46,707 nt of DNA, taken from Candidatus Collierbacteria bacterium GW2011_GWA2_42_17. GTDB lineage: Bacteria; Patescibacteriota; Microgenomatia; UBA1400; MFAQ01. This document shows positions 1 through 46,707 of the stretch, one piece after another (the first letter of the stretch is position 1; every line of letters begins with the position of its first letter). Made by a program: the position numbers and the translations under genes. Below the pieces are notes generated by a model. The model did not search any database. It was not told where the DNA came from and worked only from the letters and a program-made list of their open reading frames with translations. The stretch is taken from positions 1-46,707 of the forward strand of contig LCDA01000002.1 of the NCBI GenBank assembly GCA_000998275.1, written 5' to 3'.

Positions 1-1
1 T

Positions 2-1603
2 ACTCAATCTCTCCTCACTCTGTGTGGTGAAAGACCAATCAATAACGCGGTTGATATCACCAACGAACTCACTCTTCTCTACGGTTTACCTGGTCACATT
101 TTTGACCTGGACAAACTGGCCACTCAAAAACTCACTATCCGTGAAAGTAAAAATGGTGAGGAAGTGATTACCCTTGATGGCCAAAATAACAAACTCAAAG
201 GGGGAGACTTGGTAATCGAAGACGGCGCCGGTAGACTTGTTGATCTTTGCGGCGTCATGGGAGGATCTGTCGCCGAAGTCGACGAACACACCAAAAACAT
301 CCTCTTAATTTTTCCGGTTTATCAACCTAGTAAAGTAAGACGCACGTCTCTATATCTTCAAAAAAGAACTCTGGCTTCTCAGATTTATGAGAAACAACCA
401 GACACGGAGCTATGTTTACCGGTGCTTATGAATGCTATTAAACTTTTTGGGGAAAGAACCGGCTCTCGCGTATCTTCCGCCGTTTTCGATAGCAACCCTA
501 CACCACCCAAAACCAAAGAAATTATTCTTGATATCGACTGGGCCAACAATCTCATCGGGATTCAAATTCCACCCAAAACAATTATTTCAATTTTAGAGAG
601 TCTTGGTTTTTCCACCAAAAGCAAAGACCAAAATCAAATTATCTGCACCGTTCCCAGTTGGAGAAGACACGATATCGACATCAAAGAAGACTTAGTTGAG
701 GAGATTGCCAGAGTCTACGGCTACTCCAAACTTCCCCCCACACTTCCTTGTGTAAATCTTCCCCCGGAAGCCAAAAATAATTTACTTAGCACAGAGTCAA
801 AAATAAAAACCCTTCTTTCTTCCCAAGGTTTCAATGAAGTTTACAACAACTCTTTAATTTCCCTGGATCTAATTGAAAAGGCCATGCTCAAAGAAGCATC
901 GCACCTAAAGTTGAACAACGCTCTTTCCAAAGACTACGAATACCTTCGAACCACTCTAGTTCCTTCAGTACTCCAGAACATCAAAAATAATCAAGGAAAA
1001 ACCGAAGAACCCTTTTATTTATACGAGCTCTCTAACGTTTACCTCCCAACAGGAGAAAAACTTCCTCGAGAAAACTCTATGTTGGTAATCGGTACAACTA
1101 TTCCTTTCCGTCTTACCAAGAGCTATCTCACCCTTCTCTTTGAACATTTAAGTCTCAAAAAATACAAGTTCAAGACTTCAACCTCTAGCCCCATCTATTT
1201 TGTCGAAGAAAAAACGGCCACAATTAGCTCCGGTGACTCAACCCTAGGGTTCATCGGCTCCATCAAACCGGCAATCTTGCACAAGTTAGGCATTACCTCA
1301 GATCCCATCATTATTGAACTTGATGCGCAGAAACTTGTCGACTCAATTTCAGAAAACTATATTTATAGCCCCATCTCTGATTTCCCCGATGTCGTCGAAC
1401 AAATAACCATCAGTTCAAACGAAAGAGTAGGGGACATCATCGAAAAAATTCGCTCGGCCAATAAATTAATTAAGGATATTAGCTACCTAGACTCGTTTGA
1501 AAAAAACCATTCCTTCAAAATAACTTTTTCTTCACCCAACAAAAATCTTACCCAATCCGAAGTGAACGACATCAAAAAAACCATTGGGGCACTCTTTAAT
1601 TAA
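2..1603 (+). CDS. pheT: Phenylalanyl-tRNA synthetase beta subunit, 5'-truncated by window edge
   Basis: Frame is open to the window start (TQSLLTLCGERPINNAVDITNELTLLYGLPGHIFDLDKL...); B3/B4-like core and C-terminal FDX-ACB-like region. Confidence 0.93.
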   Translation, partial: TQSLLTLCGERPINNAVDITNELTLLYGLPGHIFDLDKLATQKLTIRESKNGEEVITLDGQNNKLKGGDLVIEDGAGRLVDLCGVMGGSVAEVDEHTKNILLIFPVYQPSKVRRTSLYLQKRTLASQIYEKQPDTELCLPVLMNAIKLFGERTGSRVSSAVFDSNPTPPKTKEIILDIDWANNLIGIQIPPKTIISILESLGFSTKSKDQNQIICTVPSWRRHDIDIKEDLVEEIARVYGYSKLPPTLPCVNLPPEAKNNLLSTESKIKTLLSSQGFNEVYNNSLISLDLIEKAMLKEASHLKLNNALSKDYEYLRTTLVPSVLQNIKNNQGKTEEPFYLYELSNVYLPTGEKLPRENSMLVIGTTIPFRLTKSYLTLLFEHLSLKKYKFKTSTSSPIYFVEEKTATISSGDSTLGFIGSIKPAILHKLGITSDPIIIELDAQKLVDSISENYIYSPISDFPDVVEQITISSNERVGDIIEKIRSANKLIKDISYLDSFEKNHSFKITFSSPNKNLTQSEVNDIKKTIGALFN

Positions 1604-1613
1604 ATAAAGTGGG

Positions 1614-4151
1614 TTATGGTGTGGGAGTTGATGTGGGTGTAGGTTCTACCCAGTCGGTATTTACTCCAAAACCATGTGTTTTTGATTCTTCTTTACCTTC
1701 GTTATTTCGGGCACTCACTCTTACTGAATGTTGGCCAGTTGAAAGCGAGATGGCTCTGCTTAAATATGGTTCTTCCGTAAATGTTTGCTCCAATGTGTCA
1801 TCAACGAATAATTTTACTTCCACAATTGGTTTAGAACTAACCACGTTTATTCTAAAGGTTACTGAATCACCATTTACCCTTGAACGGTCACTTGGAGACA
1901 CAATCTGAATATCCATAGAAGCACTTGATCCACAAACCTCCGTTGGTGGTTTATAAAGAGAATCTGTTTGCTTCACAATCCACTCATTAATCCCTTTCTG
2001 CCACAGCCCTTTAGCTGTTAGAGGATCGTTTTCCTTTATTACTACGTACTCTTTTTCATCATAATTTCCCTGAGAAACCGATATCGGATCGGCAAGCTTA
2101 TTTGGATCGGATTTACATACTTTCAATTTTGTGTGAATTGTGTCCGGTCCGCTAGGTATACTACCGTTAATAAACCATTCTTTATAGGAGGCAAATCCAT
2201 CATGTGCCGGGAAACCGGAGATTCTATCTACCTCAACTTGGCTGACTCCATCCGGAGGAGTAAATGGTTTGTCCGGACGTTTAGTTAGAACATCCAGTAT
2301 TTGTCGTCTCCAGATTGGAGCGGCACCGGACACACCGGATGCCACATTTCTCATTTTGTCGTTGTTATTGTTTCCCACCCAAACGCCTACAATGGTGTCC
2401 CTACTCCAACCAACCGTCCAGTTATCACGTAAGTCATTGGTAGTACCGGTCTTCACAGCCACAGCTCTACTTCCCAAATTCAAATAAGAGTTTGGGCCAA
2501 AAGTTAATAGTCTCGCATTATTATCAGACAGTATCGAATTAATCAAAAACCCAACACGCTCATCCAACACTTTTTCTTTTCTTAACTCTTTGTTTTCAAA
2601 TATCACTTTTCCGGCGCTGTCCTCAATTCTCAAAATAGCTACCGGCTCAACTTTTAACCCTCCGTTGACAAAAACACTGTAAGCCGACACCATATCAATA
2701 AGTTTGATATCTGCACCTCCCAAAGCCATTGATAAACCCACACGGGAAAGAGTTTCTTTTGTCGGAGTAAGAGTGGTAAATCCCATTTTGTATCCTTGGC
2801 TTAATACTTCATCGACTCCAACTAAAGCCAACAACTTCACTGCCGGGATATTGATAGAGCTCGCCAGCGCCTCCCGAAGATGAAGTAAACCATGCTCCTT
2901 GCCATCGTAGTTCTTGGGAATGTAGGGTGTATTTTCATCTTTACCGGGAAACTCCGTTATCACGTCTGCCAACACCGAAGCGGGGGAGTATCCTTTGGCA
3001 AAAGCAGTCGCGTAGACCAACGGTTTTATCGACGACCCCGGCTGTCTTTGTCTCATGGTTACGTTTACCTCTCCATCAATTGTTTTATCAAAAAAATCCT
3101 TGGACCCGACCATACTTAAAATCTCACCCGTATTTGTATCCAGTATTATTGAAGCACCATTACTTATATTTAAACTTTTTGATACCTTATCAATTTCTTC
3201 CTTAACAATGGTTTCTGCTTTTTCCTGCAAAGACCAGTCTAGACTGGTAATTACTTTGAGACCTCCAACATCCAGAACATTTGTTCCATATCTTTCTTCA
3301 AGAATTTGTTTTATATACATTACAAAGTGAGGTGCTTTGATTTTTGTTCCCAAACCTCTAAAGACCACTTTGTCCAGCTCGGACACCACCTGCGTTTCTT
3401 GTTCTTTAGTGATTTTTTCATCCTCACGCATTCTTCTGGCCACCTCTTTTGCCCTTGGTACATAAGCCAGTGGTTCACCAATATAGGGTGAGTATCTCGA
3501 GGGAGACTGCGGTAATCCGGCCAAAATAATACTTTCCGTCAAGTTCAAATCTTTTACTTCTTTCCCAAAATACTGTTCTGCTGCTGCCGCAACTCCGGCA
3601 GTACCACCTCCGTAAGGAACCTCATTAAGATACATCTGCAAAATCTCATCTTTGGAGTAAGTTCTCTCAATTCGTACCGACAAGACAAACTCTCTTATTT
3701 TTCTGGAAATCTTTCTTTCATTTGTCAGAAGCACCGTTTTAACCAACTGTTGCGTGATTGTCGATCCACCAATTAATCTTTGGTTCACAATCACGTTTTT
3801 TATAATACGGGGAATTGCCAGGGGATCAAAACCTTTGTGCTTATAAAAATCTTTATCTTCTATGGAAATTGTGGCGTCCTTGAGGCTCTGTGGTACGTCA
3901 GAAAGGGGAGTGAATCGACGATCCTGATCGGTAATCACATCATACAAAACAGTCTCTCCGGTACGATCCAAAATCTCCGTCGAAAAACCAGACTGTCTTT
4001 GTACCTTTCCGGGATCGGGTAATCCCCGAGAATACCAAACGAAAACAATAATCGTCAAAACAGAAACACCCACCAAACTAAAGAAAATAATTTTTCCCCA
4101 GTTATATTTACTTAAAAGAGGGCTTAGATTCAATCGCTTCCTTCTATACAT
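1614..4151 (-). CDS. Penicillin-binding protein 1A family (transglycosylase/transpeptidase) with C-terminal Ig-like domain and PT-rich tail
   Basis: EDKDFYKHKGFD, GGSTITQQLVKTVLL, PGSSIKP, KTGTT motifs. Confidence 0.95.
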   Translation of the reverse strand: MYRRKRLNLSPLLSKYNWGKIIFFSLVGVSVLTIIVFVWYSRGLPDPGKVQRQSGFSTEILDRTGETVLYDVITDQDRRFTPLSDVPQSLKDATISIEDKDFYKHKGFDPLAIPRIIKNVIVNQRLIGGSTITQQLVKTVLLTNERKISRKIREFVLSVRIERTYSKDEILQMYLNEVPYGGGTAGVAAAAEQYFGKEVKDLNLTESIILAGLPQSPSRYSPYIGEPLAYVPRAKEVARRMREDEKITKEQETQVVSELDKVVFRGLGTKIKAPHFVMYIKQILEERYGTNVLDVGGLKVITSLDWSLQEKAETIVKEEIDKVSKSLNISNGASIILDTNTGEILSMVGSKDFFDKTIDGEVNVTMRQRQPGSSIKPLVYATAFAKGYSPASVLADVITEFPGKDENTPYIPKNYDGKEHGLLHLREALASSINIPAVKLLALVGVDEVLSQGYKMGFTTLTPTKETLSRVGLSMALGGADIKLIDMVSAYSVFVNGGLKVEPVAILRIEDSAGKVIFENKELRKEKVLDERVGFLINSILSDNNARLLTFGPNSYLNLGSRAVAVKTGTTNDLRDNWTVGWSRDTIVGVWVGNNNNDKMRNVASGVSGAAPIWRRQILDVLTKRPDKPFTPPDGVSQVEVDRISGFPAHDGFASYKEWFINGSIPSGPDTIHTKLKVCKSDPNKLADPISVSQGNYDEKEYVVIKENDPLTAKGLWQKGINEWIVKQTDSLYKPPTEVCGSSASMDIQIVSPSDRSRVNGDSVTFRINVVSSKPIVEVKLFVDDTLEQTFTEEPYLSRAISLSTGQHSVRVSARNNEGKEESKTHGFGVNTDWVEPTPTSTPTP

Positions 4152-4201
4152 ATTTTATTTGGATACAATAATATTATAATAACTTATATTCACCAAAACA
4201 T

Positions 4202-4297
4202 ATGACTAAAAGAAAAAGAAAAATATATACTGCCATTATTTTTATCGGCTCACTGGCTTTAGTTCTTACCACTTTCATCTCCGCTTTCATCTACTAA
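4202..4297 (+). CDS. Predicted 31-aa single-TM peptide upstream of recG
   Basis: MTKRKRKIYTAIIFIGSLALVLTTFISAFIY*: basic N-terminus plus one TM segment; stop lies 3 nt before the recG ATG. Confidence 0.4.
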   Translation: MTKRKRKIYTAIIFIGSLALVLTTFISAFIY

Positions 4298-4300
4298 TAA

Positions 4301-6286
4301 ATGAGTAGTCTTTACCACCCCGAAGATACCGTTACCACGATTAAGGGGGTAGGGGAAAGCACGGCAGAAAAACTCACTCGTTTAGGCATAGATACCGTTT
4401 GTGATCTTCTCAACCACTATCCTTCCCGTTACTTCGATTTTTCAGAACCGATTCCGATAAAACAATTAGTGGTAGGCAAAACCCAGTCCTTTATCGGCAC
4501 CATCGGTAAGGTTAGCACCTTTTTTACAAAATCCGGAAAACTTCTCACTCAAAGTGCCATCAAGGACTCCTCCGGCAAAATTACTCTCACCTGGTTCAAC
4601 AACCCCTATATCAAACGTCTCATTAAAGAAAATACCGTCTATACCGTAGCGGGTAAAGTTTCATTTTGGGGTAAAAGTCTCACGGTTGTCGCCCCCATTA
4701 TCGAAGAAGGAAACACTCCTTCAATCAATACTTCCGGTCTAGTACCTATCTACCCACTCACCGAAGGTATTACTTCCAAATTTCTCAGAACCAAAATTCA
4801 CACGATTCTTTCGTCAATTAAACTCACGGACCCGTTAGATCCGCAGGTTTTAAACTCCCTTGATTTAATCCCAGAATCCGCTGCTTACCAAAACATTCAT
4901 TTTCCCCAATCTAAAGAACTTCGTTATCGTGCAGACAAGCGTCTTTCTTTTAACGAACATTTACGTATTAACATTAATAATCAGCTGGAGCTACAAAATT
5001 TAGGAGAGTCCATTTCTATCGTTATCAAAAACAGCCTTACTAAGGAAACAACCAATAAATTTCCCTTCAAGCTTACCCCAGATCAAGAAAAAACCGTTAC
5101 TGCAATTTACAAAGATCTCAAAAGCAATGAGTTCACTCACCGTCTAATTCAAGGGGATACAGGCTCTGGGAAAACCGCCACTATTATTTTTGCCGCCAAT
5201 CAGTGTCTGGGAAATAATTTAAGCTGTGCTATCCTAGCTCCCACGGAAATTTTGGCCACCCAACACTTCAAAACCTTGCAATCCTTGTCTCTTTTTCCCC
5301 AACAGATTCAGCTCATTACCGGCTCATCCAAACAAGCCCCCAAGCTCAACAAGCCTTCAATCTTCATCGGCACCCACTCTTTACTTACCAGTCTTCCTCC
5401 AAAACTCAAATATCCTCTTGCCTTTGTCGCCATCGACGAACAGCACAAGTTTGGTGTCAAACAAAGAAACGAACTTCTCAATCGTACTCCGGTTCCTCAT
5501 TTGTTCAATCTTTCAGCCACTCCTATTCCCAGAACGGTCGCTCTTGGTCTTCTCGGAGACATCAATATCAGCAACATCACTCACCGGCCGATAAACCGTT
5601 TACCGACCAAAACCTTTGTTATTTCACCCACACACTTCAAAAAAAGTCCCGCTTGGCTAACGGAACAACTAACCAAAGGTAGCCAAATTTTTGTCGTCTG
5701 TCCCAATATCCAAGACCATGAAACCGGAGTCGCTTCGGTCGATAAAATCTCCAAACTATATCAAAAAATAATTCCTGCTAAGTATCCCGTCCTCACTATT
5801 CATGGAAAAATGAAGCCGGAAATCCAAAACGAAGTTCTTTCAACCTTTCAAAAACAGGGGGGTGGTGTTCTGGTGGCCACCTCTCTCATTGAAGTTGGTA
5901 TCGACATCCCCTCGGCTAATATTATGATCATTCACTCAGCCGAACGTTTTGGTCTGGCCAGTTTGCATCAACTTAGGGGTCGTGTTGGTCGGGGAGAAAC
6001 ACAAGGCTACTGTTTTCTCGTTCCTTCTGCCGACGACGAAGAAGAATCGGAAAGACTTCAACTTCTTCAAAAATATAACTCCGGTTTAATTCTTGCCCAG
6101 AAAGATCTTCGTTTAAGGGGAGCTGGAGAAGTCTTTGGAATCAAGCAACACGGAACTTTACCCACAACACTTAAGTACTTTTGGTCAAAGCAGCTCTTTT
6201 TAAATGCCAAACACATCGCTAAGACTCTTGTCAGGAAAAACCCCAAAATGGCCCTGCAGATTGCAAGCAGGCTCGAAACTTGCTAA
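4301..6286 (+). CDS. recG: ATP-dependent DNA helicase RecG
   Basis: GDTGSGKT, DEQHKFGV, LSATPIPRT, LRGRVGRG motifs. Confidence 0.95.
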   Translation: MSSLYHPEDTVTTIKGVGESTAEKLTRLGIDTVCDLLNHYPSRYFDFSEPIPIKQLVVGKTQSFIGTIGKVSTFFTKSGKLLTQSAIKDSSGKITLTWFNNPYIKRLIKENTVYTVAGKVSFWGKSLTVVAPIIEEGNTPSINTSGLVPIYPLTEGITSKFLRTKIHTILSSIKLTDPLDPQVLNSLDLIPESAAYQNIHFPQSKELRYRADKRLSFNEHLRININNQLELQNLGESISIVIKNSLTKETTNKFPFKLTPDQEKTVTAIYKDLKSNEFTHRLIQGDTGSGKTATIIFAANQCLGNNLSCAILAPTEILATQHFKTLQSLSLFPQQIQLITGSSKQAPKLNKPSIFIGTHSLLTSLPPKLKYPLAFVAIDEQHKFGVKQRNELLNRTPVPHLFNLSATPIPRTVALGLLGDINISNITHRPINRLPTKTFVISPTHFKKSPAWLTEQLTKGSQIFVVCPNIQDHETGVASVDKISKLYQKIIPAKYPVLTIHGKMKPEIQNEVLSTFQKQGGGVLVATSLIEVGIDIPSANIMIIHSAERFGLASLHQLRGRVGRGETQGYCFLVPSADDEEESERLQLLQKYNSGLILAQKDLRLRGAGEVFGIKQHGTLPTTLKYFWSKQLFLNAKHIAKTLVRKNPKMALQIASRLETC

Positions 6287-6321
6287 AATAGGGCAAGTAA
6301 CATTAATAATCACTAAACAAC

Positions 6322-6474
6322 ATGGCCGCTACACCAAAAAGAAAAATATCTACAGCCAGACAAGGAGCCAGACGTTCTCAAATTCATCTCATTGAACCTA
6401 TGATGATCACATGTAAAAAATGTGGTAACTTGAAAAAGTCTCACTTCGCCTGTCCCGTTTGTAAAGCTAAATAA
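6322..6474 (+). CDS. rpmF: 50S ribosomal protein L32, zinc form (missed by the ORF track because it is short)
   Basis: MAATPKRKISTARQGARRSQIHLIEPMMITCKKCGNLKKSHFACPVCKAK*; two CxxC pairs. Confidence 0.9.
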   Translation: MAATPKRKISTARQGARRSQIHLIEPMMITCKKCGNLKKSHFACPVCKAK

Positions 6475-6480
6475 TCTACT

Positions 6481-6870
6481 GTGAAATCTGCCCAAGATCC
6501 CAGACACCTTAAACGAATTGCTGTTTTTAAATCGCTTTTTGCCGGAAGTTTTACTACCCAGCCGGAACATCCGACTAGGGTAGATAAAATTCAGGCTAAC
6601 ATCGAAAGGATCGACGACATTGTCCAAAAATGTGCCCCCGAATGGCCCATCTCCCAAATTAACCGTGTTGATCTGGCAGTACTAAGACAAGCAATTTATG
6701 AATTATTAGTTAAAACCGAGACTCCTACAAAAGTTATCATTGACGAAGCCGTAGAGATTGCCAAACGTTACGGAGGAAAAACCAGTTCCAGTTTCGTCAA
6801 CGGTGCTCTTGCTTCGGCCATTAATCTAACCGGCAGATCCGAAACCTCCGATGACCACTCAAAACCTTAA
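6481..6870 (+). CDS. nusB: Transcription antitermination factor NusB (GTG start)
   Basis: NRVDLAVLRQAIYELL...TPTKVIIDEAVEIAKRYGGKTSSSFVNGAL. Confidence 0.9.
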   Translation: MKSAQDPRHLKRIAVFKSLFAGSFTTQPEHPTRVDKIQANIERIDDIVQKCAPEWPISQINRVDLAVLRQAIYELLVKTETPTKVIIDEAVEIAKRYGGKTSSSFVNGALASAINLTGRSETSDDHSKP

Positions 6871-7534
6871 ACCTCTACAAAATCTTTTAGGCTACACCTT
6901 TAAGAATGAGAAACTTCTCCAAATCGCGCTCACTCACCGTTCCTGTCTCAACGAACCAGGTGTTACTGAGAGTTACGAACGATTGGAATTTTTGGGCGAC
7001 GCCGTCCTCGAGATGATTATCTCGGTTTACCTCTTCAACAAATACCCCGACAAAATGGAAGGTTATCTCACCGCGGCTAGATCGGCTACCGTCAGAACCG
7101 AGTCTCTCTCCAAAATCTCCAAGGATCACGGCATCGACACTTACATCATCATGAGCAAGGGAGAAGAGTCTACCGGCGGCCGAAACAACCCCTCAATCCT
7201 CGAAGACGTCATTGAAAGCCTAATCGGTGCCCTCTACTGCGATGGTGGTCTTGATGCCGCAAACCAGTTTTTTAAGAACTTTATTCTCCCCAACGCGGAG
7301 AGTATTATCAACGAAAACCAGCTCAAAGACGCCAAATCTCTTCTTCAGGAAAAGGCCCAAAGTAAGGGTTTTGTCTCTCCACTTTATAAAACAGTCAAAG
7401 AATCCGGACCTGACCACAACAAGACGTTTGAGGTGGTTGTTCTGGTAAATGATAAAGAAATTACTACTGGATCAGGCAAAAGTAAGCAGGAAGCCGAACA
7501 AAATGCTGCTAAAAAAGCCGTTGAACTGATATAA
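6851..7534 (+). CDS. rnc: Ribonuclease III
   Basis: YERLEFLGDAVLEMIIS signature; C-terminal dsRBD; 20-nt overlap with nusB. Confidence 0.96.
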   Translation: MTTQNLKPLQNLLGYTFKNEKLLQIALTHRSCLNEPGVTESYERLEFLGDAVLEMIISVYLFNKYPDKMEGYLTAARSATVRTESLSKISKDHGIDTYIIMSKGEESTGGRNNPSILEDVIESLIGALYCDGGLDAANQFFKNFILPNAESIINENQLKDAKSLLQEKAQSKGFVSPLYKTVKESGPDHNKTFEVVVLVNDKEITTGSGKSKQEAEQNAAKKAVELI

Positions 7535-7541
7535 TATCGCT

Positions 7542-7766
7542 ATGCTAAAAATCAAACTACAACCGACCGGTAAAAGACACCAACGCTTCTATCGTATCGT
7601 GGTGGCCGAAGGTAAATCCAAGTTATCAGGTAAAGTTATCGACACCCTAGGTACCTACAATCCACACGACCCCGAAAACAAAATTGAAATTAATAAAGAA
7701 AGTTATCAATTATGGCTGAACAAGGGAGCCCAACCGACAGGCACCATTAGAAAATTAGTTAAATAA
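7542..7766 (+). CDS. rpsP: 30S ribosomal protein S16
   Basis: MLKIKLQPTGKRHQRFYRIVVAE...LGTYNP. Confidence 0.96.
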   Translation: MLKIKLQPTGKRHQRFYRIVVAEGKSKLSGKVIDTLGTYNPHDPENKIEINKESYQLWLNKGAQPTGTIRKLVK

Positions 7767-7767
7767 A

Positions 7768-8163
7768 ATGAAACAACTAATCGAGTACATCGTCAGTAAC
7801 ATCGTTAACCATCCAGAAAGTGTCACCATCACCGAAGAACAAACCGAAGACAAAGAAGCCACCAAATACCTAATTAAGGTTGATCCCGAAGATGTTGGTC
7901 GAGTTATCGGAAAAGAAGGTAAAGTAATCAAATCCATTCGTCAAATTGTCAGAATCGCCGCTATCCAAAAAGGTACCCGGGCTATTGTTGACCTTCTCGA
8001 GGATGATACTTCCAGACCCGAAGCCCCTGAAGAAGTAATCGAAGAAAAAGTGGAGGAACTTGAAAAAGAAGCCCCTGAGGAGCTAACCGAAAAGAAAGAG
8101 GAAGCACTAGAGGAAGTTGCCGAAGTTATTGAAGAAAAGAAAGAAGAAGCTTCCGAGGAATAA
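7768..8163 (+). CDS. khpA: KH-domain RNA-binding protein (KhpA/YlqC family) with long acidic tail
   Basis: KVDPEDVGRVIGKEGKVIKSIRQIVRIAA KH motif; ~50-residue E/K-rich tail. Confidence 0.85.
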   Translation: MKQLIEYIVSNIVNHPESVTITEEQTEDKEATKYLIKVDPEDVGRVIGKEGKVIKSIRQIVRIAAIQKGTRAIVDLLEDDTSRPEAPEEVIEEKVEELEKEAPEELTEKKEEALEEVAEVIEEKKEEASEE

Positions 8164-8193
8164 TTAAACAGGGAACCGTTTTTTTAAATTTTT

Positions 8194-9000
8194 TTAAAAT
8201 CCAAACAGTTTCTCCGACGTATTAGTTGCTATCGGTACTTCGGCCCCTCCTGTTTGACTGAATGAAGAGAACCCCGAAATTTGCTTCACTAAAGCCATGT
8301 CTGCGTCCGTAAAAGGTAGCATTTTAGAGATGTCCACTTTTTTGAGAATCGCTTGATAGTACTTAATCTCCAGATCCATTGTTATCGACTTGTCACCTTG
8401 CGTTGACTGTGAAAGTTTACTTACCTCCTGCATTCCCAAATCTGACACAATTCCAATCGGCAACGAAGTCTCCGCTTTATCAATAAAGCTCAGTATTTTA
8501 TCTACGGGAGCCGAAACAGATAATTTAATTGGATAACTGATGAAGTTTGCCATACTATCATTAGTTTCACCTCCTTTACCCGTCTCAGCCTTATCATCAC
8601 CAAATAATACTCCGGACGGTAATGAATAAGACACAATCGACATCCCGGTTATTTCATTGGCTATATTTCGCAACAAAAATACGGCATTTTCCGGAGAATA
8701 GGTCTGGGGAATCGCCTGTAAAACCAAGTTTTGAGTCGTTTCTGGTATCTGGTCATTAAGCTTGTCAAAACCCGCCTTAGAGTTCTTTAGAGACTCCAGA
8801 TCGATTTGTTTAGCCTCCACGCGTGACCTCAAAAGATTAACGCTCTCAAATTTTGGCCAAATCGCAAAAATTAATACGAAAAGCATCACTGCCGAGGCTA
8901 GCAAAAAAGTCGCCATTGTCCGAATTGTTCCTTCATCCACCCAATCAGGTAATACAAAGCCGAAGATGTTCTTATATCCAACAATTTTATTTTCAGCCAT
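8194..9000 (-). CDS. pilO: Type IV pilus assembly protein PilO-like
   Basis: Single N-terminal TM plus coiled region; position after pilM-pilN. Confidence 0.75.
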   Translation of the reverse strand: MAENKIVGYKNIFGFVLPDWVDEGTIRTMATFLLASAVMLFVLIFAIWPKFESVNLLRSRVEAKQIDLESLKNSKAGFDKLNDQIPETTQNLVLQAIPQTYSPENAVFLLRNIANEITGMSIVSYSLPSGVLFGDDKAETGKGGETNDSMANFISYPIKLSVSAPVDKILSFIDKAETSLPIGIVSDLGMQEVSKLSQSTQGDKSITMDLEIKYYQAILKKVDISKMLPFTDADMALVKQISGFSSFSQTGGAEVPIATNTSEKLFGF

Positions 9001-9547
9001 TTCCTTTTAACTCAAGTTGTAAACTGGTATTGTACGCACCGCTTTTATCCTTAGCCACTTCTTCAATAAAAGCTCCGGAAAAAAACTTGCTTTCCTTCCA
9101 CATATCAGTATTTAACAGAACCTTTTCCAGGGCCTGTTGGGCAAAAATATCATCCGCCGTTACAGTCAAAGAAATCCAACCCGCCTGTTTAAAATCAATA
9201 CCTGCCAAAGTGGCGTTTGGGGGTAGTAATAAAGCTATCTGATCGAGATAATCTTTATAGCGAAACTTGTTCTTATTAATTCTTTCAAACTCGGTTACTA
9301 TTAACTTTGTTAAAACGAATCGACTCAGCCTTTCATTATTACTCAGCATGGCACTGGAGATACTTGCAGACTCACCCTCTACATTTTTTAATTTATTATT
9401 CAAAATGATTGTGGAAATCACCACATACATTGTTGCTCCCACAAAATATGCCGAAAACAATCCAAACAACGAAAAGGTCACTATCTTTGTCCAGTTTCTA
9501 CCGGTATAAGCCTTTCGTTTTTTGCTAATTAAATTTACCTTAATCAT
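8993..9547 (-). CDS. pilN: Type IV pilus assembly protein PilN-like
   Basis: MIKVNLI...TM segment, synteny between pilM and pilO. Confidence 0.8.
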   Translation of the reverse strand: MIKVNLISKKRKAYTGRNWTKIVTFSLFGLFSAYFVGATMYVVISTIILNNKLKNVEGESASISSAMLSNNERLSRFVLTKLIVTEFERINKNKFRYKDYLDQIALLLPPNATLAGIDFKQAGWISLTVTADDIFAQQALEKVLLNTDMWKESKFFSGAFIEEVAKDKSGAYNTSLQLELKGNG

Positions 9548-10557
9548 GAATTTTCAGTCGCTAAACCATAAGCTATCGCAAAAACCGGTCCCAAAGCTGA
9601 ATTCTTTTGATCAATACTCATCCCCGAAAAAGGGTTACCCATCACGATTTCAACTCCAGAAAGGGACTCTGACAAATAGGGGATTAGACCAAGTAGATAT
9701 GCTCCTCCCCCTGTCAAAATTATTCTATTTACTGTTGACTCGGGGTGTTCATTTTGATAAGCGATGGTCAGTTTCTTCAATTCACCGGCCAAGTTGTCAA
9801 TCACCGGCTTCAAAACAGTAAACATCTTACCCTCAAGCTGATCCTTTACCATTCCGTACGTCCTCTTGTAACTTTCGGCCTGGTCTAGGGGCAGTCCAAA
9901 GGCGTCTGCAATCAACTTAGTCATCACCAAGCCTCCAAACGGTAGGTAATAATTTCCAAAGATCTGTTCTTTACCGGCCAAAACCAACCCCGTACCACTG
10001 GACCCAATATTTACCAGAATAGAAGGGTTTTCATCACTCATAACTGATGAAAAAGACCTCATCAAAGCGGGAATCTCATTTTCCAGCCTCAAAGGTGATA
10101 ACTCAACCAGCTCCAGTAGTTGAACATAAGCATCCGACACCGGTGTTGGTACCGCCACTACATAAACCGAAATTTTTTCATCACCCTTTATCTTATTTGG
10201 TTTATTCAAAACTGCCCATGACGTCTCCACCTCATTAGGGGGAAAGGGGACAGATTGATCCAGCTCCCATTTTATTGCCGTTGCCAGTTCTGGTGAAGAC
10301 ATAATCGGCAACTGCATTAACTTGGAAAACACCAACGACTCGGAAATAGAAGCAACAACTTGTTTACCCTTAAGACCGGCACTCTTAATTAACTCTTTCA
10401 AGTGATCGGCCAGGGCAATTTTCTCGGCGTTATTCATCGCCATTAGATTCTTATTGGAAGGATTAGCGGCCACAACTACCGCCGAGATTTTTTTCCCGTC
10501 AATCTTAAGAATTTTAATACTTGTAGAACCAATATCTAAACCAAAATGGGCAGCCAT
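9544..10557 (-). CDS. pilM: Type IV pilus assembly ATPase-like PilM
   Basis: HFGLDIGSTSIKILKI...ILTGGGAYLLGLIPYLSE actin-fold motifs. Confidence 0.9.
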   Translation of the reverse strand: MAAHFGLDIGSTSIKILKIDGKKISAVVVAANPSNKNLMAMNNAEKIALADHLKELIKSAGLKGKQVVASISESLVFSKLMQLPIMSSPELATAIKWELDQSVPFPPNEVETSWAVLNKPNKIKGDEKISVYVVAVPTPVSDAYVQLLELVELSPLRLENEIPALMRSFSSVMSDENPSILVNIGSSGTGLVLAGKEQIFGNYYLPFGGLVMTKLIADAFGLPLDQAESYKRTYGMVKDQLEGKMFTVLKPVIDNLAGELKKLTIAYQNEHPESTVNRIILTGGGAYLLGLIPYLSESLSGVEIVMGNPFSGMSIDQKNSALGPVFAIAYGLATENS

Positions 10558-10611
10558 ACTGTACTCAGTATACCTTAATTTACAATATCAAAACATCATC
10601 AATTACCAAAA

Positions 10612-11361
10612 TTACTGAACAATACTTCCTCCGGAGAACAGGGCATAATCAAAAACCGACGGTATACTATCAGCAGCCGACTCATCATACTGCAGTCCGT
10701 ACTTTACCGTTTGACTTCCAGACTGCACTGACCCGGTCGACTTTATTGACTTTATCTGTGAAGGAAATTCTGCACCGACAGGCAATACCCTTAATAAAGC
10801 CGGAGAACCTAAGACAGTAATTCTCACCTTAACCACGTTGATATTCAGAGCAATATTGGGTGTTCTTTTTGCATAACCTCCAGAACCGGCTGTCGCAACG
10901 GTAAACCCATTTAAACCGTCATAATCATAGGCATAATCGGTGACAGTTCCGGAACTCGTTATCACGGAAATAAAAACTGCTGGTTTATTACTTGGATTAT
11001 CATTGTCCGGCCCCCAGTAAACAATAAAACTCGTTAAAGCGGCATTTGCCGGTTGCAAATTAAGCTCTACAGTACTCCCAATATCCATTGATCCCAAGTC
11101 CACACTACTCTTACCGATATCGGATTTTTCTGCATAATAATCCGTCCCCATTAGCCCGGCCGTGCTTCCCGACGGATTCATAATTAACTGTTCTAAACCA
11201 GTCTGGGCAAAAAGTAATGCTTGAACTCCCTCAGACTCCGACTGTTGAATTTTTGTGTCGACTGTCGAACGAGAAGCTAAAGACACCGCCAAAGTACTCA
11301 CAACCGTCATTATCAGCACCAGCACCAAAGCTACCTGTCCTTTGTGTTCACCTTTTATCAT
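10612..11361 (-). CDS. PilX-like pilus accessory protein
   Basis: GQVALVLVLIMTVVSTLAVSLASRSTVDTKIQQSESEGVQALLFAQTGLE, PilX N-terminal-type segment. Confidence 0.6.
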   Translation of the reverse strand: MIKGEHKGQVALVLVLIMTVVSTLAVSLASRSTVDTKIQQSESEGVQALLFAQTGLEQLIMNPSGSTAGLMGTDYYAEKSDIGKSSVDLGSMDIGSTVELNLQPANAALTSFIVYWGPDNDNPSNKPAVFISVITSSGTVTDYAYDYDGLNGFTVATAGSGGYAKRTPNIALNINVVKVRITVLGSPALLRVLPVGAEFPSQIKSIKSTGSVQSGSQTVKYGLQYDESAADSIPSVFDYALFSGGSIVQ

Positions 11362-11362
11362 T

Positions 11363-11887
11363 TCAGTTTATACCGCTATTAAGCAAATTTATGTCCTTGT
11401 TAAAAACACCCGTAGCCACTTCACCGGATTTTCCGCTGGCATTGGCTTCAATCACCATTTTTATCTTATCATTAACCCCGGATCTACAATACCAAGTAAA
11501 CTCCATTTTTGTTACCTCGATCTCCGGGTTACTAATAGGTACGGCTGAGTCCGAAGACACCACTCCTCCCGAAAGAGAATAGGTTGCTTTTCCACCGGCA
11601 AGATCCATCACCACTAGAGTACTCCCGCTAACACCACTAGTTCCGGCTGCTACACAGCTTAGTCTGTCACTGGTACCAACGCGGACGACCTCACCATAAC
11701 GCAAACTCCTCTCAATCATTTCATCCAAAGACCTCAAACTATTATTTAACGCCGTCTGAATATCACTGATACCACTCGAACGGAAACTCCGATAAAAAAT
11801 TGCTGTCCCACCCGCTAACACGATAACTAAAAGCGATACTGCCACCACCAACTCAACCAACGTATATCCCCTTAATCTGTTTTTCAT
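11363..11887 (-). CDS. Type IV prepilin-like protein (GspJ-like)
   Basis: MKNRLRGYTLVELVVAVSLLVIVLAGG; ATG at 11887 preferred over 11950. Confidence 0.85.
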   Translation of the reverse strand: MKNRLRGYTLVELVVAVSLLVIVLAGGTAIFYRSFRSSGISDIQTALNNSLRSLDEMIERSLRYGEVVRVGTSDRLSCVAAGTSGVSGSTLVVMDLAGGKATYSLSGGVVSSDSAVPISNPEIEVTKMEFTWYCRSGVNDKIKMVIEANASGKSGEVATGVFNKDINLLNSGIN

Positions 11888-12297
11888 TTTGTCAATTTTG
11901 CTAATATCTGAGAAAACTCGGTCGTAATCTCTTTGTCTGCATCCTTCCACACGATCTTCACCGTCATCTTCGTACCATTCGGAATACCGGTACTGTCATA
12001 AGTAATCGTACATACATACTTAACTGGATCAGGATTATCCACACAGGTGCTATAACCACCTTGCGGGTTAGGACTCTGAAAAAATAATGTTGGTTCCAAA
12101 TCTCTTGCCTGACGATAGTAATTCAACTGATTCTGAGCAATATTTGTCGCCGCATTTTTACCAGCCTGGAAGCTGGCCAAGCTTAAAGATCTAGAAATAA
12201 GATCCGATACCCCCACCAAAACTACGGCAATAATTCCCACGGCTACTACAATCTCAATCAGTGACTGCCCTTTGTTGTTTTTAAGGATATGTTTCAT
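11884..12297 (-). CDS. Type IV prepilin-like protein (GspI/PilV-like)
   Basis: KNNKGQSLIEIVVAVGIIAVVLVG. Confidence 0.8.
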   Translation of the reverse strand: MKHILKNNKGQSLIEIVVAVGIIAVVLVGVSDLISRSLSLASFQAGKNAATNIAQNQLNYYRQARDLEPTLFFQSPNPQGGYSTCVDNPDPVKYVCTITYDSTGIPNGTKMTVKIVWKDADKEITTEFSQILAKLTK

Positions 12298-12778
12298 ACT
12301 CTTTTGTACTGATATTTCCGTTTGCGTCTGTTTTTACTACCACAGTGTAGGGATCATTGGAATTTTGAATAGGAAACTCTCCAACTTGACTGATAGCTCC
12401 CGTTCCTGCCCCAAAATAGATATCTACTGTGTCCGTAAAAAATACTTTCGTCAATACTTCCTCATTAGCTTTCACCAATATTTCTACGCCGTTACAAAAT
12501 GCGGAAGTGGTCATGGTCACACAACCCTCTCCTGCGCAATCTGCTTTTAAACGATACCTTTCCAATTTGGAACCGCAACCTGCAGGATAAACCAAGTTTT
12601 TTGCCATTGCTTGTACTTTCCTCATCTCTGTTGCAAAATTCCTGGCATCATTCATCGCTGCCTGCCTTTGACTAAAACGAAAATAAGCAGCTATTGACAT
12701 ACCCGACATTAAGATAATAATGGCAATCACCACTATCAACTCGATCAATGTAAAACCACTATGTTTTATTATCCTCAT
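12281..12778 (-). CDS. Type IV prepilin-like protein (GspH/FimT-like)
   Basis: HSGFTLIELIVVIAIIILMSGMS; cysteine-rich ectodomain. Confidence 0.85.
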   Translation of the reverse strand: MRIIKHSGFTLIELIVVIAIIILMSGMSIAAYFRFSQRQAAMNDARNFATEMRKVQAMAKNLVYPAGCGSKLERYRLKADCAGEGCVTMTTSAFCNGVEILVKANEEVLTKVFFTDTVDIYFGAGTGAISQVGEFPIQNSNDPYTVVVKTDANGNISTKEYETYP

Positions 12779-13143
12779 GGATTGGTGACCGATTTTGCTC
12801 CACCTTCATAACAACTTGCTGTCAGAGTATACCCACCACCTGCCGGTGCGTAAGTATAAGTCGTGGTTGGGCAAGGTTTTGGATCAAGTGGGGTAGTTGT
12901 TAAAGTAACTACCGTAGTTGTCAAAGGACAGGTAACAGAGGGGTAAATTAAAGCCGGATACTCTCCATCGATTGATCGGCACATCTCCAAAGCTTGTCGA
13001 ATAGCCTCCATATCGGAGCTTCTTCTAGCATTCCTGGAATTTTTGCTTATCGTCGTATAAGACACCACCCCGGCCGCAAAAATCACCGCAATTATTGTAA
13101 TTACTACCAAGAGCTCAATAAAAGTAAAGCCGTTTCTTTTCAT
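12775..13143 (-). CDS. Type IV prepilin-like protein
   Basis: MKRNGFTFIELLVVITIIAVIF; 4-nt overlaps with neighbours. Confidence 0.85.
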   Translation of the reverse strand: MKRNGFTFIELLVVITIIAVIFAAGVVSYTTISKNSRNARRSSDMEAIRQALEMCRSIDGEYPALIYPSVTCPLTTTVVTLTTTPLDPKPCPTTTYTYAPAGGGYTLTASCYEGGAKSVTNP

Positions 13144-13550
13144 TGTAAATTAGCTACACAATAATGAGTTTTTCCTGCCCAAGTACACCCCGAACCGGAG
13201 TTCCCTGAGGTGTCTTTTTCCATCAACGCACAGATACAGTAGCTCGTAGTGGTTGCGCAGGTTGTGTTTTCAACATATTTATAAGTAGCATCATTTATGG
13301 GGTCTACCGGCCAAGAACTTTTCAAATACGAAGCAGCCGTCGAACACGTCGCCGGATATTTGTAACTGTTCGCAGAATAATACTGTTCCAAGGCATTCTG
13401 CATGGCTACTAAGTCCTGTTTTCTTCTTGAGTCTCGTCCACTTTTTTGAGTTGCCGAGTACGACACCGTTGCCAAAGCAACGAGAATTCCGATAATCCCG
13501 ATTACTACCAACAACTCCAATAGGGTGAAGGCGTTTTTAATTTTATCCAT
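13140..13550 (-). CDS. Type IV prepilin-like protein with Ala at -1
   Basis: MDKIKNAFTLLELLVVIGIIGILVALATVSY; start reassigned to 13550. Confidence 0.83.
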   Translation of the reverse strand: MDKIKNAFTLLELLVVIGIIGILVALATVSYSATQKSGRDSRRKQDLVAMQNALEQYYSANSYKYPATCSTAASYLKSSWPVDPINDATYKYVENTTCATTTSYCICALMEKDTSGNSGSGCTWAGKTHYCVANLQ

Positions 13551-13551
13551 T

Positions 13552-13986
13552 TTATTGATTATTAACTTGATAAATAACTCCGGTGTTTGTAGTTCCTCCA
13601 CAAGCAACGACAGGAACTAATTTCGTTGAATCTGCTGTATTTTCCAAACAGGCAGTAATTGAATAACTCAGATTTGAATTTAACGCCGTATAAACATAAT
13701 TTGCCCAAGTACTTCCCTTGGGATCAAGAAATACAACCGTGGAATAACCTCCGTTTATCAAATATGTTGTTTGATCGGCAGTCGAAAGAGTTGCTGGATA
13801 TTTTCCGTTGTTGTCGTTTCGATATAATTCCAAAGCCTTCTGAAGCTGACTGAGATCGCTTTTTCTTTGCACGTCTCTGGCTCTGGCTCTGGCTTGATTG
13901 AAGTTAAAAATTGCCATTCCGGTAAGAACGGCAATAATCCCCATGGTGACCAATAGCTCGATTAAGGTAAATCCGTTTTTTTTCAT
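13552..13986 (-). CDS. Type IV prepilin-like protein
   Basis: MKKNGFTLIELLVTMGIIAVLTG. Confidence 0.87.
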   Translation of the reverse strand: MKKNGFTLIELLVTMGIIAVLTGMAIFNFNQARARARDVQRKSDLSQLQKALELYRNDNNGKYPATLSTADQTTYLINGGYSTVVFLDPKGSTWANYVYTALNSNLSYSITACLENTADSTKLVPVVACGGTTNTGVIYQVNNQ

Positions 13987-13988
13987 TA

Positions 13989-14534
13989 TTATTTTGCTTT
14001 TATTAATCCAGTTTCGGTAATCTTATAATTACATGGAGAAGAACCGCAATCGGCTCCATCTGATGCCCAATCGGTTTTTGTGGTGGTTCCGGATATCACT
14101 ACGACATCTTTGTCTTCAAGATTTTCCAGAGAAGTGTAATAAGCAAAACTACTCAAAGAGGCGTCTGGTTTGTAGTAATATTTTCTTGCGTTATCCGCAT
14201 CAACCGGTAGTTTGTCTAAATAAATCGTCGATTTTCCATTAAAACAATATGTAAATTTAGTCGTGCAGGCTGCGGGAGAACTGCAGGTGTCAGGTGCAGA
14301 GGTAGAACTACACATAATTTGACCGCTTCCGTTACTGCTCGGGTATGAACCCGCATCGTTGTAGTAAAGCTCAAGTGCCTTAGCTATCTGATTTAGGTCA
14401 TTTTTTCTCTGTGTGTCTTTGGACTTAACGGTTGCTTGAGTAAACGAACCAATTCCAATAACGGACAATATACCGATAATCGCCATCACCAAAATTAACT
14501 CAATCAAAGTAAATCCTCCCATTTGTCTTCTCAC
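13989..14534 (-). CDS. Type IV prepilin-like protein
   Basis: MRRQMGGFTLIELILVMAIIGILSVIGIGSF. Confidence 0.87.
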   Translation of the reverse strand: MRRQMGGFTLIELILVMAIIGILSVIGIGSFTQATVKSKDTQRKNDLNQIAKALELYYNDAGSYPSSNGSGQIMCSSTSAPDTCSSPAACTTKFTYCFNGKSTIYLDKLPVDADNARKYYYKPDASLSSFAYYTSLENLEDKDVVVISGTTTKTDWASDGADCGSSPCNYKITETGLIKAK

Positions 14535-14565
14535 AAATTCATTGTGCTTTAAACCTAATCAAATG

Positions 14566-15396
14566 TCAAACAAGTAGCCCCATATACCAACTCCAAACCG
14601 ATCCGCCCCATACCAGAGCAATAACTGTTCCGGCAATCAAAAACGGTCCGAATGGTAAATACTGACCTAGCTTTTTCTTTCCGAACACTATCAAGGTCAT
14701 CCCTACAACCGCCCCCAAAACGAAAGAGAAGAACACACCTGGAACTATTTTCGGCCACCCTAGCAGTAGCCCAAGAGCGGGTGCCAAATAAATATCACCC
14801 ATTCCAAAACCGTCAACCTTTTTAATCATTTTAGTTAGCATTTGAATAATCAAAAAAAGTAAGCACAGACCCAGTCCAGATAGAAGAGCTTGCACAAAGT
14901 CCGTGACCTGCATAATACCAAAGCCGGTTAATCCCACGCGATAAAACAGAGCCAAAGAAAAAAGTAATAGGTTAAGACTAAACGGGATTACCATATATAG
15001 TAAATCCGTCATAAATATGGCCAACATCACCATTCCGACAGTTAGCCAGAACACCGGCTGAATAAAACTCCAAGGAGACCCAACTAGCTTAAAAAAATTA
15101 AAACCCACCAAAAACCACCACACAAACATTACCCCGGTCAAAACTTCAATCAGAGGATAACGGATCGAGATCTTTTTATGACAATAAGCACATCTTCCCC
15201 TGAGCCACAAAAAAGAAAACAAGGGAATATTATAAAACCATGCCAGCTGATGTTTGCATTTTGGGCACATGGATCTACCGGATAGGGGAGAGGAACCATG
15301 AGACACGCGAAAAATTACCACATTCAAAAAAGATCCCCAAATCATGCCCATCACAAATATAAATAAAACTATCAAAACCATAGAACAATGATACAT
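14566..15396 (-). CDS. pilD: Prepilin peptidase (A24 family)
   Basis: GSFLNVVIFRV, CPKCKHQLAWFYNIPLFSFLWLRGRCAYCHKKIS, GMGDIYLAPALGLLLG; the ORF-track start at 15450 lies inside a terminator hairpin. Confidence 0.93.
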   Translation of the reverse strand: MYHCSMVLIVLFIFVMGMIWGSFLNVVIFRVSHGSSPLSGRSMCPKCKHQLAWFYNIPLFSFLWLRGRCAYCHKKISIRYPLIEVLTGVMFVWWFLVGFNFFKLVGSPWSFIQPVFWLTVGMVMLAIFMTDLLYMVIPFSLNLLLFSLALFYRVGLTGFGIMQVTDFVQALLSGLGLCLLFLIIQMLTKMIKKVDGFGMGDIYLAPALGLLLGWPKIVPGVFFSFVLGAVVGMTLIVFGKKKLGQYLPFGPFLIAGTVIALVWGGSVWSWYMGLLV

Positions 15397-15420
15397 CAAA
15401 TTCCTTCGTTCCAGAGCACA

Positions 15421-15447
15421 AAAAAGAGGGGGCACACCCCTCTTTTT
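15421..15447 (-). terminator. Intrinsic terminator between major pilin gene and pilD
   Basis: AAAAAGAGGGG-GCACA-CCCCTCTTTTT, perfect 11-bp stem 18 nt past the pilin stop. Confidence 0.85.
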
Positions 15448-15464
15448 CAAGTAATACTAAATTC

Positions 15465-16049
15465 TTACTGGAAACACTGGACGCACTGTCCGGCGTCTCT
15501 TTGGTCAACTGTACAACCCGCGGTGACTACACCTGCTGTTGCGATGTTATAGATTGTTTGAGCGTCAGATCTGTTTGACTTACTCTCGGGGGGAAAACAA
15601 ACTCCCACTCTGGTCGTACTACCCGAAGTCAAATACAAGGTAGTTGATAGTCCGTCAAAGAAGGTGTCCTTTATCTCGCCATCAACACTTAGAGTGTTAT
15701 CGATACAAGTTTTCATTAAGGCATCATGACCAGGCGACCCAGCCTTATTAACAAGGACAGCTGGGAAAGGATAGGCCGTTGTCGGAGTCCTTAAAGTATC
15801 AATTGTTGCTGATGTGCAGTCATACACAGCACCAGTCATTTTGTACCAAGGTAGATAGCCATGTGTTGCGTAATATCTCTGTGAGGAACCAAGCATCTCA
15901 ATCGCCGCACTCCTGTTGTTCGTGTCACGAGCTTTTTTCAACTGTTCAAACGGGTCGATTGCGGCTAGTAATCCAGCAGCCAAAATTCCCAAAACACCGA
16001 TGACAATCAAAAGTTCCATCAATGTGAAACCTTTATTTGTTTTATTCAT
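15465..16049 (-). CDS. Probable major type IV pilin
   Basis: MNKTNKGFTLMELLIVIGVLGILAAGLLAAIDPFEQLKKARDTNNRSAAIEML; between pilC and pilD; own terminator. Confidence 0.85.
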   Translation of the reverse strand: MNKTNKGFTLMELLIVIGVLGILAAGLLAAIDPFEQLKKARDTNNRSAAIEMLGSSQRYYATHGYLPWYKMTGAVYDCTSATIDTLRTPTTAYPFPAVLVNKAGSPGHDALMKTCIDNTLSVDGEIKDTFFDGLSTTLYLTSGSTTRVGVCFPPESKSNRSDAQTIYNIATAGVVTAGCTVDQRDAGQCVQCFQ

Positions 16050-16096
16050 TTTTTATTATTTTTTATAATTGCAACAACTAATATCACTATGAATGA

Positions 16097-17299
16097 TTAA
16101 AACTGACTTGTCAAGTTATATATAGGCATGATCACGGCTATCACCAAAAAACCAACACCTATACCCATAACAATCATAATCATCGGTTCAATAGCCGTTG
16201 TTAGTGCCTTAATTTTTGTCTCACTTTCACCCTCATAAAAGGTCGCTAGTTTTGCCAACACTTCATCCAGTTTTCCGGTTTCTTCACCAACAGAAATCAT
16301 CTGCCCTAAAATAGGAGGAAAGACCTCCAAGGACTGAATGGCTTCGGCCAAACTTACTCCCTTTTCAACCAAAACCGCCGCTTGTCTTACTTCCGCCCCG
16401 TATACCTTACTCCCCAAAGTCTCCGAAACAATTTGCAAAGTATCCAAAATTGGAATTCCAGCTCCTAGCAAAACACTCACCGTTCTGGCAAACTCCGTCA
16501 AAATAATATCCTTTCGTAGTTTTCCCCAAATAGGGATTCGAAACGTTAACTGCTCGACAATCAGAGAACCTACTTCTGTTTTTGCCCAGTTTCCGATCAA
16601 AACTGACGCCAAAGCAACAACTATCGCAATTCCGTACCAAAACCTCACCACAATATCGCTAATTCCCATTAAAATCCTCGTGGGTGTTGGCAACTCGGCT
16701 CCAAAATCCTTATACATCGCGGTGAGTTTTGGCACTACAAACACCATCATGATTGCTCCGATGACTACCATACCGATAGATACGATCATGGGGTATACCA
16801 TTGCTCCTTTTGTTTTACTCCTAAACTCTCTCTGTTTATCCAAAGCGTCGGCCAATTTCTTTAGAACCTGATCAAGCACCCCGGCCGACTCACCGGCCCG
16901 AACCATGGCGATATACACCGTAGTAAAACCACCTCCGGAACCCTGAAGGGCCTCAGCCAAACTCGAACCCGCCTCAACTTCCGTCAAAACCTTCTCTATC
17001 ACTGTTTTCAGTGCCGGTGTCGACTGCATCTTCAATATTTTTAAGGCATTGACCAAGGGCAATCCGGCACCCACCATCGTCGCCAGTTGTCTAGTAAAGT
17101 TGGTTATCTCATCCTGTTTGGGTTTGGAAAATTTACCAAAAATGGAATCAAAATTGAGTTGGTCTGCTTCCGTAAGCGAAGTAATAATCATTCCCTTACC
17201 ACGCAAGATTGAAACCACTTGTTTTTGATCAGTTGCCTCCATCACACCACTAGAGGCGTTTCCTTTTTGATCTCTTACTTTGTAATTGAAAGCTTTCAT
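16097..17299 (-). CDS. pilC: Type IV pilus inner membrane platform PilC/GspF
   Basis: FTRQLATMVGAGLPLVNAL...GxxxMxMVxVGExxGxLDxVL-type repeats. Confidence 0.95.
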   Translation of the reverse strand: MKAFNYKVRDQKGNASSGVMEATDQKQVVSILRGKGMIITSLTEADQLNFDSIFGKFSKPKQDEITNFTRQLATMVGAGLPLVNALKILKMQSTPALKTVIEKVLTEVEAGSSLAEALQGSGGGFTTVYIAMVRAGESAGVLDQVLKKLADALDKQREFRSKTKGAMVYPMIVSIGMVVIGAIMMVFVVPKLTAMYKDFGAELPTPTRILMGISDIVVRFWYGIAIVVALASVLIGNWAKTEVGSLIVEQLTFRIPIWGKLRKDIILTEFARTVSVLLGAGIPILDTLQIVSETLGSKVYGAEVRQAAVLVEKGVSLAEAIQSLEVFPPILGQMISVGEETGKLDEVLAKLATFYEGESETKIKALTTAIEPMIMIVMGIGVGFLVIAVIMPIYNLTSQF

Positions 17300-17301
17300 T
17301 A

Positions 17302-18375
17302 CTATTTATTTCCCAACAATTTGTCTAATACCGACGGTCGAATGGCATACTCCATCGCCACTGTTTTATCAACGACACTTCGGTTGACCAAATCAGACAA
17401 ACTTTGCTCCAGTAAGCTCATTCCCAAATTTCCGCTCGTTTGAATTACATTATCAATCTGGAAACTCTTGCCTTCGCGGATATTATTACGCACTGCTGGG
17501 GTTGCGATCAATATCTCGGTCGCCACAGCTCGTTTACCATCAACAGTTGGGACTAATCGTTGAGCCAATACTGCCTCCAACACCATCGAAAGCTGCAATA
17601 CAATCTGGGGTTGTTGTTCTTCAGGGAAACTATCCACGATTCTCTCTATTGTTTGCGAAGCCGAGTTTGTATGTAACGTTGCAAATACCAGATGTCCCGT
17701 CTCTGCCATAGTCATCGCTGCCGCCATAGTTTCGGCGTCTCTCATTTCTCCGATGTATATCACGTTTGGATCTTGGCGCAAAACCGACTTCAAGGCATTA
17801 TCCCAAGATCGGGTATCCGATCCCAGCTCACGCTGACTTACTATTGATTTTTTATTTACATGAATAAACTCCACCGGATCCTCAATCGATACTATATGTT
17901 CCGTTCTGGTACTGTTAATTTCATCTAAAACAGACGCTACTGTTGTCGACTTGCCGGAACCGGTCGGGCCAGTCACAATTACGAATCCTTGTTTCAACTT
18001 AGCAAATGCATGACAAATACCTGGTAAGCGCAACTCGTCAATTGCTGGAATCTTATCCGGAATAAAACGCAAGGAAATTGCCGCCGATCCCTTTTGATAA
18101 TAGGCATTGGCTCTAAACCTGGCTTTTCCTGCTACAGAAACAGAAAAATCTATTTCCAGATCCTTTAGGAATTTTTCTTTCTGGGTTTGATTCATCAAGT
18201 TGCTGATATATCCCAAAAGAACTGAGGCACTCATCAATCCGGCTGCTTCATAAAGAACCAGCTTTCCCATGAATCTAAAAATTGGGTAGGAATCGGCCAT
18301 CAAATGCAAATCAGATGCATTTTTTTCGGCAGCCATTATCAACAGATCCTGAATGACGTTGTCGTTTTTTTCCAT
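17302..18375 (-). CDS. pilT: Pilus retraction ATPase PilT
   Basis: VTGPTGSGKSTTVASVLDEIN, RQDPNVIYIGEMRDAETM, ETGHLVFATLHTNSASQTIERIVDSFP. Confidence 0.94.
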   Translation of the reverse strand: MEKNDNVIQDLLIMAAEKNASDLHLMADSYPIFRFMGKLVLYEAAGLMSASVLLGYISNLMNQTQKEKFLKDLEIDFSVSVAGKARFRANAYYQKGSAAISLRFIPDKIPAIDELRLPGICHAFAKLKQGFVIVTGPTGSGKSTTVASVLDEINSTRTEHIVSIEDPVEFIHVNKKSIVSQRELGSDTRSWDNALKSVLRQDPNVIYIGEMRDAETMAAAMTMAETGHLVFATLHTNSASQTIERIVDSFPEEQQPQIVLQLSMVLEAVLAQRLVPTVDGKRAVATEILIATPAVRNNIREGKSFQIDNVIQTSGNLGMSLLEQSLSDLVNRSVVDKTVAMEYAIRPSVLDKLLGNK

Positions 18376-20135
18376 TAAACTTGAGCTACTCTAATAACTT
18401 CTTCAAGGGAGGTTACTCCATCCAATACCTTCAGGTAACCATCTTGTTTCATAATAATCATGCCGTCTTCTCTGGCTGCGTTTTCGACCGTAGTCGCATC
18501 GGCCCTCTCCATAATCAGTCTGGCAATTTTGTCGGTTACTCGCAACACTTCATAAATACCGATACGTCCATAATATCCCGACCCACCGCACTTATCACAT
18601 CCTGCTCCTTTATAAAGCATAAAGGGGGTGTTATTTTTTTGTGCCTCAGCCGCTTTAATAGGGTTTGATTTAATCCACCCGTCAAGTAACTTTCCCAGTA
18701 CTTCTTGTATATCGGCAGCCACCTCCGCTTCCGGTACATAAGCAGTTTTGCACTTATCACACACCGTACGCAAAACACGCTGACCGATAACTGCCGTCAT
18801 TGAACTAGACAATAAAAATGGCTCTGCTCCCATATCCAAAAGACGAGGAAGGGCTCCGGCGGCTGAGTTTGTATGAACGGTTGAAAACACTAGGTGACCT
18901 GTAAGGGACGCTTGCACTGCCAACTGAGCCGTTTCCTCATCACGAATTTCACCCACCATAATAATGTTCGGGTCTTGGCGAAGAAAAGAGCGCAGTCCGG
19001 AAGCAAATGTCAGACCAGCCTGAGGATTAATCTGAACCTGGTTCACCCCACCAATTTGGTACTCTACCGGATCTTCCAACGCTACAATGTTAACCTTTGG
19101 CGAGTTTACCATGGTCAGAATCGAGTAAAGCGTGGTCGTTTTACCTGAACCCGTAGGACCAGTCGCCAAGATGATACCATGAGGAATTCGTATTGCCTCT
19201 TCTAAGGTAGTTAGGGCTTTCCCACGAAGACCCAACTCCGACAAGGAAGGTACTTTATCGGTTTTCTTCAAAAGACGCATCACGATCTTCTCACCGTTCA
19301 CGGTAGGTAGGGAAGAGATACGTAAATCTACTTCACCCCACTCGGACTGAAAATTAAAACGACCATCCTGTGGAATTCTTTTTTCATCAATTTTCATGCC
19401 GGCCAAAATTTTAATACGGGAAATCAATGAGGCATGATAATCTTTATCCAAGGTTAGTTTCTCCTCAAGAATACCGTCAATACGGTAGCGCACTCTTGTG
19501 ATATTTTCCATTGGCTCGATGTGAATATCCGAAGCTCTTAAACGAATGGCATGTTCCAAAATTTTCCTCACAATTTCAACAATCTTTGGTTCTTTGATGA
19601 TCTGTGAAATAGTGTCTGACGTCACCAAGCGCACACCCTCCTCATCGGTTACTTCCTTGCCTCTCTTCAAAACACTCGAGATCTCCCCAGACAAACTTTG
19701 ACTATATACATTGGCGATTAAGGTATCCAAGTTTTCCTTGGATGTCAGCAATGACTTTATTGTGTAGCCTGTTCTTTTTTGAAAAAAATCAACCGTCGAA
19801 AGCTCTTCCGGCTTCACCATGATCAAGCTCAAGGTTTTGTTCTGTTTATCCAAAGTGTACGGCACCACTTGATAGGTTCTGGCCAAATCCACTGAAATTA
19901 AACCAATCAGATCCGGCTCGACCGAAATTTTGCTCTCCGCAAAATAGGGGATACCCAGTACTTTTGCTTTTGCCTCAGCCAATCCTCGCTCATCCACTAG
20001 CCTCTTTTCGACCAATAGTGTGGTTAGTGATTTTCCTGAAGTTACTGCCTCGATTTTCAAGGTGTCAATCATCGCTTCCGTCAGTTTACCTGTCGAAAGA
20101 AGATAATCCAGTAGGGCAGTTTCCTGATAATCCAT
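18375..20135 (-). CDS. pilB: Pilus extension ATPase PilB/GspE
   Basis: MshEN-like N-terminus, ATGPTGSGKTTTLYS, LRQDPNIIMVGEIRDEETA, CDKC...CDKCGGSGYYGR zinc site. Confidence 0.95.
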   Translation of the reverse strand: MDYQETALLDYLLSTGKLTEAMIDTLKIEAVTSGKSLTTLLVEKRLVDERGLAEAKAKVLGIPYFAESKISVEPDLIGLISVDLARTYQVVPYTLDKQNKTLSLIMVKPEELSTVDFFQKRTGYTIKSLLTSKENLDTLIANVYSQSLSGEISSVLKRGKEVTDEEGVRLVTSDTISQIIKEPKIVEIVRKILEHAIRLRASDIHIEPMENITRVRYRIDGILEEKLTLDKDYHASLISRIKILAGMKIDEKRIPQDGRFNFQSEWGEVDLRISSLPTVNGEKIVMRLLKKTDKVPSLSELGLRGKALTTLEEAIRIPHGIILATGPTGSGKTTTLYSILTMVNSPKVNIVALEDPVEYQIGGVNQVQINPQAGLTFASGLRSFLRQDPNIIMVGEIRDEETAQLAVQASLTGHLVFSTVHTNSAAGALPRLLDMGAEPFLLSSSMTAVIGQRVLRTVCDKCKTAYVPEAEVAADIQEVLGKLLDGWIKSNPIKAAEAQKNNTPFMLYKGAGCDKCGGSGYYGRIGIYEVLRVTDKIARLIMERADATTVENAAREDGMIIMKQDGYLKVLDGVTSLEEVIRVAQV

Positions 20136-20141
20136 ACCTTA

Positions 20142-20150
20142 ACTATAGCA
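20142..20150 (-). promoter_or_regulatory. Extended -10 (TGC-TATAGT) of pilB, 6 nt before ATG
   Basis: Minus strand reads TGCTATAGT-taaggt-ATG. Confidence 0.6.
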
Positions 20151-20157
20151 AATTTAT

Positions 20158-20787
20158 CTATGTCTTAACCAGTTTCCACGAGCTTATTAGAAAATTTCCA
20201 AATGTCAGTTTTACATTCACATTCGTGAAGCGGATTTTAGACAAGGAATCAATCGCAAGTTTCAATATTTTTAATCTATTTTTATTTACCGACTGTTCCA
20301 AACCAAATCTAAGTTTTACTATCACTTCTTCCAAACAATTTTCTACCTCCTCTTTCTCCATCTCGTCCGCAAAAGCTAAACACTTTGCAGGACCCTTGGC
20401 AAAACACTCCAGAATACTTTTCCAATAAACTCCCTCCGTTTCTTTTTTTTTCATTTGATTTACAATCACACAGCGAGAAAGTATTGTTGGCAAAAGACCA
20501 TTCTCATTTCCGGCCACAAGGAATAAACACATCGACTCACTCGATTCCTCCAGTGGTTTCAAAAGAACGGCCTGACACTCGGGTGAAAGTTTATCTGCAT
20601 CCCAAATAACTAAACTCATTCCGATAGATCCGGTAGAAACATTTCTTCCAAAGTTGATAAAACGTCGCAAATCGTCTATCTTACCTTCACTACCTTCATA
20701 GCCCATCGTCGAAACAATAGACAAACCCAAAGAAGAAAGCAATGTCTCCCGTTCGTACGTGCCGGCCACTATAATCTTTGGTAACAT
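20158..20787 (-). CDS. holB: DNA polymerase III delta'-like clamp-loader subunit (no P-loop)
   Basis: LVIWDADKLSPECQAVLLKPLEE...FLVAGNENGLLPTILSRCVIV (SRC motif); ATG at 20787 preferred over 20802 because TACAAT-N6 precedes it. Confidence 0.75.
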   Translation of the reverse strand: MLPKIIVAGTYERETLLSSLGLSIVSTMGYEGSEGKIDDLRRFINFGRNVSTGSIGMSLVIWDADKLSPECQAVLLKPLEESSESMCLFLVAGNENGLLPTILSRCVIVNQMKKKETEGVYWKSILECFAKGPAKCLAFADEMEKEEVENCLEEVIVKLRFGLEQSVNKNRLKILKLAIDSLSKIRFTNVNVKLTFGNFLISSWKLVKT

Positions 20788-20812
20788 TAGCTTATTGTAC
20801 AAACAGATGTAC

Positions 20813-20841
20813 TTGATGTGTTAGTGGTTAACCATTAAAAT
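20813..20841 (+). promoter_or_regulatory. Sigma70-type promoter of gyrB operon
   Basis: TTGATG-N17-TAAAAT. Confidence 0.6.
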
Positions 20842-20864
20842 GAACCCGCAGCGCTAAAACTTAA

Positions 20865-22850
<1,986 letters not shown>

Positions 22851-22852
22851 TT

Positions 22853-23389
22853 ATGAACCTACTTCACTCAATTAAAGCGCATAAAACAGACTCTTTGATC
22901 AATGTTGTTATCGAGATTCCTAGTGGCTCTCAATCAAAAATTGAATACGATACCGACAAAGAAGAGTTCGTCGTCGATAGAATTTTATCTACAAAACTTT
23001 CCTTTCCTTTTAATTATGGTTTTGTACCAGAAACGTGGAGTAACGATAACGACCCTTTGGATGCAGTTGTCCTAAGTTCGAAGCCCCAAAATACAGGTGC
23101 CGTCATCGAATCAAGAATTATCGGTTTATTAGCCACCAAAGACGAGAAGGGTACTGATGCCAAACTAATCACCGTCCCAAGCTCCGAGACAAATCCTATA
23201 TTTACCAAGATTAATACCATTGAAGATCTTGACGAACAAACACTCAACAACATTCAATATTTCTACAAAAACTATAAAATAATTGAGCCGGGAAAATGGG
23301 TAGACATCGATGGTTATGCTTCCAAAGAAGAAGCCGAGTCAAAACTTAAAATAGCTATTGAGGAATACCATCAACATTTTCAAAAATAA
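22853..23389 (+). CDS. ppa: Inorganic pyrophosphatase, class I
   Basis: VVIEIPSGSQSKIEYD...FPFNYGFVPETWSNDNDPLDAVVL. Confidence 0.9.
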   Translation: MNLLHSIKAHKTDSLINVVIEIPSGSQSKIEYDTDKEEFVVDRILSTKLSFPFNYGFVPETWSNDNDPLDAVVLSSKPQNTGAVIESRIIGLLATKDEKGTDAKLITVPSSETNPIFTKINTIEDLDEQTLNNIQYFYKNYKIIEPGKWVDIDGYASKEEAESKLKIAIEEYHQHFQK

Positions 23390-23392
23390 AAT

Positions 23393-26041
23393 ATGGAAGA
23401 CCAAAACGAAGAAAACCAAACAAATAATACTGTCGTCTCCTCCGACGATCAAATTACTCCCGTCGTAATAGAAGACAAAAATACAGAGTGGGGCATCATA
23501 AAAAATGCTCCCATCGTCGAAGAAATGGAGCGCAGTTATCTAGACTACGCCATGTCCGTTATTGTTTCCCGTGCTCTTCCGGACATTCGTGACGGTTTAA
23601 AACCAGTTCATCGCCGTATCCTTTTTGCCATGAGAGATATGGGCATTACTCATAAAAGTGCCTACAAAAAATCAGCTCGTATTGTCGGTGAAGTACTAGG
23701 CAAATATCATCCACATGGTGACACTGCCGTTTACCAAACAATGGTTCGTTTGGCTCAAGACTTTTCCATGCGTTATCCCTTAGTCGATGGCCAAGGAAAC
23801 TTTGGTAGCATTGATGGCGACTCTGCTGCCGCTATGCGTTACACCGAAGCTCGTCTCTCCAAGATTGCTAGTGAACTTCTCGAAGACATCGACAAAAACA
23901 CGGTTGATTTTGTTGATAATTTTGATGGCTCACAACAAGAACCCCTTGTCCTTCCAGCCAAACTTCCCAATCTCTTGCTCATGGGCTCGGATGGTATCGC
24001 TGTTGGTATGGCCACCAAAATTCCTCCGCACAATTTACTTGAAGTTGTAAGCGCCATCAACGCCTTGATAGATAAAAGCAAAGTCTCCACAACAACTCCA
24101 GTTGAAGATGACAATCTCCACACAACAAGTTATAAAAATCTCATTGGCACTCTGGAATCCGACATTGAAATAGACGAGCTGTGTCAGCACATCAAAGGAC
24201 CGGACTTTCCAACTTCCGGTATCATCTACGACACTAAAGAAATCAAAAAAATGTATGACACTGGTAAAGCCAGTATCACCGTTAGGGGAGTGGCCGAGAT
24301 AGTTGAAAAGAAAAATGGTCGTTTCCAAATCCTCATTACTGAGCTGCCATACCAAGTAAACAAAGCTAAATTAATTACCGATATTGCCGAGCTAGTCAAA
24401 AAGAAAAGGGTCGATGGCATCTCCGATCTTCGTGACGAATCCGATAGAAAAGGTATGACTGTTGCCGTCGATCTCAAAAAAGACGCCAAGCCCAAGAGTG
24501 TTCTCAATAATCTCTACAAATACACTGAGTTGCAAACCAGTTTCCCTGCCAATGTTGTCGCTTTGACTTCTGATGGTACTCCACATCTTCTAAATCTCAA
24601 GCAAATTCTTATGGAGTTCACCGCTCACCGTCAAATGGTTGTTGTTCGCCGTTCTCAGTTTGAGTTAAAGTCCGCCAAAGACCGTGCCCATATTTTGAAA
24701 GGCTTGCTCATCGCCCTAGCCAACATCGATGACGTCATTGAAACAATTAAAAAGAGTCCCGACTCAGACACTGCTAGAACAAACCTAATGACAAAGTTTG
24801 GTCTTGACGAAATTCAGGCCAACGCCATCTTGGAAATGCAGCTTCGCCGCTTGGCCGCTCTCGAACGCCAAAAAATTGAGGCCGAGTACCAAGAACTCAT
24901 GAAAACGATTGAAAAATTAGTCGCCGTTCTCAAGGATCCCAAAAAAGTCTTCCAGATCATTAAAGATGAACTCATTAAACTAGCCCTAGACTATCCAGAG
25001 AAGAGAAGAACTAAGATTGTCGCTACGGCACCCGGTTCTCTCTCCGAGGAAGATCTCATTCCTTCCGAAGAAACTATCGTTACCCTTACCAAATCCGGAT
25101 ATATCAAACGCATGCCACTTTCTACTTTCCGAACTCAGAAAAGGGGGGGAAAGGGGGTTTCCGGAATGACCATCAAAGACACCGATGAGATTCAGCTTTT
25201 AACCAACGCCAATACTCACGACCGACTTCTAGTCTTTACCAGCAAAGGAAAAGTATTTGCCCTTAAAGTCTGGGAACTACCCGAAGGCAGTCGTATCAGC
25301 AAAGGACAAGCCATTATCAATCTTATAAACATCGAGACTGACGAAACCATCAAGAGTATTCTGCCAATGCCCAGACAGGTCGAGAAAAATCGTTTCCTTT
25401 TCTTCACTACCAAAGCTGGCGTCGTCAAACGGACAGCTCTTCTCAAATATGAAAATATTAAAAGTAATGGACTAATTGCTATTAAGCTCCAAAACGATGA
25501 CAACTTGGTCTGGGTAAATCAAACCTCCGGTTCCGACCATATACTACTTGTTTCCAAGGATGGCAAGTCGATTCGTTTCCACGAATCTGATGTCCGCCCA
25601 ACCGACAGAGACACTCAGGGTGTCAGAGGTATTTTACTGAAGAACGACGACTATGTTATCTCTATGGACGTTTTCGGACCGGAAGAACCAGTATCTACAG
25701 ATAAACGTGTCAAGCTGTTCAGAGACCTTCTCATCGTCACCGAAAAAGGAATGGGTAAACGCACTCCGCTTCCTGAATACCCTGTGCAAAATCGTTCCGG
25801 TCAAGGACTTAAAGTATGTGAGACAACAGACAAAACAGGTAAGCTTGCCGGTGCACTTCTGGTCGACCAAGACTCCGAAGTACTACTAATCACCACCTCT
25901 CAGGGTCAAGCTATCAAACTCCCTATAAAAAATATCCCCAGACTCGGTCGAGCCACCCAAGGGGTTATTCTTATGCGCTTTGCTAAAGATGGGGACTCTG
26001 TAGCTGCCGTGACCACCGTATCCGACTCCGAAGGGGAATAG
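23393..26041 (+). CDS. gyrA: DNA gyrase subunit A
   Basis: [32 protein letters not shown]; GyrA box QKRGGKG at 25136-25156. Confidence 0.96.
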
Positions 26042-26074
26042 TCACACCCGTACGTCCAGGCCTATATCCTATAG

Positions 26075-26103
26075 TTGATATTTTCGTGGTTAAATGCTAT
26101 AAT
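26075..26103 (+). promoter_or_regulatory. Promoter of small ORF 26146
   Basis: TTGATA-N17-TATAAT with TGC extended -10. Confidence 0.75.
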
Positions 26104-26145
26104 CTTCAACGTACTTTCAATCTATAGACAAGACATGGAGGAGCC

Positions 26146-26379
26146 ATGGAAAAGAAGAAAATGCCGGTTATTGAAAACGGTTTTTTTGTCATAATCCCGG
26201 TAGGGGTGCAGGGTGGTGTTTACGAAAACGCCACACTCCTTACCAACCTTCTCAATAAATGGTGCGAGGAAAATCCGGGGAAAAAGATTGTTGGAAACCC
26301 AAATTTCCACATTACTCCGTCATCCGGCGGAAGAAACATCTCAATTGACTCCATCTCTTTCTCATTCACCTGGAAGTGA
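26146..26379 (+). CDS. Small protein of unknown function (77 aa)
   Basis: SD GGAGGAGCC-ATG, strong promoter, own terminator. Confidence 0.7.
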   Translation: MEKKKMPVIENGFFVIIPVGVQGGVYENATLLTNLLNKWCEENPGKKIVGNPNFHITPSSGGRNISIDSISFSFTWK

Positions 26380-26385
26380 TTTCCC

Positions 26386-26411
26386 AAGTCCCGCATCGCG
26401 GGACTTTTTTG
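26386..26411 (+). terminator. Intrinsic terminator
   Basis: AAGTCCCGC-ATC-GCGGGACTT followed by a T run. Confidence 0.88.
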
Positions 26412-26435
26412 TAACTAATTTATCTACTAATTATT

Positions 26436-28049
26436 CTACTGATCAAACTCTTTTCCTCTTCCTGAAACCGGAGTCGCGCTCACCGTCGCCGTTTGAGAAA
26501 CTGCTCCAAGCCGAAGAGCCAACAGGGTGGGTTCCTTACCCATACCAACTGGGAAAATTATGGTATCGCCCTTAACTGCTGGCCACCCATTAATACCACC
26601 ACTGGCTTGATACTCCCAAACTTTTTTTCCAGACACTTTATCAAAGGCATAAATTTTTCCATCTAAGGTGGAAGTAAAAACAAGATTATTTACCACGGTA
26701 GCCGCACCCACATTCATCGACAAGAAGTCATACTTCCAAATAATTTTTCCGTCTGTGACATCAAGAGCCACCAACTCTCCCTTAGCCTTACCAAGATCAA
26801 AAGACTTGGCTACAAACTCGGTCGGGGTGTACTGTACTTCCATGTTGACAACCGGCACATAAACAACCCCCTCGGAATATGCCATATTGGTTTCCACCCC
26901 TCCCAAAGGTCCGGGGGAAACTCTCGTCACCCCACCTGGTAAAACCTTTAAGGTATCGTTTAAGTGAGTCCCAACACTTGTCTCCCAAATCTTATCTCCA
27001 GTATTTTTATCAAAGGCATACACCTTACCCATCTTTCCCGCTCCAACAATAATATCTCTAATTTTCCCATTGGCCTTCATAGTTGATAGAATAGGGGAGA
27101 TCTGAAAATCATAGTCAAATAAATCATGGGGTAGAACTTGGTTATACCAAAGAAGTTTCCCTGTTTTCTGCTCCAGAGCAACGATACTATTGGTATACAA
27201 ATTCTTACCCAAACGACTAGTTCCGTTAGGGAACTCTGCCGTTCCCGGCCAGGGAGCCGGATTCCCAATTCCCCAGTACATAATATTCCTTGTGGTATCA
27301 ATAGCTGGAGGGTACCATGCTCCACCACCGCTATTTACTTCAATATTTCCCCAAATATCCTTGCTGTCTACTGTATCAAAACTCCATAAAATTTTACCTG
27401 TTTTCTGATCCAACGCATAAATAATCCCGGTAGATCCACCTTTGTAAAAGTTTTCGTTACTTACACCCGGAACTGTTGATACATAAACCATGCCCTTATA
27501 CGCCGTTGTCTGTATATCAATACCGCTGTTTGGATTATCGGACAAAGTTGTTGTCCAAAGTTCCTCACCTTGTAAATTTAAACCAACAACGCCATAACGT
27601 CCTTTAACTGCAAAAATCATTCCGGAATCAAAAGATACACCGTTTGGCCCAGCGTTGTCCAGGTTATACTCTTTCATCCAAATCTGTTTCCCGGTCTTAA
27701 AATCCACTGCGTATACGTTACTCTTCAAATCCTGAAAATACACCACGTTCCCGATAATCAGTGGATTGGTTGCCATCGCCCCCCATTCACTTACTCCTTC
27801 AACAGGTAAAGACCAAGCCACTCCAAGACTAGAGACGTTATCCACAACAATCCCAGAATTTACTGCCTCTCTCGTATTGGATAAATTTTGATTCGCGCTT
27901 GGCCAATCACCAACGGTACTTTTTATTCCCCAAGTAAAGAAACTATATACTCCCAAAAGAATAGCCACCAATAACAACACAATAGTATTTCCTTTTTTAG
28001 AACTCACCTTCTTAGTTATCACGTTATTTAGTGACAATGATAGTCGCAC
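26436..28049 (-). CDS. Membrane-anchored PQQ-type beta-propeller (quinoprotein dehydrogenase-like)
   Basis: Repeated YALDxKTGKxxW blades, GGGAWYPPAIDTTRNIMYWGIGNPAPWPGT, PHDLFDYD. Confidence 0.85.
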   Translation of the reverse strand: MRLSLSLNNVITKKVSSKKGNTIVLLLVAILLGVYSFFTWGIKSTVGDWPSANQNLSNTREAVNSGIVVDNVSSLGVAWSLPVEGVSEWGAMATNPLIIGNVVYFQDLKSNVYAVDFKTGKQIWMKEYNLDNAGPNGVSFDSGMIFAVKGRYGVVGLNLQGEELWTTTLSDNPNSGIDIQTTAYKGMVYVSTVPGVSNENFYKGGSTGIIYALDQKTGKILWSFDTVDSKDIWGNIEVNSGGGAWYPPAIDTTRNIMYWGIGNPAPWPGTAEFPNGTSRLGKNLYTNSIVALEQKTGKLLWYNQVLPHDLFDYDFQISPILSTMKANGKIRDIIVGAGKMGKVYAFDKNTGDKIWETSVGTHLNDTLKVLPGGVTRVSPGPLGGVETNMAYSEGVVYVPVVNMEVQYTPTEFVAKSFDLGKAKGELVALDVTDGKIIWKYDFLSMNVGAATVVNNLVFTSTLDGKIYAFDKVSGKKVWEYQASGGINGWPAVKGDTIIFPVGMGKEPTLLALRLGAVSQTATVSATPVSGRGKEFDQ

Positions 28050-28422
28050 GCATAAAAGGATGGATTGAACATATATATGTATATGTTCCTTCTTTTGTAA
28101 AGGTAAAACTATATCTTTGGCCTGTCGCCATTTTTGGGCTTACAAAAGTTCCATCATCGCTTACCACATCATGAAGATAACTTTCCTGATTTACCCAAGT
28201 AACCGTTTCACCCACTTTTATAGTCATCGTCTCAGGGACAAATGTATTTTGTCTAATCAATACTTCGCCCACAGCCGGCACCGTTGGAGTAATAACGGTT
28301 TCCACTACCTGAGGTGATACCTCGTTCGGCCTAGGGTACATTTTTATATACCAATACCAACCGACAATCATCAATATTAAAATAACTACCGCAAACATCA
28401 AACCGTCTTTTCTTACCGCCAT
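28024..28422 (-). CDS. Membrane-anchored cupredoxin (plastocyanin-like)
   Basis: TIKVGETVTWVNQESYLHDVVS...YTYICSIHPFMRATIIV; candidate type-1 Cu ligands H, C, H, M. Confidence 0.88.
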   Translation of the reverse strand: MAVRKDGLMFAVVILILMIVGWYWYIKMYPRPNEVSPQVVETVITPTVPAVGEVLIRQNTFVPETMTIKVGETVTWVNQESYLHDVVSDDGTFVSPKMATGQRYSFTFTKEGTYTYICSIHPFMRATIIVTK

Positions 28423-28511
28423 ATATTTTTGTTATTTATTAATGTTGTCCAATATAATAATAACACCATTTTTGTAATATTTTGTAAGAATTCTTATACT
28501 TTCTCGAGTGA

Positions 28512-29459
28512 CTACTTCAAATATTTATCGTGAATCTGTTTCAGTTGAGGGTTAGTTACATGAGTGTATATCTGAGTCGTAGCCACATTTTTATGACCTA
28601 ACATTTCTTGAACGCTTCGCAAATCCGCACCCTGTTGAAGTAAGGTAGTGGCAAATGAGTGTCGTAAAATATGAGGGCTTACTTTGATAGGCAAGCCAGC
28701 CATTCGTCGATATTTCTCTACAATTCGCTGAACCCCTCTAATCGACAATCTAGCTCTTTCACCACCCATTCCCGGATCCCACTCACCATTTTTCGGAATT
28801 CTAATCCAAAGTGCTCTGTATGGATCCGTTCTTGTTGAAAGGTATTTATCCAGCCATCCCGCACATCGATCTGTCAAAAACACCACTCGAGCCCGTCTTC
28901 CTTTTCCGATTATTCCAAATTCTCTCTGTTTCAAATCAATCTTATCAATATCCAACTTGGCGAGTTCGGACACACGTAACCCTGTACTAAATAGTACTTC
29001 CAGTATCGCCCTATCTCGCAACCCGGCCATGGTTGAGGTGTCCGGAGACGTCAGCAACCGCTCCACCTGATCTCTGTCTAAAAATTTAATTTGATGCTCT
29101 TCACCTTTGGGTAAATCCACTTTCTCCGGAGACAAGGTCTTGATACCTTTTTTTGCGCAATATTTTAGAAAAGCACGTAAGGCGATCACGTAATAAGCCT
29201 GAGTAGTAGGGGATAACCGTTTTCCATGAATATCCTCGAAACGGGCTAAATACAATCTATATCTACGTACCATCTCGCTCGTCAATTTCTCAATGTATTC
29301 TTGAGCATAATGTTTTTCAAACCAATCGCGAAACATCTTAAGATAGTGGGAGTAGTTACGGATGGTGAACTTACTATAGTTCTTTTCCACTTCGATATAG
29401 CTCAGATACCTTCTGATATGAACTCTCAAAGTAAGATCCGGAGCCTGTTTCTTAGCCAT
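28512..29459 (-). CDS. Tyrosine recombinase XerC/XerD family
   Basis: STGLRVSEL, HILRHSFATTLL, GHKNVATTQIYTH catalytic R-HxxR-H-Y. Confidence 0.94.
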   Translation of the reverse strand: MAKKQAPDLTLRVHIRRYLSYIEVEKNYSKFTIRNYSHYLKMFRDWFEKHYAQEYIEKLTSEMVRRYRLYLARFEDIHGKRLSPTTQAYYVIALRAFLKYCAKKGIKTLSPEKVDLPKGEEHQIKFLDRDQVERLLTSPDTSTMAGLRDRAILEVLFSTGLRVSELAKLDIDKIDLKQREFGIIGKGRRARVVFLTDRCAGWLDKYLSTRTDPYRALWIRIPKNGEWDPGMGGERARLSIRGVQRIVEKYRRMAGLPIKVSPHILRHSFATTLLQQGADLRSVQEMLGHKNVATTQIYTHVTNPQLKQIHDKYLK

Positions 29460-29504
29460 CTTCTTTCATCATATCAAATTATTGTGCGACATAAACTTCA
29501 ATAC

Positions 29505-29532
29505 TTGATTTCTATAAAAAAATGAATACAAT
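29505..29532 (+). promoter_or_regulatory. Promoter of M50 protease gene
   Basis: TTGATT-N16-TACAAT. Confidence 0.5.
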
Positions 29533-29575
29533 ATAGGGCAATCGCACCTTAACACCACGCTTCAGAGGAGGAGTC

Positions 29576-30214
29576 ATGGTCTTTCAATTTCTACTATTGG
29601 GTATTCCTGTTTCTGTACACTGGACTACCATTTTTCTGTTTCTTATAATCTTTTGCGACTCTTTTTTATATCTAAGAATGAACCTAAAGGGGAAGAGTAC
29701 CAGAGGATACATTATCGCCGGCATCTTTTCCGTGGTTTTGATTATTCTATCTGTTCTAGTTCACGAAACCGGACACGCTGTTGTAGCTGGAAGTTACGGA
29801 TTTAAAATGACAAGTGCTGGAATTAATGGGGCTTTTGCCTATGTTTCGAACGGATTCAGCATGAACACCATCGAACCATACAAAGAGTTTTTGATAGCTC
29901 TGGCCGGACCAGCCTCAAACTTTTTGCTCGCCTTGCTTGGTGTTCCATTTATATATTTACTCGGACGCTCTCTACCCGAGAGTACTATCCGGTACTTTAC
30001 GATTGTGAACATCAGACTGGGAAGAATAAACCTTTGGCCGGTAGCTTTACTTGATGGCGGTCGGATTCTAAACTCTATTATTCGTTACACCGCCGGTACT
30101 GCCAATTGGACAAGCTACATTCCCTACCTAGTCTCGGTAATCTTTATCATATACATATTCAGCAAGAAAAGGGGGCATTTCGAACTCGAACATCTCATCG
30201 AAAAAATACCCTAA
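29576..30214 (+). CDS. Site-2 protease-type M50 metalloprotease
   Basis: VHETGHAVVAG (HExxH) and NLWPVALLDGGR; SD GAGGAGGAGTC-ATG. Confidence 0.9.
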   Translation: MVFQFLLLGIPVSVHWTTIFLFLIIFCDSFLYLRMNLKGKSTRGYIIAGIFSVVLIILSVLVHETGHAVVAGSYGFKMTSAGINGAFAYVSNGFSMNTIEPYKEFLIALAGPASNFLLALLGVPFIYLLGRSLPESTIRYFTIVNIRLGRINLWPVALLDGGRILNSIIRYTAGTANWTSYIPYLVSVIFIIYIFSKKRGHFELEHLIEKIP

Positions 30215-30232
30215 ACAAGCACGCATCTTCTT

Positions 30233-30256
30233 ACACCCTGGAAACAGGGTGTTTTT
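30233..30256 (+). terminator. Intrinsic terminator of M50 gene
   Basis: ACACCCTG-GAAA-CAGGGTGT-TTTT. Confidence 0.88.
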
Positions 30257-30278
30257 ATTTATCAATACCTTTGTATGT

Positions 30279-30300
30279 AATGGGTGTGTAATGGGTGTGT
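30279..30300 (+). repeat. Tandem 11-bp repeat (AATGGGTGTGT)x2
   Basis: Two perfect copies plus AAT. Confidence 0.9.
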
Positions 30301-30320
30301 AATAGAATAGTCAATCTCAG

Positions 30321-30346
30321 TCCCCGCAAAATAGCGGGGATTTTTA
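30321..30346 (+). terminator. Second intrinsic terminator-like hairpin
   Basis: TCCCCGC-aaaata-GCGGGGA-TTTTT. Confidence 0.75.
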
Positions 30347-30448
30347 TTATTTCGAAATAAAAAAGTAAAAATATTTTCACACCGTGGAAAATAGGGGATA
30401 AGAAGTAGGGGAGACTTAAAACAATTTTTCAATAACATCATCAAAAAG

Positions 30449-30457
30449 TTATCCACA
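30449..30457 (+). promoter_or_regulatory. DnaA box (TTATCCACA)
   Basis: Exact consensus match in a very AT-rich stretch. Confidence 0.55.
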
Positions 30458-30694
30458 ATCAAAAATAAAAATTAGTTGCGGTAAAACAAAACTTTAACAA
30501 AAAAATATTATTTAATAAAAAAATTTACGGAAAAATAAGTAATTAATAATCAATGACATAAAACAATATTTATTCATAAAAATGAATTCAAATTTAATTA
30601 ATTAAAGTCTACATATCAAAAATTTAAGTTCAAATTTACCATTACTTCGTTACACTAAAGAACAAATTAAAACAACAGAAATCGTTAAAAATGC

Positions 30695-30863
30695 CGGTCC
30701 GTACAATGCCCCTAAAACGGCTTCTGGAACTTTTTGTGGGTACTTTATCATGGGCCATTAGCCTTGTATTTTCGGGTTTATATATGGATAAGCTCAAAAT
30801 GAGGCTAATAGGCACAAACCCCAAAAGAATGACCAGAAAAGTACCATAGGGGAGCCCGAACCG
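30695..30863. other. Nested imperfect palindrome: candidate structured RNA or fold-back element
   Basis: CGGTCCG/CGAACCG, CCCCTA/TAGGGG, GGTACTTT/AAAGTACC, TCAT/ATGA, GCC-ATTAGCCT/AGGCTAAT-A-GGC and GTTTAT/ATAAGC are nested in order. Confidence 0.5.
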
Positions 30864-30936
30864 AAAACTCTTCGGGATTATGTACAAAACTTGATGATGG
30901 GTGAATATATATCATCCGGTGCACAACTATCTGAGT

Positions 30937-30966
30937 TACGTCGCAAAAGTGTTATTGTGCGACGTA
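30937..30966. repeat. Inverted repeat TACGTCGCA-N12-TGCGACGTA
   Basis: Perfect 9-bp arms. Confidence 0.8.
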
Positions 30967-31181
30967 TCATAAATCATTCTTCTCTACCACTACTAAAAAC
31001 AAAAACAGGGAAGTGCAGAAGAATAACATTATCCTATCTCCCAATCAATGCCACAAGATTCATCAACAATAAATGTTTAATTATTATTAATTAATGATTT
31101 CGTCGAACCCTCTTTCCAGACAGACCTGTCGTGTTTTCTTCATTCTTTTGCCAACTGTATCAAACCCACTCACCTAGCAAG

Positions 31182-31190
31182 TTATCCACA
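31182..31190 (+). promoter_or_regulatory. DnaA box (TTATCCACA)
   Basis: Exact consensus match. Confidence 0.55.
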
Positions 31191-31200
31191 TGACTGCCAA

Positions 31201-31267
31201 ATTTCGTGAAAACTTCCCTATTTTGTGAAAACTATTATAGGCTGATAGTTATAGGATATATTATAGG
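31201..31267 (+). repeat. Short direct repeats: ATTTYGTGAAAACT x2 and TTATAGG x3
   Basis: 31201-31214 and 31220-31233; 31235, 31249, 31261. Confidence 0.7.
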
Positions 31268-31350
31268 GCTTTATGTTCCTCTCCCTCTCCCCTTTTTCCA
31301 TGGCAACGAAATATTTTTTACAACACCAGTATATAAAGAATAATATTTAT

Positions 31351-32175
31351 CTACCCCACCCAGGACGTCGTCAGAAATCCTACTACAATAATGATTAATA
31401 CTGTCACTCCATACTCCAGCAGGCTTTCTAGATATACCCTATTAGACAGTCGTTGTTCCAGGATGCCAAATAAAGCGTAAAGCCCAGAGGTTAATATCAA
31501 GCCGCCCATAAATGGTTTAATCGGCCAAAAAGAAAGCACTCCGGACAGAATGGCAATTACAAAACTAGACGATACTGCATATCTCCAAACTTGAGGACCA
31601 AAATCGTTCTTTAGATCAACACTCCACAGACTCGGATAAGCCAACACAAAAGACACCACAAACGATATCGGAACCACCCACCAAAAAGCAAGTTTCAAAC
31701 TCAAAGCAACGGTAAAGAAAAATAAAGAGGTTACCAGGGTCAAAATAAAGTTAACCGAACGAGCGGCACGGAATAACTGGATTGTCCTAATTGAAGCCAC
31801 TGAAAAAATATTTTCAATCAACAATATGCTGTACAAACCCAACCCTACCAACAAAAAATATACGACTTTGAAAATTCCCGCCAAAAGCTGTGACGTTTCA
31901 ATAGATAAGGTTCGTCCAAACATACCGGGAAATGCAGTTGGTAAAAAATTTGAGAATAATCCGCTTCCCAAAGTAAACATCATTGGTAAAACAATCAAGG
32001 TAATCCACTCAATACCCTTCAGGTCGTCAAACAAGACCCAAACGGACAAGATGTATGAAACCGCCGCCACAGCCAGAACCAAGCCAAATCTATAGTCTAC
32101 TTGAGCCAAACTGGTTAACCATAAAAAAAACGCAATCAATGTACTAATCAAAATAAATTTTGTTCTTTTAGACAT
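31351..32175 (-). CDS. Multi-pass membrane protein of unknown function
   Basis: 274 aa, many hydrophobic TM segments; no family motif recognised. Confidence 0.7.
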   Translation of the reverse strand: MSKRTKFILISTLIAFFLWLTSLAQVDYRFGLVLAVAAVSYILSVWVLFDDLKGIEWITLIVLPMMFTLGSGLFSNFLPTAFPGMFGRTLSIETSQLLAGIFKVVYFLLVGLGLYSILLIENIFSVASIRTIQLFRAARSVNFILTLVTSLFFFTVALSLKLAFWWVVPISFVVSFVLAYPSLWSVDLKNDFGPQVWRYAVSSSFVIAILSGVLSFWPIKPFMGGLILTSGLYALFGILEQRLSNRVYLESLLEYGVTVLIIIVVGFLTTSWVG

Positions 32176-32177
32176 AG

Positions 32178-32702
32178 TTACTCAAGATTTGACCAAATAT
32201 CAACCACATCATCAAGGTCTTCCAAAGCCTCTAGCAGCTCTTCCACTCTAATTTTAGACTCTTCATCGAGTTTAATCATCGGTATCGGCGAAAGAGACCT
32301 CATATACGAGACGGATCCCGGTCCTCCCATTTTTGCTTCGTGCTTATTCAAAACAGAGTTTATTTCCGCTGCCGTTCTATTTCGATTATCAGACACAGCC
32401 GTGATCAAAATTCCCACACCTTCACGACTATATGCCTCGTAGACTACCTCTTCGGAAATATTTTCCCCACCAACACCCAAACCTTTTTCAATTGCCCGCT
32501 TAATATTTTCCATCGGCATATTAACTGCTCTAGCTTCGTCAACACAGGCTCTCAAAAAAGGATTGCCGTTAATATCACCAGAACCACCCTTTTTGACGGC
32601 TATGTGAATCTTTTTTGCGATTTTTGTAAAAACAGCACCGCGTTTATTATCTTCAATCGCCTTTTGATGTTTTATGGTGGACCACTTGGAATGACCGGAC
32701 AT
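32178..32702 (-). CDS. yebC: YebC/PmpR family protein, short form
   Basis: MSGHSKWSTIKHQKAIEDNKRG...MPMENIKRAIEKG...GSVSYM...ALEDLDDVVDIWSNLE. Confidence 0.93.
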   Translation of the reverse strand: MSGHSKWSTIKHQKAIEDNKRGAVFTKIAKKIHIAVKKGGSGDINGNPFLRACVDEARAVNMPMENIKRAIEKGLGVGGENISEEVVYEAYSREGVGILITAVSDNRNRTAAEINSVLNKHEAKMGGPGSVSYMRSLSPIPMIKLDEESKIRVEELLEALEDLDDVVDIWSNLE

Positions 32703-32731
32703 GTCTCAATTCTACCAAACAATCTGCAGCT

Positions 32732-32759
32732 TGACATTAGACATATTTATCTTTAATAT
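32732..32759 (+). promoter_or_regulatory. Promoter of TPR gene
   Basis: TTGACA-N17-TAATAT. Confidence 0.6.
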
Positions 32760-32769
32760 GGCTTCCAGC

Positions 32770-33477
32770 ATGAACAATGACTCTACGCACGATTTAACAC
32801 AGGAAGCAATAAAAGCCGCAGTCAGCAAAAACTGGAACGAAGCTATCAGCCTGAACACCAAAATTTTAGAAACCTATCCCGATGATATCTCAACTCTAAA
32901 TCGCCTTGGTATCTCCTACTCCATGATTGGCAAAAACAAAAAGGCAGAAGAAAACTTTAATAAAGTTCTCAAAATCGACATCCACAACCCCATCGCTAAA
33001 AATAATTTAGTCCGCTTAAAAGCCAACAAAACTACCGGTCTTTTAAACCCCTTCACTCAAACCGTTAGTTTCATTGAAGAGCCGGGTAAATCCAAGGTTG
33101 TTCCCCTTGTCAACCAAGCTGAACCAAAGATTTTTTCCGCTCTTAATATTGGTGAGCCCGTTGAGCTGGAAAACTGCAAACATAAAGTAAAGGTGTCCGA
33201 TATGAAAAACATCTTCATTGGCTATCTTCCTGATAATATCTCCCATCGACTTCTTCAGCTTCTAAAATCCGGTTACAAATATAAAACCGTCATGAAGTCC
33301 GTCAACCCCAAAACTCCTCAGGTGTTCATTCAGGAAATGCACGCCGCCAAACGCCTTAAGGGTGTTCCTTCTTTTCCTCTTGACGACAATGAAATTCTTC
33401 CCTCACTCTCCGCCGGAGAATCAAGTGAACTTCCTCCTCTGGAAATCTACGATCCTCTTATGGGTGAAGAAAGTTAA
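32770..33477 (+). CDS. TPR protein with C-terminal HIRAN-like region
   Basis: TPR motifs WNEAISLNTKILETYPDDISTLNRLGISYSMIGKNKKAEENFNKVL; YLPDNISHRLLQLLKSGYKYK. Start 32770 (or 32758) preferred over 32701. Confidence 0.75.
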   Translation: MNNDSTHDLTQEAIKAAVSKNWNEAISLNTKILETYPDDISTLNRLGISYSMIGKNKKAEENFNKVLKIDIHNPIAKNNLVRLKANKTTGLLNPFTQTVSFIEEPGKSKVVPLVNQAEPKIFSALNIGEPVELENCKHKVKVSDMKNIFIGYLPDNISHRLLQLLKSGYKYKTVMKSVNPKTPQVFIQEMHAAKRLKGVPSFPLDDNEILPSLSAGESSELPPLEIYDPLMGEES

Positions 33478-33479
33478 AT

Positions 33480-34367
33480 TTATTTTATCCAAATCCTCAT
33501 TTTTTCGTCTTTATCTACAACAAACTCTGGTTGAGCAATTTTTGTACAGCCGACTTGTTCCCTCAATACTTTTTCGGTCATCTCGTATCTCCTGTCCGTA
33601 CTATATACACAACCCCTTCCTTCAACACTTTCCTCCGCATCAGCCTTCAACTCAATTACATGCATTCCGGCTGACTCTAATTGATTAGCCAAAATACTCC
33701 CCAACCCGGGAATTCCTGATACATTATTGATTGATACATCAGCGTTTTCATCAAGTATAGGTTCGATTACAAACTTATTTTTTGTCCACAAACTCATCGT
33801 TTGATTGAACTCTTTAAACTCTTTCCCGTCAGGATCCGTTACACTATCAAACACTGACCCTGGCACTGTCATTTCCAATACTTTTTTTGACTTTACCGCA
33901 TCAGCCATAAACTGCCTGATAAGTACTCTGTCACGAATACTTAAATCAGTTTTTAAACCTACCGAAAACATTTTTCCCAATACATTCTCTATCGTCGAAA
34001 CATCATCAATTTTAATGGTTCTCGAGATTACTACTCCCATCGCTTGACCCAAAGACTTCTCCATATTTTCGTAAGGTTTTTTTTCGGAGACTCCGTAGCT
34101 CCACACCGACACTAGTGGATAATGAGCTTCGGAATTAAATACTTTTATTCGAATGTTTTTTGGCATATTTATCCAACCTACCATTCCTTCCTCGGGTCGA
34201 ACTAACAACACGCTTACACTTTCCTCTCCCACGATCACCATGTTAAGACCCATTTTTGAACTATAAACTCCCCTTCTGGTCACATCATAAACAAGCAGTC
34301 CCAAAAGCACTATCAAAAATGCGCTTCCCAGAATTAATAAGATTTTGTCTTTAATACTCGCCTTCAT
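33480..34367 (-). CDS. Membrane-anchored protein with LytR_C-type domain
   Basis: VSINNVSGIPGLGSILANQLESAGMHVIEL resembles LytR C-terminal domain. Confidence 0.65.
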   Translation of the reverse strand: MKASIKDKILLILGSAFLIVLLGLLVYDVTRRGVYSSKMGLNMVIVGEESVSVLLVRPEEGMVGWINMPKNIRIKVFNSEAHYPLVSVWSYGVSEKKPYENMEKSLGQAMGVVISRTIKIDDVSTIENVLGKMFSVGLKTDLSIRDRVLIRQFMADAVKSKKVLEMTVPGSVFDSVTDPDGKEFKEFNQTMSLWTKNKFVIEPILDENADVSINNVSGIPGLGSILANQLESAGMHVIELKADAEESVEGRGCVYSTDRRYEMTEKVLREQVGCTKIAQPEFVVDKDEKMRIWIK

Positions 34368-36033
34368 AGGTACTCCTTAAAACACCATCCTGTTTCTTTT
34401 TATACTTAGCTAAAATATCCTTATCTATTCCATATTTCTTAATCACTTGCCCCATGTGCCAGCCGCTAACAAAATGCGGAAAGATCACATAAGCCACCCC
34501 GGCTTGATAAAGTTCCTTTGCTTGAGCCAAACTTTCCGCATCCGCAATTACCGGTACTTCAATCTTCCGATTCCTTAACTCTGAAATTAAAGATAGTGAA
34601 TCGTTTAGACTTTTTATGGTTGAGATTACCAGCTTGGCTTGTGCGATGTTTGCCAATTCCAAAACATCTGGGTCAGTCGCATCGGCAAAAATAACCATCT
34701 CCCCCTTCTTTTTTAGATCGGTTATCACCTGTGGGTTAAAATCTACCACCACAGTTTCCTCACCGATTTTCTTCAAAAATGCCAGAATACTCTTTCCGGT
34801 TCTATCTCCTCCAAAAAGAACAATATGATTCTTGTGTTCAACTTTTATTTGCTTATTTTTCCCGCTGAATTTAAACAGTAATTTCGATATTTTACTTATT
34901 TTAATACTTAGTTTTTCGGAATTACTTATTAAAATAGTCGACAGTGCCATCGAAAACAAACCGGCTAGGGTTACTGCCCTAACTAACGGTTCATTCCACA
35001 ATCCCGTAGCAAGTCCGGCTGACATAATCACCAAAGAAAACTCCGACACCTGTGTCATGTTTATACCCAACATTAATGCATTTCTGCCGCTCAGACCAAC
35101 AAGTCTCGACACCATATGGGTCACCAAAAACTTTACCAAAACGATCATCGGAACAAGCACCAACAATAACTTCCAATCCACACCCCCTAACCCAACTTGA
35201 AATCCAAGCAGTACAAAAAACATCGTTAGGAACACGTCCCGTAAAACCCTGATCTTACTAATAATTTGAAAATGCCCCCAACTTGTGGACAGTGATAACC
35301 CGGCAAGGAGTCCTCCAATCTCCGGAGACAAACCCAAAAGCTTCACCGAGCCAAAGATGACCAAAGCAAACCAAGACAGACTGAACAACACTAAATCCTC
35401 AGCCGTTTTAATCACGTATCTCATTAACTGCGAAATCAAAAAGTGACCAACAACATTCACCGCCAAAACCAACGACAAAAGTTTCGCCAATAGTGTTCCC
35501 AAACCAAAGGCATCCGTCCCTCCTCCTGCACTTGGTAAAAATACCAGTATTCCAATAGCCAGAATATCTTGAAGAAGCAAAATACCCAAAGTCAGTCTCC
35601 CCGAATAACTTTCAAGCTCCCTTTTTTCAGACAGCACCTTGACCGCGACAATGGTACTGCTAAAAGTCATCGCGATTGCAAAAAACACGGCCGCCAAGGG
35701 AGAAAAGCCTACAGCAAACAAACCAAACACCACGTAAACCGCAGTCAATAATAATGTTTGACCCACAAAGATAAACACCGCTTCTTTACCTACCTTTCGG
35801 ATCTCCGTCCAGTTCATTTCCAAACCCACCAAAAATAGCAACAAGGTCACCCCTAAAGTCCCCAAGAGTTCCAACACCTCTACGCTCGGCGAACTAATGA
35901 GTCCGGACAAACCGATAACAAATCCGGACAAAACATGACCAATAATCGAAGGTAAACCAAGATAACGAAAGACAATTCCCACCAAAACAGCGATGACAAA
36001 AACCGCAACCAACTCGACAACAAATAAATCCAT
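34351..36033 (-). CDS. Kef/CPA2-type cation:proton antiporter with TrkA-N domain
   Basis: 12-TM-type antiporter followed by HIVLFGGDRTGKSILAFLKK...VVDFNPQVITDLKKKGEMVIFADATDPDVLE. Confidence 0.9.
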   Translation of the reverse strand: MDLFVVELVAVFVIAVLVGIVFRYLGLPSIIGHVLSGFVIGLSGLISSPSVEVLELLGTLGVTLLLFLVGLEMNWTEIRKVGKEAVFIFVGQTLLLTAVYVVFGLFAVGFSPLAAVFFAIAMTFSSTIVAVKVLSEKRELESYSGRLTLGILLLQDILAIGILVFLPSAGGGTDAFGLGTLLAKLLSLVLAVNVVGHFLISQLMRYVIKTAEDLVLFSLSWFALVIFGSVKLLGLSPEIGGLLAGLSLSTSWGHFQIISKIRVLRDVFLTMFFVLLGFQVGLGGVDWKLLLVLVPMIVLVKFLVTHMVSRLVGLSGRNALMLGINMTQVSEFSLVIMSAGLATGLWNEPLVRAVTLAGLFSMALSTILISNSEKLSIKISKISKLLFKFSGKNKQIKVEHKNHIVLFGGDRTGKSILAFLKKIGEETVVVDFNPQVITDLKKKGEMVIFADATDPDVLELANIAQAKLVISTIKSLNDSLSLISELRNRKIEVPVIADAESLAQAKELYQAGVAYVIFPHFVSGWHMGQVIKKYGIDKDILAKYKKKQDGVLRSTYEGEY

Positions 36034-36042
36034 TACTTCATT

Positions 36043-36771
36043 CTAATCGGAAACCATCCCCTTAAGCAATACTTCACAGTCAGTGGGTAAAGGAGCCACC
36101 ATCTCCAGCTCCTTGCCTGAAAAGCTTTTAAAGATAATTCTTTCGGCATGTAAAAAATGATGGCTCAAAAACTCTCGATCCCTCTCAGCCAGCTCCTTGT
36201 TTAAATACTTCTCATCCGCAAAGATCGGCCAACCTAAAAAGGACAAATGCACTCTTATTTGATGGGTTCTTCCTGTTTTTAGATTCAAACGAAGATAAGT
36301 TAGTGCGTTCTTCCAGTGTTCCGAGTTTTCGTATCGGAATCGTTTCAATACCTTCCATGAAGTCACTGCTTTCTTTCCCTCATAGTGAACCTGCCATTTT
36401 TCCCGATCAAACAAACTTCGTTTCATTGGTAAAATCACCGTTCCCTCACTCGGTTCCACCCTCCCATGGACCAAGGCCACATACTCTTTAGTGAGTTTTC
36501 TCTCCTTAAATAATTTCAGGTAGTATCGCAAAGCATCCGGATTCTTGGCAATCACCAAACAGCCACTCGTTTCCTTATCCAGTCGATGGCAAAAACCACT
36601 TCTCTGACGAAAAAGTTTATCGGTATACTGAAAAAATTTCTCCCCTTGCCTCTCCTCAATCCAGTCCTGTACCGTTGGTGCGGCTACCGAGTCGGCGCGA
36701 TTCACCACCAAACCCACCGGTTTATTGATTACCAGTGTTTCTTTGTCTTCGTAGAGTACTTCTATTTCCAT
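36043..36771 (-). CDS. RluA family pseudouridine synthase
   Basis: GFCHRLDKETSGCLVIAK, TGRTHQIRVHLSFLGWPIFAD. Confidence 0.93.
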   Translation of the reverse strand: MEIEVLYEDKETLVINKPVGLVVNRADSVAAPTVQDWIEERQGEKFFQYTDKLFRQRSGFCHRLDKETSGCLVIAKNPDALRYYLKLFKERKLTKEYVALVHGRVEPSEGTVILPMKRSLFDREKWQVHYEGKKAVTSWKVLKRFRYENSEHWKNALTYLRLNLKTGRTHQIRVHLSFLGWPIFADEKYLNKELAERDREFLSHHFLHAERIIFKSFSGKELEMVAPLPTDCEVLLKGMVSD

Positions 36772-37132
36772 CAACTCCCAGTATATACGACACCACCCCC
36801 AAACTAATAAGAACGTCGCTTAAATTAAAACAAAAAGGTAAGAAGGGTAAGCAGATATAATCCCACACGCTTCCCCAAATAAATCTATAGAAGATATTCC
36901 CCAATCCCCCCAAAGCAATCAAAAATAAAGACCGTCTAAACTTCCTGAACTTAATTAACTCGAACAAAAACCATCCGATAAACAAACTAAGGGCTATAAA
37001 AGAAACAATATTTCCGATTTCCGAAGCCATCCCAAAGGACACTCCCCTATTCTCCAATCCCAAGCCAGATGCACGAAACATCGTCTGAAAAACCAAATCC
37101 ATTAACAGAATAAAAATACCTCCAAAAATCAC
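36722..37132 (-). CDS. LspA-like (signal peptidase II fold), probable active-site substitution
   Basis: ENRGVSFG, GGLGNIFYRFIWGSVWDYI, FNLSDVLISLG. Confidence 0.75.
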   Translation of the reverse strand: MIFGGIFILLMDLVFQTMFRASGLGLENRGVSFGMASEIGNIVSFIALSLFIGWFLFELIKFRKFRRSLFLIALGGLGNIFYRFIWGSVWDYICLPFLPFCFNLSDVLISLGVVSYILGVDGNRSTLRRQRNTGNQ

Positions 37133-37518
37133 TCTCCAGACTTCTTTTCCATCTTTCTAGCACACTCCATACAGTACTCGGCCGTTGGTGTTACCGCCAG
37201 CCTGTCGGTATCAATCATTTTTCCGCAGTTGCTGCAAATGCCGTATTTCCCCAGCTTAATTCTCGTCAATGTTTTTCGAATTGCTACCAAAGACTTAGAC
37301 ACTTGCAACCTCATCGCAAAAGATCTATCGTGTTGAACGTTCTCGGCCACATCAGAGTCCACCGAGTTGTCGGCATCCCTATTTCCGATCACAAAAGGGT
37401 CAACCTTTTTAAGCTCCTCTTTTGTTTCCTTTAGTTTCTTTTGTTCTCCCTTCAAGTAAGCCACCAAAGGCTTCAATAGCTTAGTGGGAAACGATATTTT
37501 TTTATTGTCTTTTTCCAT
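37129..37518 (-). CDS. TraR/DksA-type zinc finger protein
   Basis: KYGICSNCGKMIDTDRLAVTPTAEYCMECARK. Confidence 0.9.
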   Translation of the reverse strand: MEKDNKKISFPTKLLKPLVAYLKGEQKKLKETKEELKKVDPFVIGNRDADNSVDSDVAENVQHDRSFAMRLQVSKSLVAIRKTLTRIKLGKYGICSNCGKMIDTDRLAVTPTAEYCMECARKMEKKSGE

Positions 37519-38239
37519 TTTTAAGAATATTTTTTAAATCCTCCGTTATTGTCCTGCCAGACCTAATATACACTAAAACCAACCCTCCAACAAACAACAT
37601 TCCCGACCACAATCCTACCGTCCAAAAATAGTTCCCAGTCATAATTTTTTCGGCAAGAAATAATAAACCCCACCAGGAAATCGAAAACCCGGCGACAAAC
37701 CCGGATCTCGCCGATGTCTTATTGTTTCGATACCAAGCAAAAGTTCTATATCTCTCTTCGACGTTCCAAAAATATATAAAAACAAGTAGATATATCAATG
37801 CCAAAACAATATACTGCCACATGAAGGCAAGAATAGCCAAACCAGCAAGAAAAATTGCTGTACCGGCCGAAATTCCTAGAGTGGTCAAATCAAACCAATC
37901 CATAAACTTAACTTTAATTTTCCGTAAACAAAGCCAGAGACCAAAAGCAATTCCGAGTATAACGCCAAAACGGTCTAGTCCCGGGTAGTTCGTCAGTAAA
38001 AATAGCCTTGGTAAATGATTCCAAAACATTCCTATATTCAAGATCGCAAAAACTATTCTTCCGATAATAAACCCCCAAAAGGCTGAAAGCACCACACTAT
38101 CTAAGATTGATCTATTCTCAAAATGAGACTCGTTGGCTTTCTTAAAAAAAATAAATGACCCCCACAAATAAGCAATGACGGCCAACAGCCCAAAGCCGTA
38201 AACCGGAATGTTATTTATACGTATTATTGCTTCGTTCAT
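37502..38239 (-). CDS. Lgt-like (prolipoprotein diacylglyceryl transferase) divergent membrane protein
   Basis: FWGFIIGRIVFAIL...GLDRFGVILG resembles the Lgt N-terminal half; GRxGNFxN signature absent. Confidence 0.6.
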   Translation of the reverse strand: MNEAIIRINNIPVYGFGLLAVIAYLWGSFIFFKKANESHFENRSILDSVVLSAFWGFIIGRIVFAILNIGMFWNHLPRLFLLTNYPGLDRFGVILGIAFGLWLCLRKIKVKFMDWFDLTTLGISAGTAIFLAGLAILAFMWQYIVLALIYLLVFIYFWNVEERYRTFAWYRNNKTSARSGFVAGFSISWWGLLFLAEKIMTGNYFWTVGLWSGMLFVGGLVLVYIRSGRTITEDLKNILKNGKRQ

Positions 38240-38267
38240 TCAGATTTATTGTATACTAAAATTCACC

Positions 38268-38714
38268 ATGCTTTCTATTGCCCACGGCGCAACTGGCGCT
38301 TTCATAGCCTCAAAAATTCCGAATCCCCTGATAAGCATCCCCCTAGTTCTCCTCTCTCACTATATCGAAGACAGAATTCCTCACTGGGACGTAGGTCAAG
38401 GTCTCACGGCCAAGAAAAAATCCCGCAAAGCCGCCTTCCTCCAAGAACTGTTTTTTGATTTTCCCCTCTCCATCATCATTGTTTACTTTATTTTTCAGGC
38501 TGGGCATCCATTTGATTGGCGTGTCTGGATGGGGTGGTTTGTTGGACTTACTCCTGATTTTCTGGAATTTCCCTATCTCTTTATGGACGCGCGGTTCTTT
38601 CCCATCAAACAACTGGCCGCTTTTCATGGTCTGGTTCACCGTTCCACTCCCCACAAACTCTGGGGTCTTCTTCCCCAGCTACTCGTCATCCTCCTTGTCA
38701 TACTTCTAAAATAG
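38268..38714 (+). CDS. Membrane protein, possibly YbcI/DUF457-like metal-dependent hydrolase
   Basis: MLSIAHGATGAFIAS...LSHYIEDRIPHWD; start 38268 preferred over 38208. Confidence 0.6.
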   Translation: MLSIAHGATGAFIASKIPNPLISIPLVLLSHYIEDRIPHWDVGQGLTAKKKSRKAAFLQELFFDFPLSIIIVYFIFQAGHPFDWRVWMGWFVGLTPDFLEFPYLFMDARFFPIKQLAAFHGLVHRSTPHKLWGLLPQLLVILLVILLK

Positions 38715-38761
38715 TGTAAAATAATCCACAAAGTTCGTCGCATCTTTAAAAGGAGGCCTCC

Positions 38762-38962
38762 GTGGCAAACAAAGAACCTAAGTTTAAGACGTTTTCAACC
38801 AATCCAAACTACTCAAGTACGCGAGATCTTCAAGACCAAGTCGACTCATTTTTCAGAGATTACGTCAATGTAGAAATCCTCAGCACAGCTCAAAGCCAAG
38901 TTGGCGGCTTTATCAACTTGTCCGTCTTTTTCAGGGGAGACAAGAAAAATCCAAAAGAATAG
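38762..38962 (+). CDS. Small protein of unknown function (66 aa, GTG start)
   Basis: SD AAAAGGAGGCCTCC-GTG, own terminator. Confidence 0.7.
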   Translation: MANKEPKFKTFSTNPNYSSTRDLQDQVDSFFRDYVNVEILSTAQSQVGGFINLSVFFRGDKKNPKE

Positions 38963-38973
38963 AACAATACCCC

Positions 38974-39003
38974 GACCTCGCTAATAACGAGGTCTTTTTT
39001 TCA
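38974..39003 (+). terminator. Intrinsic terminator
   Basis: GACCTCG-ctaataa-CGAGGTC-TTTTTTT. Confidence 0.88.
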
Positions 39004-39009
39004 CTTTTG

Positions 39010-39570
39010 TTAATTCGCTCTCGCTGTATACTGCCCCGTCTCGGTATTTACTTTAATTTTATCTCCAACACCGATAAACAAGGGTACCATCACAATAAGT
39101 CCAGAAGCGGTCGTTGCAGGTTTAAGAACATTACTTACTGTGTTTCCACGAGCACCAGGCTCGGTCTCAATAATCTCCATAATAACGCTGGCTTGCAGCT
39201 CCACACCCAAGATTTTTTCATTCCAGAAAAGCACCCAGGCTTTTTCACCCTCCACCAAAAACTTTACGTCATCTCCCAAAACAGCCAAGGGAATTTCATA
39301 TTGTTCAAAAGACACTGGGTCCATAAAATATGCTTTTTCGTCATCTTTGTACAAGTACTGGAGGTGTTTCTTTTCCAGAAGAATATCTTCCACCATGTTG
39401 CCGGAAATATATCCCTTTGTTACAATCGAACCATTAAAAAGGTTCTTTGCCTTCACTTTTATTGTTGCATTTCCCCTACCCATCTTGGTAAAGTCATACT
39501 TCATTACCCGAAAAGGATTACCCTCTTCGGTAAAAGTAACTCCCACTTTAAGCTTGTTTACATCAATCAT
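39010..39570 (-). CDS. efp: Elongation factor P
   Basis: KYDFTKMGRGNATIKVKAKNLFNGS...full three-domain length 186 aa. Confidence 0.93.
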   Translation of the reverse strand: MIDVNKLKVGVTFTEEGNPFRVMKYDFTKMGRGNATIKVKAKNLFNGSIVTKGYISGNMVEDILLEKKHLQYLYKDDEKAYFMDPVSFEQYEIPLAVLGDDVKFLVEGEKAWVLFWNEKILGVELQASVIMEIIETEPGARGNTVSNVLKPATTASGLIVMVPLFIGVGDKIKVNTETGQYTARAN

Positions 39571-39607
39571 TTGCGTATTCTACTCCCCTTTTGGGGAATT
39601 AATAAAG

Positions 39608-39690
39608 TGCCGAGAGAGGGGATCGAACCCTCACGGGATTGCTCCCACAGGTTTTTGAGACCTGAGCGTATACCATTCCGCCATCTCGGC
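39608..39690 (-). tRNA. tRNA-Leu (anticodon CAA), CCA not encoded
   Basis: GCCGAGA...CAGGT-CTCAAAA-ACCTG, long variable arm TGGGAGCAATCCCGT, GAGGG-TTCGATC-CCCTC, TCTCGGC-A. Confidence 0.93.
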
Positions 39691-39780
39691 AACATCTGAT
39701 ATTTTACCACGCACCGCCCCTTCATAACTTTTTTACCGGTACACCCTCGCCGCCAATAAAACTCAAAATAAACTCGTTTA

Positions 39781-39804
39781 AGACCCATATTCATGGGTCT
39801 TTTT
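39781..39804 (+). terminator. Terminator-like hairpin with U-run on + strand
   Basis: AGACCCAT-attc-ATGGGTCT-TTTT just beyond sod stop. Confidence 0.6.
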
Positions 39805-40392
39805 CTATCTCTTCCCTACCCACTCCCAATTCACCACCTTCCACCAACTACCCACATACTCTGCTCTTCTATTTTGATATCTCAAATAGTACGCATGTTC
39901 CCAAACATCTATTCCCAAAAGAGGTTTTTTCCCCAAAGAAAGTGGATTGTCTTGATTTGCCGTAGACATAATTTCCAACTCCCCTTCGTTATCTTCCACC
40001 AACCACCCCCATCCGCTTCCAAACCTTCCCAAGGCATTTTTTTCAAACAAAGCTTTAAACTCTACCAAGCTACCGAACTTCTTTTCAATTCTCTTTCCCA
40101 AATCGACCGATATCTCTCCTTCTTCCCCACCCTTCATTTCTTGCCAATAAAAATTATGATTCCATACTCCTCCGGCATTATTTTTAATCGCCGCCACCTC
40201 ACTGTTCATTAATTCCTCCAAGGTTTTGTTTTGTAAATATGGCATTCCCTCCAGTATTTTATTAAGATTATCGACATAACTCTGGTGATGTTTTCCATAA
40301 TGGATCTCTACTGTCTGTCGGTCTATTACCGACTCGAGAGCGTCATATTTATAGGGCAGCTCTGCCAATACAAACGGGTAATGGTTACTCAT
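39805..40392 (-). CDS. Fe/Mn superoxide dismutase
   Basis: LPYKYDALE, IHYGKHHQSYVDNLN, GSGWGWL, GIDVWEHAYYLRYQNRR. Confidence 0.95.
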   Translation of the reverse strand: MSNHYPFVLAELPYKYDALESVIDRQTVEIHYGKHHQSYVDNLNKILEGMPYLQNKTLEELMNSEVAAIKNNAGGVWNHNFYWQEMKGGEEGEISVDLGKRIEKKFGSLVEFKALFEKNALGRFGSGWGWLVEDNEGELEIMSTANQDNPLSLGKKPLLGIDVWEHAYYLRYQNRRAEYVGSWWKVVNWEWVGKR

Positions 40393-40434
40393 ATTTAAGT
40401 AATAATTAATACACTATCAATTTATCACAAAAAA

Positions 40435-41745
40435 CTATCTTCCCCTATCCACTCCATAAAACTTGACCCGGTCGCCTCTAAACTTCAAATCGATTGTCCC
40501 TGACGCACCGTTACGGTGTTTAGCAATCGACAACTTCACATCTTCCAGGTTATTTTCATCGTTGCGGTAAAGGAACATCACTACGTCGGCATCCTGCTCA
40601 ATCGAACCCGACTCCCGCAAGTCGGCCAAAACCGGTGTTTTATCTGTTCTACTTTCCACTCCTCGGTTAAGCTGGGATAGTGCCAAGACCGGAATTTTTA
40701 ATTCACGAGCCAGGTTTTTTAAGCCCTGAGAAATTGCGCCCACCTCTTGCACCCGACTTTCGTAATTTTTGTCACCCACACACAGCTGTAAATAGTCGAC
40801 CACCAGCAACTTCACACCTACCTGGGAGTGCAAACGACGGGCTTTTGTTCTAAGTTCCAAAATCGACTGACCCGGAGTGTCATCAATGTACAAAGGTGAC
40901 TCTGCCAATACTCCCATTCCCTCTGATAGCTTGGCAAAATCATCGTCCTTAAGATTTCCCGTTTTTAACTTCCACGCGTCAATATTTGCCTGAGATACCA
41001 ACATTCTATCGACCATTTCCAAGTTACTCATTTCCAGTGCAAAATAACCAACCGGCATCTTCTTTTCTACCGCCACATACTGAGCCACATTGGTTGCAAA
41101 AGCGGTCTTTCCTATACCTGGCCTGGCCGCCAAAATAATCAGGTTAGAGTCTTGCATTCCAGCTAGCATTTTATCCAAGTCCGAAAACCCGGTTGGGACA
41201 CCACGGAGACCATCAGCAGAGTTTTGCAGCGTGTCCAGTCGATCGAAGCTTTCCGCCAAGGCATCCTTAATCGGAATAAAAGATCTCCGCATATTCGTCT
41301 GAGACAACGAATAAATTTCTTGCTCTGCTTTATCCAAAACTTCATTCAATGGTTTACTGTCATCAAATCCCATCTCCCCCATCGTCGCCCCTGCAGAAAT
41401 CAACTTTCTCTTTATGTATGTTTCGCGAACGATCTGAGCATATTTTCCGACATGTGAAGCCACCGGCACTTCATTTGATAGCTCAGATAAATATGATTTT
41501 CCTCCTACCCTATCCAGTAATTTTGCCTTTTTCAGCCAGTCGGCAACCGTCAAAACATCAATCGGATCGCGATTTTCATAAAGAGTCACCATTGCCTCAA
41601 AAACCGACCCGTTGTTTTCACTATAAAACATCTCCGGTCGTAAAAGTACTGCGATATCGACGATTGCGTCCTTGTCAATTAGAATCGCTCCCAGAATAGA
41701 TTTTTCCGCCTCATCTGAATGGGGCGGTATCCTTGTGTTAGGCAT
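40435..41745 (-). CDS. dnaB: Replicative DNA helicase DnaB
   Basis: ILAARPGIGKTAFATNVA, VDYLQL, LADLRESGSIEQDADVV. Confidence 0.96.
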   Translation of the reverse strand: MPNTRIPPHSDEAEKSILGAILIDKDAIVDIAVLLRPEMFYSENNGSVFEAMVTLYENRDPIDVLTVADWLKKAKLLDRVGGKSYLSELSNEVPVASHVGKYAQIVRETYIKRKLISAGATMGEMGFDDSKPLNEVLDKAEQEIYSLSQTNMRRSFIPIKDALAESFDRLDTLQNSADGLRGVPTGFSDLDKMLAGMQDSNLIILAARPGIGKTAFATNVAQYVAVEKKMPVGYFALEMSNLEMVDRMLVSQANIDAWKLKTGNLKDDDFAKLSEGMGVLAESPLYIDDTPGQSILELRTKARRLHSQVGVKLLVVDYLQLCVGDKNYESRVQEVGAISQGLKNLARELKIPVLALSQLNRGVESRTDKTPVLADLRESGSIEQDADVVMFLYRNDENNLEDVKLSIAKHRNGASGTIDLKFRGDRVKFYGVDRGR

Positions 41746-42403
41746 TCATTATTAATACTTGAGTATCGTCGGGCAGACTTCCTTCGTCTACTTTTATTTT
41801 ATGCACCGGTTCTCCAGCTACTAAAAATTTATTCTTATCCAAAAACTCTTCCAGTGTGTGTTTCTCTGACCAGGCTTCCGTCATTCCGGCAACCTTGTAG
41901 TGCATGGGAATTACATAAGATGGCTGGATATCCTTAATCAGATCCATCACTTCATTTGTCTCCAAAGCCGTCACCCCACCAACACCCACCATCAATACAT
42001 CCACCGATCCAATCTTTTCAATCTGTGCCTCGGAAAGTTTGTGTCCCAAATCTCCTAAATGCAAAATGTTCAGTCCATCCATTCTTACATTCACAATTAA
42101 GTTTTTTCCTCTTTCGGCTCCCTCTACTTTATCGTGATACATTTTGGTCGCTGCTATCTCTACCCCTCCGATTTCATACTCCCCTTCCTTGTCAATTACA
42201 AAAGTATCTTGACGAGTGACCGGGCCGGTTATATTTTCCAAAGCATTATGGTCATCATGACCATGAGAGACCGTCACTATATCGGCTACCTCTTTCGCAA
42301 AAGGCAGACCAACCATCTCACTTTTAAAAGGATCCATGATGACTGTCATCCCTTCTTTATTTTTTAACTTAAAACACGAGTGGCCAAGATATGTGATTTC
42401 CAT
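41738..42403 (-). CDS. Metallo-beta-lactamase-fold metal-dependent hydrolase (UPF0173-like)
   Basis: MEITYLGHSCFKL...VTVSHGHDDHN...LHLGDLGH; start 42403 preferred over 42487. Confidence 0.88.
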   Translation of the reverse strand: MEITYLGHSCFKLKNKEGMTVIMDPFKSEMVGLPFAKEVADIVTVSHGHDDHNALENITGPVTRQDTFVIDKEGEYEIGGVEIAATKMYHDKVEGAERGKNLIVNVRMDGLNILHLGDLGHKLSEAQIEKIGSVDVLMVGVGGVTALETNEVMDLIKDIQPSYVIPMHYKVAGMTEAWSEKHTLEEFLDKNKFLVAGEPVHKIKVDEGSLPDDTQVLIMNA

Positions 42404-42513
42404 GAAACAATAATACCACAGCGGCCACACAAGAACCCGAAAGAATTGTGGTGGCCACACCCACAAAACTTGCAAATGTGCTTCCAAACTGTTATCCTTT
42501 CACTCGAAAGCCT

Positions 42514-42948
42514 ATGCGCAAAGAAGTCATTCTAGCCGTAATCATTGGGATAATCCTCGGAGGAGTCATCCTCTACGGTATTAACCTAGCAAATACCTCT
42601 TCCAAAATTAATCAGGGTGACACTGAGACAGAAAAAAGTAGCACAAAGGTCACTCCCTCATCCTCAAAAAAACCAGATAGTCTAATCTCTATCCTCTTTC
42701 CTACAAACAACTCTGTCGTCACCGAAAACCAGCTTACCATCAAAGGCACGACCAAACCCAACTCCAACATCGCCATCATCTCCGAAAGTGATGATATCCT
42801 CACCATGTCTGATAAATCGGGTAATTTTTCGGAAGATATTAACTTAATTCCAGGAGAAAACACCATTACCATCACCATTGTTGACGAAAAGCAGGCTACT
42901 TCTTCTTCCATTATTACTGTTATTCGCACCACCACTCTACCGGAATAA
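42514..42948 (+). CDS. Membrane-anchored Ig-like domain protein
   Basis: N-terminal TM; ILFPTNNSVVTENQLTIKGTTKPNSNIAI...GENTITITIVDE. Confidence 0.65.
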   Translation: MRKEVILAVIIGIILGGVILYGINLANTSSKINQGDTETEKSSTKVTPSSSKKPDSLISILFPTNNSVVTENQLTIKGTTKPNSNIAIISESDDILTMSDKSGNFSEDINLIPGENTITITIVDEKQATSSSIITVIRTTTLPE

Positions 42949-42949
42949 A

Positions 42950-43585
42950 ATGAAAAAACTATTTTTGTCTCTCACCACTATTTTTCTCAGTCTCGTCTTT
43001 GTTCAGCCTGTAATGGCTATTACAGCCACCCCTTCGGCTACCCCAACTCCAGATATAGAGGAAAAATATAAATTGATTGTCCAGGAAAATGTCTCCAGTA
43101 TTGCCGCCAAACTACAAGAAAAGGTTAATCTTATGTCTCTTGTTGGCTACGTTGGTAAAATCACTACCATTAGCTCGGGAAACTTAACCGTGGACTCACA
43201 CGGTGTCCTTCTTCAGGTTACTTCTACAGCCAAAACAGTCTACCTAAAAAACAATTCCACCATCAAAGTCACCTCTCTCGCCATAGATGACAAAGTCATT
43301 ATTATCGGTACTTCTATTAAAGACGGTATCATTCAAGCCAAAAGAGTTTCGGTTATCAAAGACGAGCCGATACTTGTAAAAACAACCGCGGTGATTGCCA
43401 AAGTTGTCTCCGTAGACATCAAAAAGAAAACCCTTACTCTCACTATTAATGGTGCTGACCAAGTTCTGACTCTCTCCAAAAAATCCACCGTCAAACTGGA
43501 CCAGTTCAGTGCCGGTCAAACCATTCTGGGTATTGTTAAAGAATACGATGGTAACCTCTCCATTTCCCGTGCCAAAACCCTTTAG
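42950..43585 (+). CDS. Secreted DUF5666-like beta-rich protein
   Basis: Signal peptide MKKLFLSLTTIFLSLVFVQPVMA; start 42950 preferred over 42878. Confidence 0.6.
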   Translation: MKKLFLSLTTIFLSLVFVQPVMAITATPSATPTPDIEEKYKLIVQENVSSIAAKLQEKVNLMSLVGYVGKITTISSGNLTVDSHGVLLQVTSTAKTVYLKNNSTIKVTSLAIDDKVIIIGTSIKDGIIQAKRVSVIKDEPILVKTTAVIAKVVSVDIKKKTLTLTINGADQVLTLSKKSTVKLDQFSAGQTILGIVKEYDGNLSISRAKTL

Positions 43586-43604
43586 TTTAGGCTAGAATGG
43601 ATTA

Positions 43605-44477
43605 ATGCCCCGGTCCAACAACCGCACTCTCGCTTACGCTATTCTTTTGTTAAATACTGCACTCTGGGGTTTTTCTGCACCCATTATCAAGTATTCTTTC
43701 CAGTTTACCTCCCCATCCCTCTTTCTTTTCTATCGCTACCTTATTGCCGCGATTCTTTTTCTCCCCATCTTTCTCCTCTACCGCTCCCAAAAATACCACC
43801 ACATCGATCACCCCAAAACGCTCGTCATTGCCCTTCTCGGCACCCCTCTTTGTTTACTTCCCCTTTTTTATGGTCTTAACCAAACTTCTGCAATTGAAGC
43901 TTCTATTCTAGAATCCAGCAGCCCCATTTTCACCATCATAATGGCCATTCTTTTCCTTGGCGAAAGACTAAAACCAAGAGAAACAAAGGGTCTTTTAATT
44001 GCTCTAATCGGAACCGCCGTGATTGCTTTCGAACCACTTATCACCGGCTATAACCATGTCCAGCTATCTCTTCAAGGCAACCTCTTAATCATCTTAAGTA
44101 ATATTATCTGGACTTCTTTTCTCCTCTTATCCAAAAAATTCAAGACCGATCCCGTCTACCTTTCCTTTTACTCTTTTGTTGTCAGCATTCCTTTTTTCTT
44201 CCTCATCCATTCTTCCCAACGTCTTTCTTTCGCTCTCAATACCGAAGCCCTTCCCGGCATTCTTTACATGGCCGTTGGTGGCTCCATCATCGCTTTCTGG
44301 GCCTATCAAGAAGGCCAGAGACGTATCGAAGCATCCGAAGCAGCTATCTTCACCTATCTCAAACCGGCCTTCGCCATCCCTCTTTCCATATTATGGCTAA
44401 AGGAAGCCTTCTCCCCTGTAGCTATCGTGGCTACACTCCTCATTGTCATAGGTGTCTTTATCTCCGAAAAACGATGA
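43605..44477 (+). CDS. EamA/DMT family transporter
   Basis: Two EamA repeats, ten TM segments. Confidence 0.9.
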   Translation: MPRSNNRTLAYAILLLNTALWGFSAPIIKYSFQFTSPSLFLFYRYLIAAILFLPIFLLYRSQKYHHIDHPKTLVIALLGTPLCLLPLFYGLNQTSAIEASILESSSPIFTIIMAILFLGERLKPRETKGLLIALIGTAVIAFEPLITGYNHVQLSLQGNLLIILSNIIWTSFLLLSKKFKTDPVYLSFYSFVVSIPFFFLIHSSQRLSFALNTEALPGILYMAVGGSIIAFWAYQEGQRRIEASEAAIFTYLKPAFAIPLSILWLKEAFSPVAIVATLLIVIGVFISEKR

Positions 44478-44542
44478 TTAAATAAAGGACTGATATAATA
44501 CCTCCCAAACAGCACGTTTCAATTACCACATAAGGAGGAAGA

Positions 44543-44659
44543 ATGCTTGTCAAACGGAAACCAATTCGTATTTTTCCACTCCGTAAAACGGGGTCCTATC
44601 CATCTATCGCCAATCGTCAGATAAAAATATTCCGCATTCCCAAACCTCACATTCGTTAA
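44543..44659 (+). CDS. 38-aa highly basic peptide
   Basis: Extended -10 TGATATAAT, SD AAGGAGGAAGA-ATG, MLVKRKPIRIFPLRKTGSYPSIANRQIKIFRIPKPHIR*, terminator downstream. Confidence 0.6.
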   Translation: MLVKRKPIRIFPLRKTGSYPSIANRQIKIFRIPKPHIR

Positions 44660-44689
44660 GGAAGTGACATGTTTAAGATGCCTCTCTCT

Positions 44690-44714
44690 GAGCCCCTTTT
44701 CGGGGCTCTTTTTT
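44690..44714 (+). terminator. Intrinsic terminator
   Basis: GAGCCCC-ttttc-GGGGCTC-TTTTTT. Confidence 0.9.
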
Positions 44715-44741
44715 GTGCCACAAATCAGATATAATTCACTT

Positions 44742-45350
44742 ATGGATAACAGTTCTTTTGCAGCAAAATGGCAAGCAACCACTCAAAAATTTCTGAATAC
44801 ATCAGATAATCTCGGTAAGGATATTGATCCAAAAATTCTTGATACCGTTATTGCACTAAATCTCTTGGGGGTTAGTACCTCTCAGTCATGCGAAGGCCAT
44901 TTAGATCGCGCCCTTGCTGGTCCTTGGATTATTCTTGGTACTCCTACCGACCTAGAAGTTGAGACAGTCAAAACACAAATGAATACTGTCTACCAAGAAG
45001 CTAATCAAATAAAAACTACTAAACCCAATGATTTTGCCCGTGACGAAAATTATATTCAAAAAATGGAGTTATACCGGGAGCTTCAAAAAAAGACGGTCGT
45101 TCCTACCCAGAAAAATATCCAAAAGCTAATCCCTCTATTAGAGGAATTTTACCAAGCAAGACAATTACCCTATCTCAATCGACTCATTATCAGCAGTGAA
45201 GACTCCCCTATTCCTCGCTTAAGAAACCAAGGACTTTACCTGCAAGACATTGTCGCAAACGAAGCAAGAGCAGCCAATTTATTGGCTTTTCAAGAAGAAA
45301 TGCTTGCTTTCACAAACTTCCTCAAGCAAAAGTTGCAATATACACTATAA
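44742..45350 (+). CDS. Conserved-looking protein of unknown function with SCEGH motif
   Basis: DPKILDTVIALNLLGVSTSQSCEGHLDRALAGPWIIL; TATAAT-N6-ATG start, preferred over 44664. Confidence 0.75.
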   Translation: MDNSSFAAKWQATTQKFLNTSDNLGKDIDPKILDTVIALNLLGVSTSQSCEGHLDRALAGPWIILGTPTDLEVETVKTQMNTVYQEANQIKTTKPNDFARDENYIQKMELYRELQKKTVVPTQKNIQKLIPLLEEFYQARQLPYLNRLIISSEDSPIPRLRNQGLYLQDIVANEARAANLLAFQEEMLAFTNFLKQKLQYTL

Positions 45351-45401
45351 GCTGTTAAAATAGCCCCAAATTGATCGCTTTGATCAGAAAGGAGGCTTAA
45401 A

Positions 45402-45587
45402 ATGTCTGAACCCGAGAACTGCCCCACTTGTGGCGGGAGTGGCCAAGTAACCACCAACGAAGGTCACCAAGTCGGTTGTGGAACCTGCGGTGGAAGTGGC
45501 ACCATCAACCGGCAAGTAAAAGCTCGTTATCCACCTCGCAAGAGGTGGTTTTTTATGTCAAAACTAGCCTCCTGTGATACAATATGA
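45402..45587 (+). CDS. Small DnaJ-type CxxCxGSG zinc-knuckle protein; ORF runs through an internal terminator
   Basis: SD AAAGGAGGCTTAAA-ATG; CPTCGGSGQV...CGTCGGSGTI. Confidence 0.7.
   Translation: MSEPENCPTCGGSGQVTTNEGHQVGCGTCGGSGTINRQVKARYPPRKRWFFMSKLASCDTI
45531..45554 (+). terminator. Intrinsic terminator inside ORF 45402
   Basis: CCACCTC-GCAA-GAGGTGG-TTTTTT. Confidence 0.85.
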
Positions 45588-45592
45588 AGGCT

Positions 45593-45916
45593 ATGAAACA
45601 GAATCTACATCCTGAATACCAAGAAACCACGGTTACCTGCGCTTGCGGGAACGTTTTTACAGTTGGTGGAACATCCGAAGCACTCCATGTCGATGTGTGT
45701 GACAAGTGTCACCCCTTCTTTACCGGCACCCAAAGATTCATCGACTCCATGGGTCGAGTTGATAAATTCATCGCTAAACGTAAAGCCGCTGTCGGCTACG
45801 TCAAAAAAGGCAAAGAGAAGAAAGAAGTCGACACCAACCCCAAAACCCTCAAAGAAATGCTCGAGGCCAAGAAAAAGGCTGAAGCCAAAGTCGCGGAAAC
45901 CAAGGTCGAAGAATAG
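45593..45916 (+). CDS. rpmE: 50S ribosomal protein L31 with charged C-terminal extension
   Basis: MKQNLHPEYQETTVTCACGNVFTVGG...DVCDKCHPFFTGTQRFIDSMGRVDKF; ATG at 45584 is the alternative start. Confidence 0.92.
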   Translation: MKQNLHPEYQETTVTCACGNVFTVGGTSEALHVDVCDKCHPFFTGTQRFIDSMGRVDKFIAKRKAAVGYVKKGKEKKEVDTNPKTLKEMLEAKKKAEAKVAETKVEE

Positions 45917-45971
45917 CTGAAGCCCGCTTTAAAAGCGTTCCCTCTTACCAATGTACAATTAATCTAATACT

Positions 45972-46707
45972 ATGGATAATCCGTATATTGTCTCCGAAAT
46001 CACCCGTATCGAAAAAGAAATTAACGCCAATGAGGCATTAATCAATGATCCAGACTTAGGTGCTCTCGCCAAGCAAGAAGTTGACAAACTCCAAAAACAG
46101 CTTGAGTCTCTTCAGACCAGTCAAATTCCCAAGACGGAAGAAGCCGAAGACTCCGAAAACTTCAATGACTCCCCCGCCATTGTTGAAATTCGTGGTGCCG
46201 CCGGAGGCGATGAATCAAAAATTTTTGCCAACGACTTACTCCGCATGTACACCCGTTTCGCCCAGGAAAAAGGTTTTACCATTGAAAATATCGATGATGG
46301 CGTTGTCAAGTTCTCCCGCCCCAATCGAGCCCTCTGGGATCACGGTGCTTTCGAGACCTTTCAATACGAATCGGGAGTTCATCGAGTACAGCGAGTTCCC
46401 GTCACCGAAGCCCAAGGACGCATTCAAACCTCTACAGCAACCGTTGCCGTTCTTCCCGAAGTAAAGCCAACCCAAGTCGAGCTTCTTGATAGCGATCTTG
46501 ACTGGCAGTTCACCAGAGCCGGCGGACCAGGCGGTCAAAACGTCAATAAGGTCAACACCGCTGTCCGTTTAACCCACAAACCTACTGGTATCACCGTATT
46601 TGTTCACGAAGAAAGATATCAGGCTAGAAACAAAGAAATTGCCCTCAACATGATTCGCTCGAAAATCTGGCAACTACAGGAAGAAAAGCGTCTTAGTGCT
46701 CTCTCTG
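45972..46707 (+). CDS. prfA: Peptide chain release factor 1, 3'-truncated by window edge, short N-terminus
   Basis: [37 protein letters not shown] (PxT motif), [15 protein letters not shown]. Confidence 0.9.

Follow-up and report, generated by a model that had tools for sequence, protein, structure and literature searches.

Does a bacterial gene that lacks a stop codon upstream of its transcription terminator reflect a regulatory design, or the accidental loss of the stop? This question is raised by a short open reading frame, ORF 45402, in the window analysed here, a stretch of 46,707 nt (contig LCDA01000002.1, positions 1 to 46,707) from Candidatus Collierbacteria bacterium GW2011_GWA2_42_17. 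The genome comprises 730,827 bp in 15 contigs and is 97% complete; genomes in the phylum sample mostly have sizes of 0.5-1.5 Mb. A first-pass annotation had likened ORF 45402 to arfA of E. coli, a small ORF with a hairpin before the stop within the coding region and hence a non-stop mRNA. The same logic is found in brfA of B. subtilis, where a rho-independent terminator lies within the coding region and the active form of the protein extends only to the U-run (PMC6881298, PMC8012679). ORF 45402 is most simply explained as a young accessory gene that recently lost its stop codon, which looks more likely than an evolved ribosome-rescue switch.

The open frame and its surroundings

The strong Shine-Dalgarno (SD) sequence and the promoter attributed earlier to ORF 45402 are both borne out (Table 1), the former matching the consensus and the latter having an extended -10 that sits 46 nt 5' of the ATG, as across the gene class described below. 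The first in-frame stop is the TGA at 45585, with none earlier 5' of the hairpin or within it, and the frame is indeed open through the terminator as had been stated. The terminator hairpin (45531-45548) folds with -12.8 kcal/mol (z -4.7), and none of 200 shuffled sequences folded equally well. ORF 45402 thus has the hairpin inside the ORF and before the stop, a trait of ArfA/BrfA-type genes. Of the non-stop mRNA claimed earlier, the layout is present in the sequence; the message itself depends on the predicted terminator, and if this works, the mRNA probably ends without a stop codon. The search for ssrA and smpB recommended in the first-pass annotation found both in the genome. The predicted tag peptide of the tmRNA is VNKEDKLLGFTSSEAKSFAPVYAFA, and a tmRNA-SmpB system that could repress the product, another ArfA/BrfA-type trait, is present. 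An alternative genetic code was considered and dropped, as each of the codons TGA, TAA, and TAG closes long ORFs and the genome has two RF-1-domain genes in long frames.

Table 1. Features at and around ORF 45402 (window coordinates).
Feature	Position	Strand	Details
38-aa SD-led orphan gene	44543-44659	+	own terminator (stem 44690-44708), ordinary stop; same gene class as ORF 45402
202-aa gene	44742-45350	+	same species-specific insert as ORF 45402
Promoter-like element	45333-45361	+	TTGCAA-17-TAAAAT with TG (extended -10, TGtTAAAAT, 45353-45361)
Shine-Dalgarno sequence AAAGGAGG	45388-45395	+	consensus; 6-nt spacer to ATG 45402
ORF 45402	45402-45587	+	ATG 45402, 61 codons, TGA 45585-45587
TAA in +1 frame	45517-45519	+	11 nt 5' of stem; candidate for the original stop, assuming a one-base insertion farther 5'
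Predicted intrinsic terminator	45531-45554	+	CCACCTC-GCAA-GAGGTGG + T6; 7-bp stem (45531-45548), GCAA loop; entirely within ORF 45402
rpmE -10 and start	45578-45595	+	TACAAT (45578-45583) and ATG 45593, common to relatives; includes TGA 45585-45587 of ORF 45402
rpmE (ribosomal protein L31)	45593-45916	+

The predicted peptide contains two CxxCxGSG knuckles (C7/C10 and C26/C29), followed by NRQVKARYPPRKRWFF up to the U-run. In a periodic Markov coding model frame 0 scored -0.9 vs -27 and -37 for the other two frames, which are penalised; the score of frame 0 is neutral, so that the model does not prove coding, and such periodic statistics are too weak for locating a frameshift in the ORF. The basic C-terminus emphasized in the first-pass annotation exists insofar as basic residues precede the U-run, but part of it (PPRKRW) is the translated hairpin. 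At least three K/R occur in 3.3% of frames across the terminator set, making this tail mildly unusual.

Downstream of the hairpin the frame runs into the promoter of rpmE. The TGA at 45585 is located 3' of the rpmE -10 and 5' of the L31 start that relatives also use, and is therefore not ORF 45402's own 3' end. As this start follows the -10 by about 10 nt, the rpmE mRNA may be leaderless. The arms TAGCCT...AGGCTA flank the rpmE promoter around its -10 (45565-45595), and in some relatives both arms covary (AGCTTT...AAAGCT in L006).

The gap between eamA and rpmE (44480-45595; compared across L003-L016) is variable. In the only relative of the same genus (G015) the two genes are direct neighbours separated by about 100 bp, so that the segment from about 44490 to 45560, which carries the 38-aa gene, the 202-aa gene, and ORF 45402, is species-specific within the genomes compared. 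Other relatives carry different, unrelated small genes in this spot; in several of them a terminator lies directly 5' of the rpmE promoter, and the ordinary stop precedes the hairpin or coincides with its beginning. Because the spot is filled differently in most relatives, the adjacency to genes for L31 and release factor 1 (rpmE and prfA), to which the first-pass annotation pointed, means little. No Pfam, PHROG, or PADLOC family was found for the 202-aa gene. The 38-aa orphan ends with ...ANRQIKIFRIPKPHIR and ORF 45402 reads ...INRQVKARYPPRKRW at 45505-45545, a likeness that may be due to chance or to a shared fragment. A second, very short candidate frame with an ATG and an SD-like sequence (44669-44731; MFKMPLSEPLFGALF...) also reads through the terminator at 44690-44714.

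Gene class and relatives of the peptide

Genes with a strong SD also carry an intrinsic terminator no more than 60 nt from their stop far more often than expected, with an odds ratio of 29 in this genome (G000; L020-L067) and of 46 in a complete relative (G009; L151-L208), the class counts being approximate because the gene finder was home-made. The association is less pronounced in one half of a genome that belongs to a different family of the order (odds ratio 7.5, 6 genes). As a rule, genes of this class have a -10 resembling TATAAT about 40-60 nt 5' of the ATG, and most other genes in G000 and G009 lack an SD. Only 3 of the 37 class genes of G000 have a homolog in G009, vs about 80% of the genes that have neither a strong SD nor such a terminator, and the class resembles a reservoir of accessory units consisting of one gene each. 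ORF 45402 shares the consensus SD (AGGAGG), the -10 about 45 nt before the ATG, a terminator of its own, and the lack of homologs in relatives. It differs in one trait, the stop before or just inside the terminator hairpin. A stop at most 60 nt 5' of the stem or just inside it is found in 38 SD-led genes of G000 and 105 of G009, in agreement with the earlier remark that in the other SD-led genes the terminator follows the stop; among these about 143 genes the stops lie mostly 5-20 nt 5' of the stem. In our judgement ORF 45402 is the only SD-led ORF of both genomes that passes a whole strong terminator in a non-coding setting, as the five other read-through cases in the scan seem to be due to a hairpin within a longer gene, to a neighbour's terminator seen from the opposite strand, or to a weak SD. 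In two SD-led genes of G000, at C2:103397-104119 (+) and C2:113868-114788 (-), the 5' half of the terminator hairpin contains the stop.

Relatives of the peptide were sought with profiles and with a degenerate pattern that describes SD-led CPTCxGSG starts. No orthologs were detected in the family, order, class, and phylum samples or in GTDB contigs, a search whose sensitivity is limited by short peptides, and the gene is absent from all 15 other genomes of the family. ORF 45402 encodes a short protein that has no J domain and carries two motifs of the C-P-x-C-x-G-[ST]-G type, and in this respect resembles stand-alone two-motif CxxCxGxG small proteins of phages and bacteria, with which it has in common two CPTCxGSG-type knuckles, a short linker, and 31-58% identity over the knuckle part. 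Proteins of this kind with 38 (L109, L118), 43 (L143, L239), and 45 aa (L058) were found, as was a 93-aa protein from the same order (L211) that is SD-led and has a basic tail and an ordinary TAG. On their sequences these six match ORF 45402 in motif and size, which is not proof of orthology. Unlike ORF 45402, such proteins stop normally about 5-11 residues past the second knuckle or, in the case of L211, have a longer tail and an ordinary stop; none of the six has a strong hairpin with a U-run inside. The comparison of homologs proposed in the first-pass annotation thus yielded no ortholog, and its nearest substitutes lack the internal terminator.

The best family match of the peptide (E 6e-7) is PHROG 9961, which comprises phage proteins of unknown function. 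The CxxCxGxG motif spacing of the peptide is shared with the DnaJ zinc centre (PF00684) and anti-TRAP (PF15777), but both matches are below the family cut-offs. That to PF00684 reaches 19.4 bits (Pfam cut-off 32.7), and ORF 45402 has two motifs, not the four of the DnaJ central zinc domain, and no J domain; the anti-TRAP match spans only the first motif. Matches in the PDB include 1exk (E 0.0016) and 3lcz (E 0.11). Tblastn searches of phages and plasmids retrieved only DnaJ-like or distant knuckle matches.

Probable loss of the stop codon

ORF 45402 is probably a young, species-specific accessory gene that has lost its stop, most likely by one recent event. According to this scenario, an accessory gene with its own promoter, consensus SD, short ORF, and own intrinsic terminator would have inserted between eamA and rpmE, coding for a stand-alone two-knuckle peptide that resembles the DnaJ zinc centre. 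The loss may have come about through a one-base insertion that shifted the TAA at 45517 into another frame, through a substitution that removed the stop, or through shortening of a basic tail that was once longer. Most transcripts would then terminate at the U-run, and ribosomes would run to the 3' end of a non-stop mRNA at around codon 51, where tmRNA-SmpB would mark the product for degradation. As an intact ancestor was not seen among the relatives, we infer the mutation, both its direction and its kind, from the present layout. Such a change would be easy to obtain. A stop-losing substitution yields the read-through layout in 104 of 142 class genes, a frameshift within the last 15 codons does so in 56%, and between the second knuckle and the stem of ORF 45402 the codons CAA, AAA, and TAT are each one substitution away from a stop. 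The first-pass annotation had suggested a TAA in another frame at about 45514-45522 as a possible original stop. This TAA exists in the +1 frame at the usual spacing, but no homolog with that stop was found, and because 63% of coding windows contain an other-frame stop within 33 nt by chance, it is weak evidence, although its 11-nt distance from the stem fits the usual stop-stem spacing.

Alternatively, the ordinary stop may still exist in the organism and be masked in the assembly by one false base. The +1-frame TAA would equally suit this explanation, as would the fact that a single gene among about 143 is affected. However, the assembly is of good quality, and no homopolymer longer than 4 occurs between the second knuckle and the stem. 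We regard a sequencing or assembly error as unlikely.

Possible non-stop control and ribosome rescue

Somewhat less likely still is an evolved non-stop control as in arfA and brfA, where selection would keep the terminator in frame and the zinc-knuckle protein, possibly a rescue or stress factor, would accumulate only when trans-translation fails. ORF 45402 resembles both genes in its small size, the hairpin before the stop, the predicted non-stop mRNA, and the tmRNA-SmpB system of the genome; its layout is the same as that of brfA (PMC6881298, PMC8012679), the terminator is strong, and the frame is open to the U-run with preceding basic residues, as a rescue factor might want. The peptide does not match ArfA (PF03889), and the search for arfA recommended earlier was negative for the whole genome. 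Two RF-1-domain genes were found in long frames, prfA near ORF 45402 and a second one that is probably prfB, and a third RF-1 protein was not found in the genome. With no ArfA and only these two genes, the genome is without a known back-up of those kinds, a point in favour of non-stop control. However, ORF 45402 differs from arfA and brfA in coding for a zinc-knuckle protein that has no detected sequence relation to them and shows no sign of a rescue function, neither ArfA nor BrfA being among its solved-structure matches. Without orthologs, neither layout nor sequence is conserved in related species as expected for a gene of this type, the two-knuckle relatives have ordinary stops, and most class members are one mutation away from the same layout. 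The idea of a new, arfA-like ribosome-rescue protein thus finds no backing in family relationships or conservation.

Intrinsic terminators with full efficiency are rare, and the hairpin could be a weak terminator in vivo that lets most transcripts reach the TGA at 45585, in which case ORF 45402 would encode an ordinary 61-aa protein. The strong fold and the T6 tract speak against this, as do the last 10 codons, which are part of the rpmE promoter and give no hint of a designed C-terminus; we consider it improbable. Translation-coupled attenuation, with ribosomes entering the hairpin, blocking termination, and raising rpmE transcription upon expression of ORF 45402, would fit the frame open through the terminator, the overlap of its TGA with an in-frame rpmE ATG (ATGA, 45584-45587), and a Cys-rich peptide encoded 5' of L31, but is very improbable as rpmE has its own promoter directly past the terminator that is common to relatives, the shared L31 start is ATG 45593 and not 45584, and ORF 45402 is wholly missing from relatives.

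If the layout were selected for, ORF 45402 would represent a new non-stop-regulated protein in a lineage without a described example in the surveyed literature. A zinc-knuckle peptide of an ultra-small bacterium would then be made deliberately from a non-stop mRNA, with tmRNA activity setting its level, and the arfA/brfA logic would have arisen once more and independently in a group other than Proteobacteria and Bacillus, a prospect that we rate as doubtful. More probably, ORF 45402 illustrates how easily an accessory gene with tight stop-terminator spacing turns non-stop by one mutation. This calls for caution in sequence-only searches for non-stop genes, and such a one-mutation loss is also a plausible first step toward control of the arfA/brfA type.
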